Shown here piece after piece: positions 1 through 64,000 of a stretch of DNA of 64,000 bases. Under the pieces are notes generated by a model. The model did no database searches, was not told the origin of the DNA, and was given only the letters and a program-made list of their open reading frames with translations. The stretch's first letter is position 1. Each line of letters starts with the position of its first letter. A program made the translations under genes and the position numbers. This stretch comes from Planctomyces sp. (GTDB lineage: Bacteria; Planctomycetota; Planctomycetia; Planctomycetales; Planctomycetaceae), in the NCBI GenBank assembly GCA_016795105.1, contig JAEUIH010000040.1, positions 1-64,000 on the forward strand, in the 5' to 3' direction.

Positions 1-81
1 CTTCTGAGCCATCGCTGGGTCCCTTTCTAAAGCTCAGAATAAGAGATTATACTGTCCCTGGAACCTGCAGCACCCCAAAGG

Positions 82-310
82 GTTAGGTCTTTGGCAGAAG
101 GATGGGAGCAGGAGAATCGTTGAGCACTGCATTGTTCTGCCGTCATTCTCTTGCGATACGAGAACACTCAAGAGCTGTGCTTGTGGTTTTGAATTCGAAT
201 CACAGGCAGGGGCGGCGTTATGACCACGGAATACGCGGAAGAATCGAAGAAGTACACAGTTGTGTTTTTCCGTGTCCTCCGTGTATTCCGTGGTTACCCA
301 TCGCGTTGGC
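82..310. repeat. Dispersed intergenic repeat, copy A
   Basis: This gene-free stretch at the left edge carries a long unit that recurs twice near 6.9-7.3 kb. It begins around GGTCTTTGGCAG (near 85), runs through the shared core GATACGAGAACACTCA, and ends in a CCACGGAATACGCGGAAG-type motif. Near 275-297 comes an inverted counterpart of that motif (TTCCGTG...GTATTCCGTGG). The short open frames across it translate differently in each copy and are not genes. No coding, tRNA or IS signature was seen in 1-350. Confidence 0.7.
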
Positions 311-350
311 AGCGGCTCGGGATTTCGTGGTTGCCCGTGGTGCTGGGTGG

Positions 351-857
351 TTACTTGCGGGCTGCGATTGTTGTCATGGCGGATTGGACCATCTTGCGGG
401 CTTCGATTGCTCGCAGGATTGCATTCCGGAAGGAACCGGCGTCGCCTACGGCGTCGAGTCTCAAAACTGTCTGGCCGTTCGCACCCTTTAGTTTGATGTC
501 GGATGCTCGGTAAAACTTCTGCCCCGGCCTCTGTTCCAGTTCAACATCTTCGATCTGGCTGAAGTCAACAGTACTGATCCGGCGGTTGCCCAAAGATGCC
601 CAAACCTGTACCGAACGGTTCGTAAGGACATAACGCTGTCCTGTCGCCTTGGTCACAAGGTACAACAATGCGGCAAGCGGTGCAGTTGGCAGTGCAAATA
701 GTACAGCGGAAATGGTGGGGCCGCAGACTCGAATCGGTATGCAGTCGTAGAGCTGTCCCAGCAGCCGACCAATCGCTGTTGCGGAAATGGACGGATAGAC
801 CGTCATGATTTTCGCTTCTGCGCTTGCGCTGACGCCAGCAATGGCCTGCACGGTCAT
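351..857 (-). CDS. PH-domain (bPH_2/DUF304-like) membrane protein
   Basis: A protein of about 168 residues, read from the ATG at 857. The middle holds a hydrophobic stretch (residues about 45-70: PTISAVLFALPTAPLAALLY) that looks like a membrane hairpin. It is followed by a bacterial PH-like domain with the typical features YVLTNRSVQVW, a basic strand, and ISTVDFSQIEDVEL. Such bPH_2 domains sit on the cytoplasmic side of the membrane in small proteins of unknown role. The frame stays open upstream to 1097, but that extension is Lys/Gln-rich and derives from short tandem DNA repeats, so the internal ATG is preferred. The gene stands alone, with repeats on both sides. The family call is fairly sure; the function is unknown. 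Confidence 0.72.
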   Translation of the reverse strand: MTVQAIAGVSASAEAKIMTVYPSISATAIGRLLGQLYDCIPIRVCGPTISAVLFALPTAPLAALLYLVTKATGQRYVLTNRSVQVWASLGNRRISTVDFSQIEDVELEQRPGQKFYRASDIKLKGANGQTVLRLDAVGDAGSFRNAILRAIEARKMVQSAMTTIAARK

Positions 858-1120
858 GGTCGTTGGATCCAAACTGAATGTATTGAAGTTGCTCAAAACG
901 TGTGGAACGAAAATTAGCAGGCATTTCCAGTGAATTCCACCAACCCGAGTCCCATTCCCCCAACGGAGAACAAACGCCCCGGTTTTCCCTTTGCTTTGAC
1001 CGACTTTCTTCCTGCTTTGACCGGCTTTCATTTTGTCTTGGACAGCTTTCCGCCTGTTTTGAGTCGACATCTTGTAACGCTCGGAATTCGATCTCAACGA
1101 CCGTGTCTATCCAGCTTCTC

Positions 1121-1180
1121 TGTTTTCTCTGAATCTGTTTTCTCTAAATCTGTTTTCCCTGAATCTGGTTTCCCTGAATC
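1121..1180. repeat. 15-bp tandem repeat, four copies
   Basis: Four consecutive 15-bp units, TGTTTTCTCTGAATC and close variants, run from 1121 to 1180. A looser CTTTGACCGRCTTTC repeat lies near 1000-1035. Both period lengths are multiples of three, which keeps the flanking frames open and creates spurious open frames. Confidence 0.8.
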
Positions 1181-1263
1181 AAGGCCGCACTGCTCTGTGC
1201 CATACTGGCTCCACGCCGGGACAAAGCCGCATGAGATATTAAGTACTGTATGTATGTGCACTT

Positions 1264-1277
1264 ACTGTCGCGACAGT
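1264..1277. promoter_or_regulatory. Perfect 14-bp palindrome upstream of bamA
   Basis: ACTGTCGCGACAGT is a perfect inverted repeat in the 688-base gap between the PH-domain gene and bamA. It lies about 270 bases before the bamA start and could be an operator. No promoter hexamers could be assigned with confidence. Apart from this and the tandem repeats, nothing was recognised in 858-1545. Confidence 0.3.
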
Positions 1278-1545
1278 TACGGGGGTGTCGATTGTTCCCG
1301 ACAACACCGTCAGAGCTCAAATGAACCGTCAGACCGGGGGGCTCAACCGGTAATCGGTGCCAGAAATCGGCAGAAAACGAACGAAGTGGGGGCGATGTGC
1401 TGCGTTTGACCGGGGAACGTTGTCTCTGAGTACGTTGAAACCCCGGGGGGCGAGATTCGTCTTGAGTCGAAATGCCGTTTTGTGCAATGCTACCCGGGCC
1501 TCTCTCAAATTTTCCTATTCCTATCCCCACCGTGACACTCTGCTC

Positions 1546-4500
1546 ATGCCGATCATCCGAACGACAATTTCGCACCAGCGGCGTGTATCACGCTGGATTT
1601 CTGCGATTGCCGTGATGGTAATGACAACCCTGTGCGGGATTGGAATTACCCCGGCTGCTGCTCAGTTTGATGACTTTGAGCCCGGTTCAGGCGGTTTGGA
1701 AATTCCGTCGCGAGAATCCGACTTCTTTGGGGGGGATGAGTCTGCAGAGAAGTCTGTTGTTGACATCCGCGTCGAAGGCAACGAAACAATTCCCGAAGCT
1801 GTGATACTCCAGAAGATTCAGTCGCAGCCAAATCGACCATTGACGCAGCGTCTGGTCCGAGAAGATAAGCGATCACTTTCTGCGACTCGCTGGTTCTTCA
1901 GTGTCCAGGAACGATTTGAAGAAACGCCTCAGGGCACTGTCCTGATTTTCACTGTCGTCGAACGTCCGATTGTTCGCGAGGTCCAGTTTATTGGCAACAA
2001 GGGCGTCAAGAAGAAATATCTGGAAGCATGGACCGGTCTGAAAGCGGGCAGTCCGTTTGATCACTATGCCAACCGCGAAGCTGTGACTCGACTCGAACGT
2101 GAATACAAAGAGAAGGGTTACTTCTTTATCAAAGTAACGCTTGAAAAGGGCGGAAGTCCCGGAGAGCGTGAAGTTGTGTTTCGTATCGTGGAAGGTCCCA
2201 AGGTTCGAGTTCAACATCGAACTTTTGAAGGCAATAAGTTCTGGGGTGACGGCGACCTGAGAAAGAATCTGGCGTCAAAAGAAGCTCTCCTGGGTTTCTT
2301 TGGCGGACTCTATCGTCCCGAAACACTTCCCATGGACGTGGATGCCTTAAAACAGTTCTACCGGGCTGTAGGGTTCTTTGACGTCAAAGTGGATGTCAAA
2401 CCACGATTCTCGCCGGACAAGGCTTCGGTCGATCTGCACTTCATTATTGAAGAAGGTGTGCAGTACAAGGTTCGTGAAATTCGTTTTGTTGGTAATGAAG
2501 TCATTCCGACAAAGCGGCTTCAATCGGAATCTAAACTTCTGGCCGGTCAGTACTACAACTTTCATCCTCTGTCGAAAGACGTCAAGAGGATGTTGTCCTA
2601 CTACGGCGAAATGGGGCACTTTTTTGCGAGCGTTAATCCGGTTCCTCACTTCACAGAACAGCGTGGCATTGTTGATCTGGTGTTTGAGATCGATGAAGAC
2701 CGGCCGCGATATGTGAGGAACATCAATGTCGCATATGACGGCGATTTTCCTCACACGAAGCACACTGTCATTCTCGACCGCATGCTGGTCGCGCCAGGTC
2801 ATCTTGCAAATCCCGATCTGATCCGCCGCAGTAAGTCGAGAATCTCGGGAAGCGGACTGTTCGAACCGGGAGTCATCTTCGAACCGGTGCCTGTTGATCC
2901 GGAGCAGGAAAGCTTCGCTTCCACAGCAGCTTACATGAATCAGGCTCGTGGTCAGGATCCGGGATCGTCCGGTGGCTACGATGACTGGACCGAACGCTTC
3001 GCCGTGATGACTCGACGATCCGGCTACTACACGGCCATCGGAGTCTACCCATGGCTTGAAAATTCCGAAGGGGATAAATCTTCTGCGGATGTGGAGCAAC
3101 CGGCCACAGAACAAACAAGTTCGCACGAGTCCTCAAGTCAAGCTCCGGGCAGGGTTGAACTCAAAGGTCAGCCGCCGCAGGAACAAAGCGAACATCGTCC
3201 TCAGCATCTGATGGAAAAGCTGAGCTACACATCGAGCGTCGTATCAGACGGAGATTCCTCTGGCAGTAATTCCGGAGTCGGCAATTCTTCAGAGGTCAGC
3301 AATTCCTCAGAGTACGTTACTCAGGGTATTGCTTATCAGCAGACACCGATCGCCGGGGGTGATTCCACATCCGACGCGACGTTCCTGAAGCCGCTGTTTG
3401 GGCATTCGGGGGCGTTGGTCGGAGATGCAAAGCCAGCAGCAGATTCTTCGTTGCCGGTCGCTCAGCAATTCAGGGCTCAGGAATTGAACGGTCCCGGTGA
3501 ACAGATCGCCCGCAGTGAATTGAGCAGCAGTGAGTTCACCGGTTTCCGAACAGTGACGCCGGTTCAATTCTTTGATGACCTGCCGATTGCGTACGTTACG
3601 CCGTCTATGGAAGACCCGGATGCCCCTGTGATCCGTGCTCAGAGTCCTGATCGTCCGTTCGACCCTTCAGCTCCTCGTCCTTCCGACCCGGTGCTTGAAG
3701 GAAGTCCATATCGAAATCAGTTTCAGGCGATTCCTCCGGGCTGGGTTGACCTGAATGTGAGAGCAACCGAAGGTCGTACCGGGCGATTGATGTTTGGGGC
3801 CGGGATTAACAGTGATGCCGGACTTGTCGGCTCTTTCGTCTGGGACGAAACCAACTTCGACCTGTTTAATCCTCCGACAACCTTTGCTGACATCATTGAA
3901 GGGCGAGCATGGCGCGGTGGTGGTCAGCGATTCCGTGCAGAAGCGGCGCCTGGCGATATCGTCAGTCGGTATGCTCTGAGCTGGACCGATCCCTATTTTC
4001 TTTACTCCGATTACAGCCTGACTCTCAGCGGTTTCTACTTCAACCGGTTCTATCCGGACTGGAAAGAAGATCGACTGGGCGGTCGAATCGGAGTGGGTCG
4101 ACAATTGACAACCGAGTGGTCAGTGAACGCTGCTTTGCGTCTGGAAGAAGTCGAACTGAGCAATCCAACTGTTCCAACGCCGGCGGTTCTTCAGGATGCG
4201 ATTGGTCAGCATTTTCTGTCCACAATTCGAGGTTCCGCGACGCACGATACTCGCGACATGGCCATCATGCCGGGTGAAGGCCACTATTTCGATGTTGCCT
4301 ACGAACAGGCGTTTGGTGACTTCAGCTATCCACGTGTGGAAGCTGAAGGTCGTCAGTACTTTACTCTGTTCAATCGCCCGGACGGGTCCGGTCGTCAGGT
4401 GTTGACGCTGGCGGGAAATATCGGATGGAGTGGTGATGATACTCCGATCTTTGAACGCTACTACGCGGGTGGTTTCCAGTCGTTCCGCGGCTTCTCTTAC

Positions 4501-4806
4501 CGCGGCGTAACTCCTCGACAGGGCGGTGTCGCCGTCGGGGGTACATGGCAAATGCTGGGGTCTGTAGAATATCGAGTCCCTGTCACTGCGGATGATATGA
4601 TCAATGTGGTGGCGTTTACGGATTTCGGTACGGTCGAAGAAGAAATTTCTCTCGACAACTTCCGAGCAACGGCCGGCTTCGGTCTGCGAGTGGTCGTCCC
4701 AGCGATGGGCCCAGTGCCTCTGGCCTTTGACTTCGCATTCCCGATCATGTCTCAGGAATTCGACGACGAACGCATCTTCAGCTTCTACGTCGGTATTAAT
4801 CGCTAA
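1546..4806 (+). CDS. bamA: BamA/Omp85 outer-membrane protein assembly factor with long linker
   Basis: A protein of 1086 residues that inserts beta-barrel proteins into the outer membrane. The ATG at 1546 is preferred because it opens a clear signal peptide (basic start, hydrophobic core, cleavage after PAAA). Residues about 70-450 hold a series of POTRA domains, with recurring units such as DIRVEGNETI, VQFIGNKGV and IRFVGNEVIP. A Ser/Gln/Pro-rich, apparently disordered stretch follows (about 455-725). Residues about 728-1086 form the Omp85 barrel, with the loop-6 motif as FRGF at 980-983. The last residues are YVGINR rather than a terminal aromatic. Typical proteobacterial BamA has about 800 residues, so the linker is the main extra. 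The stop is followed at once by hairpin repeats. Confidence 0.9.
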   Translation: MPIIRTTISHQRRVSRWISAIAVMVMTTLCGIGITPAAAQFDDFEPGSGGLEIPSRESDFFGGDESAEKSVVDIRVEGNETIPEAVILQKIQSQPNRPLTQRLVREDKRSLSATRWFFSVQERFEETPQGTVLIFTVVERPIVREVQFIGNKGVKKKYLEAWTGLKAGSPFDHYANREAVTRLEREYKEKGYFFIKVTLEKGGSPGEREVVFRIVEGPKVRVQHRTFEGNKFWGDGDLRKNLASKEALLGFFGGLYRPETLPMDVDALKQFYRAVGFFDVKVDVKPRFSPDKASVDLHFIIEEGVQYKVREIRFVGNEVIPTKRLQSESKLLAGQYYNFHPLSKDVKRMLSYYGEMGHFFASVNPVPHFTEQRGIVDLVFEIDEDRPRYVRNINVAYDGDFPHTKHTVILDRMLVAPGHLANPDLIRRSKSRISGSGLFEPGVIFEPVPVDPEQESFASTAAYMNQARGQDPGSSGGYDDWTERFAVMTRRSGYYTAIGVYPWLENSEGDKSSADVEQPATEQTSSHESSSQAPGRVELKGQPPQEQSEHRPQHLMEKLSYTSSVVSDGDSSGSNSGVGNSSEVSNSSEYVTQGIAYQQTPIAGGDSTSDATFLKPLFGHSGALVGDAKPAADSSLPVAQQFRAQELNGPGEQIARSELSSSEFTGFRTVTPVQFFDDLPIAYVTPSMEDPDAPVIRAQSPDRPFDPSAPRPSDPVLEGSPYRNQFQAIPPGWVDLNVRATEGRTGRLMFGAGINSDAGLVGSFVWDETNFDLFNPPTTFADIIEGRAWRGGGQRFRAEAAPGDIVSRYALSWTDPYFLYSDYSLTLSGFYFNRFYPDWKEDRLGGRIGVGRQLTTEWSVNAALRLEEVELSNPTVPTPAVLQDAIGQHFLSTIRGSATHDTRDMAIMPGEGHYFDVAYEQAFGDFSYPRVEAEGRQYFTLFNRPDGSGRQVLTLAGNIGWSGDDTPIFERYYAGGFQSFRGFSYRGVTPRQGGVAVGGTWQMLGSVEYRVPVTADDMINVVAFTDFGTVEEEISLDNFRATAGFGLRVVVPAMGPVPLAFDFAFPIMSQEFDDERIFSFYVGINR

Positions 4807-4807
4807 A

Positions 4808-5089
4808 GTAGCAGGCACTCTCCGAGTGCCGTCCGCTGCGATTTGTGCGTTAAAGTAGCAGGCACATTCCATGTGCCGTCCGCCGTGCCCAGGTTGCGTT
4901 TTCTTTTTTGCGATGTTTAATTTGCGCTCGGTAGGGGTGTTGCGGACGGCAGACGGAGTCTGCCTGCTACAGTAGCAGGCACTCTCCGAGTGCCGTCCGC
5001 AGTGTTCGGCGTGCGTTTTCTTTTTTTGCGATGTGCAATTTGCGCTCGGGTAGGGGTGTTGCGGACGGCAGACGGAGTCTGCCTGCTAC
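4808..5089. repeat. Palindromic hairpin repeats (AGTAGCAGGC family)
   Basis: Five copies of a 29-base element begin or end with GTAGCAGGC and have a GGCA...TGCC stem. Forward copies start at 4808, 4855 and 4972; inverted copies end at 4970 and 5089. About 116 bases (4855-4970) are nearly duplicated at 4972-5089. The first copy begins one base after the bamA stop. The same family makes up the 31.6-31.9 kb array. Each copy can fold as a stem-loop, and forward/inverted pairs can form long cruciforms. A role as transcription terminator or mRNA 3' end stabiliser is inferred. Confidence 0.88.
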
Positions 5090-5130
5090 AGATGCGAACA
5101 GTATCCTGTTGCTGGATTTTCTGATAATCT

Positions 5131-5155
5131 CAATCGAAAATTCGGATTTCGATTG
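5131..5155 (+). promoter_or_regulatory. 9-bp inverted repeat before the DUF447 gene
   Basis: CAATCGAAA and TTTCGATTG are separated by seven bases and followed by GTTTT. It could be a weak terminator for the upstream unit or an operator for the DUF447/beta-RFAP pair, which starts 48 bases later. Confidence 0.35.
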
Positions 5156-5202
5156 GTTTTAACAGTTCAAAATCACCGTTTTTGTGCAGGTCTGGTCAGC
5201 GA

Positions 5203-5775
5203 ATGATCATCGAAGGGCTCGTTACAAGCCTGGATTTCAGCGGGCGTCTGAATGTTGCTCCCATGGGACCAATCGTGGAGGGCGACTTTGAGTCTATTGT
5301 TCTGCGCCCGTTTCAGCCTTCGACCACATTTGACAATCTTAGCCAGCAGCGGTGTGGCGTTTTTCATGTTGTTGATGAAATTGATGTGATCGCTCGGGCT
5401 GCGATTGGTTGTCTCGACGTTGAGCCTGAAACTGTTCCGGCGGAAACGGTTGCCGGTCGAGTACTCGTGCGATGCTGCCGGTGGTTTGAGTTTCAGGTGA
5501 CTGCGATTGACACAACTCAGCAGCGATCGGTTATGAATTGCCGGATTGTTCATCGCGGAGAACGTCGACCGTACCTGGGCATGAATCGAGCTCGGAATGC
5601 GGTGATCGAAGCCGCTATTCTGGCGACTCGCATTCATCTCATTCCGGGCGAAGAAATCCAGCAATCATTCAGATCGCTGCGATCTGCGGTTGAGAAAACG
5701 GGAAATGAAGCAGAGTTTCGCGCCTTTCAGATACTCGCTGAATATGTCGCTCAGGGCGGGAGTCAAAAGGCATGA
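5203..5775 (+). CDS. DUF447 family protein (H4MPT-associated)
   Basis: A protein of 190 residues starting at the ATG at 5203; an in-frame TTG at 5182 is less likely. It resembles the DUF447 family, which has a flavin-reductase-like split-barrel fold: an N-terminal IIEGLVTSLDFSG strand, a DEIDVIARAAIG stretch, and the conserved RIVHRGERRPYLGMNRARNAVIEAAILATR region. In archaea and in bacteria with tetrahydromethanopterin, DUF447 genes sit among C1-carrier biosynthesis genes. Here the stop overlaps the ATG of a beta-RFAP synthase, a strong sign of shared function and translational coupling. The exact reaction is unknown. Confidence 0.75.
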   Translation: MIIEGLVTSLDFSGRLNVAPMGPIVEGDFESIVLRPFQPSTTFDNLSQQRCGVFHVVDEIDVIARAAIGCLDVEPETVPAETVAGRVLVRCCRWFEFQVTAIDTTQQRSVMNCRIVHRGERRPYLGMNRARNAVIEAAILATRIHLIPGEEIQQSFRSLRSAVEKTGNEAEFRAFQILAEYVAQGGSQKA

Positions 5776-6815
5776 TGCAGGTTGACGTCATTACCGGTTC
5801 ACGACTCCACTTCGGACTGATCTGTGGTACACCGGAATCCGGCTGGGTTTATGGTGGCATCGGTATGATGCTCCGGACTCCCGGATGGGCGTTGCGACTC
5901 ACTCACAACGGTGACTCCCGCAGCTCAGATGCGGCCACACAGGATGAAATTGTGGGACATCAGGGATCGGAACCCGATGCTGCTTTAGTCGTACGCATCC
6001 GAGAACTGTTAAGTCAGCTTTCAACGTCAATGCCTCGGTCATGGAACCTTCGATTAGAGCTTCTCCGCGAGATTCCTCGACATGTTGGATTCGGGTCAGG
6101 GACTCAGCTTGCACTCGCCGTCTCTGTCGGACTTCAAACGCTCTGCGGGCCTGATGTTCAGGGTAATCCGGAAGCATTTGCTTCGCGCCTGAAACGTGCT
6201 CAGCGATCGAGCATTGGAACAATCGGGTTTGAGCGAGGTGGGTTTTTGATTGACTTTGGAAAGAGTCAAACAACACCTTCAACAGAATCAGCCGATCGAT
6301 TTCAGCGGATTCGAATTCCGGAGGTTTGGCGGTTCTTAACGATCCGTCCTCTCGATCGGAGTGGGCTCTGCGGAGAATCCGAACGGCAGTATTTTGACCG
6401 TGCAGCGACGATGCCGGGCCAGCTTGTGGCAAATATGGACCAGATTATCCGCCGCGGTATTCAGCCAGCCCTGGAACAGCAAAACTTCGACCTGTTTGCT
6501 CGTTCGCTCAGCGAGTACGGCAACCTTGCCGGAACGTTTTACTCCAGCGAGCAGGGCGGAATATTCTCGGATCCTTCGATTGCAGAGCTCGCGGAGTTCC
6601 TGGCGAGAAATTCGATTGTCGGAACTGCTCAGTCTTCGTGGGGTCCAGCTGTCTGCGTTCCTGCGCAGAATGCGGAATCGGCCGAGCAGTTGCGTGAGAC
6701 CATCACCAACTATGCGACCAGCCATCATTATCACTGGCTGGTCGAAGTACACAGACCCCAGAACTACGGCGCTACGATCCGGATCCAGACCCCGGAAAGT
6801 CGGCAATTCTTCTGA
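5772..6815 (+). CDS. mptG: Beta-ribofuranosylaminobenzene 5'-phosphate synthase-like
   Basis: A 347-residue GHMP-kinase-superfamily protein. Beta-RFAP synthase condenses PRPP with an aminobenzoate to start the arylamine arm of tetrahydromethanopterin. Visible features are the opening GSRLHFGLI, the glycine-rich GGIGMML, and the GHMP loop PRHVGFGSGTQLALAVS near residues 95-111. The C-terminal end includes a WGPAVCVPA segment. The ATG overlaps the preceding DUF447 stop. Among bacteria, H4MPT-linked C1 enzymes are known in methylotrophs and planctomycetes, where they mostly serve formaldehyde oxidation. Other GHMP members are possible but fit less well. Confidence 0.8.
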   Translation: MMQVDVITGSRLHFGLICGTPESGWVYGGIGMMLRTPGWALRLTHNGDSRSSDAATQDEIVGHQGSEPDAALVVRIRELLSQLSTSMPRSWNLRLELLREIPRHVGFGSGTQLALAVSVGLQTLCGPDVQGNPEAFASRLKRAQRSSIGTIGFERGGFLIDFGKSQTTPSTESADRFQRIRIPEVWRFLTIRPLDRSGLCGESERQYFDRAATMPGQLVANMDQIIRRGIQPALEQQNFDLFARSLSEYGNLAGTFYSSEQGGIFSDPSIAELAEFLARNSIVGTAQSSWGPAVCVPAQNAESAEQLRETITNYATSHHYHWLVEVHRPQNYGATIRIQTPESRQFF

Positions 6816-6837
6816 TCACCCATGGCAGGGCTGGCGT

Positions 6838-7560
6838 TTTTGACCACGGAAGAATCGCAGGCAGGGTGGGCTTTTTAACCACGGAAGACACGGAATACAC
6901 TGAAGGATCGCAGGGGTTAAGGGGGTCGGCTTTGGCAGCAGAATGGGGGCAGGAGGATGGTGGAGCACTGCATTGTTGTGCCGTCATTCTCTCGCGATAC
7001 GAGAACACTCAGGAGCTGTGCTTGTGGTTTTTAATTAGAATCGCAGGCAGGGTAGGTGTTTTAACCACGGAAAACACGGAAAACACGGAAGGATCGCAGG
7101 GGTAAAAGGGTTCGGTCTTTGGCAGCAGAATGGGGGCAGGAGAATGGTGGAGCACTGCATTGTTGTGCCGTCATTCTCATGCCATACGAGAACACTCAGG
7201 AGCTGTGTTTGTGGTTTTGAATCGAATCGCAGGCAGGGTTGGCGTTTTGACCACGGAATACGCGGAAGAGACGGAGGAGACGGAAGAATCGCAGAAGTGC
7301 CCGATTGTGGTTTTTCGTGTGGTTGGTGTCTTTCGTGGTTACCAATCACGCTGGTTACACGCTGGATGAAGTCGGAATCAACGTACTGCGATCTTCGCTG
7401 CACAAAACGCGAGCACCAAACAGCTTACGCAACTCGCCGTTTAAAATCTTTGCGGCTCGAAAAGAATTCAACTGTTAGTAGTACGAAAGAGTCGCAGGGG
7501 TAGTTGATTGTGTTTTTCCGTGTCTTTCGTGTATTCCGTGGTTACCAATCGCGCTGTGTG
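6838..7560. repeat. Dispersed intergenic repeat, copies B and C with accessory motifs
   Basis: A gene-free stretch of about 790 bases between the beta-RFAP synthase gene and the VWA gene. It holds two tandem copies (from about 6928 and about 7114, period near 185) of the unit seen at 82-310. They share GGCAGCAGAATGGGGGCAGG, GATACGAGAACACTCAGGAG and GAATCGCAGGCAGGG. Each is bordered by ACCACGGAA-nACACGGAA strings, with inverted counterparts (TTTCGTGGTTACC, near 7325 and 7525). Open frames here are repeat artefacts. I see no transposase or RNA gene. Confidence 0.8.
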
Positions 7561-7608
7561 CGGGCGTTGCGAGAGGCTCGACATTACGGCGAAGCGTGTT
7601 GTTCAGGA

Positions 7609-9813
7609 TCAGGCAAGTCCGGAGAGTTTTCTGGCGACCCAGAAAATGGACAACAGACCGATGAGCAGCATTGCCCATGCTGGATGACTCCAGATACGAA
7701 CTCTGCGAATTTCAATCTTCGGTTCCGGCATCTTCGCGATTTCGCTGACGAGTGTTGCAACATCTGAAGACGCCACCAGACGACCTCGACTGATTGCCGA
7801 AACTTCCCGCAGGACATCAAACCTCGCAGGCTCTCCGATACGTTCTCTTTCCAGTCCCTGCACAGAGATCTCCGTCTGATGACTGGCCTTCGTCTCTTCG
7901 CATGTGGTTGTCAGTCGATAGAGACCTCCCTCTTCAGGGATGAATTCACCAGTGAATAATCCCCACGATTCTTCGTCTGCCGGTGTGAGTTGAACCGAGC
8001 TTGTGTTTCCACCGGGTTCTTCAATTCGCACAATCACATTGCCTTCCCGCAGAGGCTCACCGGTGGGACTCATCACGTTGACATTCAGCGTCAGACTGTT
8101 GCCGGCTTCGGGGCGATCGGGTGAATAAAACAGTCGAATTGATTCACCGGACGACATGTTCCGCTGATAAGCCATCCAGCGGACAACCTGTCCCCAGAAC
8201 CGATAGTGATAGAGGTCCTCAACACCTTTTCGCCAGCGCCATGCGGCATCGGTTCCCATGTAGAGAATTTTCCCGGTGCCGGAAGATCGAGTGGCAATCA
8301 GGGGGACTCGCCCGAAACGCGTTGTCGCCGAATCGTGTGCGACCAAAACTTCCGTTCCGGTGCGAGCTCGCAGACTGGCCGCATACCATTGAAACCCCGG
8401 AAGATTTCGCCATGTCCGATCATTGTCTTCATCATCGGACTCCAGACGTGTCAGCAGACTTCTGCGTCCCGTATCTGTCAGCGAATACCGGGCTGCCTGA
8501 GGAGACCCGATTCCACCGGGACGAGCCGGATCAGGAACCACAGGATAGAGTTCACCCAGTTCTGTATCGAGCAAAGTCAACTGACGACCTCGAAACCCCG
8601 GCAGGAATACCAGACCGCCCGCGTGGCTGCGAACAAGCTGGCGAAGTCGTTCACAATGTTCAATGGTCAACTGACGGTTGCCGAGGCCAACGTCTCCCAG
8701 AAACACAACGTCATATTCGAACAACTGCCGCTCGTCAGGGAAGTCCTCGAGATAACCTCGACCGCCACCCACCGAACTTAAGTCCGGATGATACAACAGA
8801 CAATTCACATCGACACCGGGATCGCGTTCAAGCGCATTTCGGAGATATCGATATTCCCATCGAGGATACGATTCAATGATCAGCACTTTGAGAGTTTCGT
8901 TGCGGATCGTGATGGGGAACGTCATCTGATTATTGTCGGAAATCGCTTCGCCGTCCTGAACCGGCACATCCACAGTCAGCTGAAAGTCACCGGTCACGTC
9001 TGGCTTCCATTCCAGAGTATCCTGCAGGTGCCCCATCGCCGGGAGGCGGACGGACTTCTGTACCGGGTCCATACCTTCACCTCGAAGGCCTACAACAAGT
9101 TCTTTATCACGAGGAAGCCAGTTGGCGATTCGAAACGGAATTCGAACAGACTTCCCGACTACGCCAAACGTAGGGGCATCGGCAGATTCCAGAACCACAT
9201 CCGGAAGTCGCTGCTCGCTGCCAATTCCAACAGTAAACACCGGAATCTGCTTCATCCGCATACTTGTCGCAGCAACATCCGGTGATGTGCCGACGTTCCA
9301 GTCTCCATCAGAAATCAACACGACGGCCCGCAGATTTGAGTGCACTCGGAGACTCTCTTCAATGGCATGACTCAAATCCGTTCCTCGGTCAGCCTGAGTC
9401 AACGTTGAAGAGAATGGTTCAAACACCACATCCAGCTTTCCGTCAAGCTCTTTCCACTGAGGAGAGTCTGTGATTTTCTGCGCAATGTGTTCCCTCGTGA
9501 CCGGCGACGTATCCTGAGAGGTCAGTTCGGCGGTATCTGTGCTGTTCGTCACAACATCCTGAGTCCGCATGCTTTGCGACTTGTCGACGAGCACTGAGAC
9601 GGTTGGTCGCTCTTCAGGAATATACTGTTGAGGAACTTCCGGCTGATTCAGGGTAATTACGGCCATGAGGATGATGACAAACCTGAGCAGCTCCAGCATC
9701 CCATATCGGACCGCATACCCACTGCGTGCCCAGCTGATCAAACAGCAGGCGGCGGCGATCGCTGTCACGATCGACGACAAAAGCAGCGTGGTCGTTGTCC
9801 ACTGAAACGTCAT
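7609..9813 (-). CDS. VWA-type membrane protein with glutamine-amidotransferase-like region
   Basis: A 734-residue protein starting at the ATG at 9813, which overlaps the upstream stop by four bases (ATGA). It has two N-terminal membrane helices (about 12-30 and 42-60), then a von Willebrand A-like domain with a MIDAS-type DKSQS motif after PTVSVLV and the later VVLISDGDWNVG. The middle region (LKVLIIESYPRWEYRYLRNAL, then a YDVVFLGDVG and GGLVFLPG stretch) resembles the amidotransferase-like fold common in these planctomycete proteins. A C-terminal beta domain and a final membrane helix (AWAMLLIGLLSIFWV) follow. It is the last gene of the MoxR/DUF58/BatA operon. Its role, probably envelope stress or protein quality control, is inferred. 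Confidence 0.78.
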   Translation of the reverse strand: MTFQWTTTTLLLSSIVTAIAAACCLISWARSGYAVRYGMLELLRFVIILMAVITLNQPEVPQQYIPEERPTVSVLVDKSQSMRTQDVVTNSTDTAELTSQDTSPVTREHIAQKITDSPQWKELDGKLDVVFEPFSSTLTQADRGTDLSHAIEESLRVHSNLRAVVLISDGDWNVGTSPDVAATSMRMKQIPVFTVGIGSEQRLPDVVLESADAPTFGVVGKSVRIPFRIANWLPRDKELVVGLRGEGMDPVQKSVRLPAMGHLQDTLEWKPDVTGDFQLTVDVPVQDGEAISDNNQMTFPITIRNETLKVLIIESYPRWEYRYLRNALERDPGVDVNCLLYHPDLSSVGGGRGYLEDFPDERQLFEYDVVFLGDVGLGNRQLTIEHCERLRQLVRSHAGGLVFLPGFRGRQLTLLDTELGELYPVVPDPARPGGIGSPQAARYSLTDTGRRSLLTRLESDDEDNDRTWRNLPGFQWYAASLRARTGTEVLVAHDSATTRFGRVPLIATRSSGTGKILYMGTDAAWRWRKGVEDLYHYRFWGQVVRWMAYQRNMSSGESIRLFYSPDRPEAGNSLTLNVNVMSPTGEPLREGNVIVRIEEPGGNTSSVQLTPADEESWGLFTGEFIPEEGGLYRLTTTCEETKASHQTEISVQGLERERIGEPARFDVLREVSAISRGRLVASSDVATLVSEIAKMPEPKIEIRRVRIWSHPAWAMLLIGLLSIFWVARKLSGLA

Positions 9814-11912
9814 AGTGATGTGGCCTGATTCGGTTTCGCCAGAGAAGGGCTGCGGTCCGGCAGACAAAGAACAGCTTCGGCAAGCAACGCGAAGATCATC
9901 AGGCCCAGAAACAGCCGCCAGATCTCACTGGCGAGTGAACTTTGTTGACCTGACTGATCCTGAATTCGAACAAAATCCAGTGTTCCGAACATCTGTTCAA
10001 GTTGTTCATCAGCAACGACCTGCGAATCATCTTCTGTCAGAGGTCGGTTGAGCGAAATTTGACGAGCACCTGACTGAAACACACCAGGCAGAAGGCTCCG
10101 TCGAGACGGTACAATTTCAAGGGACTCAGGATCAAGAGCCGTCCACTGCTGCATCAGATCATCCGGGACAGTTCCACAGTTTCGCCCCGATGCCCCGCCC
10201 AGAATCGCTGCACCCTGTGCAATGGCTCTCTGAATCATGACATAGAAGACAACGCCCTGATTGAGCATCGTCGAATATTCAGGTTCCGGACGTGTACCCA
10301 GAAAATAGTATGCTCCATCTCCCAATGACATCCGAGTCAGCAGCGGGATACCGCCGTCCAGTTGAGCAAGAACAGATACGATCCGATCAGCCGCACCCGC
10401 ACCCGATTCGGTGCTGGTACCCGCACTTGGCGGCTGAGTGCCAGGCTCGCCGCCGGGTTGGTTTTGGTTCGTCGCATTGATCGTCAATGGACAATACTGA
10501 CGTACCTGCAGGCGGCTGACGGGCAGGGGAGATCCGCTGCGAGTATTGGCCAGTAAATCTGAGTCTGTCCTCCACTGACCGACTGAGAAGTGACTGTTCT
10601 CGTCGGCAGATTTCCATTCGTTCCAGCGAAATCCGTCAAATTCACCGGCCGTCAGCCCGGCCACGGGGACAAACAGCAGGCCACGACCTGACTGCACGTA
10701 TGACTTCAACTGAGCCGCGGTTGCATCATCGGGCATTGCCGCCATCCAGACGATGAAAGCGGTGCTGTCCCACAGGATTTGAGACGCCTGAGCGGGAGCA
10801 AGAACAATCGCCTCCGAATTTTGATTCTTTTGCTGAGATGTGGCAGCTGCGATTCGAAATGGTTCAGCGGCGACCGGATCATCGGCCACAATCACAGTTC
10901 GATGAACATCGGGTTCTGCATAGACAAAGGTAAATGCGTTGTCGGCCGGATTTCCATCCTGAGGCAGTTCAACGCGTCCCCATCCCTTTGTCGCATCGCG
11001 ATCTACAGAAATGATATGTCCGTTTCTTTGAAGCGTGTCGCCGGAGATCTCAAGTTCAGTCGTTGTGCGAGCTCCGTTGATCACAAACGTGAGTGGGACT
11101 CGAAACGGCTGCGAGAGATCACCGGTACGAGTCAGCTTCAGGTCCATGACCAGTTCAGCGGAATCGGCCGTCGCCCGACGGTGAACATTTCTGAGACTGA
11201 CTGCAACATTGTGTTTTGGCAAATCTGTATAAGTCAACAGATTAAATCGTACACCCTGGCGACTGGCAAACGCCGAGCGAAGTGCTTCCCAGCGGCCTCC
11301 GGATGCGTCCCAGCTGCTGGCCTGAAGATCAGAACAGACCCAGACATCGGTTCGTCCCGTTTCGTTTTCGGACACATAGTCGGCAGCGGCCTGCAGCAGC
11401 GAAGGAATGTCCGAAGCCGTTGCAGAATCCTGAACCAAAGGTGATTCCAGCAAATCGGACGCGGAGTCAAGCTTTGTTGGTTTCTTTGTCACGCTGTCAA
11501 TCAGCACGAGATGCGTTGAAGAAGCGGACTCCTGCAAAAGCTGTGACAACTTTTCAATCGCAGTTCTGCGTCTGGAACGTCCAGTGCCCTGATCCGTATG
11601 TTCCATACTGACGGACCGATCCAGCACTATAATTGTTGTATCCGGAACGCCTCCAGCCGTGAGTGCGAGCCAACCTCCGGACAATGGACGACTGACTGCA
11701 AAGATCAGCCCGGCGATCGTCAGCATTCTGGCGATGAGAATCAGAATGTATCTGAGCCTCGCCATTCCAGTGGCCATCTTTCGTGCCTGAATCAGGAACA
11801 TCGTGGCCGCCCAGTGAATCGTTCGATGTCTGTTCTGATTGATCAGGTGGATCAGAATTGGCAGACCAATCAAAGGAATTGCCAGCAGTAACAGTGGCTG
11901 AAGAAACGTCAT
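9810..11912 (-). CDS. BatA-like VWA membrane protein
   Basis: A 700-residue protein with the characteristic BatA N-terminus (LLLLAIPLIGLPILIHLINQ). A second helix and a VWA domain with the MIDAS motif LDRSVSM follow the IIVL strand near residues 95-105. A long C-terminal region carries further VWA-like elements, an internal Gly/Ser/Thr-rich stretch and a last helix (LFLGLMIFALLAEAVLCL). It starts three bases after the DUF58 stop and overlaps the next gene by four bases. BatA proteins work with MoxR ATPases and DUF58 proteins in aerotolerance-type or metal-insertion chaperoning. The substrate here is unknown. Confidence 0.8.
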   Translation of the reverse strand: MTFLQPLLLLAIPLIGLPILIHLINQNRHRTIHWAATMFLIQARKMATGMARLRYILILIARMLTIAGLIFAVSRPLSGGWLALTAGGVPDTTIIVLDRSVSMEHTDQGTGRSRRRTAIEKLSQLLQESASSTHLVLIDSVTKKPTKLDSASDLLESPLVQDSATASDIPSLLQAAADYVSENETGRTDVWVCSDLQASSWDASGGRWEALRSAFASRQGVRFNLLTYTDLPKHNVAVSLRNVHRRATADSAELVMDLKLTRTGDLSQPFRVPLTFVINGARTTTELEISGDTLQRNGHIISVDRDATKGWGRVELPQDGNPADNAFTFVYAEPDVHRTVIVADDPVAAEPFRIAAATSQQKNQNSEAIVLAPAQASQILWDSTAFIVWMAAMPDDATAAQLKSYVQSGRGLLFVPVAGLTAGEFDGFRWNEWKSADENSHFSVGQWRTDSDLLANTRSGSPLPVSRLQVRQYCPLTINATNQNQPGGEPGTQPPSAGTSTESGAGAADRIVSVLAQLDGGIPLLTRMSLGDGAYYFLGTRPEPEYSTMLNQGVVFYVMIQRAIAQGAAILGGASGRNCGTVPDDLMQQWTALDPESLEIVPSRRSLLPGVFQSGARQISLNRPLTEDDSQVVADEQLEQMFGTLDFVRIQDQSGQQSSLASEIWRLFLGLMIFALLAEAVLCLPDRSPSLAKPNQATSL

Positions 11913-11915
11913 CGT

Positions 11916-12809
11916 TCAGCGTTTCCTTGCCAGCAGAAACTGAGCCAGAACATCTGCATAATTTTGTTCGAGCCCGACACGACGATAATCCACTGCGGAA
12001 TCTCGAGTCATCGTTTTGATGTTTTCGAGGTACGTCTGAACGGCTTTCCGGTATTCTTTAGCGATCGATATCGGATCGATCAACATTGGCGGAAGACCTT
12101 CAAGGTCCACAAACCGCACAGGTCGATCAAAATCAAAATCGATCTCGTTCTTTTCCATCAGGTGAAACACAACGACGTCATGTCGGCGAAACCGAAGATG
12201 TTGAAATCCGCTTCGGAGAAGTTCTGGATCCATCATCAGATCCGAAATAATGACAACGAGAGCCCGTTGAGGAATCTTTTCAGCGGCAATGTGCAGAGCA
12301 TCCGGCAGACCGGTTGTGCCTTCTGCCCGCATGGCACCCATTTCATCAAGAACATGTCGAAGATTTGTGCTGCTGCGACGCGGTGGAATCTCGCGTTTAA
12401 AGGACTCACCCGCACAAAACAGCCCTACAGCATCGCCCTGACTGGCCGCCAGCCATGCAAGTGTTCCCGCAAGGCGTCGAGCATAATCCAGTTTTGAATC
12501 CGGACCTGTCTTTTGTCCACTCGGGCAATATGCCATAGAACCGCTGACGTCGACGATCAGGCACAGCCTCAGATTGGTGTCAGCCTCATATTCGCGAATA
12601 TAGAATCGATCCGTTCGTCCCCAGGTTCGCCAGTCCAGTCGACGAGTATCATCGCCGGGGACATATTTGCGATATTCAGAAAACTCCAGACTGGAACCGC
12701 GGGTCGGGCTGCGATGGCGACCGGAGACATTTCCAATCATCGGAAGTCGCGCATCAAGCGGGATCGCCGACAGTCGGGCTACGACTTCTGGATCAATGAA
12801 ATCACGCAT
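11916..12809 (-). CDS. DUF58 domain protein
   Basis: A 297-residue cytoplasmic protein of the MoxR-associated DUF58 family. The diagnostic region is FSEYRKYVPGDDTRRLDWRTWGRTD near residues 43-68, followed by a VWA-like core with the metal-site motif DVSGSM and a later VVIISDLMMD strand. It lies eight bases after the MoxR gene stop and three bases before the BatA-like gene, so the cluster is one transcript. DUF58 proteins are thought to present or hold substrates for the MoxR ATPase. Confidence 0.9.
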   Translation of the reverse strand: MRDFIDPEVVARLSAIPLDARLPMIGNVSGRHRSPTRGSSLEFSEYRKYVPGDDTRRLDWRTWGRTDRFYIREYEADTNLRLCLIVDVSGSMAYCPSGQKTGPDSKLDYARRLAGTLAWLAASQGDAVGLFCAGESFKREIPPRRSSTNLRHVLDEMGAMRAEGTTGLPDALHIAAEKIPQRALVVIISDLMMDPELLRSGFQHLRFRRHDVVVFHLMEKNEIDFDFDRPVRFVDLEGLPPMLIDPISIAKEYRKAVQTYLENIKTMTRDSAVDYRRVGLEQNYADVLAQFLLARKR

Positions 12810-12817
12810 ACGCCGCC

Positions 12818-13876
12818 TTATCGCAATCCGCTGGAATTCAGTTCATCAACCAGTCGCTTCACGATGTCATGACTGCGAATCCCTTCGGACTCAGCGTTGA
12901 ATGTCGTCAATACGCGATGAGTCAGGACCGGTCGAGCCACAGCCAGAATATCTTCCAGCCTCACCATATAACTTCCGGTCAACGCAGCACGTGACTTCGC
13001 ACCCAGGATCAAATACTGAACGGCGCGAGGCCCTGCTCCCCATGCGACGAGAGGCTTCAGCCATTTTGGAGCATCATCGGAGTTGGGGCGAGTCATTCGA
13101 ACAAGGTCCACGGCAAACTCATAGATGTGCTGTGGCACAGGAATCCGGCGAACCAGACTCTGGAAGTTCTGAACTGCGGTGGCATCCATTAGATGTCTGA
13201 GGTGAGGAAGTGGAGCCCCGGTTGTGGTACGAGCAATTTCAATTTCTTCGAGCCTCGAAGGATAATCCACGTTAATCAGAAACATAAACCGGTCGAGCTG
13301 AGCTTCAGGGAGCGGATAGGTTCCTTCCTGTTCGACAGGGTTCTGAGTCGCAAGAACAAAAAATGGAGGTTCGAGAACATAAGGGCGGCCGACGACCGTG
13401 ACTCGATGTTCCTGCATGGCTTCCAGCATTGCTGCCTGAGTCTTGGCAGGAGCTCGGTTGATTTCATCGGCCAGCACGATGTTGGCGAACACGGGCCCCT
13501 TGACGAATTCAAACTCCCGTCGACCATCATGCGTTTCCTGAAGAATATCGGTGCCGGTGATATCCATCGGCATCAGGTCCGGTGTGAACTGAATGCGGCT
13601 GAAGCGAAGTGACATTGTCTCAGCGAGTCGACTGATGAGCAGTGTCTTGGCCAGCCCGGGAACTCCCATCAGCAGCGCATGTCCGCGAGCAAACAAACAG
13701 ATCGCCAGTTGCTCGATCACCGTATCCTGTCCAACAATGACGCGGGCCAGTTCTGCTTTGAGACGAGCATACGCATCGCGCAACTGATCAATTGCCTGAA
13801 CATCATTGGCCTGAAGGTCTTTGGCCGATTGATCTTTAGCAGGGAGATCAGATGTCGCGTCCGGTGTAGAAGGCAT
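12818..13876 (-). CDS. MoxR-family AAA+ ATPase
   Basis: A 352-residue AAA+ protein. Walker A is GVPGLAKT, Walker B is VLADEINRAP, and the sensor region is LATQNPVEQEGTYPLPEAQLDRF. The first 25 residues are acidic with an odd repeated pattern of short KDQ/KDL/NDV units. It is the first gene of the leftward four-gene operon; MoxR partners are the DUF58 and VWA proteins encoded downstream. It faces the coiled-coil protein gene across a 241-base gap that must hold both promoters. Confidence 0.92.
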   Translation of the reverse strand: MPSTPDATSDLPAKDQSAKDLQANDVQAIDQLRDAYARLKAELARVIVGQDTVIEQLAICLFARGHALLMGVPGLAKTLLISRLAETMSLRFSRIQFTPDLMPMDITGTDILQETHDGRREFEFVKGPVFANIVLADEINRAPAKTQAAMLEAMQEHRVTVVGRPYVLEPPFFVLATQNPVEQEGTYPLPEAQLDRFMFLINVDYPSRLEEIEIARTTTGAPLPHLRHLMDATAVQNFQSLVRRIPVPQHIYEFAVDLVRMTRPNSDDAPKWLKPLVAWGAGPRAVQYLILGAKSRAALTGSYMVRLEDILAVARPVLTHRVLTTFNAESEGIRSHDIVKRLVDELNSSGLR

Positions 13877-14117
13877 AAAAAATCCGGTAGTTCAGATCAG
13901 GGATCAGGGTTGGCACTGGAGGGAGGGACAACGCAGGATCGGGGATTGTCGGCAGGTTGGCGACAAAAGTAAACCACTCAGAATGCCGTTGAAAGCAGAA
14001 ATCGCAACCATTCGGACTTCGGGCGGGAATCAGTGGTTTTGCGAGTGTTCCCGCTCGACCAGACCTGTATACTCGTCGCCCCCGCCACTGATCGCCGGTC
14101 CTCAGGGAATTTCGTTC
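13877..14117. promoter_or_regulatory. Divergent promoter region between the two VWA/cyclase-type operons
   Basis: A 241-base gap between divergently transcribed operons. It must contain the start signals for both, but no convincing promoter hexamers or operator palindromes were recognised. The rightward frame is open from 13983, so a longer N-terminus for the coiled-coil protein is formally possible. Confidence 0.4.
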
Positions 14118-17100
14118 ATGAGTTCACAGCCAAATTCCATAGTCCACGCCGATGGGCTGCCCGCCACAACACGTGAAAAGCTCACCGCATTCCGTTCTCA
14201 GGTCCGGCGGATCAAGATTGCGGAAGGACTGCTGGCCGGTATCTTTGGTCTGATCGTGTCATGGCTGGTCGTTTTCGTCTTTGATCGGATTATCGACACC
14301 CCATGGCTGCTCAGACTCGCGATCCTCATTGTCGGCTCTGTTGGACTTGCCATTCTGTTTCCGTGGAAATGCCATCACTGGATCTGGGGGACTCGGTCGT
14401 TTGAACAGGTTGCCATGCTTCTTCGCCGCAAGTATCCGGCCTTTGGTGATCAGTTGTTGGGCGTCGTTGAACTGGCTCGTCAGCAAAGCCAGGGGACGAG
14501 TTCCGCTTTGGTTCAGGCAGCGATCTCATATGTGGATTCTCTTGTCGCTCGCAACAGTTTTCATGACGCTGTGCCAACACCTCGACATCGTCGCTGGGCA
14601 ATAGCAGCCGGTATCCCGGGACTGCTGGCAGTGCTCGTTCTGCTGCTGGTGCCTTCCGCGGGTCGAAACGCGCTCGCGAGATGGCTGATGCCATGGAAGC
14701 CAGTCGAGCGTTTCACATTCACGCAACTGCAGGATGTTCCCGCGGAGCTTATTGTTCCTCGAGGCGAAGCATATCCTCTGCAGACGAAACTTGCCCCGAC
14801 ATCGGAATGGAATCCAGAAACAGCAACACTCAATATCGGCCAGCGCGTGCCCCTCGAAACTCAGAGAGAATCAGACGCCTATGCGTTTGAAATACCAGCT
14901 CAGTCTGACGCCGTGGATGCTCGACTGTCAGCAGGCGACTTTCGTTCGGTGGTCCGAGTGATTCCAAAGCAGCGGCCTGAGCTAACATCTCTTGAAGCAA
15001 ACGTTCAGCTGCCCGCATATCTACAGGCTCAGGCACCTCGCAGGATCGACGCTCGCAGTGGTGTATTGACGGTGGTGAAAGGTTCAGCCGCAGAATTTAC
15101 AGCCGGAGTCAGTCGTGAGTTGTCTGCAGCGATTGTTGATGGACAGTCAGTCCCCGTCAACGGAACCACAATGCAGGTTGCGAGCCGTCAATTTCGTGAT
15201 CCAGCAGTTCTCAATCTGTCATGGACCGACAGTCTTGGTCTTGAACCTTCGCGACCATTCCAGCTCAAAGTCAATGTAGTTGATGATGTGTCTCCAACTG
15301 TGTCCTGCCTTCAGCAGGATCCGACTTTGGTTGTGATGACAACCGATGTGATCTCATTTGACATCTCTGCCGACGATGACTTTGGACTCCGACAGGTGGG
15401 ACTCGAGTGGAAGGGAATTCCGGATCCACTGACGAACCCAAATCCTCAGGACGGAGAGAAACTGGTTGCCGGAGGTATCGCTGAACAGGGGAGACTGAAG
15501 GTCGTTGGTACGTTCTGCGCTGACAGCGACAAGATGCAGCCGCAGGGGATTCAACTTCGGGCGTGGGCGGAGGACTTCAATCCTGATGGTCAACGCAGTT
15601 ACTCACCATCGATTCAACTGTTTGTGATGACCCCCGCTGATCATGCGGTTTGGATTTCTGAACAGCTTCGCCGCTGGGCAAGCCGCGCAGATGATATTTA
15701 CGAAGAAGAATTAAGGCTGCACGAAACGAACCGTCAGATTCGAGGATTAACGGCCGAGGAACGAGCGACTCCCGAAATGCAGGCGTCGATCGGACAGCAG
15801 GTTGAAGGTGAGCAGGCGAATGCGGCCCGACTTTCCGCCATTACCATGCAGGGTAAAGGCCTGATCGACCAGGCAATGCGTAATCAGGAGATGCAGGCCG
15901 ACCATGTTGAGCTTTGGGCGCAGTCGCTGCATCAACTGGAGGCTATTTCCGGAAACAGAATGCCAACTGTTGCCAGCCTTCTGAAGACAGGCGCTCAGCA
16001 GGCTCTGAAGGCCGCAAATTCTGCGCCTGCAAAGGCCGAAGATGCGGCACCGGCAGACGCGAAGACAGGCCCCGAGGTTGGAAACAATCGAAACCCGACT
16101 GCGGGAGAAGCTGGAGGAGATGAGCAGAAGAAGCCCGAAGAAGCCGCACCCGCAATTCCGAAGCTGACCGATGTCGAGTCCGGGTTCCTGAAAAACGAAG
16201 ATCCGGAATCGGAAGACAAAGACAAAGAAGGCAAAGGCAAGTCGGAAGACAAAGAGCCAAAGAGCTCAGGTGGCGGTGGCCTGTCGCTTCCCAGTACTCA
16301 GCTGATGGGCGGCCCTAAGAATCCCAAAACGGAATCCGGGGAAGAAGAACTGCCGGAGAAAGACGCCGTGGAAATGGCGATCGAAGAGCAGGAAAAGCTG
16401 CTGATGGAATTCGAAAAAGTTCGTGAAGACCTGCAGAAGATTATGGACGACCTTGAGAACAGCACTTTCGTAAAGCGACTCAAGGCGGCTTCCCGAAGAC
16501 AACTTGAAATTGCGGGCGATCTGAACCGGACTCTGTTCAATGGATTCGGAATTCCCAAAGACCGACTCGATATACAACTGGCAGAACAATCGGCAGCCAT
16601 TGCCGTACGTGAGGAAGAACAGAGCAAGTTTGTGTGGGCCATTCAGACCGATCTGGAAGCGTATATCGCAAGAAACAGTGACGAACAGTACGCCAGAGTT
16701 CTGGAGGATATGAAGAAGACAAATGTTATCGAGAAGATCGCGGAGATCGGCGCACGTGTGCGAGGCAACCTGAGTGGTGAATCGATTTCCAGAGCCGAGT
16801 TCTGGGCAGATACACTTGATCGCTGGGGAGAGGAAGTCGTTGTTCCTGCAAAACCAGGCAGCGACGATAAAGAGAAAGGCAGTCAGGGAGGCAGCCTCCC
16901 GCCTGCAATCGTGCTGGAGATCATGAGAATCCTGGAGGGCGAGATTGGTCTCCGCGAAGAAACTCGCAGCCTTGAACAAGCCCGCTCTGTCCTTGAGGAA
17001 AAAGATGTGCTGGATAAAGCCAGCGTCCAGTCGGCGACCCAGGTGGCTCTGCGCATTCGAACTCAGCAGGTCATCATGGATGTCGAAGCGCTTCCCGAAT

Positions 17101-17492
17101 CTGAAGAGAAATTTGCTCGCGAACTGTTGCTGCTGGGACAGGCAAGTTACGTGATGCAGGAAGCAGAACGCCTGCTGCTGATCGGACTGACTGGTCCTCA
17201 GACAATTGGCGCGGAAACGGAAGTGATCGAGTTATTGCTGCAGTCAAAACGCTCGAATCCAAAAGGAGGCGGCGGGCAGGGTGGAACGGCTCCGGGAAAA
17301 GGCGGCGAGGGCTCCACGGAGGAAGCGGCTTTGGCTCTGCTGGGACCGGGCAGTGACCCCAATGCTCATATTGATCATCGCGGAGTTCAGCAATCAACAG
17401 GTGAAACCGGGGAAGCACTTCCGGAAGAATTTCGCGATGGACTGGATGCCTTCTTTGATGCCGTGGAATCGTCCGGGAGGACCGACCGATGA
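14118..17492 (+). CDS. Large membrane-anchored coiled-coil protein (DUF4175-like)
   Basis: A 1124-residue protein read from the ATG at 14118. Two hydrophobic helices lie near residues 36-58 and 62-82, and a third near 155-177 (IAAGIPGLLAVLVLLLVP). Next comes a beta-rich periplasmic region with Ig-like pieces. A long helical, coiled-coil section follows, interrupted by an Ala/Lys/Glu/Asp-rich low-complexity stretch (about residues 620-750). The Gly-rich C-terminus precedes a short acidic tail. This resembles DUF4175-type proteins often found beside MoxR/VWA clusters in planctomycetes. The last codon overlaps the next gene by four bases. Function unknown; a scaffold in the cell envelope is inferred. 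Confidence 0.72.
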   Translation: MSSQPNSIVHADGLPATTREKLTAFRSQVRRIKIAEGLLAGIFGLIVSWLVVFVFDRIIDTPWLLRLAILIVGSVGLAILFPWKCHHWIWGTRSFEQVAMLLRRKYPAFGDQLLGVVELARQQSQGTSSALVQAAISYVDSLVARNSFHDAVPTPRHRRWAIAAGIPGLLAVLVLLLVPSAGRNALARWLMPWKPVERFTFTQLQDVPAELIVPRGEAYPLQTKLAPTSEWNPETATLNIGQRVPLETQRESDAYAFEIPAQSDAVDARLSAGDFRSVVRVIPKQRPELTSLEANVQLPAYLQAQAPRRIDARSGVLTVVKGSAAEFTAGVSRELSAAIVDGQSVPVNGTTMQVASRQFRDPAVLNLSWTDSLGLEPSRPFQLKVNVVDDVSPTVSCLQQDPTLVVMTTDVISFDISADDDFGLRQVGLEWKGIPDPLTNPNPQDGEKLVAGGIAEQGRLKVVGTFCADSDKMQPQGIQLRAWAEDFNPDGQRSYSPSIQLFVMTPADHAVWISEQLRRWASRADDIYEEELRLHETNRQIRGLTAEERATPEMQASIGQQVEGEQANAARLSAITMQGKGLIDQAMRNQEMQADHVELWAQSLHQLEAISGNRMPTVASLLKTGAQQALKAANSAPAKAEDAAPADAKTGPEVGNNRNPTAGEAGGDEQKKPEEAAPAIPKLTDVESGFLKNEDPESEDKDKEGKGKSEDKEPKSSGGGGLSLPSTQLMGGPKNPKTESGEEELPEKDAVEMAIEEQEKLLMEFEKVREDLQKIMDDLENSTFVKRLKAASRRQLEIAGDLNRTLFNGFGIPKDRLDIQLAEQSAAIAVREEEQSKFVWAIQTDLEAYIARNSDEQYARVLEDMKKTNVIEKIAEIGARVRGNLSGESISRAEFWADTLDRWGEEVVVPAKPGSDDKEKGSQGGSLPPAIVLEIMRILEGEIGLREETRSLEQARSVLEEKDVLDKASVQSATQVALRIRTQQVIMDVEALPESEEKFARELLLLGQASYVMQEAERLLLIGLTGPQTIGAETEVIELLLQSKRSNPKGGGGQGGTAPGKGGEGSTEEAALALLGPGSDPNAHIDHRGVQQSTGETGEALPEEFRDGLDAFFDAVESSGRTDR

Positions 17493-18706
17493 GGCGTATT
17501 CAACGAATTCTGACAGGTTGCTGCTGCTCGTGTTTGTGCTCCTGCCCCGGTTTATCTGTCTGCTCGCTGAAATCACCAGCGCTGACGTCAGCAGCGATCT
17601 CTTTACCAGCGTTCTCTTCACCGTTGCTGAAATCAAAGTCACAAACATCACTGTTCCTGGCGGCGTTCCTGTTGATCTCAACAATACTCACCGGAACTGC
17701 ATACTGTCAGGACCCTGACCTGCGATTTGGAGCCGGAGTCCCGCCGGAAGTCGATGCGATTTATGATCGAGGGCTGGATTGGCTGGCACGCAATCAACTG
17801 GAAGACGGAAGCTGGCCAGGTGGGGACGATGGGCATGGGGGATCCGGCAACTGTGGGATCACAGGGATGTGCATCATGGCATTTCTGGCCAGCGGAGAAG
17901 ATCCCAACTTTGGTCAGTACTCTGTGCCAATTCGAAAGGCCGTTCAGTCGCTGATTCTCAGCCAGAGTGCCAAGACCGGATATCTGCCGGGCAGTATGTA
18001 CCATCATGGGTTTGCCATGCTGGGACTGGCAGAAGTTTATGGAGTGCTTGACGAACAACTGCTGTGGGAAGGCATGCCCGATGTGAAACAGAGTTCCCGA
18101 CGAAGCATCGGTGAGGCTCTGGAACTTGCAGTTCGCTGTGCTGTTACGGCACAGAAGGTAAATTCTGCGGGAGGCTGGAGGTATTCGCCGGATTCCAAAG
18201 ACGCGGACACGTCCGTTGCCGGAGCAGTACTGATGGGGCTGCTTGCATCCAGGAACGCCGGGATACGTGTGCCGGACGAATCGATTGAAAACGCATTGGG
18301 GTACTTTCGTCAGATGACCTCAACGCAGGGCTACGTAGGCTACTCCGGCGGAGCGGGGGGCTTCTCCGGATCACGTAACCTGCAGGCGATTGCAACTCTG
18401 GTGTATGCGATCGGACGGCGCAAAGATTTGGACGAATTTACGGCTGTGCAGCGTCAGCTCGGGGCAGATCTTGAGTATCAGGATCACAGCTATCCGGAAT
18501 ACTTCCGCTACTATATGGCTCAGGCGATGTTCCAGAGCGATGTGGTTGCATGGGGTAAATGGAATCAAATGACCATCCGCCAGCTGAAGGGAATGCAGTC
18601 GCAGGATGGAAGTTTTGCCAGTAGCCACGGGGCGGCATACGGAACTTCGATGTCGCTGCTTTGTCTCGGCCTGAACTATCGCTTTTTGCCAATTTATGAA
18701 CGGTAA
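17489..18706 (+). CDS. Secreted prenyltransferase/squalene-oxidase-repeat protein
   Basis: A 405-residue protein with the alpha/alpha-barrel repeats of the terpene-cyclase fold: GLDWLARNQLEDGSWPGG, AVQSLILSQSAKTGYLPGS, GGWRYSPDSKDADTSVAG and QLKGMQSQDGSF. No catalytic DxDD of squalene-hopene cyclase is visible, so cyclase activity is not implied. The ATG overlaps the preceding stop (ATGA). The first 45 residues are oddly Cys-rich. A TTG at 17624 would give a cleaner signal peptide (MLKSKSQTSL..., cleavage near AYCQ), so the true start is uncertain. Such proteins recur in planctomycete envelope gene clusters. Confidence 0.75.
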   Translation: MRRIQRILTGCCCSCLCSCPGLSVCSLKSPALTSAAISLPAFSSPLLKSKSQTSLFLAAFLLISTILTGTAYCQDPDLRFGAGVPPEVDAIYDRGLDWLARNQLEDGSWPGGDDGHGGSGNCGITGMCIMAFLASGEDPNFGQYSVPIRKAVQSLILSQSAKTGYLPGSMYHHGFAMLGLAEVYGVLDEQLLWEGMPDVKQSSRRSIGEALELAVRCAVTAQKVNSAGGWRYSPDSKDADTSVAGAVLMGLLASRNAGIRVPDESIENALGYFRQMTSTQGYVGYSGGAGGFSGSRNLQAIATLVYAIGRRKDLDEFTAVQRQLGADLEYQDHSYPEYFRYYMAQAMFQSDVVAWGKWNQMTIRQLKGMQSQDGSFASSHGAAYGTSMSLLCLGLNYRFLPIYER

Positions 18707-21700
18707 GACTCTCGTGACACTGCAGCTGCCGGTTTATTGTCTCCGCAAGCTCCTTCGTTTACAGGCTGTCCTGAGATTCGGGGCTGTCCTGAGATTACAG
18801 ATGCTTCCGGTATTCCTGTTGGGACTTTGCATCTCGGGGATTTGGGATTCTGCTGCGGCTGATGAGGGGATGTTGCACTGGGTCTCCGGAGACAGTCTTG
18901 GCGGCGATATTACTGCGGCAAGTTCCGAAGAAATTGTGTGGCAGTCTCCTCTGTTTGAAGAAGCACTCAATCTCGATCCTGCAGCACTGGCCGGAATTGT
19001 TTACCCCAAGATTGATGTGAGTCCCGATCCAGCGGATCCGTTTCGCGTTTCGCTCGTTAATGGCGACGTCGTCTTTGGAAGTCTGCTTCAAATCACGGAG
19101 GCACATATAGAACTGCGGACGTCGCGACATGGAGACATTCGCATCGGTCGGAACCTGGTTCGCAATCTGATTCGCGTTGACAATCCCGGACTTGTCTATC
19201 TTGGTCCACAGGGGTTGAAGGGATGGCGTCATCCGGTGTTCAGTTCGTGGACGACTCCACCGGGCTGGGATGAACTTCCAGGAGGGCAGCTGACCACCTT
19301 TCGGCCGGAAGCTGTGATGTTCAGAGCAATGGAATTCCCGGATCAGTGTGAGATCGAGGTAATTCTGTCATCTACAGCGATCCCATCGTTTGTCATGTCG
19401 CTGGGAACAAACCCGAATTCCACCGTACGACTCGAAACATGGAGTGATGTGCTGGTTGCCCGGAACGACAAAGACTTTGTGCGAATCGAAGAACTGAAGT
19501 CGACTCAGCGTCGAGTCCATCTGTTTCTTTATATTGACTTTGTGAATGGCAAGCTTGTTGTCACTTCTGCGGCTGGAAAGAAGCTTGCAGAGATGTTGTC
19601 AAAGGAGTCCGATTTTGGAGTTCGCGGACTTTTGTTTCGCAACGGAGAACGCGATTTGACTGTCGAGTACCTGAGCGTCAGTCGCTGGGATGGGAATGAA
19701 CTTCAGGGTGCAGAAACGGCAACGAATCATGTGCAGCTGGCGTCCGGCGCAGTACTTGAGGGAGAGGTTGCGGGCCTGTCGCCGGATGGACAAATTCTTC
19801 GGATGCAAGTCGGAGACGAACTGCGAGAGCTGCCGATCAATGACATCCGCAATCTCTCACTCGCCCATGCCACAGACGGACCAGCCCCTGGTCCGGTGCA
19901 GGTGTCGTGGAGCGATGGAACGGTGATTTCGGGTGTCTTTGCGGAAGCGACGCCGGAAAGTTTCCGGATGCAGGTTCCCTGGTCAGAGGGCATTGTGAGT
20001 TCATTCCGCCACGGAGTTCATCGGCTGACGTTGCCCGGCACGCTTGCGGCTCAGCCGGAGCCTGACACACTTTACTTTGAAGGCGGTTCACTGCAGGGAA
20101 ACCTGAAGATGGAACCTGGCACGACTCATCCGGTACTCTGGCAGCCGATTGGCAGTCGAAACGCGGTATCGCTTCGCAGCAGTGATCGCGCACGATTCCT
20201 GCGGGGCGCTCGTCAGACAGAGCCAACGATCAACCTGACAGAATTTCCTGATGTCGTCTATCTATCTGACGACAGCGTTCTTCCATGTCGGTTGCTCTCC
20301 GTGAGCAATGAAAAAATCGAAATTGCATCGCCTCTGACTGCAGGAGCAGAAGTCCTGCGAGAACATCTTCGAGCCGTAGAATTGACTCGACAGTCGAACA
20401 CCAGCCAGCGTGATTTTTCGGATTCAGGCTGGAAGCGTGTAGTGGGTTCTGTGGATCAAAGACCGGACTCCATCGCGTTTCGAGCATCAGAAGCGATGGG
20501 CCATGCAGATATCCTGACTGGTGATGTTGTACATTTCCGCCTGTCATGGGGAGAGCTTGTCACCGCCGATGTCGTGTTTAATCTTTACACAGCGGTTCCC
20601 ACAAGCCATCAGACGGGAAAGACGATTGCTTTCCAGTGTCGCGGCACATCGATTTCGGTCCATGACGGCGCGGTCATTAACCAGCGAGCGAGAAACGCGA
20701 ACAATGAAGCAGCCCATACGATCGGCCTGCGTCAGCGTTCAGCCAGCGTCACGATTTTTCGGCAGGGAAATAAGATCAGCGTGTCTGTCGATGGTCGACT
20801 GGCAGAGACATTTGACTATATCCCGCCGGAACAGGAACTGAGGGGTCTCCTGATTCGAGCGAATATCATCAACCAGAATCGAGGCCGTCAGGGTGAAGGG
20901 CGTCCCAAAGATGTCAACGAAAACGTTGTTCGGATTTCCGATTTCGAAGTCTGCGACGTTGTAGGAGGCGCGATTCGCAAGTTTATTGACGATGAGGCAC
21001 GCAATGCAACGCTGACAATCCCTCGATTTCGACGTGATCATCCTCCGACTCATGTGCTGCTCGCGCCGAATGGCGACCTGCTGAGAGGAGAATTGCTGAG
21101 TGTCGATGCGAAGGAACTTCAGTTTGAGTCTCGTCTCGATAAACTGAGATTGCCTCGCGAACGAGTCGCTGGAATCATCTGGCTGAAGCCGGTTGAGCCA
21201 GCCCTGAAGCTTGAGACACCAGGCAGCCAACCGCAGGCTCAGGATCGTCAGCCCGCAGACGGATCACCGGCTGCTGCCCCCGCAACACCTGGCCAGCCGA
21301 CTCGAATTGCACTCCCGGAGGGTACACTGCAGTTGCTTCTGGATGATGGCTATCAACTTCAGGTCAGGCCATTGCGTATGGAAGGTGACCAGCTTGTGGG
21401 AGAATCCCAACTGCTGGGAGAATGCCGCGTTGCTGTCGCATCGATACAGGAACTTATGACAGGGCAGTGGAGTGCTGATGAGCTGACGGCCGGTTATGAA
21501 GAATGGGTTCCTCGATTTGCTTCCGATCCGGTCTGGCCTGTAGACGTCGCTGGCGAACCCTCTCCTGAAGCCAAAGCTCTGCTCGGAAAGCCGGCGCCAG
21601 GCTTTGAAGTGCCGTTGAATGGTGGCGGCATGTTTCGCATGGACGATGCGCGGGATCGCGTTGTTGTGATCGACTTCTGGGCCAGCTGGTGCGGTCCATG

Positions 21701-22013
21701 TACAGGATCACTGCCGAAGTATGCTCGTGTTTGTGAAGAATTTGACCCGACACAGGTCATTTTCCTGCCTGTCAATCTCAAGGAATCGCCGGATGTCGTT
21801 CGGGATTTTCTTGACAAGCGAAAACTACAGTTTCCTGTCGCGCTGGATACAAATGGTGACGTGGGCAAACTCTTTCACGTGGCCGGGATCCCGCATACTG
21901 TCGTGATCAGCCGTCGCGGTCTGGTACATCTCGTCAAGACCGGATACTCGGCGGGAGATGAAGACAAGCTGCGAGAAACGATTCAGGGCCTGCTGTTTGG
22001 CGTTAGTCGCTGA
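18696..22013 (+). CDS. Giant secreted repeat protein with C-terminal TlpA/thioredoxin domain
   Basis: A 1105-residue protein. The N-terminus is basic and hydrophobic and ends in a signal-peptide-like core (LPVFLLGLCISG...SAAA); an internal ATG at 18801 is the main alternative start. The body contains several beta-rich repeats of the type GDVVFGSLLQI, GAVLEGEVAGLS, DSVLPCRLLSVS and GDLLRGELLSV, interleaved with concanavalin-like segments. The last ~140 residues form a TlpA-like thioredoxin fold with FWASWCGPC (redox cysteines about 999 and 1002) and the cis-Pro region GIPHTVVI. The gene overlaps the preceding one by 11 bases. A periplasmic disulfide or heme-related redox role is inferred for the thioredoxin end only. 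Confidence 0.78.
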   Translation: MNGKTLVTLQLPVYCLRKLLRLQAVLRFGAVLRLQMLPVFLLGLCISGIWDSAAADEGMLHWVSGDSLGGDITAASSEEIVWQSPLFEEALNLDPAALAGIVYPKIDVSPDPADPFRVSLVNGDVVFGSLLQITEAHIELRTSRHGDIRIGRNLVRNLIRVDNPGLVYLGPQGLKGWRHPVFSSWTTPPGWDELPGGQLTTFRPEAVMFRAMEFPDQCEIEVILSSTAIPSFVMSLGTNPNSTVRLETWSDVLVARNDKDFVRIEELKSTQRRVHLFLYIDFVNGKLVVTSAAGKKLAEMLSKESDFGVRGLLFRNGERDLTVEYLSVSRWDGNELQGAETATNHVQLASGAVLEGEVAGLSPDGQILRMQVGDELRELPINDIRNLSLAHATDGPAPGPVQVSWSDGTVISGVFAEATPESFRMQVPWSEGIVSSFRHGVHRLTLPGTLAAQPEPDTLYFEGGSLQGNLKMEPGTTHPVLWQPIGSRNAVSLRSSDRARFLRGARQTEPTINLTEFPDVVYLSDDSVLPCRLLSVSNEKIEIASPLTAGAEVLREHLRAVELTRQSNTSQRDFSDSGWKRVVGSVDQRPDSIAFRASEAMGHADILTGDVVHFRLSWGELVTADVVFNLYTAVPTSHQTGKTIAFQCRGTSISVHDGAVINQRARNANNEAAHTIGLRQRSASVTIFRQGNKISVSVDGRLAETFDYIPPEQELRGLLIRANIINQNRGRQGEGRPKDVNENVVRISDFEVCDVVGGAIRKFIDDEARNATLTIPRFRRDHPPTHVLLAPNGDLLRGELLSVDAKELQFESRLDKLRLPRERVAGIIWLKPVEPALKLETPGSQPQAQDRQPADGSPAAAPATPGQPTRIALPEGTLQLLLDDGYQLQVRPLRMEGDQLVGESQLLGECRVAVASIQELMTGQWSADELTAGYEEWVPRFASDPVWPVDVAGEPSPEAKALLGKPAPGFEVPLNGGGMFRMDDARDRVVVIDFWASWCGPCTGSLPKYARVCEEFDPTQVIFLPVNLKESPDVVRDFLDKRKLQFPVALDTNGDVGKLFHVAGIPHTVVISRRGLVHLVKTGYSAGDEDKLRETIQGLLFGVSR

Positions 22014-22029
22014 ACTGCCGATTCGTGCA

Positions 22030-23283
22030 TTATCTCAGACGCTGTTCAACGAGTTCAGCGGGGTTGTACGCGTCAATCAAAGTCTGCATTTCACGGACAC
22101 GACTTCGAATCGTCGTATCCTGCAGCAGTCTCTGCAGGTCCTGAAGAATTGCGTTCGCGTTTGGTCGGCACTTCAGGCCGAGACCATGCCATACAAGTCT
22201 GGCGGTATGATCAAACTGGTCGTAGTCCTGCGGCCATGCGAGTATGGGAACGCCCTGACTGAGCGCCGCATACATAACACCTGTTCCTCCATGATTCATC
22301 ACCACGTCGTATCGATGTATGTACTGCTGATAGTCAATGTATTCACAGGTGTGAAAATTTGGCACATCAGGATCGGCGTGTGTTTCTGCGTCTGTACCGG
22401 TTGCTCGGCCCTGCGTGAAATGAAAAACGGTTTCCGGCATCTGAGCAGCAACTTTGCGCATCAGTTTACGAACGCGTTCCTTGGCCCACCAGAGATGAGT
22501 TCCCAAAGAAACCAGCACATGTCGTCGCCCAGGCACGAAATCGGGAGACGGATGTGGAAACGGAGGGCTCGCTGTCAGAGGTCCGCAGAAGATCATCCAG
22601 TCAGGCCACGATCGGGGGAATTCAAACTCCTTCACACCAAGCGCCAAAATCGTATCGGGTGAATAAACGGTTTCAAAACCATCTTCCCGATAGATCGAAT
22701 TCACGCCAAGTTCGCGCATTGTTCGAGCGAACATGAAGTGCAGTGATTTCTTGAATGTTCGAATCAAAGACCGTCCGGCGGCGTCACGAACAGTACCCAG
22801 CGGATGATTCCATGGTGACCAGCCGCCCAGATAAGAAGGCGTTCCATCTCCTGTCTCCACAACACAGGGCGTAGGAGTTGACGTCCACCATCGAATACCC
22901 ATCGATTGTGCAAGGAGCCCGGCGACAGGGACGGTCAGATCGCAAATGACCACATCCGGGCGCGAATCTGTCCACAGAGATCTGAGTTCGGATCGAAGCT
23001 GATGCATCAGTGAAAGATTCAGCTTCAGCTGGCGGAGCAGTCGCACAGGATTGCTGCCGACTCTCTGGGGAGTATCTGAAATCTCAAATACCGTCTGACT
23101 TACACCATTCAGGAGTGGCACGAAGGGGAAGTTACTGAGTTCGACGGCTCCTGCCGCTTCCGGAGTCGTTAAGACTCGCAGATTCCGGAATCCCCGAGCA
23201 CGCAGCAATCCGGCCAGCTGGAGTAGTGGGAACAGGTGCCCTGCAAACGGCGGAGCAACAAAGTCAATCCTTGTTTGCAACAT
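22030..23283 (-). CDS. UGT/MGT-type glycosyltransferase (GT1)
   Basis: A 417-residue GT-B glycosyltransferase starting at the ATG at 23283 (20-base overlap with the preceding gene); the open frame extends further upstream but inside another gene. The N-terminus DFVAPPFAGHLFPLLQLAGLL is typical of macrolide and sterol-type glycosyltransferases. The donor-binding signature is VVMNHGGTGVMYAAL followed by GVPILAWPQDYDQFDH. These enzymes put a sugar from a nucleotide donor onto a small lipophilic acceptor. As the last gene of the six-gene operon it probably glycosylates the product made upstream. Donor and acceptor cannot be read from the sequence. Confidence 0.88.
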   Translation of the reverse strand: MLQTRIDFVAPPFAGHLFPLLQLAGLLRARGFRNLRVLTTPEAAGAVELSNFPFVPLLNGVSQTVFEISDTPQRVGSNPVRLLRQLKLNLSLMHQLRSELRSLWTDSRPDVVICDLTVPVAGLLAQSMGIRWWTSTPTPCVVETGDGTPSYLGGWSPWNHPLGTVRDAAGRSLIRTFKKSLHFMFARTMRELGVNSIYREDGFETVYSPDTILALGVKEFEFPRSWPDWMIFCGPLTASPPFPHPSPDFVPGRRHVLVSLGTHLWWAKERVRKLMRKVAAQMPETVFHFTQGRATGTDAETHADPDVPNFHTCEYIDYQQYIHRYDVVMNHGGTGVMYAALSQGVPILAWPQDYDQFDHTARLVWHGLGLKCRPNANAILQDLQRLLQDTTIRSRVREMQTLIDAYNPAELVEQRLR

Positions 23284-24091
23284 ACTGCTGAGTCCTTTCA
23301 CAGTGACAGGCCAGCACCGGTACCTGTGTGGATGCCGCAAATTCTCGAAGCCTATGCTGCGTTTCCATATAGTCGACGATGGAATACTGCACTCGCCGAG
23401 CGGGCAATGGCAGACGTCTGGCTTTTTCAAATGTTCGGCTGTCCCAGAAAGAATCGACAGCATAACAGATCCGCCCGCGATCCGTGTTGAGCAGGTATCC
23501 CGTATGTCCTCGAGCATGCCCAGGCAGGTCCAGCAGAATCAACGAACCGTCACCCCAATAGTCGATTGCCGGTATTCGACCAGCAACGTCAGGAGTCTCC
23601 CTGAATCGGTCTTCTGCAACGGGAAGACATCGACTCAGGAAATTGTCCGGCAGGAGCTGAGGAAGAAAACCGTGATGGAGTTGTTTCCACGGTGACAGAG
23701 TCTCAAGCCATTGGAGAGATTCAGTTCTCGCAACAAATTGCGATTCACGAAAGCGGCTGAGTCCTCCAATATGATCGGCGTGAAAGTGCGAAACGAAGAT
23801 ATGAGAAATCTGCTGAGGATCGATCTCCAGTCGTGACAGGAAGTCCGGTTCGAACACGGTCTGTCGGTAGGGAGTAAACAGCAAATTGCGCATGATCCAT
23901 CCAGGCAGTCGCGCAGTTGCTTCGAGGAACATCGGTCCGTAGCCGGTATCAATGAGGCATTTTCCATGGACAGGGTGTTCGAAGGATGCAAAAACCGCGT
24001 GGAACTTTCTCCAGCGAAACGTGCCTGTTCCGGTCAGGAACTCGTTTTGCATGCAGTATCCGGCGTTGAAGAACTTCAAATTGGTCAGCAT
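23264..24091 (-). CDS. Metallo-beta-lactamase-fold hydrolase
   Basis: A 275-residue MBL-fold protein. The metal motif is SHFHADH (His102, His104, Asp106, His107), with further ligands in DLPGHARGHTGYL, the YAVDSFWD strand and LACHCER near the end. The fold covers thioesterases, lactonases and glyoxalase II. Next to a KAS III and a glycosyltransferase, a thioesterase or lactonase acting on an acyl intermediate is the most natural guess. It overlaps the KAS III gene by seven bases and the glycosyltransferase gene by 20. Confidence 0.85.
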   Translation of the reverse strand: MLTNLKFFNAGYCMQNEFLTGTGTFRWRKFHAVFASFEHPVHGKCLIDTGYGPMFLEATARLPGWIMRNLLFTPYRQTVFEPDFLSRLEIDPQQISHIFVSHFHADHIGGLSRFRESQFVARTESLQWLETLSPWKQLHHGFLPQLLPDNFLSRCLPVAEDRFRETPDVAGRIPAIDYWGDGSLILLDLPGHARGHTGYLLNTDRGRICYAVDSFWDSRTFEKARRLPLPARRVQYSIVDYMETQHRLREFAASTQVPVLACHCERTQQYVANKD

Positions 24092-25149
24092 GACTGAGAT
24101 TCCTCTGAGACAGGAGCTTGCTCAAAACCACCAGGACCTTGACTGAGAATCATGGCTGCCTGAGCGTAACCGGCAGACGTGCCAAGCAGCATAAAAGGCC
24201 CAGTCGTCGGGATTCGGTGAGTTCGCAGGCACCAGTCCAGCATGAATGGGAGGCTGGCTGCCGCCATGTTCCCAACATCGCGGACCTGAGAATGAAAGTG
24301 GTGTTCGTCACTGTTGAGCAGCCCTCGAACGACATCAAGAGCTCTTGGAGACGCCTGATGCGGAATGATGTGCAAGTCGGAAACAGAGCGACTTTGGTTT
24401 TCCGGAAGAGACTGCCATTCCGCGACAAGTGAACGCACCATGCGAGGCAGTCGGCCGAGAGCAACCCGAAAGACGGCGGGGCCATTCATATCAAACAGAT
24501 AGTCGCTCATCCGATCTTCTGAATACTCCATTGCCGTCATGTAGTGGGCACCACCATTGACCTTGCACAGGTCCAGATGTTCGGCATAGGTCTCATGAAC
24601 CATCAGGAGAGGACCGAACGGAGGAGTTGATGCGAGAACGGCTGCTGCCGCACCGTCGCCAATCAGGCCGGCACTCTCGGGCTGCTTCCAGTTGACTCCC
24701 TTCATGGCGCATTCGGAAGCGACCAGAACAATGTTCCGATAGCCGCCGGCAGCGAACAGACCATTCACGGCATTTAAGGCAACCAAAAACCCAAGACAGG
24801 TACTCTGGATGTCAAAGCACGGGATTCCCCGAGCTGATGTCCCGGCAAGATTGAGATAATGGGCTGCATTGCAGGGAATGGGGCGATATCGTGAAGTGCT
24901 GCAGTCGATCAGCAAATCAACATCCGACCACGAAATGCGGGCTTGTTCCATCGCCAGACGAATGGCCTCACTTCCCATTGTCAGAATCGACTGCGGTGCG
25001 CGGCATTCATATCGAGTCTCAACGCCGGTGTGCTGTCGAGTCCATCCGTGAGGGGCTTCAATTCTTTCGTCCACCTCTTCGGCCGTTACTTTCCACGGGG
25101 GAAGGAAACGACCGGTGCCGAGGATTCTGAAATTCTGTCGCGTAACCAC
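24085..25149 (-). CDS. 3-oxoacyl-ACP synthase III-like enzyme (KAS III/FabH family)
   Basis: A thiolase-fold condensing enzyme of about 354 residues. The catalytic triad is visible: Cys118 in FDIQSTCLGFL, His264 in HIIPHQASPRAL and Asn294 in VGNMAAAS. The GDGAAAAVLAS loop and the C-terminal LLGTSAGYAQAAMIL also fit. No ATG lies upstream of the conserved N-terminus (FRILGTGRFLPP) outside the neighbouring gene, so the GTG at 25149, preceded by GGGAG, is chosen; this overlaps the hydrolase gene by 64 bases. It could be a fatty-acid initiation enzyme, but its place between a hydrolase, an OleD-like SDR and glycosyltransferases points to a dedicated secondary pathway. Confidence 0.87.
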   Translation of the reverse strand: MVTRQNFRILGTGRFLPPWKVTAEEVDERIEAPHGWTRQHTGVETRYECRAPQSILTMGSEAIRLAMEQARISWSDVDLLIDCSTSRYRPIPCNAAHYLNLAGTSARGIPCFDIQSTCLGFLVALNAVNGLFAAGGYRNIVLVASECAMKGVNWKQPESAGLIGDGAAAAVLASTPPFGPLLMVHETYAEHLDLCKVNGGAHYMTAMEYSEDRMSDYLFDMNGPAVFRVALGRLPRMVRSLVAEWQSLPENQSRSVSDLHIIPHQASPRALDVVRGLLNSDEHHFHSQVRDVGNMAAASLPFMLDWCLRTHRIPTTGPFMLLGTSAGYAQAAMILSQGPGGFEQAPVSEESQSC

Positions 25150-25748
25150 TGAGCTGCTATCTCCCTGACCTGAGGATCTTCCCAATAGTCCATGTGTCCT
25201 GTGCCGGTGACAAGGATCTCCGGAGAGCGAAAACACAGTCGTGAAAGTGTATCGCGACTCCCCTGAAGAATTGTCGTCGGAACCATCGTTCGAGAGAACG
25301 CGACCGGCCCTAATGCAAGCACCCGTATTCGATCTGCATATGCTGCAAGGCCAGTCCAGGAATTGATCAACTGCAGTCCGCAGCTTCCTGTAATCAGAAG
25401 CAACCGGCTGGTGGACTGCAGCAACGATTCCCAATGTGGTGAAGCAAGCGTCTGGTAACCAAAGGTCAACGATCTGAGAAACTGAAAGCTGTTGGCAAAG
25501 CTTGCCCTCAGCAATGGAATCGCAGGATCGACCTGTTCCAGATGTTCCTCACCGGTTCTGACAGACGGGTCCGGAGTGAAGGGGAAGTTCCAGCGGACGA
25601 CTGACTGAACGTCGACATCTGGTGGTGTTATCAGCATGCGTTGAGACTTTGTCAACCGACAACTCTCAGGATCGCTCAGCCCGGTGACCACTGCAATTTT
25701 GTAGGGCGTATGATGATGTATGGCCGGGGGACGACGAAGAATGTGCAT
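25086..25748 (-). CDS. Alpha/beta-hydrolase-like protein
   Basis: A 220-residue protein that fits the small alpha/beta-hydrolase fold. LLLITGSCGLQLINSW (about 117-131) looks like a nucleophile elbow, with Ser122 or Cys123 as nucleophile. QGSRDTL supplies an acidic residue (Asp166) and GTGHMDYW a histidine (His185). It is short and lacks a standard GxSxG, so the call rests on motif order. It starts three bases after the GT2 stop, and its 3' end overlaps the KAS III start. OleB, the usual hydrolase of olefin clusters, belongs to a different (haloalkane-dehalogenase) branch. Confidence 0.62.
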   Translation of the reverse strand: MHILRRPPAIHHHTPYKIAVVTGLSDPESCRLTKSQRMLITPPDVDVQSVVRWNFPFTPDPSVRTGEEHLEQVDPAIPLLRASFANSFQFLRSLTFGYQTLASPHWESLLQSTSRLLLITGSCGLQLINSWTGLAAYADRIRVLALGPVAFSRTMVPTTILQGSRDTLSRLCFRSPEILVTGTGHMDYWEDPQVREIAAQWLRDRISESSAPVVSFPRGK

Positions 25749-25751
25749 TAG

Positions 25752-27029
25752 TCACTTCTCCCCCTGTTTCAGAATCTCAAAACGGTTTCCTTCGCAGACT
25801 CGAATTGTATGTCGACGCCATCGAATTGTTCGGACGAGAAATCCATGCAGAGCATGCAGGGGCTGAAGCAACTCTGCGGTCAGCGATAACACGGGCGATA
25901 GCGCTCTGGATTCACGAAATGCTGTCAGGTGGACCAGATTCAGCAGCAGATAGCGGGCAACCAGCAGCCCGAACAGTTGAATGGTCATCTCCGGCATCAG
26001 GCAGGTCAGCAGAATCGAACACCACAAGAGCACCGGAGGTATTCCAAGCAGGAATGTCAGCAAGAGCTGCACCGAAATGCTCTGATCGCGAATAAGGATC
26101 GAAGCAAACAGCATCCATCGATGCATCATTGCAAAGTAGTGTCTGTATCCTTCAATGCTGGTCTGAACCGTCTGCGGCGTGATTCCCTGAATTACTCTCC
26201 AATCGTGCTTCGTCGCGTGCCTTCGAACCGCATAGTCATCGCACAGTTCGTTCAGCAGCGGCCCAAATCCACCGGATTGCTGCATCACTGAGGTACGCAC
26301 AACGTAGAACATGCCGTTGATTGAGACCGGCGGTTCAAAACTGAGCAGAGGCAGGTATGTGAGTACCGCGTTGTTGTTTACAAAGTGTGCCAGCAGACGA
26401 CTCCAGAATCGTCGGTCAGACTGATAACGAGGCAGCCCGGTATAGAGGTCTCCGTTTCTGAGATGTGCCTCGGCATGAATCAGGCTCTGAGGAGTAATTA
26501 CCGTGTCGTCATCGAGGACGACAAACCACGTTGTTGAACAATCTCGCAATGCCTTGTCCAGCTTAAACGTCTTGGGATTGACTGTTGGGGGCGATTCCTC
26601 GCAGAGCATCACGCGGACGTTTTGATGTTTGGCTCGCAGCTCTTCCGCGATTCGCTGTCCCTCGGGATCGGTTTCATCCACGAGCCACAAGAACTGCACG
26701 GATTTTGGAAGAGCTTCGACGTTCTCCCACAACTTCTCCCTGAGCAATGGATCCCCACTCAAAATGGGCTGAACCACACTCACTGACGTCAATATATTCA
26801 CATTCACTGCCGCTGATACAGGCGTTGACAGGGTTGAAGAACGTCGCTGACCGTGTTCAGAGTCCCCGAGTTCCGCTTCGTACTTGCTCAGTAATTGTCT
26901 CTGCTGTCGAATGATGTTCAGCGCCAGCCAGCTCTTTGCGGTCAACAATCCGAGGTAACTGCACATCACAAGGCTGACGGCCGTTGTTGCGTCTTCATCA
27001 AGGCCTGCCATTAATGCCAGAAGATTCAT
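25752..27029 (-). CDS. Membrane GT2/GT21-type glycosyltransferase (ceramide-glucosyltransferase-like)
   Basis: A 425-residue protein starting at the ATG at 27029, which overlaps the SDR stop (ATGA); an upstream ATG at 27056 is less likely. It has an N-terminal helix, then a GT-A domain with VLDDDTVITP (Asp173-175), KLDKAL, and the acceptor-site region NELCDDYAV. An HRW near MMHRWMLF resembles the end of the processive-type QxxRW motif. Several C-terminal helices follow. The order resembles ceramide glucosyltransferase and the HpnI type of hopanoid enzymes. It likely transfers a sugar to a membrane lipid. Confidence 0.82.
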   Translation of the reverse strand: MNLLALMAGLDEDATTAVSLVMCSYLGLLTAKSWLALNIIRQQRQLLSKYEAELGDSEHGQRRSSTLSTPVSAAVNVNILTSVSVVQPILSGDPLLREKLWENVEALPKSVQFLWLVDETDPEGQRIAEELRAKHQNVRVMLCEESPPTVNPKTFKLDKALRDCSTTWFVVLDDDTVITPQSLIHAEAHLRNGDLYTGLPRYQSDRRFWSRLLAHFVNNNAVLTYLPLLSFEPPVSINGMFYVVRTSVMQQSGGFGPLLNELCDDYAVRRHATKHDWRVIQGITPQTVQTSIEGYRHYFAMMHRWMLFASILIRDQSISVQLLLTFLLGIPPVLLWCSILLTCLMPEMTIQLFGLLVARYLLLNLVHLTAFRESRALSPVLSLTAELLQPLHALHGFLVRTIRWRRHTIRVCEGNRFEILKQGEK

Positions 27030-28000
27030 GAATACGGATCCTCCCGACGGATCCACTCCACGAAATTTCGGACACCTTCCGTTGTTGTGAATGGTGGAAG
27101 TCCAAAGGTCTGAATTGTCCGGCTGATGTCAAATGTCTTTGAATACGCAAAGACGTGCACACCAAATCGTGTAATCGGGGGTTCCTTCCACCAGAGCAGT
27201 TTCCGATAGATGACTTCCAGCATCAACGCGGCCCATTGAGCCTTCCTGATGGAAACGGTTTTCGTTGGACGAGGAATATCGAGCTGATCAAAAACACTCA
27301 GCAGGAATTCGATGATCGGCACAGGCTCATTGTCGGTCAGATTGAATTCACCCGTCACATCAGCACGTTCTGCTGCGAGCTTCAGATAGTGTGTCAGGTT
27401 GTCTATATAAATCAGGTCACCAATCACGGGACTGGATTCCCGGATCAGCAGAGGGAGTCTACCTGCTTTCGCTGCTGCCAGAATTCGAGGAAACAACACG
27501 GTGTCTCCTGGCCCGTAGACTGCTCGTGGACGAAGAATACACCACTGTCCAGGATAGTCCCGCACGAGCTTTTCCGAGAACTGTTTTGTGGCTGCATAGA
27601 TGTTGACGGCCGGGTTTGCCTGCGGCGTGTCTTCTGTGATGCTCAGTTGATCTTCGGATCGGTAATAGACACTTGAAGACGATACATACAGGAACTTTGG
27701 AACTCCCTGCTGACGACAGGCGTCCAGCAGAACGCGAGTCGCCTGGACGTTATCCTGTTGGAAACTGCGAACGGAACCCCACGGAGAACTGCGAGCCGCA
27801 GCATGCAGAACAACGTCGCTGCGTTCGATCGCTGCCAATAGCTCTGTTGACGGCGGGGATGCCAGGTTGTGCCGGATGTAATCCGGATCGCTGATCGGTC
27901 GTCGACCAACAAGGGTTGTCGACCATCCAGCAGCACGAAATGCCTGGGTCGAGCGAGTTCCAATAAACCCGCTGGCGCCAGTGATCAGAATGTGGGGCAT
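27026..28000 (-). CDS. NAD(P)-dependent SDR, 3-beta-HSD/OleD-like
   Basis: A 324-residue extended short-chain dehydrogenase. The nucleotide motif is TGASGFIG at 7-14, the catalytic pair is Tyr135/Lys139 in YAATK, and a SSSS stretch sits at 107-110. The C-terminal part (DNLTHYLKLA, NLTDNEPVPIIEFL, ITRFGVHVFAYSKTFDISR) closely resembles OleD, the 2-alkyl-3-ketoalkanoate reductase of olefin biosynthesis. It is the first gene of the six-gene leftward operon. The substrate is probably a beta-keto acid made by the nearby KAS III, but no OleC-type ligase is present. Confidence 0.85.
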   Translation of the reverse strand: MPHILITGASGFIGTRSTQAFRAAGWSTTLVGRRPISDPDYIRHNLASPPSTELLAAIERSDVVLHAAARSSPWGSVRSFQQDNVQATRVLLDACRQQGVPKFLYVSSSSVYYRSEDQLSITEDTPQANPAVNIYAATKQFSEKLVRDYPGQWCILRPRAVYGPGDTVLFPRILAAAKAGRLPLLIRESSPVIGDLIYIDNLTHYLKLAAERADVTGEFNLTDNEPVPIIEFLLSVFDQLDIPRPTKTVSIRKAQWAALMLEVIYRKLLWWKEPPITRFGVHVFAYSKTFDISRTIQTFGLPPFTTTEGVRNFVEWIRREDPYS

Positions 28001-28195
28001 ACTGCTGAAATCTTCCGAAGTCTCATTCCATTGAGCTGTGACAGCTTTACCAATGCTGTGGTGTCCGGGATCTGAATGGTATCGAATCCACCGGAATTCG
28101 GAATTCCGCTTGATGTTGTTTGTCGATCATGTTACCAAGAGACAGGTTTTCGTGAATGATCGCGATCGATGCATCCCGGAATCGTGAGGCAAACT

Positions 28196-29554
28196 ATGAC
28201 AGCAGACGTCGCTTCTCTGTTCTGTCCTTCTCTGAATCCCGCCATCCGAATTGGAAGCCGTCGCTGGATGTTGCAGGTCGGAAGCCTTGGGGCTGCAACT
28301 CTTGCGGGGCTCGTCCCATCCCGGGCATCCGAGACCCGTGCGGATTCAACTCGACCAACCGCCGTCATTCAGATCTGGTTGTCTGGGGGCCCAAGTCAGA
28401 TTGATATGTGGGATCCGAAACCGGAGATGCCGCCCGAAATTCGAGGACCATTCGGGACGATTGCAACATCGATTCCCGGTGTGCAGTTCTGCGAGCATCT
28501 TCCTCGACAGGCGGCGATGCTGGACAAGCTGACCGTTGTTCGATCCATGGATGCGAGCTCCAGTAATCACACACCGATCACGTTTCAGGCGGCGAATCCT
28601 AAAGCACAAAGAACCGAAGTCGGCCGTCAGGGTGGTGGATATCCTTCAATGGGTTCCATTGCTGCAAAGTTTCGAGGCCCGTGCCAGCCGGGAATGCCTC
28701 CGTATGTCGCTTTAGCAAACAGTCTGGCAGCGGATATCTACGGAGCAGGGGACCTTGGTCAGGAATTCGAACCACTGGATGGGGGCCGAGTCAACGGTCG
28801 GTTTGCAATGCCCAAAGGAGTTGAAGTTCCTCGGTTACAGAACCGCGATCAGTTGCGACGCGAACTGGATCTGTTTCGCAGCAGAACAGAACTTTCGACC
28901 GGCTTTCAGCAACAGGAACGATATGCTCAGGAAGCATATCAGCTCGTTATGGGTGGCGCCGCGGAGAAGGCCTTCGACCTCAGTCAGGAATCAGACGCCA
29001 TTCGTGACCGCTATGGCCGCGATTCGATGGGTGAAAAAGCATTGCTGGCACGACGCCTCGTGGAAGCTGGTGTAACCTACGTCACCTTAAGCGACGCATG
29101 GGGACATTGGGACCATCATGGAGATGAAGTGCAGTGGGGAGGCATTGAAAAGGGCCTCAAGCCGATGCTCCCGGTACTCGACCGAGGGTTCACGACACTG
29201 ATAGAGGATCTGGAAGAGCGAGGCCTCCTGGAAACGACACTGGTTGTGCTGATCGGAGAATTCGGACGAAGTCCCGTCATGACAAAGACCGCGGGCCGCG
29301 ACCACTGGCCCAGTGTCATGTCGTTTGTACTGGCTGGCGGTGGATTCAGTCAGGGACGAATCATCGGGGCCACTGATCGTCGAGGTGGTTCGATCCATGA
29401 GCATCCACTTGGGCCTGGCGATCTTGCCGCCACCGTCTTTCATCACCTCGGCATCGCCCCGAATTCTCACTGGATCAGTCCCTCCGGCCGCCCAACACCG
29501 CTCGTAGAATCCGGCTCCCCTCTTCAAAACACCTGGCAAGTCTTACCCCTCTAA
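28196..29554 (+). CDS. DUF1501 Tat-exported sulfatase-like protein
   Basis: A 452-residue member of the DUF1501 family, abundant in planctomycetes. The ATG at 28196 is preferred over 28169 because GAGG stands seven bases before it. The N-terminus has a Tat-type signal, SRRWMLQVGSLGAA. Conserved alkaline-phosphatase-fold features follow: IWLSGGPSQIDMWDPKP, DAWGHWDHHGD and EFGRSPVMTKTAGRDHWP. Members usually pair with a DUF1553/DUF1549 cytochrome-like protein; none is adjacent, so this copy is orphan. The stop is followed directly by the GTAGGATGGGC hairpin repeats. Confidence 0.93.
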   Translation: MTADVASLFCPSLNPAIRIGSRRWMLQVGSLGAATLAGLVPSRASETRADSTRPTAVIQIWLSGGPSQIDMWDPKPEMPPEIRGPFGTIATSIPGVQFCEHLPRQAAMLDKLTVVRSMDASSSNHTPITFQAANPKAQRTEVGRQGGGYPSMGSIAAKFRGPCQPGMPPYVALANSLAADIYGAGDLGQEFEPLDGGRVNGRFAMPKGVEVPRLQNRDQLRRELDLFRSRTELSTGFQQQERYAQEAYQLVMGGAAEKAFDLSQESDAIRDRYGRDSMGEKALLARRLVEAGVTYVTLSDAWGHWDHHGDEVQWGGIEKGLKPMLPVLDRGFTTLIEDLEERGLLETTLVVLIGEFGRSPVMTKTAGRDHWPSVMSFVLAGGGFSQGRIIGATDRRGGSIHEHPLGPGDLAATVFHHLGIAPNSHWISPSGRPTPLVESGSPLQNTWQVLPL

Positions 29555-29765
29555 GTAGGATGGGCATTCCTGCCCGTCACAAATGTAGGATCGGCATTCC
29601 TGCCCGTCACAAATGTAGGATGGGCATTCCTGCCCGTCACGGCGCCGGTTCGAGTTCTGCTGCGGCGCTGCTGCGAACCAGTGCGAACCAGTGCGAACCA
29701 GGGGCGGCTCGGGCAGGAATGCCCAAGCTACTTAGTTACTGCTCGGGCAGGAATGCCCAAGCTAC
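29555..29765. repeat. Second hairpin repeat family (GGGCATTCCTGCCC)
   Basis: Three forward copies in 30-bp period (29555, 29585, 29615) share GTAGGATSGGCATTCCTGCCC and are followed by two inverted copies ending in CCCAAGCTAC (29707-29731 and 29741-29765). Between them are three copies of a 10-bp GCGAACCAGT unit. The core GGGCATTCCTGCCC folds as a perfect 5-bp stem with a TTCC loop. The first copy starts on the base after the DUF1501 stop codon. The open frames through the array (GIPARHKCR repeats) are artefacts. Nothing else was recognised in 29766-29956. Confidence 0.88.
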
Positions 29766-29956
29766 GATATATTGAATTTGTTGAAAAGCGGGGGGTTCTC
29801 AGGGTCGCCAAACCCCCTGGAATCCGTTTACTATGCAGTCCGCGCCGAACGGGCAGGGCAGCGGCTGTCGAATTGATGACAGTGAGCAAAGCAGACAGGA
29901 AAGCTTGTTCGAAAAGGGATTCTGCTCTTCTTCAGGACTCTGGTTGATGGATCAAC

Positions 29957-31051
29957 ATGCGAAAGGTTCTGCTGCGATTTGTATTTCAGGATTACTGGCT
30001 TTTTGAATCCGTCGGCAATGAACTGCTGGTTGGAGTTGGCTGGCTGATCCTGATCTGGACAACGGTCGCCATCATCGCGTCGATCGTCAACTGGAAACTG
30101 CGCCACGACATGGAGCAAATCAAAGCATCGGCCTTTTTTTGGCTGCTGCTGCCCGTCGTCGTCATGGCGATACCAATGGCTGGACTTCCGCTTGCGAAAT
30201 CCGGGATTCCGGTATTCGGCTATGGATTCATGATGTTTATCGGATTTTCCACAGCCACGCTGCTTGCTGCCAGTCGAGTGAAAACCGTGGGAATGAACCC
30301 GGACATTATCTGGGACATGATGATGTGGGTTCTGGTCCCCGGATTGATAGGAGCCAGGCTGATCTATCTGATGCAGTATGGTGACCGGGTCGTTGCTGGA
30401 AAAGAGGGGATCGACCGACTGATCGCTCTGTTTGCACTCTGGGACGGGGGCATTGTTTTCTATGGATGCATCATTGGGGGCGTTCCGGGTCTGATTTATT
30501 ATTGTCGGCGTCGCAACGTTGATCCGCTGGTCATATGCGACGTCCTTGCATCATCGTTGTTCGTTGGTGAAGGCTTTGGGAGAATTGGCTGTTTTCTGTA
30601 CGGCTGCTGCTATGGTGCTCAGTGCAGTCGTCCCTGGGCCGTTCAGTTTCCACCGGATAGTCTCGCATTTTCCAAGATGGTCGAGCGAGGCATTATCCCG
30701 GAAGACGCAATGGCAACAATTCCGCTGCACCCGACTCAGATTTACAGTTCCGTTGCCGCATTTCTGCTCGCCGGATTGCTGGCATGGTTCTTCCCGCGAA
30801 GGCCGTTCGACGGCGCCGTTTTGGCACTGGCATGGATCATGTATCCGATCAACCGATTCGTCCTCGAATCATTCCGTGATGACGAGCCCGGTCGACTTGG
30901 CACCTCACTGACGTTTTCACAGCTGCTCAGCCTTGGGCTATTGGCTACCGGAATCCTTGCCATGGCATGGTTTCATCATCGAAATGTGTTGACTCGTCAT
31001 GCAGGACCGGCAACGGATCCTGGCAGCAGTATTACTCGGGAAACGCACTAG
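29957..31051 (+). CDS. lgt: Prolipoprotein diacylglyceryl transferase (Lgt family)
   Basis: A 364-residue multi-pass protein. Lgt moves diacylglycerol from phosphatidylglycerol onto the lipobox cysteine of prolipoproteins. Visible markers are VFGYGFMMFIGF, GARLIYLM, WDGGIVFYGCIIGG, the signature GEGFGRIGCFLYGCCYG, HPTQIYSS, and NRFVLESFRDDE near the C-terminus. In the signature the asparagine of the proteobacterial form is Cys, and the next acidic residue is Cys too; Cys versions are frequent outside proteobacteria. The ECF sigma gene starts 14 bases after the stop. Confidence 0.88.
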   Translation: MRKVLLRFVFQDYWLFESVGNELLVGVGWLILIWTTVAIIASIVNWKLRHDMEQIKASAFFWLLLPVVVMAIPMAGLPLAKSGIPVFGYGFMMFIGFSTATLLAASRVKTVGMNPDIIWDMMMWVLVPGLIGARLIYLMQYGDRVVAGKEGIDRLIALFALWDGGIVFYGCIIGGVPGLIYYCRRRNVDPLVICDVLASSLFVGEGFGRIGCFLYGCCYGAQCSRPWAVQFPPDSLAFSKMVERGIIPEDAMATIPLHPTQIYSSVAAFLLAGLLAWFFPRRPFDGAVLALAWIMYPINRFVLESFRDDEPGRLGTSLTFSQLLSLGLLATGILAMAWFHHRNVLTRHAGPATDPGSSITRETH

Positions 31052-31065
31052 CAGGCAACACCGTC

Positions 31066-31632
31066 GTGGACTCTTTGTCAGATACCGAACTGGTCGAACG
31101 AGCCAAACAGGGAGACGGCTCTGCCTTTGAACAGCTCGTGTATCGACATCAGGACCGGCTTGTACACAGCCTCGAACTGGGAACAGGTTCACGGGAAGAT
31201 GCACTTGAAATCGCTCAGCATGCTTTCGTGTCCGCATGGAAGCACCTGAACACGTTTCGATCTGAAGCCGGATTCTATTCCTGGCTGTATCGTATTGCTC
31301 GCAACTGCGCCGTCACTCACCATCGCAGGAATCGACTGCCGACAGTCTCGCTGGATTCAATAACAGAATCCCGAGGGTTCGATACGGCCGATCATGAACA
31401 TCAGCCGGCTCCGTCACATCAGCTGGAACGCGAGGATGAGCTGACTCAACTGCGGCAGGCAATGTCGCAAATCCCGGACGAATTTCGAGAAGCTTTGATC
31501 CTCAAAGAAATTGACGGACTCTCCTACGAAGAAATCGCCCGCCTGTTGGAAATTCCAATGGGGACCGTCCGAAGTCGAATCTTCCGAGCACGCCAGGAAC
31601 TCGCCGAACGAATCCGACGGTTGAAAAAGTAG
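31066..31632 (+). CDS. ECF-type RNA polymerase sigma factor
   Basis: A protein of about 188 residues read from the GTG at 31066; the frame opens earlier inside lgt but that part is unlike sigma factors. Region 2 spans DTELVERAKQGDGSAFEQLVYRHQ to SAWKHLNTFRSEAGFYSWLYRIARN; region 4 spans QIPDEFREALILKEIDGLSYEEIARLLEIPMGTVRSRIFRARQEL. No anti-sigma gene is adjacent, which is unusual for an ECF factor. It probably shares the lgt transcript. Its TAG stop lies inside the first hairpin repeat. Confidence 0.88.
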   Translation: MDSLSDTELVERAKQGDGSAFEQLVYRHQDRLVHSLELGTGSREDALEIAQHAFVSAWKHLNTFRSEAGFYSWLYRIARNCAVTHHRRNRLPTVSLDSITESRGFDTADHEHQPAPSHQLEREDELTQLRQAMSQIPDEFREALILKEIDGLSYEEIARLLEIPMGTVRSRIFRARQELAERIRRLKK

Positions 31633-31919
31633 CAGGCAGACTCCGTCTGCCGTCCGCTGCGATTTGTCTGCGGTGTTGAAAGTAGCAGGCAGACTCCGTC
31701 TGCCGTCCGCAGCGATTTGTGTGCGGTGTTGAAAGTAGCAGGCAGACTCCGTCTGCCGTCCGCTGCGATTTGTATGCGGTGTTGAAAGTAGCAGGCAGAC
31801 TCCGTCTGCCGTCCGCAGCGATTTGTATGCGGTGTTGAAAGTAGCAGGCAGACTCCGTCTGCCGTCCGCTGCGACTCGGCTGGCGGCGTTGCGGACGGCA
31901 TTCGGAGAATGCCTGCTAC
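31629..31919. repeat. 53-bp hairpin-repeat array with inverted terminal copy
   Basis: Five copies of GTAGCAGGC-GGCAGACTCCGTCTGCC-type elements start at 31629, 31682, 31735, 31788 and 31841, giving an exact 53-bp period. The linker is CTGCGATTTGTnTGCGGTGT with small changes. One inverted, diverged copy closes the array at 31891-31919. The array fills the whole gap between the sigma factor (+) and sppA (-). The AAGTAG of the outer copies provides the stop codons of both genes. It is not a CRISPR array: repeats plus linkers are near-identical and there are no variable spacers. Confidence 0.93.
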
Positions 31920-33001
31920 TTTGGCCAGGGATTCCAGGAGCAGTAGTACATGGCTTTTGGGACGGTTGATTCCAGAAACTGTTCGGTCAGGCTGCTGGGT
32001 TGTTGAGTGTTCGCCCCGAGGATTGCATCAACCAGACCTGGAGTCTGACGATATTCAAACACTTCGTACTCTGCCAGCTGCAGCTTCGCAGCCATAGCTT
32101 CTACTGCGTCTTCCGTGTAGCCAATCTGGTCAACAAGGTGATTGTCGACGGCCTGTTGAGCAGTGTAAAGCTGGCCTGTGGCGAGTGCTCGAACTGCGGT
32201 ATCATCGAGCTGACTTCGGCCGGCATCGATGACGCCCACAAAGCGATCGAAGGCATCTGCAAGAATTGCATCCCACACTTTTTGCTCTTCAGGTTTCAGA
32301 TCTCGAAACGGATTGAGTGAATCCTTCATGGGCCCGGTTGCAAGTGGCTCAACGCGAACACCAATGGACTGAGCGAGCTCCGCGGCGTTGTAACGAGGGA
32401 TGATCACACCGATTGAGCCAGTCCAGGTCGTGGGCTCTGCGTAAATCACTCCTTCAGGCCCGATCCCCATTGCGATGTAATATCCACCGGAGGCTGCAAG
32501 ACGTTTCATGGCGACTGAAACCGGTTTCTTCCTGACAAGCTTTTGAATCTCACGAAGAATCTGATGACTGTCGGCCACCAGTCCTCCAGGACTGTCGATG
32601 GCAAGAATCACACCTTTCACCTGATCGTCATCCGCCGCCGCCTGGATTTCTCGAATCCAGCGTTCCGTAAATGGAGGACTAATGGTGCCAGTCACGTTGA
32701 TGATTGCGATCTTCGAATCCGCGCCGGGTTCACCCGAGACATGGGAACGCGGAATTCTGGCTCGCTCGTAATTTGAATCGGAAGGTGAAAACAAGAGCCA
32801 CAGGTTCAGGCCGATTGAAACAAGAAGCAACCCTGCAACAAACCAGCGAGGGCGTCCTGCGGCAGCGACGTTCTCGACGCGAATCGTGATCTGATTTCCA
32901 GCGACTTCGACGACTTGTTCCGTCGCTGACTTTGCTGGCGACGAGGACTGCGGGACGTTGTTCGATGCAGAGTTGTTTGATGCAGAAGGGTCAGGTTTCA
33001 T
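31916..33001 (-). CDS. sppA: Signal peptide peptidase SppA (S49)
   Basis: A 361-residue single-domain SppA, read from the ATG at 33001 preceded by GGAG; the ATG at 33028 is less likely. It has a Ser/Asn-rich cytoplasmic N-terminus, one membrane helix (about 55-75), then the S49 protease domain. The nucleophile Ser is in LAASGGYYIA, and the paired Lys is in ATGPMKDSLNPFR. VKGVILAIDSPGG and TGSIGVI are also typical. It cleaves leftover signal peptides in the membrane. Its TAG stop is part of the inverted last copy of the hairpin array, so the array ends both this gene and the convergent sigma factor. Confidence 0.9.
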   Translation of the reverse strand: MKPDPSASNNSASNNVPQSSSPAKSATEQVVEVAGNQITIRVENVAAAGRPRWFVAGLLLVSIGLNLWLLFSPSDSNYERARIPRSHVSGEPGADSKIAIINVTGTISPPFTERWIREIQAAADDDQVKGVILAIDSPGGLVADSHQILREIQKLVRKKPVSVAMKRLAASGGYYIAMGIGPEGVIYAEPTTWTGSIGVIIPRYNAAELAQSIGVRVEPLATGPMKDSLNPFRDLKPEEQKVWDAILADAFDRFVGVIDAGRSQLDDTAVRALATGQLYTAQQAVDNHLVDQIGYTEDAVEAMAAKLQLAEYEVFEYRQTPGLVDAILGANTQQPSSLTEQFLESTVPKAMYYCSWNPWPK

Positions 33002-33252
33002 GAGAACTCCGGAAAGCGGAGAAAACAAACTGGATTTCAGGAAAGATAGGCAGACTTTGACGCCTCGTGATGTTGGACGGGGAAGACTGCGGAAACTTTT
33101 CGGAATGTTCCGGTTGTTCCAGATGTAGGCATCCTATCCGTCGTAGCGGCCTTAAAACCGGTCCAACAGGAACAACCCGAGTTTTCGGAGTGGTCGATAG
33201 AGACACTGACAGATGAGCTGGATGCTCAGATAACTTTTCAGGGACTCGAATC

Positions 33253-35256
33253 ATGACTGCTCGTAAACAGGTTCGTCGAATGCTGCTGGCCGCGGCGCTG
33301 ACGTCTGCTCCGCTGCTGAGTAACGATGTGTTGTATGCATTTTCTGCGACTGGCAGACCGGCCACTTTTCCGGATGGTACTTCACAAGTACCGCGCCCAA
33401 CAGGGACTGGACTGAAACCCGTACCAGTTTCATCCGGCCCAGCAAATAACGTGCAGCAGGCAAATGGCGTACAGCAGGTTCAGTATCAAACGTCCGGTCA
33501 GGCCGGGGCAACGGGTTCCGCACCTGCAGGATCCCAGGCGGGGAACAGCAGCGTCGAAGCAGAACTCAACAAACTGTTTCGGGAAAACGGTCAGGAACCT
33601 CCTTCAATGAAGGACAAGGACCTGCCGCATGCGACAACTCCTCGAATGGAGAATGTTCGTCCCAAGCAGCTGCCAGGAGCTCAGAACCAGACTGGTGCTC
33701 AGGCTTCTGGATCCACGGCACCAGCAAAGCCGGCTGCGAAACAGAACGCCTTCCAGAAGTTCTTTGGAAAACTGAAAGGCAAGAACACCAAAGAAGAAGC
33801 CACTGCGAAAGCTCCGCAGCCACCGGAACTTCGGACCGGTTCGCCCGCCCAGGCAGGTGCACCGACTCAGAATCCTGCACCCACTCAGAGACCAGCGGCG
33901 AGTCAGGGTTCTGCAACTGCTCAGGGCCGACCGGCTCAACCGAATGCTCAGCCACAACAGAATGTGATGCGATCGGCAAGTGCTTCACAAAGTCCGGGGC
34001 GTCCTGCGGCGGCTCAGTCCGGAGCGACTCCGAGACCGGCCATCCCGGCTCAGGGAAATCCTCCCAGAACCCAGCAATACGTGCAGCCGGGCTCGGCTCC
34101 ATCGTTCCTGTCAGGGTCTGGTAATCGCGTCGCAAAGCCGTCACAGGCAGGAGCTACAGCAGGAAGCGCAGTGAACTCAGTACCCCCTCGGGCACAGGCG
34201 GCTCCGTTACAGCCCGAACCTCCTAAAGCCTCACCAGTGGATGACGACTTCGTTGACCCGTTCGGTGAGAGTGCCGAGATCACAGTTGAGGATGAACTGG
34301 ACTTAGACTCGCTGCTTGAGATTCCAAAGACACAGGTCAGCCAGCCACTCGCAGCCGAAAAGACGCCAGTCGCAGCAACGCCGGTGGAAACGGCTCCGGT
34401 TGAGTCGAATCCGGTTGAGGCTACTCAGGTTGAGGCTACTCAGGTTGAGGCGACACCTCGCCCGGACGTTGAAACCAATCAGCCTGAATCATCACCATTT
34501 GAGACAATGGAAGCACCGGCTGCTGCAACGGAAGCAGCACCGGTTGAGAATCCGTTTACCGGCGTGCAGCTAAACGTCTCCGACGAAGAATTCTTTGGCG
34601 GGGAAACAACAGGGCGGGCCGTTATCGAAGATACCGCAAAGGAACTCAATTCCGAATCGTTTGGCGACCCACTGCCTCCGGTGGAAGACTTCTCTGACAA
34701 TCTTCCCAGCATTGACGTTTCTGGACCGGCCGTAACACCGGCCCGTGTACCGGTCCCGCAGGAAGCCCAGATGATCGGTCAGCCGGTTCAGCCACAACCA
34801 GTACAGGCACAACCAGTACAGGCACAACCGGCGGCGGGACAGAATTCAGTGGATGCTGTGCAGCTTCAGCAGGCTGCGGAGCAGGTCCGTCGAGAGCGTC
34901 AGCGAAAGTTGATAATGGCTCGGCAGGCGGAAACCGGATTCAAGGGATTCTGCCCGGTTGAACTTCGAGATCAACGCGAACTTGTGGATGCAAAGCCGGA
35001 ATTCACAGCGACCTTTGGCCTGCAGAGTTATCAGTTTTCATCTGCCCGAGCGAAGGCGATGTTTGAATCTGATCCATCGCGATATGCACCGGCAGCAGGA
35101 GGAAACGACGTTGTGTTGTTGGTGAATACGGGTGAAGAGCAGCCTGGAATGCTGGACTATTCGCTGTGGTACCGTGACAGGCTGTATCTGTTCCGATCAC
35201 GAGAAACGATGTCACTGTTTTCTCAGGACCCTTCACGATTCGCGAACCAGTACTAA
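33253..35256 (+). CDS. Secreted Pro/Ala/Gln-rich protein with C-terminal YHS-like domain pair
   Basis: A 667-residue protein. A signal peptide (RRMLLAAALTSAPLLSNDVLYA) leads into about 500 residues rich in Pro, Ala, Gln, Thr and Gly, with in-frame DNA repeats encoding VEATQ and QPVQA. The last 110 residues look like two YHS/TRASH-like half domains: GFCPVELRDQRELVDAKPEFTATFG...FESDPSRYAP, and DYSLWYRDRLYLFRSRETMSLFSQDPSRFANQY. YHS domains often bind metal; only one of the expected Cys residues is clear. An envelope protein of unknown role. A strong terminator follows. Confidence 0.7.
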   Translation: MTARKQVRRMLLAAALTSAPLLSNDVLYAFSATGRPATFPDGTSQVPRPTGTGLKPVPVSSGPANNVQQANGVQQVQYQTSGQAGATGSAPAGSQAGNSSVEAELNKLFRENGQEPPSMKDKDLPHATTPRMENVRPKQLPGAQNQTGAQASGSTAPAKPAAKQNAFQKFFGKLKGKNTKEEATAKAPQPPELRTGSPAQAGAPTQNPAPTQRPAASQGSATAQGRPAQPNAQPQQNVMRSASASQSPGRPAAAQSGATPRPAIPAQGNPPRTQQYVQPGSAPSFLSGSGNRVAKPSQAGATAGSAVNSVPPRAQAAPLQPEPPKASPVDDDFVDPFGESAEITVEDELDLDSLLEIPKTQVSQPLAAEKTPVAATPVETAPVESNPVEATQVEATQVEATPRPDVETNQPESSPFETMEAPAAATEAAPVENPFTGVQLNVSDEEFFGGETTGRAVIEDTAKELNSESFGDPLPPVEDFSDNLPSIDVSGPAVTPARVPVPQEAQMIGQPVQPQPVQAQPVQAQPAAGQNSVDAVQLQQAAEQVRRERQRKLIMARQAETGFKGFCPVELRDQRELVDAKPEFTATFGLQSYQFSSARAKAMFESDPSRYAPAAGGNDVVLLVNTGEEQPGMLDYSLWYRDRLYLFRSRETMSLFSQDPSRFANQY

Positions 35257-35294
35257 GTCGAGTGAATCGTTACTGAAGTCAAAGAAGCCTGGCC

Positions 35295-35349
35295 AGTAAC
35301 AGCGGTTGAGGGAACGCAAGAACCCTTGACCGCTGTTACTATTTTTTTT
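35295..35349 (+). terminator. Rho-independent terminator after the YHS-like gene
   Basis: Arms AGTAACAGCGGT and ACCGCTGTTACT pair over 12 bases, extend by another four after a two-base mismatch, and enclose a ten-base loop. A run of T follows (341-349). Confidence 0.92.
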
Positions 35350-35663
35350 GAGGAATATCGCACTTAGTTTGGGGGCATTGGAGAAGATTCAGGCATTGAA
35401 GATTGCAGTTGGATCAGAGGAATTTGAACTGGACACCGGCAGAAAATGCCGAGCTGCTGGACCGAAAATGGGGGTTCACGGAATCAAGGTCAAAAAAACA
35501 AAAATTTGGAGCAAAGTTTCTTCAGTTTCGTGAAGAACACATGTTGACACCATCGACGCGATGGAGATATCAAACGGCCTCTCAACGGGAATCGTTTTAC
35601 GAGTCCCAAAACAAAGGTCTCAAAAGTTCTTCTCTTCCTGTCTTCTAAGTTCAAGTCGAATCG

Positions 35664-35707
35664 GTTCCATTCGGAACAGTTTCACCTCGAACAGTTCCGT
35701 CCGGAAC
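35664..35707. promoter_or_regulatory. Paired GTTCC-N4-GGAAC inverted repeats (candidate operator)
   Basis: GTTCCATTCGGAAC (35664-35677) and GTTCCGTCCGGAAC (35694-35707) are two dyads with centres exactly 30 bp apart, about three helical turns, in the 495-base gap before the NtrC-like gene. This arrangement suits a dimeric regulator binding twice on one helix face. Apart from this and the terminator, the gap 35350-35844 shows only a short open frame with no recognisable features. Confidence 0.45.
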
Positions 35708-35844
35708 ACCTGAACAATTCATTCAGACTCAGTCAGTGCATCGTCTTCTCAAACGAGAAACTGTCCGGGATTACTCTGAGCGAAAAGTTTACCTCTCCTC
35801 CTGTCCTGCCTCTCTCTCCCCTCTGCTCACAGATTGAGGAAATC

Positions 35845-37350
35845 ATGCACGAGTTCCCTCACGGCGCTCAACATGAGCCGCACATTCTGCGTTTTCCCGG
35901 CGCACCTTCTACCGGCTCTCCTGAAACTAATACGACCACCGAAACAGAAACCTCGAACCGCAGCGTGCTGGTGTTTTCGCCGCGTCCCGGGGCTCGACAG
36001 CTGCTTGCAGACGATGTCCGCAAGCGAGGCATGTCTGTCTGCGAGACGGACAGCCCGGATGCAATGCTGTTCCATCTGAGTCGACAGGAATTCTGCTGCT
36101 GCATCATTGATGATGCAGACAACGTGTCCCGAATGCAGGAGGTTCATGCAGCCATTCGAAGTCATTCGAAGGCCGCCCAGATCATCTGCATTGTTGGTGA
36201 GGATTCTCGCTGGGGACGCGAAACAGTACCCACGTTCGAATGTGACGTGATTGAGCGTCCATATTCAGCATCACGATTTGGAGCAGCTCTGCTGAATGCT
36301 CTGAAACGTGGCGAACTGATCCGGGAAAACGAAAAGCTTCGCCGTCAGCTTCTGAATCGCAACCTGATGGACCTTGTCGGAAGTACGCCGGCAATGCAGT
36401 CTCTGCGAGAGAGCATTCGAATTGCGGCTGATGATGACCGCACGGTCCTGGTCCGAGGCGAACCGGGAAGCGGAACGACTCTGATCTCGGAAGGACTGCA
36501 CCGATGCAGTCGCCGGGCATCTAAGCCTTTCCTGCGAATTGACTGTAGTCTGCATTCGGTGGAAACGCTTGAGCATCAGCTGTTTGGCGACGGAACGCCG
36601 GACGGATTCCCCGGATATCTGAAGATGGCAGAAGGCGGATCAATCCTCCTGGACAACGTTGACACCGTTGCTCTGCCATTTCAGCGAAGGCTGGCCCAGC
36701 TGCTGGAGCAGCGAGCCACCGCAGTTCTTCACGGAAGTCAGGATGGAATCAACATCCGATTCATCGCTGCTACACACGGCGATCTGAATCGACTGGCCAT
36801 GGAAGGCCGCTTCCGTGACGATCTGCTTCAGCACCTGAGCGGGATTACTCTGCAGTCACCACCGCTTCGAGTTCGACAGAACGACATTCCGCTTCTGGTG
36901 GAACACTTCATCAGCCAGATTTCGCTCAAAGAAGGTCGTCCGCCACGACAGGTTTGTGCAGAAGGCCTGAAGGTTCTTGAAAGTCATCCATGGCCAGGCA
37001 ACGTTCGTGAACTTCAGAACGTCATCGAACGAGCCTGTACAGTTGATGTGACTGAGACCATTGGGCCTGACGACCTTCGCCCATGGCTCCAGAATACTTC
37101 GCCCGAAGAAGAGGGCGTCGAAGGTGTTGGAATGACACTTCGAGAGATGGAACGCAAGCTGATCGAATCTACGTTCGCTCGCTGTAACGGAAACCGAGAG
37201 AGAACCGCTCAGATTCTGAAGATCGGTCTCCGAACCCTGTCCGGAAAACTCCGCGAATACGGCTACCCTCCGCGAGGCGGCCCGGGTTCAAACGTTAAGC
37301 GATCTGCGAGTATCCTGATGACGGAACCAGCTCAGCGAAAAGCAGCCTGA
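35845..37350 (+). CDS. NtrC-family response-regulator-like protein with degenerate AAA+ motor
   Basis: A 501-residue protein starting at an ATG with a good GAGG site. Residues about 38-155 look like a receiver domain but lack the acidic pair after the first strand, and the conserved Lys is Arg (ERPYS). The sigma-54 activator-like AAA+ region (about 178-400) keeps SITPAMQSLRE-type start, RFRDDLLQHLS and [15 protein letters not shown]. However, Walker A reads GEPGSGTT (Lys replaced by Thr), Walker B reads ILLDNVD, and the GAFTGA loop is missing. A Fis-type HTH (about 450-473) ends it. It likely binds DNA but is unlikely to open sigma-54 promoters. Confidence 0.82.
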   Translation: MHEFPHGAQHEPHILRFPGAPSTGSPETNTTTETETSNRSVLVFSPRPGARQLLADDVRKRGMSVCETDSPDAMLFHLSRQEFCCCIIDDADNVSRMQEVHAAIRSHSKAAQIICIVGEDSRWGRETVPTFECDVIERPYSASRFGAALLNALKRGELIRENEKLRRQLLNRNLMDLVGSTPAMQSLRESIRIAADDDRTVLVRGEPGSGTTLISEGLHRCSRRASKPFLRIDCSLHSVETLEHQLFGDGTPDGFPGYLKMAEGGSILLDNVDTVALPFQRRLAQLLEQRATAVLHGSQDGINIRFIAATHGDLNRLAMEGRFRDDLLQHLSGITLQSPPLRVRQNDIPLLVEHFISQISLKEGRPPRQVCAEGLKVLESHPWPGNVRELQNVIERACTVDVTETIGPDDLRPWLQNTSPEEEGVEGVGMTLREMERKLIESTFARCNGNRERTAQILKIGLRTLSGKLREYGYPPRGGPGSNVKRSASILMTEPAQRKAA

Positions 37351-37396
37351 TCCCCAATCAGATACTCTCCCAAAACACAGAACTCCCTCCTCCCAG

Positions 37397-37428
37397 GGGC
37401 GAACTTCTTCGGAAGTTCGCCCTTTTTT
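37397..37428 (+). terminator. Rho-independent terminator with TTCG tetraloop
   Basis: GGGCGAACTTC and GAAGTTCGCCC pair perfectly over 11 bases around a C(TTCG)G tetraloop, followed by six T. It ends the NtrC-like gene. Confidence 0.95.
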
Positions 37429-37581
37429 GCGTTTTGGTGTGTGTGCTTTTGCGATGTGGGGCGCATTTGCGTTGGAGGTGTGTCTTTGCATTTCAGGTCT
37501 GTCTTGAGTCGCGAGCCGCAAAGCGGGTAAGATTCGGCAGTTTCTGCGGTATTGAATACTGAACGGACTGGTCACAGTTTC

Positions 37582-38781
37582 ATGTTGTTTCGCCCCAAAC
37601 GCATGCTGCGAAATCTGATCGTGGCCGTTGGTCTGCTGATTTCAGCAGTCATCGGGGCGGAGTTCTGGCTGCGTGCCACAACAGGGCCAGCCGTGGACCT
37701 TGTGGCCTCGCGTGCGGTGCAGTCCGTTCAAGTACTGCTGAAACCTTCCGCCATTCGCCACCATGAATTGCTTCCCGGGGCGACTCTGCAGATGACATCT
37801 GCGTCGGGCAGGCAGGCTCGAATCCGAATTGGACCAGCCGGCTTTCGAGAATCCTCCGATGGATCCGAATCCCGACCGTCGGCCGGCAGAAACGGGAATC
37901 GATTTCGAATCCTGTTTCTGGGCGATGACACGGTGTTCGGAACAGGAGTTGATCAGCAATACACGGTGACTTCTTTGCTGCAGGAACTGTTGTCGAAGCG
38001 ACTTGATACAGAAGTGGAGGTCATCAACGCAGGAGTCCCGGGATACTGCCCGCTGTTGTCCGCACTCCAGTATCGTGAACAGGGTCGTGATCTCAAACCT
38101 GACCTGGTAATTCTGCACTTTGATATGACGGATATTGCAGACGATGCCTGCTATCGTCGGCTGTTGATTCAGAATGGAGAAATCTCACACTGCGTTCACA
38201 GCTCCCTGAAGGAAGATGATTCCGGACGAACGCCAGAACGGGACTCTTTCTGGAAATCCGAACTTCGCAGGTCGGCACTCGCACGACTCACCATCGATCA
38301 TGTACAGGAAGCACTCGAAGGCCGATCGGCCGCGACCGCAACGACAGACGCAGGAGACTCAGCGTTTGCGTGGCTGTCCGACGATCCTCCCGATATGAGA
38401 CTTCAGGTGAGACATGCTCTTGAACCCATCCAGCTTGTGAAGCAGCTGGCAGATGAATCCGGAGCGAAATTTCTGTTGACGTCTACGCCGATTCACTGGC
38501 AGATCGTTTCATCAGACGTTTATCCGGAACTGACAAAGCAGGAGAGGGTGAGTGGTGTGACACCGTATTCCAGCCAATTGCCTTCTGAAGTGCTGAAGCA
38601 GTTCTGTTCGGACCGCGGAATTCGGCTGCTGGACTGTCGGCAGGCATTCAGTCAGTCCGAAGCTGGGATCAAATTGTTTTCCAGGGGACACTTAACGCCC
38701 TCGGAAATCGGGATGGCGCTTTATGCGAAGCAAATCGCTGATTTTCTCACTCGCCGATCCCCCAGTGATGGCGGATCGTAG
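37582..38781 (+). CDS. Membrane-anchored SGNH-like protein without a clear nucleophile
   Basis: A 399-residue protein from the ATG at 37582, with one N-terminal helix (about 10-30). The middle follows the SGNH layout: FRILFLGDDTVFGTGV (block I), NAGVPGY (block II), LVILHFDMTDIAD (block III) and RGHLTPSEIG (block V). Normal members have GDS, and a DxxH in block V; here the Ser is Asp (114-116 = GDD), and the Asp of block V is not evident. A catalytically dead or altered member is possible. Its neighbours, the NtrC-like regulator and glutamate dehydrogenase, do not point to a substrate. Confidence 0.68.
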   Translation: MLFRPKRMLRNLIVAVGLLISAVIGAEFWLRATTGPAVDLVASRAVQSVQVLLKPSAIRHHELLPGATLQMTSASGRQARIRIGPAGFRESSDGSESRPSAGRNGNRFRILFLGDDTVFGTGVDQQYTVTSLLQELLSKRLDTEVEVINAGVPGYCPLLSALQYREQGRDLKPDLVILHFDMTDIADDACYRRLLIQNGEISHCVHSSLKEDDSGRTPERDSFWKSELRRSALARLTIDHVQEALEGRSAATATTDAGDSAFAWLSDDPPDMRLQVRHALEPIQLVKQLADESGAKFLLTSTPIHWQIVSSDVYPELTKQERVSGVTPYSSQLPSEVLKQFCSDRGIRLLDCRQAFSQSEAGIKLFSRGHLTPSEIGMALYAKQIADFLTRRSPSDGGS

Positions 38782-38887
38782 AAATCGGAAGCGTTCCTTG
38801 TAAAAAATCACTATGGTTCAAGCGTATAAGATGCTGTTCGAATGAAGATAGGCTCGTTCATACTTTCAGAGAAAGTCGTTCTGGCTC

Positions 38888-40120
38888 ATGAAAAATGCAT
38901 TTGAAGCCGCTGGGCAATACTTTGAAGAGGCGGCGTCTGTTATGGACCTGTCTCCAAATATGAAGCGGTTGCTCCTGACCCCTGAACGCGAAGTCAAAGT
39001 TCAGATTGCGATGAAGCTTGACAATGGCGACATTGCGACCTTCGTGGGTTACCGAATTCAGCATAACAGTGCTCGAGGTCCCATGAAGGGAGGTCTGCGA
39101 TATCATCACGAAGTCGATGCCGACGAAGTGCTGGCTCTCGCGTCACTGATGACATGGAAAACCGCCGTTGTCGATCTTCCGTATGGCGGAGCAAAAGGGG
39201 GAATCAGCGTACGTCCGAAAGATCTGAGCCCCGATGAACTGGAGCGACTGACTCGCAAATTTGTCGATGAGATTCATGATTTGATTGGCCCGGATAAAGA
39301 CATCCCGGCACCCGATATGGGCACCAATGCTCAGGTGATGGCCTGGTTTGTCAACCAGTATGAGAAGTTCCATGGATTTAATCCGGCGTGTGTGACAGGG
39401 AAGCCCATCGAGCTGTATGGTGCGGAAGGACGCGAGGAAGCCACAGGTCGAGGAGTTGGTATCCTGACCGAGGCTCTGCTCAGGAAGTTCCGGAAATCAC
39501 TCGCCGAATCGACAGTCGCAATTCAGGGATTCGGCAACGTAGGGACGTTTACTGCGGAGTTCATCCACAGGGCCGGCGGAAAGGTGGTGGCAATCTCTGA
39601 TGTCAGTGGAGGTATCTTCAATCGTGAAGGAATTGACATCCCCGCAGCTCTGACTTGGGTAAAACAGAAGGGCAGTCTCGCCGGGTTTTCGGGTGGCGAT
39701 GCAATCAGCAATGAAAGTCTGCTGTCGCTTGAAGTTGACGTACTGATTCCGGCAGCACTTGGTGGCGTTCTGACGCTGGAGAATGCGGAACATGTGCGAG
39801 CAAAATACATCGTGGAAGCCGCGAACGGACCGATCACACCGGAAGCGGACCTGATCCTCAGACGACGCGATATCGTCGTTTTGCCGGATATTCTGGCGAA
39901 TGCCGGGGGTGTGACCGTCAGCTATTTCGAATGGGTTCAGAACCAGCAGTATTTCCGCTGGGATCTCAATCGTATTCGAGAGGAACTGGAAAAGACGATG
40001 ACTCGCAGCTTCGACAAAGTCTGGTCGATTGCCGAAGAAAAGAAGATTCCGCTGAGAACGGCCGCTTATCTGGTGGGGATTGGTCGAGTTGGCCGAGCCA
40101 CAGTACTGGGCGGGATATAA
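38888..40120 (+). CDS. gdhA: Glutamate dehydrogenase
   Basis: A 410-residue Glu/Leu/Phe/Val dehydrogenase, the length of the short NAD-type enzyme, interconverting glutamate and 2-oxoglutarate plus ammonia. Motifs: [25 protein letters not shown] with the catalytic lysine, [17 protein letters not shown], the Rossmann glycine string [14 protein letters not shown], and [12 protein letters not shown]. The start fits the family. With ProA 640 bases further on, the gene is part of a glutamate-centred group. Confidence 0.92.
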
Positions 40121-40197
40121 TCCATAATCCCGGCCCGCGTCCGTCTCATGACTCAAATGAATGACTCAGAATACGATCACACTTACAGAATACGAAG

Positions 40198-40761
40198 ATG
40201 GCTAACAGAATGACATCAGGAACGAATTCAAGGACAGGCGTGATTTCCGCTGAGAAGCTCACTGCATACCCAACCTTTGAAGGACTCGGCCCCGCCGATG
40301 CTGCTCGAGTCATTCAGGACATGACTCGAATGAACTTCGATGCGGATTCCACGATCCTGCATGAAGGGAAATCGATTCAGGCTCTCTGGATCATCTTATC
40401 GGGAGAATGCACGGTTGTCCGTCAGGCCGAAGATGGTTCAGAAATGGTGCTGGCAGAACTTCGCGTTGGAGATGTTTTCGGTGAAATGTCGTTTGTGAGA
40501 ACCGCACCACATTCCGCCACGATCCGTGCAAAAACCAGCGTCAGTGTTTGTACATATACTCGTGAAGACTTTATGAAACTGGCTGCAGAACATCCTGGAG
40601 CCGCATTTCGAATCTGCTCCAATATCGCCGCTGTCCTCTCTGAACGACTACAGCGAATGGACGCCTGGATTTGTCAGCTGGTAGATCGACCTGAGGCCGT
40701 GAGTCATCGAGACGAATGGCAGACATTTCGATCAGCCGTCTATTCCAACTGGAACTTCTGA
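40198..40761 (+). CDS. Cyclic-nucleotide-binding-domain protein
   Basis: A 187-residue protein with one cNMP-binding beta-roll: [16 protein letters not shown], then [45 protein letters not shown] with the phosphate-cassette GEMSF, and a closing helix. No HTH is visible, so it is probably a sensor or modulator rather than a CRP-type regulator. It sits between gdhA and proA, 77 and 4 bases away, in one likely transcript. Confidence 0.85.
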
Positions 40762-40765
40762 GATC

Positions 40766-42022
40766 ATGGAACAACTGCAGGATTATACTCAGCGAATCGC
40801 GAAGCAGGCGCGCGAAGCGGCGGTTGAGTTGTCAACGATTTCCGGTGCAACGCGAAACAAATGGTTGAAGCGCGTTGCTCAGGAACTGCGTGACAGCCAG
40901 TCGGAATTGCTCGCCGCTAATGAACAGGATTTGAAGTCCGGCACAGCGGCCGGTCTGAGTTCTGCACTTCTGGATCGGCTTCGGCTGACTCCATCGCGTC
41001 TGGAAGACCTCGCTCAGGCCGTTGAACAAATCGCCGCTTTGCCGGATCCGGTTGGTGAGGTGATTGAAGGCGGACGTCGTCCCAACGGACTGCAGATCCT
41101 GAAGATTCGAGTCCCCTTGGGAGTTGTGTTCTTCATCTACGAATCGCGTCCAAATGTCACGATCGATGCAGCCGCCATTTGTATCAAGAGCGGCAACGCG
41201 GTGATCCTTCGAGGCGGGAAAGAAGCCATCCACAGCAATCTGGCGTTCGCATCGATCCTTCAGAAAACGCTCAAAGAGGTGGGCCTGCCAGAACACGCGG
41301 CTCAGATTGTGGAATCCACCGATCGCGAAGCCGTTGGGCAATTTCTGCGAATGAATCAATGGATCGATGTCGCCATTCCCCGCGGAGGTCGCTCGCTCAT
41401 CGAACGTGTCACAGCCGAAGCCAGAATGCCGGTCATTAAGCACTTTGACGGAATCTGCCACGTGTTTGTCGATGAATCCGCAGACGAACAGATGGCAGTT
41501 GACGTTCTGATCAACAGCAAATGCCAGCGGCCAGGCGTTTGCAATGCAGCTGAAACCCTTCTGATTCATCAGGCCGCCGCCGACAGACTTTTGGGCCGCC
41601 TTGCTGAAGAGCTCCAAAAACGGGGCGTTGAACTGCGGTGCTGCCCGTTCAGCTTTCCGAAGATCCCAAATGCTGTGCCGGCGACTGAGCAGGATTTTCG
41701 AACCGAATACCTCGCACTCGTCATGTCCGTAAAGATCGTGGATTCGATCGAGCACGCCATTCGGCACATCCGGGAATACGGGTCCTCACATACCGACGCA
41801 ATCGTGACCCAAAACACGGCTGCGGCGGCGAAATTTGAAACCTGCGTGGATTCCGCCGCCGTGATGGTCAACGCCAGCACCCGATTTAATGATGGCGGAG
41901 AATTCGGCCTGGGTGCGGAAATCGGGATCAGCACCGATCGATTTCATGCGCGCGGACCCTGTGGATTGCGGGAAATGACCACCTATAAGTACGTCGTCCG
42001 AGGTAACGGACAGATTCGCTGA
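40766..42022 (+). CDS. proA: Glutamate-5-semialdehyde dehydrogenase
   Basis: A 418-residue aldehyde dehydrogenase family protein that reduces glutamyl-5-phosphate in proline synthesis. Motifs: [67 protein letters not shown], the catalytic Cys in [13 protein letters not shown], and [34 protein letters not shown] at the end. It starts four bases after the cNMP-domain gene. ProB is not in this window. Confidence 0.95.
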
Positions 42023-42052
42023 CGTTTTCGGGCAGGGATCGCCGATACTGTC

Positions 42053-42119
42053 TCGATCGAAGAGAGGGCTTCGATCAAAGAGATGGCTTCGTTCAAGTGG
42101 AATTCGACTCGGAATTCCA
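42053..42119. repeat. 18-bp tandem repeat and inverted repeat upstream of rpmI
   Basis: Two full and one partial 18-bp units (TCGATCGAAGAGAGGGCT and variants) at 42053-42105 are followed by an inverted repeat with arms TGGAATT and AATTCCA (42098-42119). They lie between proA and the rpmI promoter. A terminator or regulatory role is possible but no T-run follows. Confidence 0.5.
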
Positions 42120-42178
42120 ACTGGAAAGAAATCCGGAGCCTCCTGGGGTCAAAATTTGTCGAACCGTGGGTAACCTGC

Positions 42179-42208
42179 TTTACAAGCCGGAAACAATGCC
42201 GTTATACT
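42179..42208 (+). promoter_or_regulatory. Sigma-70-type promoter for rpmI-rplT
   Basis: TTTACA (42179-42184) and TATACT (42203-42208) are spaced by 18 bases; each matches consensus at five of six positions. The resulting leader to the rpmI start would be about 55 bases. Confidence 0.55.
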
Positions 42209-42267
42209 CCCCGGCTCTTTAGTTAAAAATGATATACACATGAACACTTTCTGTCGTGGAGACGGAA

Positions 42268-42468
42268 ATGCCCAAGCAAAAGACACATAAGGGAATGAAG
42301 CGGCGATTCAAGATCACCGCATCTGGTAAGGCCAAGCACCGCAAGGCGTTTCGAGGCCATTTAATGAGCCACAAAGGTGGCAAGCGAGGCCGCGGCCTGC
42401 GTCAGGATGGCGTAGTGTGTGGTCTGGCAGCAAGAAATATCGTAGAAGCGCTGCGTCCCAGCTTCTGA
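42268..42468 (+). CDS. rpmI: 50S ribosomal protein bL35
   Basis: A 66-residue basic protein: MPKQKTHKGMKRRFKIT, then HRKAFRGHLMSHK. The ATG at 42268 is chosen over the open-frame start at 42256 because the family starts MPKxKTHK, and GGAGACGGAA precedes it. Usually infC comes first in this operon; here none precedes it. Confidence 0.96.
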   Translation: MPKQKTHKGMKRRFKITASGKAKHRKAFRGHLMSHKGGKRGRGLRQDGVVCGLAARNIVEALRPSF

Positions 42469-42577
42469 GGATTGCGTGCAGACTGCGATGCGTTTTGGTT
42501 TGAAATTGATTTGAGTTGTAAGCGTTGGCTGATTGCGTCAAGCGGAATGCTCAGAAATAGTGTGAAGGCCTGGTAAG

Positions 42578-42940
42578 ATGCGTGTTCGTTTAGGAAAAGC
42601 TCGCCGTCGTTCCAAGAATCGTCTGTTTAAGGAAGCGCGAGGAAATGTTGGTGGTCGCAGTAAGCTTCTGCGAACCGTCAAAGAGACGTTGGTTCGTGCG
42701 CGAGCATTTGCGACTCGCGATCGCCGTGTCAAGAAGCGAACCTTCCGCGCCCTCTGGATTACTCGTCTGACGGCCGCCTGTCGTGAACGAGGCCTGTCAT
42801 ATTCCGAATTCATTCATGGGCTTGGACTTGCCAACATCGAATTGAACCGGAAGTCGCTGAGTGAACTGGCCATTGCCGATCCAGCGATCTTCGACGAGAT
42901 TGTTGCCGCTGTTCGCACGGCAAAAGGGATTGCTGCGTAA
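42578..42940 (+). CDS. rplT: 50S ribosomal protein bL20
   Basis: A 120-residue basic protein: an N-terminal [44 protein letters not shown], and [13 protein letters not shown]. It binds 23S rRNA early in 50S assembly, and in other bacteria represses its own operon. The 109-base gap from rpmI is wider than usual. A terminator follows. Confidence 0.97.
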
Positions 42941-42968
42941 CGCACTTGTGAGTGCTGAATGTGGAATC

Positions 42969-43004
42969 AAAAGGCGAGTCTCCGATCAGGGGTGCTCGCC
43001 TTTT
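42969..43004 (+). terminator. Rho-independent terminator after rplT
   Basis: AAAAGGCGAG and CTCGCCTTTT pair over 10 bases around a 16-base loop, ending in five T. It separates rpmI-rplT from pheS. Confidence 0.85.
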
Positions 43005-43052
43005 TCCATTGACAAACGTCGTGAGTCGGTTCGTTAAACTGCAGGCACGGTT

Positions 43053-44057
43053 ATGGAAATCCTGAAGACATTTGACGATTTTGAACAGTCTGCATTGGCT
43101 GCGATTCGTGCAGCGAATACTTCAGAGCTTCTGGAGGCTGCTCGAATTGAATACATGGGCCAGAAGAATGGCCGGATCCGCGAGCTCCAGAAACTGGTCG
43201 GGCAGGCGACACCCGATCTGAAGCCTCAGGTGGGGAAGCGATTCAACGAAGTCCGCACTGCGGTCAGTGACGCATTGGACCAGCAGCAACTGGCTGTACA
43301 GGCTCAGGTGCGTAAAGCCGCCATGGACTTCGATGTGACTCTCCCTGGCGAATTGCCGCGGCTGGGTAAGCTCCATCCAATCACTCAGACAATTGCACAG
43401 TTCCGCGAGCTCATGGGACGCTTCGGTTTCATGGTGACAGAGGGGCCTGAGCTGGAAGATGAGCATCACAACTTTCAGGCGCTGAACATTCCGGAAGACC
43501 ATCCGGCGCGCGATCCTCTGGACAATTTCTACGTCGCGTGTGCAACGGTTGCAGCGGGCACACCTGTGTTACTTCGCAGTCAGACTTCGACGGTTCAGAT
43601 CCGAACGATGGAGAAGACGAAGCCACCCGTTCGAATTGTTTCGCTGGGACGCGTGTACAGACCGGACGCCATCGATGCCACGCATTCCTGTATGTTCCAC
43701 CAGATGGAAGGGCTGATGGTGGATCGGCATGTGACGATGGCTCAGCTGAAGACCGTTCTGAGCCTGTTTGCACGCAGCTTTCTTGGCCCGGACGTAGAGA
43801 TTCGATTTCGCCCATCATTCTTCCCGTTCACGGAACCATCCGTGGAAGTGGATATGAAGTGGGGCAATTCGTGGATGGAGATTGGCGGTGCCGGAATGGT
43901 CGACCCCAATGTCTTTGCAGCGGTGGGCTACGACCCATCAGAAGTCAGCGGGTTTGCATTCGGATTGGGGATCGAACGCTTCTGTATGAAGCACTACGGA
44001 GTCGACGACATCCGCCGGTTTTATGAAAACGATGTTCGATTCCTCAGTCAGTTTTGA
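43053..44057 (+). CDS. pheS: Phenylalanine-tRNA ligase alpha subunit
   Basis: A 334-residue class II synthetase subunit. It has the N-terminal tRNA-binding coiled coil; motif 1 around [47 protein letters not shown]; motif 2 as [32 protein letters not shown]; and motif 3 as [35 protein letters not shown]. The ligase is an alpha2-beta2 tetramer, and pheT normally follows pheS. Here the next gene is on the other strand and unrelated, so pheT must be elsewhere. Confidence 0.97.
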
Positions 44058-44067
44058 ACCGCTTCAC

Positions 44068-44508
44068 TCATTCGCCGGAGCGAATGGCATCGTGCAACTG
44101 AAGGTGACCTCCGCAGAACTTGCAGGCCACCTTCATGCCGACATACCTTGAATTGGCTCGAATCTCATTCTGGCAGTGAGGGCACTTGGTATAGATTGCC
44201 TTCACAACAATCGACTTGTCATAGCGAAACGTATGACGACAGTGCTTGCACTGAACCTGTTTGAGCCAGTATCGGGCGTGGATTCTGAGCTCTTCATGGC
44301 ATCCCGGACATTCCACATAATGTCCGCCGGAAGCAGCACCTTCTTCAACGACTGCCAATTCCGGCAATGGCACGAAGACAGGGATTTCGACGCTGTCTTC
44401 CGTCAGTTCTGAATTCAGCAGAGCCCTGCATGTACGACAATGAACAACACGCGCCGGCATATCGTCCCCACATTGTGGACAGGGTCCGCCAAGCCATGCA
44501 CCGTTCAT
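44068..44508 (-). CDS. Zinc-ribbon protein
   Basis: A 146-residue protein with three zinc-ribbon-like units, each with two CxxC pairs: CPQCGDD/CRTC, CPGCHEE/CKHC and CPHCQNE/CKFC. An acidic linker (ELTEDSVEIPVFVPLPELAVVEEG) separates the first from the others. It may bind nucleic acid or protein; nothing more specific is visible. It converges on pheS with a gap of ten bases. Confidence 0.72.
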   Translation of the reverse strand: MNGAWLGGPCPQCGDDMPARVVHCRTCRALLNSELTEDSVEIPVFVPLPELAVVEEGAASGGHYVECPGCHEELRIHARYWLKQVQCKHCRHTFRYDKSIVVKAIYTKCPHCQNEIRANSRYVGMKVACKFCGGHLQLHDAIRSGE

Positions 44509-44590
44509 TTCTGCACTTTCCTCTTGTGTCGATCTTTCGAATGGTCAATTGCAGGTAGACTAAACCACCGCACGCAGACCGAACCACTGT

Positions 44591-45850
44591 TTATCGGGCC
44601 TTCAGAGCGAAAAGTTTATGAAACGTCCGCAGATAGAGATGACCATTCGCCACAGCGGGAGTTGCATGACAGGGCTGCCCCAGAGACACGCGTCCAGCCA
44701 GCTCGTAATCACGAGCGGCCTTCACGATGAACACTTCACCATCTTCTGAGACGCCATACAAGTGGCCATCGATATAAACTGGGGAACTGCTAAAAGTTGC
44801 GTTCGCAATCCGCTTTGCCCAAAGTTCGCGACCGGTAGGCATTTCCAGACAAACCAGCAGGCCCGCGTCCCCCCACAGGAACAAAAGTTCATCAACTGCA
44901 ATTGGTGTGGGGACATATGGGAGTTGGGTCTTCCTCTCAAAGACGATGCGAGAGTCCCCTGACGCATCAATTTTCGAATTGACGGCCATCAGGTATTTCC
45001 CGTTTCCGGCGGTTCCGCAAAAAGCAATCAGGAGTCCTTCGCTGACCACGGGTGATGCCACGGTTCGCATTGGCATGGCGGGCGACTGCCAATTCAGTTT
45101 TCCCGACATCAAATCGTGACTGGTGAGTCCTGCTGCTTCGCTGAGGCTGATGAGTTGGATTTCCTGCCCTCTGCCCGGAAGCAGCATTGGGGTCGAGAAA
45201 GACGTTTTGGCCACAGGGCGTTCAACGTTCCAGACCGTATTTCCTGTGTTTGCATCCAGGGCCAGCAGCGAACTGGGGCCGGGCTGATCATTGGGAACAA
45301 TCAGCAGTCCGTTTGAAACGATCGGCGAGACCCCCTGACCATGGTCGTGACCAAACGGACCGAGGTCACGATGCCAGACTTCCTTCCCCTGAAAGTCCCA
45401 TGCGGTCACGATCTGGGACTGGTCATCGGAGAAGATCGCATAGACTCGTTCGCCATCGGTCGTTGGTGTCGATGAAGCCCAAGAGTTCTTTTGGTGCTTT
45501 TCGCTGACGGCAAATCCGAGGCTGACTTTCCAGCGTTCTTTTCCGGAATCGGCGTCGAGGCAATGAACAAATCTCTCGGTGCCGCCTTCGGAGGCCGACG
45601 TGATGAAAACGGACTTCTCCCAGACGACCGGAGACGAGTGACCAACGTGTTCGGGTTCAAATGTCCATGCGTAGTCGGACTCGCTCCAATCGAGTGGGAT
45701 CCCTTTCAGATCACTTAATCCCGCTCCATTTTCTCCTCGGAAACGGGTCCAGTTCTGTGCCTGCACTGCGGAATGGTGGTTGAGTCCCCCGAGGAGTAAA
45801 GCGGTAATCAGGCAGCTGATCGGGACGAAGGAGGGCTGACTTCGAGACAT
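44591..45850 (-). CDS. Secreted PQQ-like beta-propeller protein
   Basis: A 419-residue protein with a signal peptide and propeller blades such as NWTRFRGENGAGLSDLKGIPLDW, VHCLDADSGKERWKVSL, LLALDANTGNTVWNV, LVCLEMPTGRELWAKR and VYIDGHLYGVSEDGEVFIVKA. The fold is shared by BamB and quinoprotein dehydrogenases; no quinone-binding residues stand out. Such proteins are very common in planctomycetes. It is divergent from the FHA-GAF activator. Confidence 0.85.
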   Translation of the reverse strand: MSRSQPSFVPISCLITALLLGGLNHHSAVQAQNWTRFRGENGAGLSDLKGIPLDWSESDYAWTFEPEHVGHSSPVVWEKSVFITSASEGGTERFVHCLDADSGKERWKVSLGFAVSEKHQKNSWASSTPTTDGERVYAIFSDDQSQIVTAWDFQGKEVWHRDLGPFGHDHGQGVSPIVSNGLLIVPNDQPGPSSLLALDANTGNTVWNVERPVAKTSFSTPMLLPGRGQEIQLISLSEAAGLTSHDLMSGKLNWQSPAMPMRTVASPVVSEGLLIAFCGTAGNGKYLMAVNSKIDASGDSRIVFERKTQLPYVPTPIAVDELLFLWGDAGLLVCLEMPTGRELWAKRIANATFSSSPVYIDGHLYGVSEDGEVFIVKAARDYELAGRVSLGQPCHATPAVANGHLYLRTFHKLFALKAR

Positions 45851-45985
45851 CGGGGCGTCCTGTCGGGGAAAAGTCGGGAATTTATTGTTCGGGGAATCCT
45901 AATCCAGCGAGTGAAATTGTGTATCCTAAATGGACACCAACAACAAGTCCCTGGGCAAAGCTGGCGAGAGAACCGGATCGCGCTG

Positions 45986-48019
45986 ATGATGAATGTACCT
46001 GCAAATCCTGAGACCGCAGATGATGTCGCATTCCTTTTGACATGGGACGGTTCAACGTGGCGCGATGTCGTTCGACTCAGACATGGTCATGTGACAACCA
46101 TTGGTCGTTCGGCGACGAACCGTATTGTGCTCCAGGATGAAGCCTGCAGTCGCAATCACTGCGAGGTTTTCTTTTCTGAAGGCGAATGGCGACTTCGCGA
46201 TTTGAGCAGCCGCAACGGGACAACTTTGCGTGGTCGCCCGGTCAATGGAGACACATCACTTCATCCGGGTGATGTGATTTCGATCGGCGCCTGTCGACTG
46301 GCCTTCACAACAAGTCTGGACGAGCCTCCGACGCCACCTGCGGATTCACCATCGGCACCGGAGCGAGAAACATCTCCATCACAGCCCGCGGTCACGGCTC
46401 GGGAACCCAGCATTCTTCATCGCACGACCTCTCCGGAATTTCTGGCCCCTGCGCAAACCGGGCGCAGTGAAGTGAATCGCACTGCTGAGCTTGCCAAGCT
46501 GTACCGGCTGGGGCTCGAAATGGGAAACGCAAGAACTCGTCAACAACTCACCGATGTCGTTCTCGCAAGTCTTGCTCGAGAGACGGTCGCAGGAATTGGG
46601 GCCATCCTGCTGGCCCCTCCGGAACTCACAAGCCAGCCTGTGCCGGCGGACCTGCAGGTCGTTGCCTATCACAGTGTGAAGGATCTTCCGTATCGTCGAG
46701 TTTCAGATAACCTTTCGCGGATCGTGTTGTCGAAGCGGGAAGCAATCCTTGCAAGAGACGTCAACGATCATTCGCAGCTGTCGGTGTTTGACAGCCTTGG
46801 CGAGATGAAGGCCATCAGTGTGATTTGTGCGCCGATTCATCACAACGATCGCGTCTATGGACTGATCCATTTGTATTCAATGAATCCGGACAATCCTCTG
46901 GACAAGAACGATCTGGAGTTTACTCTGGCCGTTGCTCATCAACTAGGCGTTGCGATTCATAAGCTGCTTGACCTGGACTCTCTGCAGTCCGGCCTGGCGA
47001 TGGCTCGAAGTGAGAACCGTTCGCTCCGTGAACAGCTGACGCATGAACAGCAACTGCTCGGTGAAACTCCTCAGATGAAAGAGATGAAAGAGCGAATTCA
47101 GCTGATTGCGGAAACCGATGCCAATGTTCTGATTCGTGGCGAGAGTGGCTGCGGCAAAGAGCTGATTGCTCGCAGCATTCACATGATGAGTCCTCGTCGT
47201 GATGCCCCGTTTGTATGTCTCAACTGTGCCGCGCTCAACGAGAGTCTTCTGGAGAGCGAGCTCTTCGGGCATGAGAAGGGTGCGTTTACAGGCGCATCAG
47301 ATCGCAAGATTGGTCGTTTTGAACAGGCAGACAAGGGCACACTGTTTCTCGACGAAGTGGGAGAAATGAGTCCGGCCATTCAGGCCAAGTTTTTGAGGGT
47401 ACTTGAAGGGCACGCGTTTGAGCGGATCGGCGGAAGGAAGGCTCTGCAGGTCGATGTCCGAATTCTTGCCGCAACGAATCGTGATCTTGAAGAAGCTGTC
47501 GAAGACGGGGACTTTCGAAAGGACCTGTATTTTCGACTTCACGTTGCTGAAGTAATTGCTGCCCCGCTTCGGGAACGGAAAGATGACATTGAATTGCTGG
47601 CACGCGCATTTCTGCAGAAGTTTGTGACCAAAACCGGTCGTCGAATTGCCGGTTTCACGGACGAAGCGATGGAACTGCTCAAGGACTACACGTGGCCGGG
47701 TAACGTGCGAGAGCTTCAGAATACGATTGAACGAACCGTGATTCTGTGTCGAAACGAAGTCGTGAAAGCCTCGGATATTCAACTTTCAACGCTGTCCCAG
47801 CGGACTCGGCCAACGGCGGTGGAACGGCCGTCAGCATCGGAGTATCGTGAGCAGTCGCTTGCGGACGTAGAGCAGGAACACATCCTTGCTACGCTGGAGA
47901 AAACCGACTGGAATAAGTCGCGAGCTGCGCAGATCCTTGGAATCGAACGATCCACGCTTGATCGCAAGCTGAAACGCTATCACGTCCCGCGCCCGCATGG
48001 CTCGTCTGACGACGAATGA
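45986..48019 (+). CDS. FHA-GAF-AAA+ sigma-54-dependent activator
   Basis: About 677 residues from the ATG at 45986; a GTG at 45911 would add 25 residues that match nothing. N-terminal FHA domain ([37 protein letters not shown]), Pro/Ser linker, GAF domain (about 150-310), then a canonical sigma-54 AAA+ domain: GESGCGKE, intact [25 protein letters not shown] and [17 protein letters not shown]. The Fis-type HTH is [24 protein letters not shown]. The FHA domain implies control by Ser/Thr phosphorylation. This is the functional counterpart of the degenerate protein at 35.8 kb. Confidence 0.93.
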
Positions 48020-48059
48020 CGTCACACCGGGCGTACCGCACAAGTCCGCGAGTCACCTG

Positions 48060-48908
48060 CTAATTGGCCAGCGGGGCTTCCCGATAGGCCTGTCGCAGAT
48101 GTTGCTGAAGGTACTGCTTTTCGTTTTGAGGGCATGTACGCATACAACGTTCGAGCAGCCCAATTGCTTCTCCGGCTCGACCGGCACGAAGTGTCATGAC
48201 GGCCAGATCTCTGCGTTCACGATATGACCCGGGAATCAATACAGCCAGCCGATGCTGCACCTTCCACGCTGCATTCCATGATTCCGTTCGTCCAAACAGT
48301 TCTTTCAGGTGATGCAGCAGCCGAGTAATGATGCTGATTTCGTCGGCCGGTTTGAGTGCTCGGCGGATCTCTGAGATTGGTCTCTGAGACTTCCCGTGCA
48401 GGAGCTCAATGCATTCCCTTTCGGTCATGATCTGAGCGGCATCAAATGTGTCGACGTACAGATATCCCTGGTCTGTCTGAAGTCGCAGCAGAAAGTGTGG
48501 ATTGAACGAAATTGGTTCAACCGATATTCCAAGCCGATTTGCCACCCAGAGGTAAATCAGTGAAACCGTGATTGGAAGTCCCCGGCCGGTCTCCAGAACC
48601 TTGTTCAGGTAACAGACATCGGGGTCATCACATCCATCGCTGTCGCCTCGCAGACCAAGTTCTTCAGTCATATACCGAACCAGCAATTTCAGTTCTTCGA
48701 CTTCGGAACCGGCCTGAGTGATTGGGTGAGTGAGTCTGGAGACTGACTTTTTCAGAATTGCCAGAGTGGGCTCAAACCTGACTGATGGCTGTTCATCCCG
48801 AGCAATTTCAAGTGCAGCCAGAATCAGATCGACATCCGATTCGCGGCGGACAAGCCTCATGAACTGTGGATCGTTATGAAATTGAGGCATAGCAGAAGAC
48901 GAGACCAT
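48060..48908 (-). CDS. SirB1/transglutaminase-like protein with TPR-like tail
   Basis: A 282-residue protein of the SirB1 N-terminal/transglutaminase-like family. The core is YLNKVLETGRGLPITVSLIYLWVANRLGISVEPISFNPHFLLRL, followed by YVDTFDAAQIMTERECIELL. A helical tail with TPR-like repeats follows (AAWKVQHRLAVLIPGSYRERRDLAV, EAIGLLERCM). The usual catalytic Cys is not obvious. The function of the family is not settled. An ATG at 48890 is an alternative start. Confidence 0.8.
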   Translation of the reverse strand: MVSSSAMPQFHNDPQFMRLVRRESDVDLILAALEIARDEQPSVRFEPTLAILKKSVSRLTHPITQAGSEVEELKLLVRYMTEELGLRGDSDGCDDPDVCYLNKVLETGRGLPITVSLIYLWVANRLGISVEPISFNPHFLLRLQTDQGYLYVDTFDAAQIMTERECIELLHGKSQRPISEIRRALKPADEISIITRLLHHLKELFGRTESWNAAWKVQHRLAVLIPGSYRERRDLAVMTLRAGRAGEAIGLLERCMRTCPQNEKQYLQQHLRQAYREAPLAN

Positions 48909-49188
48909 GAAAACTGAACGGTGAGATAAGACGAGGGACTGCGAATATAGCGACTGACTTCAACCGCCACAATGGGGATGTCAGTGCAGGAGATTTCTGT
49001 CTGGCAGCCGTCAGAAATCTGGAAAAAAACAGGATAAAACTTAGATTTCCTGAACCGGTAAGCCGGACTCAGGCAGGAACAGGGCCCCCTGGATTGACCA
49101 CCGTGATTTTCAATCGTATGGTGAACAAATTCTGAACTGTCTGTTTTGCATCCAAATCACGTGTGAACTCCGCGAGTAAGGTTGATCG

Positions 49189-50400
49189 ATGAGACATCTC
49201 AATTTCCTGACACTTATGGCGTGTTTGACATTGACTGGTTGTCAGCTGGAAGACCCGGCTCAGACGACAGACAGCGGATCAGCTTCGGGTACCAGCACCA
49301 GCAGCAATGCCTCCGCTACAGCTTCGGCCACAGCATCCGCAACAGCGTCGGCGGGGTCAGAAAATACCGAGTCTTCATCGTCGGCAGGGAGTGGAGCATC
49401 TGCCGGAACAACTGAGTCAGCGACCGGCACCAAAGCAGGCAGTTCCGCTTCGGGGCGTAAGTCAGTTGCATTTGTGACGAACCAGATTGCCGATTTCTGG
49501 AAGATCGCCGAAGCCGGTTGCCGAGACGCCGCCAAAGAATTCGATATGGATGTCACGGTCATTATGCCTCCGGAAGCTACTGCCGTTGTGCAGAAGCAAA
49601 AAGTTGAAGACGTGCTGACATCTGGTGTTCAGGCAATTGCGATCAGCCCGCTCGATGCGGAAAATCAGGTGGAGTGGCTCAATTCAATCGCTGCCAAAGT
49701 TCCGATGATCACCCATGACTCCGATGCGCCTCAGTCGAATCGGCTGGTTTATATCGGTATGGACAACTACGCAGCGGGACGGATGTGTGGGGAGCTTGTT
49801 AAAGCTGCGATTCCCGATGGAGGACAGGTTCTGCTGACCATTGGAAGACTCGAACAGGACAACAGCAAGTATCGCCGCCAGGGTGTCATTGACGTGCTGA
49901 TGGGACGAGACCGCACGATTGAATACTACAAAGAGCAACCGAATGCGTGGGATTCCAATGATGGTGAGATTGTTGGAGACAAGTACACGATTGTGGCAAC
50001 ACTGACAGATCAGGGGAAACAGGAAGTTGCTCAGTCCAAGGCTGAAGATGCGATTGTGACTTATCCGGACCTGAAAGCCGTTGTTGGCCTGTTTGAATAC
50101 AATCCACCGGCTCTTCACGCCGCATTGAAAAAAGCCGGAAAGCTGAAACAGATTGCACTCGTCGGTTTTGACGAAAATGAAGTCACCCTGACTGCCATTA
50201 AAGATGGCGAATGTGCCGGAACGGTTGTGCAGAATCCTTACATGTACGGTTATGAATCTGTGCGAGTTCTGACAGAAATCCTTGCTGGCAACAACGGTAT
50301 CATTCCCGAATCAAAATACATTGATATTGCTCCTCGGGCCATCACGGGTGAGAACGTAGACGAGTATCGCGAAGACCTCCAGAAGAAGAAGGGGCTGTAA
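49189..50400 (+). CDS. Sugar-type ABC transporter substrate-binding lipoprotein
   Basis: A 403-residue periplasmic binding protein of the ribose/galactose type (Peripla_BP_4). The lipobox is LTGCQ near residue 18. A Ser/Ala/Thr/Gly-rich linker of about 60 residues follows (SATASATASATAS pattern). The ligand domain starts at SVAFVTNQIADFWKIAEAGCRDAAKEFDMDV. It includes QAIAISPLDAENQVEW, MITHDSDAPQSNRLVYIGMDNYAAGR and VGFDENEVTLTAIKDGECAGTVVQNPY. It starts the importer operon, 15 bases before the ATPase gene. The sugar is unknown. Confidence 0.88.
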   Translation: MRHLNFLTLMACLTLTGCQLEDPAQTTDSGSASGTSTSSNASATASATASATASAGSENTESSSSAGSGASAGTTESATGTKAGSSASGRKSVAFVTNQIADFWKIAEAGCRDAAKEFDMDVTVIMPPEATAVVQKQKVEDVLTSGVQAIAISPLDAENQVEWLNSIAAKVPMITHDSDAPQSNRLVYIGMDNYAAGRMCGELVKAAIPDGGQVLLTIGRLEQDNSKYRRQGVIDVLMGRDRTIEYYKEQPNAWDSNDGEIVGDKYTIVATLTDQGKQEVAQSKAEDAIVTYPDLKAVVGLFEYNPPALHAALKKAGKLKQIALVGFDENEVTLTAIKDGECAGTVVQNPYMYGYESVRVLTEILAGNNGIIPESKYIDIAPRAITGENVDEYREDLQKKKGL

Positions 50401-50415
50401 TCTACAGCCGATTCA

Positions 50416-51951
50416 ATGAACGGTTCGCAGCCAATTCCCCGACTGGAGGTTCGGGAGATCAGCAAATCATTTCCCGGCGTGAAAGCGCTGCAGAGCGTGA
50501 GCCTGCGCGTTGAAGCGGGTGAGGTGCTGTCGGTTGTCGGTGAGAACGGTGCTGGCAAGAGCACTATGATGAAGATTCTGGCCGGCGTTCAAAGTCAGGA
50601 TGCCGGCCAGATCCTGCTCGACGGAAAGGAAGTTCGATTCCGAACCGTCCGTGATGCAATGGACTGTGGAATTGCTCTGATCCATCAGGAGCTGAACCTC
50701 GCCGATAATCTGGATGTCGGTTCGAACATCTTCCTTGGTCGAGAACCACTGAAATTTGGCATGATCGATGATGGAGAAATTCATCGTCGATCTGAAGCAT
50801 TGCTTCGGCGGGTTGGCCTCACTGTGTCGTCTCGCACACTGGTCCGTGAGCTGACCGTCGGACAGCAGCAGATGGTCGAGATTGCAAAGGCAATCTCGAT
50901 TGATGCTCGAATCCTGATCATGGATGAGCCGACTTCAAGTTTGTCGGCCGGTGAATCTGAGAAGTTATTTCGAGTCATTGAAGATTTGCGTGCGACAGGT
51001 GTGAGTGTCGTTTACATTTCGCACCGATTGGCCGAAGTTCAGTCACTTTCGGATCGTGTGACGGTCCTTCGTGATGGCCGCAACGCGGGCGAGTTGTGTC
51101 GTGGAGAAGTGACTCATGACAGTCTCGTCAAGTTGATGGTCGGACGAGACATTTCGAGATTCTACGTTCGCCAACCGCACCCTGCCGGAGAGGTGGTATT
51201 GACTGTTTCGGACCTTGTCACTCAGGCATGGCCCGCTCACCGTCTGAACTTCACGCTTCGATCCGGTGAGATTGTGGGGATCGCGGGACTGGTTGGAGCA
51301 GGGCGGACCGAGGCACTGCGAGCAGTCTTTGGAGTAGATCTGCCATTGTCCGGAAGTATTTCGGTCAAGCAAAAAGAGGTTGAACTGCGATCTCCCCGTG
51401 ACGCGATTGAAGCTGGCGTTGCATTGGTGCCCGAAGATCGCAAGCAGCAGGGTGTGTTTCTGGAAATGGCGATCCGCCAGAATATTGGAATGGCGTCTCT
51501 TCGGACACATGCGCGCGCCGGTTTTCTGAACTTTGGTGTGGAGCAGAAGCAGTCAGCCGAGATGGTGCAAAGACTTCGAGTGAAAGCTCCCACCGACCAG
51601 CAGCTGGTGCTCAATCTGTCCGGCGGAAATCAGCAGAAAGTGGTCCTCGGAAAATGGCTGGCAATGAAGCCCGCAATTCTTCTGCTCGATGAACCGACTC
51701 GTGGAATTGATGTTGGTGCAAAACAGGAGATCTATCAATTGATGGATCAGCTGGCAGGTGAAGGTCTGGCGATCCTGTTTGTCAGCAGCGAAATGGAAGA
51801 AGTCATCGGAATGAGCGATCGCGTCCTTGTCATGCATGAAGGACAACTGACCGGTGAACTACAAAGACAGGATCTGACAGAAGAGGCAATCATGCAGCTC
51901 GCAACCGGCCAAAAGCACGCTGTAACACATCTGCATGAGAAGGGTAAATGA
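50416..51951 (+). CDS. Sugar ABC transporter ATP-binding protein (RbsA/MglA type)
   Basis: A 511-residue tandem ATPase. The first half has Walker [10 protein letters not shown], signature [15 protein letters not shown] and Walker [12 protein letters not shown]. The second half has a variant Walker [12 protein letters not shown], signature [16 protein letters not shown], and [20 protein letters not shown]. This two-module layout is typical of CUT2 importers. It stands between the binding protein and permease genes in one operon. Confidence 0.95.
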
Positions 51952-51957
51952 TTCGCG

Positions 51958-53493
51958 ATGAAAGGCAAACTTCTGGGTATCTTTGGTCTGCTGATTGCAC
52001 TCTGTGTAGTGGGAACAATTGCATCTGCGGATCCATGGTATGATTTGAGCAGTTCTACGTTTCTCAAGACGGGAAACCTGATGAATCTGCTCAGCCGAAC
52101 CTCGATGTTCGGTATCCTTGGAATTGGCGTGGCTTTCGTAATTATCACGGGCGGCATCGATCTTTCGATTGGATCAACGGTCTGTCTGTCTGGTGTTTTG
52201 CTGTGGCGACTGCTGCTCGTGGAGTATGTCCCGGAGAGCCAGTATTCAGTGATGAGTGTTTCGAGCAGTTCTCGAACCTTTGAAATGGAGTCTGCTGGCG
52301 TACCGTTCAGGCCTGGAGATACTCTGCGATACAAAGGTGGAAAGTCGGATTCACGGATCTATCGAGTTGCAGGCGTTGCTGAAACTGAGGGACGCACGAT
52401 CGTGACGATGGAAGAAGGCGCGTCACGGGATGATTCCGGCGGACAGTTGATTCCTACGTTGAAGATCATGGAGCGTATTGCGGCTGAAGGTGGAGTAGGT
52501 CCCGAAACGGCTGGGTCTGGAACCGCTGGGGCCGGAGGAACTCGGTTGATTCTGGAAGGACAACAATCGATTCAGATTCGAGACCAGCTGAATATCCTTC
52601 GCGCTCCATCCGGAATGAATACTTCGACCGTAACCGACGTGCAGAGCGACGAAAATCGAACCATTGTCACTCTTCGCGATCAACTTCCATCAACTGTTGA
52701 TACCAACGCCGTCGCGGTTGTGCTCCACCGGAAACAGTTTATGTCTGTTCCAATGGCGCTGCTCACCACGTTCAGCATTGCCGGCCTGCTGGGACTGATT
52801 CACGGATTGCTGATTACTCGAGTTCGCCTGCAGCCATTTGTCGTGACACTGTGTGCACTTCTGATCTATCGAGGCTGGTCCAGGTGGCTGACGGGTGATG
52901 ATGCTGCGGGATTCTCCGAGTATTCAGACTCACTCGGCAAATTCGGACAAGGCACACTTCCTGTCATCCTGCGCGGTAAAGAAGTGGTCTTTGGCATTCC
53001 GTATCCGATGTTCTTTATGGTTGCCATCGCAATCGCCGCTTCGATCCTCCTTGGACGAACTTTGTGGGGACGATACCTGCTCGCGCTCGGGCGCAGCGAA
53101 ACGGCTGCCAGATTCAGCGGAATTAATACCGGACGTGTGACGCTGGCAGCTTATGTGATCTGTACCTGCCTTGCGGCCGTGGGAGGAATACTGTTCTCTC
53201 TGAACAACAACTCGATTTCCCCGTCCAGTTACGGAAACTTCTTTGAACTGTATGCAATTGCCGCAGCAGTGCTCGGCGGATGCAGTCTTCGAGGCGGAGA
53301 AGGTTCGATTGTCGGTGTGATCATCGGGACCGCGGTAATGCAGGTACTCAATAACCTGATCGTTCTGCTGAAGATCTCCGATAAGCTGGAGTTCACAATC
53401 ATCGGCTCCGTTCTGCTGATCGGGGTGACAGCCGATGAAATTCTGAAACGATATACAGCCTACCGTCGCCTGAAGCAAAACGCAGCGAAGTAG
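51958..53493 (+). CDS. Sugar ABC transporter permease (RbsC type) with unusual periplasmic insertion
   Basis: A 511-residue CUT2 permease, about 190 residues longer than typical RbsC. The family core is present: GGIDLSIGSTVCLSG near residue 65, then GRSETAARFSGINTGRVTLAAYVICTCLAAVGGILFSLNNNSISPSSYGNFFELYAIAAAVLGGCSLRGGEGSIVGVIIG. Residues about 91-262, between early helices, form an insert. It holds two similar beta-type units (about 115-158 and 204-247) joined by a Gly/Ala-rich linker. Both contain a basic/acidic start and a [EN]-RTIVT core. The start is six bases after the ATPase stop. Confidence 0.88.
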   Translation: MKGKLLGIFGLLIALCVVGTIASADPWYDLSSSTFLKTGNLMNLLSRTSMFGILGIGVAFVIITGGIDLSIGSTVCLSGVLLWRLLLVEYVPESQYSVMSVSSSSRTFEMESAGVPFRPGDTLRYKGGKSDSRIYRVAGVAETEGRTIVTMEEGASRDDSGGQLIPTLKIMERIAAEGGVGPETAGSGTAGAGGTRLILEGQQSIQIRDQLNILRAPSGMNTSTVTDVQSDENRTIVTLRDQLPSTVDTNAVAVVLHRKQFMSVPMALLTTFSIAGLLGLIHGLLITRVRLQPFVVTLCALLIYRGWSRWLTGDDAAGFSEYSDSLGKFGQGTLPVILRGKEVVFGIPYPMFFMVAIAIAASILLGRTLWGRYLLALGRSETAARFSGINTGRVTLAAYVICTCLAAVGGILFSLNNNSISPSSYGNFFELYAIAAAVLGGCSLRGGEGSIVGVIIGTAVMQVLNNLIVLLKISDKLEFTIIGSVLLIGVTADEILKRYTAYRRLKQNAAK

Positions 53494-53944
53494 TGTCCCC
53501 CCAAAGTACTCATCACGCTCCGTCGTGATGATGAGCCCTCCTGTCTTCCTCGTGGATCGGCAGGAATTCCGGCTTGAATAACCAGCCAGGGGTGTTGCCA
53601 GGGGTGTTGCCAGGGGTGGTCACAGTCGCCTGCGGCTTGCCGTTAAACTGGGGGGACTGATTGAGAATGGTGGTGTGCAGCTATTAAGAACTGTGATAGC
53701 AGGTTGAACGGCCATATCGGCAAATCGTGCCGCAGCTGGTTCCCTGCCGGAATGCAAAAACCGAAACAGAAAATCACTCTGCGGCAACATCTTCCGATGC
53801 AACCACGTGCAGTGAATTGCACACACTCATTTATCCAGTTACGCGGAGACACCATCTTGAGGACGTTTCCAGGCGAGTCTATTCTGGCGATCCCACCTGA
53901 ACTTTTGACTCTACGTCCCCATCCTGCATCATCGCGGTCTGCCC
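53494..53944. other. Intergenic region with hairpin and 12-bp tandem repeats
   Basis: The 451-base gap between the ABC operon and the secretin gene. TCATCACG/CGTGATGA (53510-53531) forms an 8-bp stem with a six-base loop, without a T-run; it may end the ABC transcript. GCCAGGGGTGTT is repeated three times at 53585-53620, the last copy with one change. No gene was recognised; short frames on both strands are unconvincing. Confidence 0.55.
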
Positions 53945-56900
53945 ATGAGACGATGGCCTTTGATTATTCGGTTGATTGCTGCAACAGCAGTAATCACCAT
54001 CTCAAGTGTCGCCATGCCACTGTTTGGCATGCAGGCTTCCGATTCTGCAGCGCAACCTCCGTTTCGCGTTTATTCGCTGAAACGAGTCCCCGCGTCAGAA
54101 GCTCGGAAAATGCTGCTGGACCTGTCCGGCGACCTTCCACGAAATACACGATTTCTGGCCGATGATGAACGTCATGAATTGATTGTCACAGGTCCCGAAT
54201 CTGTTCAGAAGCTCGCCAGTGAACTTGTGGATCAGCTGAATGCAGAGCCAACTGCACAGGCACATTCAAAACAGAATGTGGTCATACGATTCTATGCCTG
54301 CCCGACAGATCAACTGCTACTTTGTCAGCGTACACTGAGCGCGTCGCTGAGCGAAGGATCTCGTGTCACAATTGACCGCAACAGCGGTCGGCTGGTGATC
54401 GCTGCCACTGAAGACGAACACATTATTGCAGCCAGAATTCTGAGTGAATCTGTTTCTCGAAACGACCAGCGGACATCGCAGGTCACGAATGAATCAATAC
54501 CGTCGTTGTCATTCGACAAATCGACCGGCAATACACAGGGGTCCAACAGAGAGGGCTCTGCTCGAATAGTCTCCGGGCATTCCGGACTTGCTGGTCAAAC
54601 CAGTCGCGAAGACAATTCTGAACATGCTCTGAGATTTCGGTTTCAGAACATCACTCCTGCTCAGGCGTCGACCGCCGTTCGCCGTCTTCTTGGGAAGAAG
54701 GTGGTTGAGCTGAGCAATGGAAACTTAAGTTTCTCAGCGGGTTCGGCTCGTTCTGTCACGATGACATTCGACCAGATGTCTCGATCCTGTCTTTTGGAAG
54801 GATCCCGAGATCTTGTCGTCCAGTTTGAGACACTGCTGCGGCAATTTGACGATGCTCGATCTGCCGATGTTTCGGATCAAATCCGCTTCGTATCAATGCG
54901 AAAGGTGGATCCGCTGGTTCTCAATCGAGCGATCCAGCTCTGGAAACAGTCGCAGTCAACGTTAGAAGAACGGCCATCTGCAGAGCCAATTCCTGTCAGA
55001 CCTGGTATCGGTGCAGAGCCTGCCATACCTGACACTGGTGCAGAGCAGGGCAGTCTGATTATGCAGCCGGCAATTCGGCCTGCAAGCTATCAGGAACAGG
55101 CTCGCTTCGGAGCGGATGAACAGGAAGCAACTCCCGGGAGTCCTCCCGACCTCAGACGTCCGTCATCGGACGTCACGATTGAGCCACTTCCTGACCTTGA
55201 TGTGTTGATCCTGCGAGGTCGTGATCCTGATGTTGAGGAGATTACTCGCATCATTCAGGAAATCGAGCGACTGAGTGCCGAGACTGCTCCCGAAATTGAA
55301 GTCGTCTACCTGCAGAATGTTCAGGGAGAAGCGCTTGATCAACTGATCGAAGACGTACTGGAAGATCTGACGGATCCGCTCCAGGGACGTGTTTCAATAA
55401 CACCACTTGTTAAACCCAATGCTCTCCTGCTGATTGGGTGGGGCGAGGCTGTCGCGGCTGCGAAGAAGCTGATCGCACGTCTGGATGAAGCCGTTGCACC
55501 TCAAACACAGATGCAGATTTTTTCACTCAAGCACGCCGCCGCTGCACAAGTTGAGTCTACGGTGACGGAGTTTCTGAATAATCGCGGAGGACTGGCGCCG
55601 GAAGTCCGCATTACGGCAGACCCTCGTACAAACAGTGTGATGGTGAATGCAGCTCCGCGAGACATGCAGGAAGTCGTTCGCATGATTCAGAAGCTCGATG
55701 CTCCGTCATCTGCCTCCGTGAATCAGGCCAGAATCTATCAACTCAAAAATGCGTTGGCGGCTGATGTGGCTCAGACAATCACATCTGCCATCCTTGCTGC
55801 TCGCGGAGGAACCGGCGGGCAGCGAACTGCGGCACTCGAAATGCTCATGGTGGGTCCGGACGGTCATAGCGTAATGGCCTCCGGCCTGCTGGACGAAGTG
55901 AAGCTCACTCCGGATGCTCGCACCAATCGAATCTTTATCACAGGTCCTCCGGACAGTGTGCCACTTGTTGAAGAACTGATTCGCAGTCTCGACGAATCGC
56001 CTGCGGCTTCTGCCCAGATCAAGGTGTTTCAGATCACAAACGGAGATGCTACGGACCTTGTGCAAATCCTGAGATCTCTGTTCCCGGAGCAGGCCGCGGT
56101 TTCAAACGTCCCACAACTGGCGACCGCAGAGGGTGAAAATGCGCTTGTTCCGGTTCGGTTTTCTGTTGACATTCGCACAAACAGTATCATCGCGACTGGT
56201 GCGGCGGGTGACTTGAGAATTATAGAAGTTCTGCTGCTGCGTCTTGATGAAGCGGATTCTCAGGAACGCGTCAACAAGGTCTATCGTCTGAAGAACTCAC
56301 CAGCACTCGACGTTGCAAATGCAGTCAGTAACTTTCTCCGCAGTGAGCGGATTGTCAATCAGGCGGCTCCTGGTCGCCAGAATCCGTTCACGCAGATTGA
56401 ATCCGAAGTTGTTGTGGTTCCTGAGCCGGTTGGAAACGCACTGATCATTAGTGCGACGCCACGATACTTCGAACAGATCATGGAACTCATTGAAGGCCTC
56501 GATGCTCAGCCGCCTCAGGTGATGATTCAAGTCATTCTGGCAGAAGTCGAACTGGAAAACCTTCATGAATTTGGAGTTGAACTTGGACTTCAGGACTCTC
56601 TGTTGTTTGATCGAAGTCTTCTGGGGAGCCTTTTGACGCCAGGATATGACTTCAATGGCAAGCCCCTGGGTAACGCCAATACTCCTGCTTCACTCGACAC
56701 TCGAGGCAAGGTCGGCGGCCAGGCGACTTCTCACTTCAGCCTGGGCCGCACGAACAATGACACTGGATTTGGTGGACTTGTGCTTTCGGCCAGCAGCGAA
56801 AATGTCAGTGTGCTTTTGCGAGCGATGAATCAGTCACGCAACATGGAGATTCTCAGCCGTCCGCAAATTATGACACTCGACAACCAGCCAGCCTTCATTC

Positions 56901-57685
56901 AGGTTGGGCAGCGAGTCCCGCGAATTGTGGGAACGAGCATCAATCAGGTCGGGCAGGTCAATACGGTAGAACTCGAAAACGTGGGACTGATTCTCGGAGT
57001 GACTCCACGAATCAGCCCCGAAGGCATGGTTGTCATGGAAATCGACGCAGAAAAGTCAGAGGTTGGTCCTGAAATTGAAGGCATTCCCGTGTCTGTTTCT
57101 GCAGACGGTGAAGTGATTCGATCTCCACGCGTGGACATTACAACCGCACAGACAACCGTCAGTGCAGCCAGCGGGCAGACGATTGTGATTGGCGGCCTGA
57201 TTACATCCAACAACTCTTCGATTTCGCGACGCGTTCCATGGCTGAGCGATGTTCCTCTCGTGGGAAATCTGTTCCGATTTGATGGCTCAGCGAATTCAAG
57301 AAAAGAACTGCTGATCATTCTGACGCCACACGTTGTGAGAGGTCAGGAAGAAGGGGAATACATCAAGCAGGTGGAAATGGCCCGAATGTCATGGATCTCG
57401 TGCGATATCTTTGACTGGATGAACACAACACCGGGAATCTCCGGACAACTGGACAGCGCCGGAATCCAGACGATCTACCCGGATCAGACACCGGGTATCG
57501 GTTCTCTGACAGTCCCGGCAGAACCAATCCTGAACCCGGCAATAGACGACCAGATTCCGGAGCTTCAGTCGGTTGATGAAAACGGCGGAGGAGAAATCCA
57601 GCAGATGAGGTTCCGCACGAAAGCATCACCAAAGACACGTCTTTCTCAACCATCGAAGCGTTCCACAGAGAGGTCCTTGCCATGA
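53945..57685 (+). CDS. Secretin (GspD/PilQ-like) with expanded N-terminal repeat region
   Basis: A 1246-residue outer-membrane secretin. A signal peptide (about 1-29) is followed by roughly nine secretin-N-like units, each a strand-helix-strand motif ending in a [R/N]-x-x-V/I-x-x-x-x hydrophobic strand, e.g. FRVYSLKRVPASEARKML, MQIFSLKHAAAAQVESTV, ARIYQLKNALAADVAQTI, IKVFQITNGDATDLVQIL and NKVYRLKNSPALDVANAV. The secretin core (about 855-1130) has MIQVILAEVELENLHEFGVEL and VPWLSDVPLVGNLFRF. Typical GspD has about 650 residues and three to four N domains, so this would be a very tall periplasmic cylinder. The stop overlaps the lipoprotein gene. Confidence 0.92.
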   Translation: MRRWPLIIRLIAATAVITISSVAMPLFGMQASDSAAQPPFRVYSLKRVPASEARKMLLDLSGDLPRNTRFLADDERHELIVTGPESVQKLASELVDQLNAEPTAQAHSKQNVVIRFYACPTDQLLLCQRTLSASLSEGSRVTIDRNSGRLVIAATEDEHIIAARILSESVSRNDQRTSQVTNESIPSLSFDKSTGNTQGSNREGSARIVSGHSGLAGQTSREDNSEHALRFRFQNITPAQASTAVRRLLGKKVVELSNGNLSFSAGSARSVTMTFDQMSRSCLLEGSRDLVVQFETLLRQFDDARSADVSDQIRFVSMRKVDPLVLNRAIQLWKQSQSTLEERPSAEPIPVRPGIGAEPAIPDTGAEQGSLIMQPAIRPASYQEQARFGADEQEATPGSPPDLRRPSSDVTIEPLPDLDVLILRGRDPDVEEITRIIQEIERLSAETAPEIEVVYLQNVQGEALDQLIEDVLEDLTDPLQGRVSITPLVKPNALLLIGWGEAVAAAKKLIARLDEAVAPQTQMQIFSLKHAAAAQVESTVTEFLNNRGGLAPEVRITADPRTNSVMVNAAPRDMQEVVRMIQKLDAPSSASVNQARIYQLKNALAADVAQTITSAILAARGGTGGQRTAALEMLMVGPDGHSVMASGLLDEVKLTPDARTNRIFITGPPDSVPLVEELIRSLDESPAASAQIKVFQITNGDATDLVQILRSLFPEQAAVSNVPQLATAEGENALVPVRFSVDIRTNSIIATGAAGDLRIIEVLLLRLDEADSQERVNKVYRLKNSPALDVANAVSNFLRSERIVNQAAPGRQNPFTQIESEVVVVPEPVGNALIISATPRYFEQIMELIEGLDAQPPQVMIQVILAEVELENLHEFGVELGLQDSLLFDRSLLGSLLTPGYDFNGKPLGNANTPASLDTRGKVGGQATSHFSLGRTNNDTGFGGLVLSASSENVSVLLRAMNQSRNMEILSRPQIMTLDNQPAFIQVGQRVPRIVGTSINQVGQVNTVELENVGLILGVTPRISPEGMVVMEIDAEKSEVGPEIEGIPVSVSADGEVIRSPRVDITTAQTTVSAASGQTIVIGGLITSNNSSISRRVPWLSDVPLVGNLFRFDGSANSRKELLIILTPHVVRGQEEGEYIKQVEMARMSWISCDIFDWMNTTPGISGQLDSAGIQTIYPDQTPGIGSLTVPAEPILNPAIDDQIPELQSVDENGGGEIQQMRFRTKASPKTRLSQPSKRSTERSLP

Positions 57686-58791
57686 CGAGGATTTCCATGA
57701 AACACAGAATCGAACGACAGTGCATCACTCTCGCCATCGTTTTGGCCATCGCAGCATTTCACTGCGGTTGCTCAATGATGAACAACAACATCAATATGAG
57801 TTCATTCTCTTTCCCGGGACGGAAGAAGGAGCCTGAATTTCTGACGCCTCGCCAGATGGTGCCTGTGTGGTCCGATGCTGTTCTTCATCAGTCCGGAGAA
57901 CCAGCAACACGTGGATTCGGTGGTCGGCTGATGTTCTATGGTCTCGACAAACATAAGCCGATTCAGGTCGACGGTGCCCTGGTGGTTTATGCGTGGGACG
58001 ACGACAAAGGCAACCTCGAACGAGCACCCGATCGAAAATATGTGTTTCCGAAAGAAGATTTTCAAAAGCATTACAGCGCATCGCGGCTCGGACATTCGTA
58101 CAGCTTCTGGCTTCCATGGGACGAAGCGGGCGGAGCTATGGGCAAGATGACTCTCATCTGCCGGTTTGTGAGCGGCGATGGCACGGAGCTTACTTCGAAC
58201 CCCGCTCATGTGGTTCTGCCCGGTCCAGGAGAGTCGTCTCCGTTCTATGAAGAAGTCGCAGGACGTGAACGAAACACTCAGCGACGATCGGCATCCACGA
58301 TCCAGCAAACCCGATTCGAACAAGGGGTCGATACTGACGGTGCCGACGAAAACGAATCCGGAGCTGCAACAGCGGTCTCATCCCGCGCTCGTAAGTACCA
58401 CCCCGGCCTGATGACTTCCGAAATTGGAGTCACTCAGGGCTTCCTGCAGAGAAACATGCAGAGTCCCGCGAACCAGTCGTCGTCAAAATCTGTGAACTCG
58501 ACGGCAATCCTGAATGCCGATGAATTGTTCGATCCCGATGCAGATTCACAATCAACTGGCGGACATAGTCAGCCACAGGAAGACTCGCAGAATTTCAGGG
58601 CGACCACTGAGATCGACGAGGAGTTGTTAAAGGACGAGGTGCAAGCGCCGGATCCACCGTCAACTCATTTACGACCTTTTGAATCCCGGGTTCGAACTTC
58701 AAGAGCAACTCGAACGTTTCGCGATCCCGTTCGGAAGGAACCACTCCGCGGAGAATGGCTGAATGGTCTTCCGGAGACACCTCGATCCTGA
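57682..58791 (+). CDS. Lipoprotein coupled to the secretin gene
   Basis: A 369-residue protein with a signal peptide and lipobox HCGCS (about 27-31). The ATG overlaps the secretin stop (ATGA). An N-terminal beta-rich domain (about 60-190: RGFGGRLMFYGLDKHKPIQVDGALVVYAWDDD, YSFWLPWDEAGGAMGKMTLICRFVSGDG) precedes a Ser/Gln/Asp-rich tail. Coupling suggests it is a pilotin-like or accessory protein of the secretin; no known pilotin is recognised. Its 3' end overlaps the antisense BON-domain gene by 197 bases. Confidence 0.75.
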   Translation: MTRISMKHRIERQCITLAIVLAIAAFHCGCSMMNNNINMSSFSFPGRKKEPEFLTPRQMVPVWSDAVLHQSGEPATRGFGGRLMFYGLDKHKPIQVDGALVVYAWDDDKGNLERAPDRKYVFPKEDFQKHYSASRLGHSYSFWLPWDEAGGAMGKMTLICRFVSGDGTELTSNPAHVVLPGPGESSPFYEEVAGRERNTQRRSASTIQQTRFEQGVDTDGADENESGAATAVSSRARKYHPGLMTSEIGVTQGFLQRNMQSPANQSSSKSVNSTAILNADELFDPDADSQSTGGHSQPQEDSQNFRATTEIDEELLKDEVQAPDPPSTHLRPFESRVRTSRATRTFRDPVRKEPLRGEWLNGLPETPRS

Positions 58792-59263
58792 GGGAATAAA
58801 CATCCATCAGACTCCTGAGCCCGTCCGAAACAGGAAGGGCCACGAGGTCCCCGGTTACTAAATTTGCTGTGTTCGGGGAATTCAGTTCCGATGAAAGACT
58901 AAGTCTCTCTGCGTACAACCCCGAAGGTCGGACAATTCTGGGTCTGTTGACCGGGGCCCGTACTTCTTCTGTCAAACCCACAACAGATGACGTGGCTGCG
59001 TTCGTCGCAGAAAATCCTCCGACAAACCCCGCAGCACCTCCGCCCGATGCACTGCTGCCAACAAAGTCAGTTACACTCCGCTCATCTCGCAAAAAACGAC
59101 GCCCACTTTCGGGAACTGCCCCTGCCGTCTGCCCGGTTCGAGCCGATGAGCGTCGGCTCAATGACCGCCCCAGAGTTCTCTCACCGAACAAACTCTGAGC
59201 CTCTGCAGATGTGATGCAGGCTGACGTCACAAATATCAAAATCATCAGGCGGCGGATGAACAT
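58595..59263 (-). CDS. Secreted BON-domain-like protein
   Basis: A 222-residue protein from the ATG at 59263, preceded by GGGGAG. Signal peptide (FIRRLMILIFVTSACITSAEAQ region), a Gly/Ser/Ala/Arg-rich middle (about 25-110), then a BON-like domain near the C-terminus (SLRIEVSPEDHSAILRGVVPSERDRETFELLLKFEPGIQKVVNELTV). BON domains bind membranes or anionic ligands. Its C-terminus lies over the end of the lipoprotein gene on the other strand. Confidence 0.7.
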   Translation of the reverse strand: MFIRRLMILIFVTSACITSAEAQSLFGERTLGRSLSRRSSARTGQTAGAVPESGRRFLRDERSVTDFVGSSASGGGAAGFVGGFSATNAATSSVVGLTEEVRAPVNRPRIVRPSGLYAERLSLSSELNSPNTANLVTGDLVALPVSDGLRSLMDVYSLRIEVSPEDHSAILRGVVPSERDRETFELLLKFEPGIQKVVNELTVDPALAPRPLTTPRRSQWSP

Positions 59264-59619
59264 CGCATTTCTCCCCAAAGAAACCCTCTCAGTCAGGTTT
59301 CGGCCGCATCTCTCACCTGAAACGAACGTTTTGCCATTTCGGCGGAAGAGTCGGATTTTAGTGAGCATACCAAATGTAACAGATTTTCCGACAAGGAAAA
59401 TCTGAGCGGAACTTCTCCGGGATTCAAAAGGACGGAACCACGATTGAGGTTCTGACGACCGGAAATCCTTGGTAATTCGGTCGCCAAAAAGCTACTCTGT
59501 TCACCTGAGCCTCCGGGCTTTCCAAATCCTCCCGAACTTCCCGCCTGTTGACATCATACCGACGTTGACTCTTTTCAGTCGTGACGATGGACCTTCATTA
59601 TTCCATCGGAGAGCTCTTC
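59264..59619. other. Gap between the BON-domain gene and the giant repeat gene
   Basis: A 356-base divergent region that must hold the promoters for both neighbours. No repeats, RNA gene or clear promoter motifs were recognised. Confidence 0.4.
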
Positions 59620-62600
59620 ATGAAGACCGATCAGCATCCGCTCCCACTGCTTCGAAGATCATCGGAACTTCCATTCCGAATTTGCATCATCGCCTTACTG
59701 ACAACATGGTCTGGACTATTCACTACAAATGATTGTTTGTATGCCGGACAGGAACCGGCTCAGGACGCGATTGCTGCCCCGGCACAACCGCCGATTGAAT
59801 CGCCGGCCGCAGACTATATGCGGCTGGCAGCCTCGGAAGTGGCAGCGTCTCTCGGTCTCACCGAAGAGCAGGCTGCTTCCGTTCAGCAGGTCCTGACTGA
59901 ACATCAAACAGCTCTTACGACGGCAGATGATACAACACGGCCGTCGATCGTTGCTTCAACAAATGACAAACTGAAGTCTCTTCTGACACAGGATCAGCAG
60001 AGATTGTTTGTATCGCTGTTTACAGACAAGAAGCTTCGATTCAATTTCCGATCGCAGAAGTGGGCCGACGTTCTTGACTGGATGGCGAAAGAAGCAGACC
60101 TTTCATTGGTGATGGAAACTCCGCCTCCTGGGACTTTCAACTACTCAGACCGAAAAGATTACTCTACCACAGAAGCAATTGATCTGCTGAATGGCTGGCT
60201 GCTGACAAAGGGTTTTACCCTTGTGCGGCGTGAACGAATGCTGATGTGTCTTGATCTGAAATCCGGATTGCCCGAAGGTGCCATTCCATCAATTCAGCCA
60301 ACCGAACTCGTGACTCGAGGTCGGTACGAGTTTGTCAGCGTGCTGTTCCCGCTTGAGAGTCGACCTGCGGAGGCTGTACTGATGGAGATCAAGCCTCTGC
60401 TTGGTACGTATGGAAAAGCGGAGGCACTCCCTCAGACACAGCAGATTCTTGTCATCGACACAGCCACAAACCTGAAAGTGATCGAACAAATCGTCAGGAG
60501 AATTCCGGTACCAGCTCCCGGACCAGCCGTCACATCTCCTCCGGCAGCAGTGTTGACGGTGTACCCGATCATTCATGCGAATCCCACGCAGGCTGGTGAA
60601 GTTCTGAAACAAATTCTGGCTGGAAGTACCGTCGTTGTCGACGCAAAGGCCAGCCAGATCTCTGTCAACGCGATTCCGTCAGAACAAGTCAAAGCAAAGT
60701 CGATTATCGACCAACTGGAACAGAATCAGGGACCGGATGTTCAACCTGTTGTTAAGCTTTACCCTGCGTTGGTGACGGACGCTGATCAGCTGCTCGCAAC
60801 GCTGAAACTGATTGCCCCGGGTGGGCAGTTTCGAATCGATCCAGTGTCCGGCAACGTCGTTGCATGGGCTCCTCCGGCCGATCAGATTCATATTGAAGAG
60901 ACGATTAAGACAATTATGGCCAGTCAGCCTGCCGGGAACGTCCGACAGATGCAGGTCTACGCACTGAAGAACCTTGAGCCGACTGCTGTCTACACAATGA
61001 TTGCCACGGTCGTCCCTTCGGCCAGAGTTACGATCAACACAACGACCAAAAGTCTGATCGTCATGGGTTCACAAAGCGACCAGGAGGCGGTCGCTCGCCT
61101 CATTGCGCAACTTGAGGAACAAACTGATGTTGGCACTGCACAGAAGGACTTGAAGGCGTATCCGGTGAGTCCGTTGACGCTGACAACCGCCGTCACGCTG
61201 ATGGCGACGGCAATACCTCAGGCACAAGTCGTTGCGGATGCCCCAGGACAGCGAATTCTGGTTCTGGCGAATTCTGCGGATCAGGCAAGAGCAGAGATTC
61301 TGCTGAACTCACTGGCGACAGCTGAAGTCAGCGGACGTACTTTAAAGATGTACGAAGCAGACCGTATAGACACGACCAGTGTAGTTGCGCTGTTGACGAC
61401 TGTTGTTCCACAGGCTTCTGTCACGGTTGATGCTGTAAACCGCAGACTGCTGATCGTTGCCGCCGAACAGGATCATAAGTCTGTCACTGATGTACTCGAG
61501 CAGGTCAAGCTCAGTGAAGATGATGCTCAAAGAACCGTAAAGTCTCATCCGCTTCAGCCTCGTGTCAGTTCAACGACCATTGTTACCCTGGCTGCCTCAC
61601 TGGCTCCGCGAGCAAGCGTGGCGGTTGATGAGGCGAATCGCCGTCTTCTGGTGACTGGAACAGATCGCGATCATGCATTGATTGATCAGATCATTGAGCA
61701 GGTTCAGAATGACTCTGCAGGTATCTTACCCGAACTCCGGTTCTATCCTCTGCAGAAAGCGACATCGACAACGGCAGTCGCGTTGCTGCAGACGATTGTC
61801 CCTACTGCTCGAGTCACAGTTCAACCGGAAGCGAATCGCCTGAACATTGTGGCGACACCGGATGAGCATCAGAAAGTCACTGAGACCCTTCAGCTTCTTG
61901 AGACCGGTACAGAACAGACTCAGAAGTCCCTGGAGTTCTTTAGTGTTGGCAGCATTGGAGCCGCTGACACACGAACTCTTCTCGCAACCACGTTTACTGA
62001 TGTTACGTTTGTAGCAACGGCCGATGGTTCAAAGCTGATGGCCTGGGTTACTGCCAGTCAGAGCGCTCGGATTCAGGAGTTGCTGGAGAAGCTCACTGTG
62101 GAGCGTCCTTTTGACTCAGCCACGTCTTTGAAGTTCTATTCGATTCGCGACCTGGGTGCTTCGGCCACCACCGTGCTCACACGCGCTGTCCCCAAAGCCA
62201 CGATTACTCCGGGAGCAACAGCCGATCAGGTCGCAGTTGTCGCATCAGAAGAAGACCATGCTAAATTTGCAGAAGTACTCGCTCAGCTGGAATCTCAAAA
62301 GGAAGTCACATCGGATCGAACCCTCGAAGTATTCTCGATCCGCGGAACAACGCCTGCTGCTGTTCTTCAGGTGCTGCAGCCGCTTGTCGACACCTCGGTT
62401 CAGCTCACCATTGACACTGTCGGTCAGCAGCTGTTTGTCAGAGCAACAGCTGAAAAACACGAACAAATTCGGCCTGTCGTCCAGCAGGTTTTGGCGTCGC
62501 TTGAGGAAAAGAACCGTCGATCCACGAAAACTTATGTCGTAGGTGCACCAAACGCTGACGAAGCACAGGAAGTGTTGCTGGCTCTGTTTCCGGATGCAAA

Positions 62601-64000
62601 GATTGTCACCGATGCAGACCGCAAAATTGTGATTGCAACTGCGACGGATGAACAGCATGTCACAATCGACCAGATTACATCGCAGATGAAGGGCGCTGAA
62701 CTTGATGGTGACCTTCCTGTTTCGGCCATCTACACGCTTCGCAATGCCAGTGCAACGGAGCTCCAGACACTGCTCACATCGATGTATTCACGATTCGACA
62801 ATGTCCGATTGACCGTGAACGAGAAGACAGGTCGACTAATTGTCCTTGCACGTCCTGAGCAACAAACCTCCATTCGGGAATTGATCGAGAAATTTGACAG
62901 CGATCCGGTTGATAAGGCAAAAAAGGAACTGGCCGTCTTTCGGCTGAATCAGATTGATGGCCTGTCGCTGCAACAGGCTCTTCAGCCATTGCTGCCCCCC
63001 AACGCGCAAGTGACCGCTGACAGAATTGGACGACAGCTGTTCGTCAGTGCTGAAACAGAGGATATGCCAGCGATTCGCGAACTCGTGCAGACAATGATGT
63101 CATCGTCTGCCACCAGCGAAGGACTGATTACGCGGATTTATAAGGTCCGTCCTTTTGAAGCCGATGAAGCTCAGGAGGTTCTGATGAGACTGTTTCCGGA
63201 CGCTACGCTGGTAACAGATGTCAGCCAGGAGATCCTGACCGCGACCGCAACAGAGACTCAGCACGCAACGATTAAAGATGTTGTCGAACAGATGGTCAGT
63301 CAGACGTCAGATGAGAATAGTCCACAACCTCGGGTTTACCCCCTGCGTTTTGCAGATGGCGAGAATCTGGTACTAACGCTCGGGACTCTGTTCAATCGAT
63401 CGGACAACGTCAGAGCGTCGTTTGATTCAAATACCGGCTCTCTGCTGGTTGTGGCCCGTCCTACACAACATGCAATTGTTCAGAAACTGATTGAAGACAT
63501 CGAACCGACATCGACGCAGAATTCTGCAAGGACCTTGGAGATTTACTCGCTTCAGGCGACGGAAGGCAAAACTGCCACACAGGTTGCAGAAGGGATGCTG
63601 AAAGGAATCGATCCTGCGGCAACTGTATCCTGGGATCCGAACTCACGTCAGTTGATCGTCACTACAACTCCTGCCGGGCATGCTGAAGTGAAGCGGGGCG
63701 TCGAACGATTTCAGGAAGCGGATCCTCGAGAAATGGATGTGCTCCAGTTGCGTACACTCAGCCCTTCGTCGGCTCAAAATGCGATTGAAGGTCTTTACGG
63801 AGACAGCTTCTCTGATGAAGGAAGCTACCCAATCATTCAGGCCGATGAAGATTCTCAACAATTGCTTCTTCGTGGTACAAAGAAACAGCTTCAGGAGATT
63901 CGAACACTCCTTCGAAAGATGGGTGAAACTCAGATTGCTGAGCTGGGGGGCGTCGATGAACCCGTTCGACGAAACCTGCGAGTCATTCAAATTGAAGGCG
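59620..64000 (+). CDS. Giant secretin-N repeat protein (partial at window edge)
   Basis: An open frame of at least 1460 codons from the ATG at 59620, still open at the window end. The N-terminus looks like a signal region (about 18-34 hydrophobic), then an LTEEQ-type helical stretch (about 71-125), then an STN-like domain (about 130-215). From about residue 235, at least 18 units of 60-75 residues follow. Each starts with a hydrophobic strand such as YPL or YSL, has a helix ending in VxPxA, and a strand RRLLVxAT followed by DHxxI. The pattern matches secretin-N domains; no secretin core is visible in what is seen. It lies 1.9 kb downstream of the secretin gene. Confidence 0.85.
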   Translation, partial: MKTDQHPLPLLRRSSELPFRICIIALLTTWSGLFTTNDCLYAGQEPAQDAIAAPAQPPIESPAADYMRLAASEVAASLGLTEEQAASVQQVLTEHQTALTTADDTTRPSIVASTNDKLKSLLTQDQQRLFVSLFTDKKLRFNFRSQKWADVLDWMAKEADLSLVMETPPPGTFNYSDRKDYSTTEAIDLLNGWLLTKGFTLVRRERMLMCLDLKSGLPEGAIPSIQPTELVTRGRYEFVSVLFPLESRPAEAVLMEIKPLLGTYGKAEALPQTQQILVIDTATNLKVIEQIVRRIPVPAPGPAVTSPPAAVLTVYPIIHANPTQAGEVLKQILAGSTVVVDAKASQISVNAIPSEQVKAKSIIDQLEQNQGPDVQPVVKLYPALVTDADQLLATLKLIAPGGQFRIDPVSGNVVAWAPPADQIHIEETIKTIMASQPAGNVRQMQVYALKNLEPTAVYTMIATVVPSARVTINTTTKSLIVMGSQSDQEAVARLIAQLEEQTDVGTAQKDLKAYPVSPLTLTTAVTLMATAIPQAQVVADAPGQRILVLANSADQARAEILLNSLATAEVSGRTLKMYEADRIDTTSVVALLTTVVPQASVTVDAVNRRLLIVAAEQDHKSVTDVLEQVKLSEDDAQRTVKSHPLQPRVSSTTIVTLAASLAPRASVAVDEANRRLLVTGTDRDHALIDQIIEQVQNDSAGILPELRFYPLQKATSTTAVALLQTIVPTARVTVQPEANRLNIVATPDEHQKVTETLQLLETGTEQTQKSLEFFSVGSIGAADTRTLLATTFTDVTFVATADGSKLMAWVTASQSARIQELLEKLTVERPFDSATSLKFYSIRDLGASATTVLTRAVPKATITPGATADQVAVVASEEDHAKFAEVLAQLESQKEVTSDRTLEVFSIRGTTPAAVLQVLQPLVDTSVQLTIDTVGQQLFVRATAEKHEQIRPVVQQVLASLEEKNRRSTKTYVVGAPNADEAQEVLLALFPDAKIVTDADRKIVIATATDEQHVTIDQITSQMKGAELDGDLPVSAIYTLRNASATELQTLLTSMYSRFDNVRLTVNEKTGRLIVLARPEQQTSIRELIEKFDSDPVDKAKKELAVFRLNQIDGLSLQQALQPLLPPNAQVTADRIGRQLFVSAETEDMPAIRELVQTMMSSSATSEGLITRIYKVRPFEADEAQEVLMRLFPDATLVTDVSQEILTATATETQHATIKDVVEQMVSQTSDENSPQPRVYPLRFADGENLVLTLGTLFNRSDNVRASFDSNTGSLLVVARPTQHAIVQKLIEDIEPTSTQNSARTLEIYSLQATEGKTATQVAEGMLKGIDPAATVSWDPNSRQLIVTTTPAGHAEVKRGVERFQEADPREMDVLQLRTLSPSSAQNAIEGLYGDSFSDEGSYPIIQADEDSQQLLLRGTKKQLQEIRTLLRKMGETQIAELGGVDEPVRRNLRVIQIEG

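Follow-up and report, generated by a model that had tools for sequence, protein, structure and literature searches.

The window, the whole 64,000-nucleotide stretch of Planctomyces sp. DNA that we analysed, carries six minus-strand genes between positions 22030 and 28000, encoding an SDR, a GT2 glycosyltransferase, a putative α/β-hydrolase (ABH), a KAS III, an MBL hydrolase, and a UGT (Table 1). The successive junctions are a 4-nt overlap, a 3-nt gap, and overlaps of 64, 7, and 20 nt. The KAS III gene is inferred to start with the GTG at 25149, and the 64-nt overlap with ABH is also present in the relatives L072 and L073. Both flanks lie on the plus strand, where a TlpA-like ORF ends at 22013 and a DUF1501-type ORF begins at 28169. 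The original prediction described six tightly packed leftward genes in a single operon; all six are indeed found on the minus strand with overlaps or gaps of at most 3 nt, and they form a genuine operon with intact catalytic residues. The GC content of the operon (0.533, against 0.537 for the rest) gives no signal of a foreign origin by composition. Neither an ACP nor an activating ligase is encoded by the six genes, and the absence of an OleC-type ligase noted earlier is correct for the operon (no AMP-ligase by Pfam or NCBIfam among the six genes); hence, the substrates must be supplied from elsewhere, presumably from fatty-acid synthesis.

Table 1. Genes of the six-gene operon, in the order of transcription.
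Gene	Position	Strand	Product and proposed role
SDR	27026..28000	-	324 aa; extended NAD-dependent epimerase/3beta-HSD type, distantly OleD-like; proposed beta-ketoacyl reductase
GT2	25752..27029	-	425 aa; GT2/GT21-type membrane glycosyltransferase, ceramide-glucosyltransferase/HpnI-like; proposed first glycosylation of lipid hydroxyl
ABH	25086..25748	-	220 aa; putative alpha/beta-hydrolase, seen only with the operon; proposed Ser122-Asp166-His185
KAS III	24085..25149	-	354 aa, GTG start inferred; neither FabH nor OleA
MBL-fold metallohydrolase	23264..24091	-	275 aa; AHL-lactonase (AiiA/AttM) type; proposed thioesterase/lactonase
UGT	22030..23283	-	417 aa; GT1/MGT-type glycosyltransferase; proposed second glycosylation

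Strong relatives of the KAS III (>300 bits) occur in 11 genomes including that of the window, all of them Planctomycetota of two families: three genomes in the window's own family (G000, G148, and G517) and eight in the second (G676, G627, G767, G735, G792, G839, G953, and G954). The complete order SDR-GT2-ABH-KAS-MBL-UGT is present in seven of them, namely in the window and at the loci L037, L055, L056, L057, L072, and L074, and four further genomes hold partial copies. At L075 the operon runs as far as MBL, where the contig stops; L073 begins within ABH and continues with KAS-MBL-UGT; in G517 the operon is split over two contigs, with SDR-GT2-ABH on one (L103) and KAS-MBL on the other (L059); and L058 contains only KAS-MBL plus a divergent SDR. 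L058 is thus a triad-only locus of a close relative, in whose genome ABH was not found, and it counts against reading the six genes as a glycolipid operon. The proteins of the relatives are 34-58% identical to those of the window, and a gene order that is complete in six other genomes and partial in four is not due to chance. The pairwise distances of the six proteins correlate over the seven genomes (r 0.51-0.92), which is what joint inheritance of the block would produce. The window's genus is represented by three more genomes, none of which has a close relative, and a scan of contigs returned a single locus, on a G148 contig. The KAS and SDR trees both place the window among members of the second family, apart from the relatives in its own (support 100/99 in each), which suggests that the operon was transferred between the two Planctomycetota families.

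The KAS III matches Pfam ACP_syn_III, and the complete Cys/His/Asn triad claimed for it is confirmed as Cys117/His263/Asn293 (numbering of P0001), unvarying in 11 relatives; this triad is also that of OleA, yet it is common to all KAS III enzymes and is thus unspecific. The protein scores 251 bits against PRK07204 (NCBIfam NF005541), below the cut-off of 402, and has no match in PHROGs. Its best solved relatives by profile are Neisseria FabH, MxnB, Aquifex FabH, and CorB, and the closest structural neighbor of its predicted model (pLDDT 85.7) is PqsD, tied with FabH and others. In the tree, the operon KAS IIIs form a clade of their own (support 100/100). The FabH group is separate (100/99), with the window genome's own copy L001 beside it, and OleA, represented in the tree and the column check by three Streptomyces sequences only, makes up a third group (100/100) apart from the operon clade. 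MxnB and CorB, close by profile, sit at a fork without resolution. The tree also took in two short fragments from the window's own genome on long branches (OWN_L004 and OWN_L005). That OleA is missing from the sequence matches at E<=1e-20 and ranks lower among the structural neighbors was not taken as proof.

The active-site columns separate the operon KAS III from both reference families. In OleA, the general base Glu117-Pro extends into the partner subunit (PMC7064751, PMC4578411); Glu-Pro is present in all but two OleAs (PMC7064751), and PpyS is reported to lose its activity in the E105A variant, with Val in MxnB and CorB (PMC4578411). At the Glu117 column, the 11 members of the operon family have Ile (10) or Val (1), whereas the references show Glu in the three Streptomyces OleAs, Val in MxnB/CorB, and Phe or Cys in FabH. 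A plain head-to-head condensation by the operon KAS III is therefore unlikely on the basis of these residues, and the enzyme may carry out a malonyl-type or beta-keto-activated condensation. FabH contacts CoA through Arg36 and Arg151, each of which is retained in just one operon member, and the Phe304 column of FabH is Thr in all of them, as in MxnB/CorB. We thus rejected the housekeeping FabH as an identity for this enzyme, given its separate group, the mostly replaced arginines, and the Thr, and likewise OleA, given the missing catalytic Glu and the separate clade. The original prediction had named a grouping with FabH and an unconserved gene order as the outcomes that would speak against it; what we found was a KAS III apart from FabH and a conserved order.

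The SDR matches Pfam Epimerase (6e-32) and 3Beta_HSD (3e-24), with the Gly-rich loop and Tyr135-x3-Lys139 unvarying in nine members. The strong resemblance to OleD that was reported for it holds insofar as two OleD models are its best NCBIfam matches, but it was overstated, because their scores of 156 and 145 bits (1e-45/3e-42) lie far below the cut-off of 580. In the tree, the SDR shows no specific grouping with OleD from oleABCD clusters.

The MBL hydrolase belongs to Pfam Lactamase_B and matches an AHL lactonase in the PDB (1e-16). Its HxHxDH motif, His192, Asp213, and His263, unvarying in 10 members, make up the AHL lactonase metal site, and it does not reach the cut-off of the NCBIfam AttM model (54 bits against 390). 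The substrate that it opens could be a lactone and not a thioester. In the case of ABH, no Pfam family matched any of the six members searched. Its AlphaFold2 model (pLDDT 87.8) resembles lipases in Foldseek at E ~1e-4 with modest TM-scores of 0.36-0.52. Ser122-Cys123-Gly124, Asp166, and Gly184-His185 are unvarying in eight members, and the putative triad Ser122-Asp166-His185 was assigned from such positions. Among 397 sampled genomes of the class, ABH occurs in six, all of which have the operon's KAS III, itself present in seven; the probability of this overlap by chance is about 1e-12 when shared ancestry is ignored.

GT2 matches Pfam Glyco_transf_21 (1e-27) and is of the lipid-acting GT21 type, with the motifs DDD, CDD, and HRW unvarying in eight members and hydrophobic segments within residues 322-370. 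Its top PDB match is a ceramide glucosyltransferase (1.9e-16), and its match to the NCBIfam HpnI model (6e-16) gives 58 bits against a cut-off of 310; the type of the enzyme points to a membrane lipid as the likely acceptor. The UGT matches NCBIfam MGT (7e-17) and, in the PDB, YjiC (1e-22), CalG3, and a sterol glucosyltransferase. His16, Asp115, and Asp355-Gln356 are unvarying in eight UGTs, and the HGGTG region is largely kept. Since the UGT is nearest to macrolide- and sterol-type enzymes, something other than an acyl chain could serve as the aglycone.

KAS III, SDR, and MBL lie in one cluster in the window, its relatives, plasmid and E. coli loci, and gene fusions, and these three genes are a core cassette with interchangeable neighbors. 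Far outside the operon's own family, the hosts are Paenibacillus, Pontibacillus, Paraburkholderia, Pseudomonas, Rhizobium, Paracoccus, Ketogulonicigenium, and E. coli. In other Planctomycetota, SDR and MBL are fused in one chain beside the KAS III (L062, L066, and L067), and at the truncated loci L009, L011, and L013 they are adjacent and in step next to it; the planctomycete control loci L014-L035, with weaker KAS matches, have no SDR or MBL beside the KAS. Moderate support (81/92) links the operon KAS clade to the KAS IIIs of the wider cassette, and the Paenibacillus enzyme exceeds the PRK07204 cut-off with 425 bits. The SDR belongs to a recurring partnership, KAS III-SDR-MBL, different from that of OleD. 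Elsewhere the neighbors include an 'F390 synthetase-related' ligase (TIGR02304), ATP-grasp, and GNAT proteins. At L062 and at Rhizobium L086, the cassette is adjoined by DUF3419, a relative of the betaine-lipid enzyme BtaA. In E. coli, the cassette sits between narI and purU beside PAP2, a sterol desaturase, and an acyl-CoA desaturase, and 672 of 5,426 complete genomes of this species carry it (about 12%, one in eight). The TIGR02304 cassettes, with their PRK07204-type KAS III, share with the six-gene operon adjacent KAS III, SDR, and MBL genes of the same families; the operon, however, lacks the adenylating ligase, ATP-grasp, and GNAT, and possesses instead GT2, UGT, and a private alpha/beta-hydrolase in an SDR-first order. 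A search for ligases elsewhere in the genomes, made with TIGR02304, gave none above the cut-off in the 13 genomes covered, including that of the window. The open-licence literature that we searched yielded no described product of the cassette or of its planctomycete equivalents.

The Ole pathway of olefin and beta-lactone synthesis resembles the six-gene operon in that a thiolase-fold condensing enzyme is encoded together with a hydrolase and an extended SDR from the OleD superfamily. Along this route the KAS III would condense a pair of fatty acyl thioesters in the head-to-head manner of OleA, the SDR would act like OleD and reduce the 2-alkyl-3-keto acid, and the product would be glycosylated, perhaps to a lactone glycoside. 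Besides the OleD models at the head of the SDR matches, a cluster reported in another bacterium that contains OleA, a glycosyltransferase, OleC, P450, and OleD speaks for this route (PMC7064751). However, the six-gene operon holds neither OleC nor OleB, in line with the earlier statement that its hydrolase is not OleB-like, and has an MBL and two glycosyltransferases instead; the KAS III lacks the OleA Glu in 11 of 11 members, and KAS III and SDR both fall outside the OleA and OleD clades. The Ole analogy of the original prediction is disfavoured on these sequence grounds, and we regard such a route as quite unlikely. The proposed lactone glycoside also gained no specific support, with no beta-lactone synthetase in the operon and an MBL that resembles lactone-opening enzymes. 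GT2 shares its family, catalytic motifs, and hydrophobic C-terminal segments with ceramide glucosyltransferase and HpnI, and a sphingolipid- or hopanoid-linked operon, in which GT2 would glycosylate ceramide or a hopanoid and the SDR would be a ceramide reductase or HpnA-like, could draw on this likeness and on a weak HpnA match of the SDR. The HpnI and HpnA scores are far below their cut-offs, though, and we know of no KAS III employed in either pathway. A squalene-hopene cyclase above the family cut-off is absent from the window's genome and from seven of the nine other carriers tested, so that eight of ten carrier genomes are without one; the hopanoid link was rejected, and the sphingolipid/hopanoid explanation as a whole is very improbable.

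MxnB and CorB, the interconnecting ketosynthases of myxopyronin and corallopyronin, suggest another route, in which the KAS III would join two beta-keto chains into an alpha-pyrone or a branched diketone that is then reduced and glycosylated. Both belong, on a par with FabH, to the four PDB sequences nearest to the operon enzyme, with which they share the Val/Ile in the OleA Glu column and the Thr in the Phe304 column. They serve type I PKS lines, however, and PKS genes are absent among the neighboring ORFs that were read; the tree gives no clear grouping with them, a route to a pyrone would not normally include an SDR step, and to our knowledge they have no comparable SDR, MBL, or glycosyltransferase partnership. 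We consider this route unlikely. The same low probability applies to a secreted or signalling metabolite, for which a PqsD-like KAS III and a PqsE-like MBL thioesterase would produce a small acid of the beta-keto or beta-hydroxy type, and glycosylation would then serve to export or inactivate it. In the PQS pathway, PqsD works with PqsE (and PqsA), a KAS III partnered with an MBL-fold thioesterase, as proposed here; PqsD heads the tied group of structural neighbors, and KAS III, MBL, and an adenylating ligase recur together in the wider cassette. Nevertheless, the six-gene version has no such ligase, aromatic starter ligase included, and adds an SDR and glycosyltransferases, of which the GT2 would act on a membrane lipid.

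We give about an even chance to the reading that the six genes are a glycolipid operon built on the KAS III-SDR-MBL core. It draws on the gene order in seven genomes, the intact active sites in all six families, the separate KAS clade with its replaced arginines and MxnB/CorB-like Thr, and the confinement of ABH to KAS-bearing genomes, together with the adjacency of KAS III, SDR, and MBL in unrelated bacteria, the SDR-MBL fusion in other Planctomycetota, and the PAP2, desaturase, and DUF3419 genes beside the cassette. Against it stand, besides L058, the missing ACP and activating ligase, the macrolide- and sterol-type likeness of the UGT, and the lactone that the MBL could open. That the product would be a lipid is suggested by the ceramide-glucosyltransferase likeness of GT2, the lipid-type neighbors of the core elsewhere, and the chemistry of KAS III and SDR. 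In the proposed pathway, the KAS III would join an acyl thioester with a carrier-bound malonyl or beta-keto partner to form a beta-ketoacyl thioester, and the SDR would reduce the keto group to a hydroxyl. The MBL hydrolase would then free the chain by thioester hydrolysis or open a lactone, the membrane GT2 would place the first sugar on the hydroxyl, and the UGT would add a second sugar or modify another hydroxyl; finally, ABH may trim or transfer an acyl group. We infer the substrates, the order of the steps, and the product from what was observed directly, namely gene content, order, conservation, intact catalytic residues, family placement, the SDR-MBL fusion in relatives, and the co-occurrence of ABH with KAS III. 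Of the condensation, beta-keto reduction, and glycosylation originally proposed, the sequence of reactions is consistent with the enzymes, the nearest solved relative of GT2 acting on ceramide, but the Ole-type mechanism does not hold; a glycosylated condensed lipid survives as the proposed kind of product.

All parts but ABH, for which Pfam has no family, come from known families, and we did not encounter their combination in the literature that we searched. The operon is conserved and uncharacterised, and its likely function is to make an unusual lipid derived from fatty acids and to glycosylate it. The broader uncharacterised core cassette is the more interesting lead. Tentatively, and with somewhat less than an even chance, we propose that KAS III-SDR-MBL is an undescribed, widespread bacterial module for a hydroxylated lipid backbone, to which different lineages would add different head-group modules (amino-acid/adenylation, betaine-like, or desaturation/hydroxylation), the planctomycete operon being the glycosylated branch with its private alpha/beta-hydrolase family. 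If so, one conserved enzyme trio would start a bacterial lipid family without a described product that spans Planctomycetota, Bacillota, Pseudomonadota, and about 12% of complete E. coli genomes, and the E. coli version makes the question of the product directly testable. The planctomycete operon, which includes a hydrolase family without a Pfam match, would then point most clearly to the class of the product, a glycolipid.

The KAS III, SDR and MBL core extends to E. coli, where it forms a seven-gene cassette together with genes for an F390-synthetase-related protein, PAP2, a sterol desaturase and an acyl-CoA desaturase; 672 of the 5,426 complete E. coli genomes carry it, and no product was found for it in the literature searched. 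The two planctomycete cassettes with ATP-grasp and GNAT-like genes are similar to those of Paenibacillus and Paraburkholderia. At three planctomycete loci, next to KAS III, a single ORF joins an OleD-like SDR and a lactonase-like MBL.

The operon is flanked in four genomes by one large ORF each, about 1,100 aa long and lying on differing sides; that in the window has a TlpA-like C-terminus. The tandem arrays are made of a palindromic element (GTAGCAGGCAGACTCCGTCTGCC...), and the array at window 31626 holds 4.7 copies of a 53-nt unit. A palindrome of different sequence lies upstream of KAS in L059, close to the operon split in genome G517.

Coordinates of the features in the window and at related loci (L)
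Feature	Coordinates	Remark
SDR-MBL fusion ORF	L062:8635-10623; L066:9621-11531; L067:5777-7717	adjoins KAS III
E. coli seven-gene cassette	L076:11965-18846; L102:2501-9382	between narI and purU
KAS III + SDR + MBL + ATP-grasp + GNAT-like genes	L038:3010-8215; L066:8665-13830	planctomycete cassettes
Palindromic element, tandem arrays	window 31626-31874; window 4854-5091	
Large flanking ORFs, about 1,100 aa each	window 18696-22013; L055:1854-5225; L056:2066-5365; L057:1195-4734	
DUF3419 (BtaA-like) gene	L062:6427-7632 (planctomycete); L086:11140-12213 (Rhizobium)	adjoins cassette

Because a DUF3419 (BtaA-like) gene adjoins the cassette in L062 and L086, betaine-type head groups are hinted at.

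Follow-up and report, generated by a model that had tools for sequence, protein, structure and literature searches.

The window analysed here is a 64,000-nucleotide stretch of a contig from Planctomyces sp. (JAEUIH010000040.1, positions 1 to 64,000). A secretin, a putative lipoprotein and a BON-domain protein lie ahead of a giant gene that reaches the window's right-hand edge, and the features of these genes are as follows:

53945 to 57685, plus strand: secretin P0002, with eight Secretin_N stretches, a PF00263 core and no detectable N0; the proposed partner half of the giant protein
57682 to 58791, plus strand: putative lipoprotein P0003, the next gene after P0002, with a lipobox-like N-terminus read from the sequence
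58595 to 59368, minus strand: BON-domain protein P0004 (PF04972, E=1.2e-6)
59620 to 64000 in the window, continuing to 64980 of the contig, plus strand: giant coreless N-domain array gene (P0001), identified by its open frame and by Pfam
59620 to 59751, plus strand: signal-peptide-like N-terminus of the giant, with a basic start, the hydrophobic stretch ICIIALLTTWSGLF and then ...LYAGQEPA, likewise read from the letters
59803 to 60030, plus strand: helical region before N0 with LTxEQ / LTxDQ motifs, from the orthologue alignment and AlphaFold helices (model residues 5-73)
60037 to 60354, plus strand: N0 domain (P0001 residues 153-258), from a fold match to GspD N0 and a phmmer match to GspD N-terminal domains
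60343 to 60519, plus strand: first Secretin_N (N1-like) domain (PF03958, E=1.7e-6)
60550 to 63921, plus strand: seventeen regular Secretin_N-type units of ~66 aa each (P0001 residues 324-1447), from the iterated profile and the model
62314 to 63504, plus strand: duplicated three-unit block, units 10-12 versus 13-15, from unit identities

A preliminary description of this DNA had claimed an uninterrupted frame with a signal-like N-terminus, and both are present. From the ATG at 59620 (an alternative in-frame GTG lies upstream at 59581) the frame is unbroken to the window edge, and it extends past 64000 to a TAA stop at positions 64978-64980 of the 65,209 bp contig. The giant is 1786 aa long counted from the ATG (whole gene L002:3621-8981); P0001 numbering begins at the GTG and yields 1799 aa. 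Past the window the protein contains one N-domain interrupted by a Pro/Ser-rich linker, then a pair of long-looped N-domains and finally a half-domain made of a strand and a helix. The C-terminus, for which the preliminary description had pointed beyond 64000, is made up of N-domains and a half-domain, and no ordinary enzyme or secretin core is present there.

The repeats had been described as at least 18 secretin-N-like units, and exactly 18 complete Secretin_N-type units lie inside the window (the seventeen regular units and the N1-like domain), with 21 in the whole giant in addition to the half-domain. They are true secretin N-domains, as Pfam, the AlphaFold model and the fold search agree: PF03958 (Secretin_N) matches the complete protein with E=1.1e-106 in 14 significant stretches, and a profile iterated from the giant itself recovers 19 units, spaced at 64-69 aa except around the one interrupted domain. 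The helical region at 59803 to 60030 has no Pfam match. Weak Pfam matches, among them Ribosomal_L17 and KH families, fall below cut-off and were treated as noise or fold-level likeness. The absence of a visible secretin core, also reported in the preliminary description, holds over the complete protein; PF00263 is detected by Pfam neither in the giant nor in its Pfam-scanned coreless relatives, and the giant is therefore not itself a secretin.

The AlphaFold model of the giant (mean pLDDT 80) consists of an N0 domain followed by repeated beta-alpha-beta-beta-alpha units. Its top PDB matches are the type II secretion system (T2SS) secretins GspD, XcpQ and PulD, with a Z-score of 13.7 over 213 residues for PulD, and model residues 73-152 superimpose on the N0 of GspD (4jtm) with Z 11.6 and an rmsd of 2.5 Å over 80/81 residues. 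The pTM of 0.32 leaves the arrangement of the domains relative to each other undefined, and the stacking of rings is inferred. The C-terminal module is modelled with low confidence (mean pLDDT 63), and no claims are based on that part of the model.

Relatives of the giant place it in a T2SS. In four other genomes (G214, G136, G043 and G018) the giant heads a T2SS operon, upstream of GspE, in the company of GspF, pseudopilins, GspK, GspL and GspM; the T2SSE, T2SSF and T2SSK assignments were verified by Pfam on representative loci. In G214, a complete genome on a single contig, the operon has the order giant-GspE-F-G-H-I-J-K-L-M-N0-less secretin-lipoprotein-BON protein, the last on the opposite strand. 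In G018, where the giant is split over two contigs, the operon likewise closes with an N0-less secretin. The GspE-M block of the window's own genome lies on another contig than the giant (C340) and is orthologous to the giant-associated platforms, to which its sequence is clearly closer: its GspE matches theirs at 83, 75, 69 and 66%, versus 54% for that of the other T2SS type. Pfam recognised no GspC, and a search for the GspC HR domain on GspM-like proteins returned no Pfam or PDB sequence match. By eye, an HR-like pattern at the GspM C-terminus is a candidate for this domain.

The operon bears on the possibility that the giant helps to build the crateriform surface structures of planctomycetes, as a subunit of their ring or wall, with no part in protein secretion as such. 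These structures carry fibres and make contact with the cytoplasmic membrane (PMC5394234), the fibres of Fuerstia marisgermanicae seem to emerge from polar pits (PMC5177795), and T2SS-like machines build pilus-like filaments. However, the T2SS set encoded by the operon is an ordinary one, with GspK, L and M among its members, and this reading is very improbable.

The three genes ahead of the giant in the window correspond to the end of the G214 operon. First, P0002 is orthologous (54% identity) to the secretin that closes that operon. Second, a P0003 orthologue follows the secretin both in G214 (43% identity) and in G018. Third, a P0004 orthologue stands after the lipoprotein in G214, again on the opposite strand. 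The window has P0002, P0003 and P0004 in the order in which the G214 operon ends, and then the giant. Window-like linkage, with an N0-less secretin upstream of the giant, recurs at five further loci (L104, L105, L106, L108 and L111). A whole-genome profile search found no N0 at E<=0.001 in the P0002 frame, and N0 was likewise not found by profile search in the P0002-type secretins that accompany other giants. By hand tally with fragmented genomes excluded, a long N0-less secretin is present in 12/13 giant-bearing genomes versus 1/14 giant-less genomes of the same family (Fisher p ~1e-5, ignoring relatedness). G136 has a giant in a T2SS operon, yet a long N0-less secretin was not found in this genome, which is 91% complete. 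The N0 on the giant, the N0-less neighbouring secretin and the T2SS context, none of which the preliminary description had noted, together indicate a split secretin.

Homologues in which the two parts are fused support this arrangement. In other planctomycete families N0, 10-52 detected units and a secretin core are encoded as one ORF of 2175-5073 aa (Pfam was run on some of these), so that array and core share one chain. The C-terminal module of the giant finds its best match inside the fused proteins of two families, f3 and f4. In f3 the end of this match is separated from the core by 758-874 aa, and in f4 by 589-596 aa. Among secretins that are encoded separately and lack N0, the stretch ahead of the core is 811-1016 aa long (811-869 aa in 10/13), and in the f4 example it is 589 aa long. 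Since these distances match, the end of the module marks the break point at which two genes replace one. In the very large fused secretins of families f8, f51, f60 and f63 there are several similar-scoring module matches, and the split point is not locatable.

The fused homologues, the T2SS operon position in relatives, and the GspD-type N0 and secretin N-domains of the giant itself all argue against its acting outside the cell as an adhesin or fibre, and against its being a T2SS cargo. Such a role is extremely improbable, even though giant-gene products in planctomycetes have been associated with adhesion and with the cell surface (PMC5177795).

Coreless giants of 1740-4168 aa, with 18 to 52 units, are found in several planctomycete genera. 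Across them N0 and the C-terminal module have been conserved, whereas the number of units varies. The N0 region is the best-conserved part of the giant (82-85% identity in the nearest orthologues). That the giant terminates in a half-domain near the contig end might suggest a secretin that is broken and has lost its core, either as a pseudogene or through an artefact of assembly. The identical ending, half-domain included, is however present in 14 giants from several genera, and frames of 1700-4168 aa are intact in many genomes; the conserved C-terminus rules this idea out, and it retains virtually no probability.

Likeness between units is periodic by lineage, with periods of 3 (the window's genus), 4, 6 or 9 units and identities of up to 97%. 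Within the duplicated block of the window, units 10 and 13 are 39% identical, units 11 and 14 are 55% identical and units 12 and 15 are 38% identical. The orthologue at L105 has exactly one unit fewer. Array growth is by block duplication, and coreless arrays of 18-52 units are hard to reconcile with a single fixed envelope width.

This ease of change in length is also what would be expected under the main rival explanation, in which the array serves the T2SS as a tether or spacer, beads on a string with N0 bound to the inner-membrane platform and the C-terminal module to the secretin, that holds the membranes together across the wide and variable planctomycete periplasm instead of forming a stack of closed rings. 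The exact loss or gain of a single unit fits such a tether, as does the better conservation of the N0 region and the C-terminal module than of much of the array middle, and Boedeker et al. described crateriform outer-membrane structures joined to the cytoplasmic membrane (PMC5394234). Three observations nevertheless make a tether unlikely. First, the linkers are short and the spacing of units is nearly constant. Second, every N-domain of the fused homologues sits on a protomer of a ring-forming core. Third, the N-domains of solved secretins form rings (PMC5745081, PMC6882859).

We therefore consider that the giant is probably the periplasmic part of a giant T2SS secretin that is split in two, with P0002 as the core half, which suggests an exceptionally long secretion conduit made of two polypeptides. 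The preliminary description had envisaged a long periplasmic filament or sleeve, perhaps stacked with the nearby secretin; stacking with the secretin largely stands, given the conserved linkage, the T2SS operons and the fused homologues, but no evidence was found for a free filament or sleeve.

In characterised T2SSs the N0 of GspD binds the HR domain of GspC, and the N-domains form stacked rings (PMC6882859). By analogy, the giant would be exported to the periplasm, where its N0 would dock on the inner-membrane platform as that of GspD does. Stacked on one another, the 21 Secretin_N-type domains of the giant would form a very long vestibule through the periplasm, with rings in the same copy number as the secretin. 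The C-terminal module would then hand over, presumably by physical contact, to the N0-less P0002, whose eight N-domains and beta-barrel core would complete the channel in the outer membrane. Counted from the inner membrane, 22 domain layers of the giant would be followed by eight of P0002, and at a rough 2.5-4 nm per layer the giant alone may measure ~55-90 nm. The giant would also have a role in secretion. The planctomycete periplasm is variable and at times greatly enlarged (PMC5394234); crateriform structures, however, occur at sites where the membranes are close, so that a link between the giant and these structures is tentative.

A wider proposal is that Planctomycetota build record-length trans-envelope conduits in which ~30 to 60 N-domain rings are stacked, on a single chain or on two detached ones, that rings are added by block duplication to match a wide and variable periplasm, and that these assemblies are the crateriform structures which pin both membranes together. 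We regard this combination as rather unlikely.

Secretins of solved structure carry few N-domain rings, all on a single chain. Similar to the giant, GspD (PulD, XcpQ) has N0 followed by N1-type domains and a T2SS operon context, and it is the structural match of the model. However, GspD carries N0-N3 and the core in one chain, whereas the giant has 21 N-type domains and leaves the core to a separate N0-less protein. The PilQ of Thermus thermophilus has six stacked rings in a 350 Å complex that spans most of a wide periplasm, and resembles the giant in that extra N-domain rings lengthen the periplasmic part (PMC5745081). Its six rings and core are nevertheless one chain, unlike the coreless giant with its 22 domains (N0 plus 21) and relatives of up to ~52. 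Mitochondrial GspD and GspDN1-3 provide a case in which Secretin_N domains, half-domains included, are encoded apart from the core, and two-hybrid contact of GspDN1 with GspD has been reported (PMC8134430). The mitochondrial proteins are eukaryotic single N-domains without N0, whereas the giant is bacterial and expanded and carries N0 on the coreless part. Thus, a split GspD and additional N-rings are each known, from mitochondria and from Thermus PilQ respectively, and the giant probably functions as one component of a T2SS secretin. A full-text search of literature largely outside the subscription journals found no description of arrays without a core, of partner secretins without N0 or of secretins carrying dozens of N-domains. 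Within the same scope, specific full-text searches returned no papers on a planctomycete T2SS or giant secretin, and none on the SpoIIIAG ring motif.

Planctomycete giant genes of more than 5 kb are reported to be common, and their function is largely unexplained (PMC5177795). Those described there are mostly tied to adhesion, carbohydrate binding and the outer membrane, in contrast to the specific T2SS assignment of the present giant, which would give a concrete function to one class of such genes and a candidate molecular basis for crateriform structures. The natural variation up to ~52 rings and the separation of rings from barrel also provide a direct test of what N-domain rings are for, whether they measure out length, act as a gate or tether the membranes, and the giant bears on how a T2SS is accommodated in an unusually wide periplasm.

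Secretins that do carry an N0 also occur beside coreless proteins. In a core-domain tree, the N0-bearing C321-type secretins group apart from the N0-less ones (94/100), with weak deeper branches. A general rule by which core secretins lack N0 wherever a coreless protein exists was rejected, since C321-type secretins carry a short N0. In a related T2SS type (e.g. G016) one operon encodes a coreless N0 protein of 7 units together with a secretin bearing its own short N0, and thus coreless proteins are not simply substitutes for a missing N0. In many genomes a shorter coreless paralogue, with N0 and ~7 units, heads another T2SS operon; in the genome of the window this operon is on contig C367.

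Two very long coreless Secretin_N arrays, which lack the PF00263 secretin core, lie at these loci:
L170:5232-17738, coreless array of 4168 aa with 52 units
L172:4964-16831, coreless array of 3955 aa with 48 units
Internal units of these arrays recur in 4- and 6-unit periods with up to 97% identity, a sequence pattern indicating recent block duplication. Another protein is a further kind of coreless Secretin_N protein:
L066:8207-10447 (contig C155 of genome G000), protein of 746 aa that has two Secretin_N domains and a different C-terminal part and lacks PF00263

A helical region precedes the GspD-type N0 domain in the giant protein of the window, P0001, and in the shorter coreless paralogues, where it seemingly is repeated:
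P0001 residues 75-150, helical LTxEQ-type region, also present in coreless paralogues (e.g. L063:7090-10689)
This region has no Pfam match and is reminiscent of Spy/LTxxQ periplasmic proteins.

Fused secretins of other planctomycete families (L178, L180, L182, L184, L185, L186, L187 and L188) carry the core and 37-52 detected N-domains on single chains of 3575-5073 aa, possibly the largest secretins on record, and in several cases adjoin GspK/L/M-like genes. In other planctomycete type II secretion operons, the proteins at the GspM position (L138:5223-6620, L139:10387-12099 and L151:10386-11582) have Ig-like (He_PIG) domain matches, an unusual feature for a platform protein.

Two metagenome-assembled genome records titled Candidatus Kuenenia stuttgartiensis (loci L105 and L108) contain a secretin and a giant gene that closely resemble the Fuerstiella-like genes of the window; these titles look like taxonomic mislabels.

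Two further features lie on the window's own contig:
L002:8985-9210 (contig 64984-65209), repeated 'gtagcttgggcattcctgcccgagcc'-like sequence at the end of the contig, immediately 3' of the giant gene
51958-53493, + strand, ribose-type ABC permease of 511 aa
The former is probably an interspersed repeat that interrupted the assembly, and the permease has an apparent extra segment of about 150 aa inside its membrane domain.
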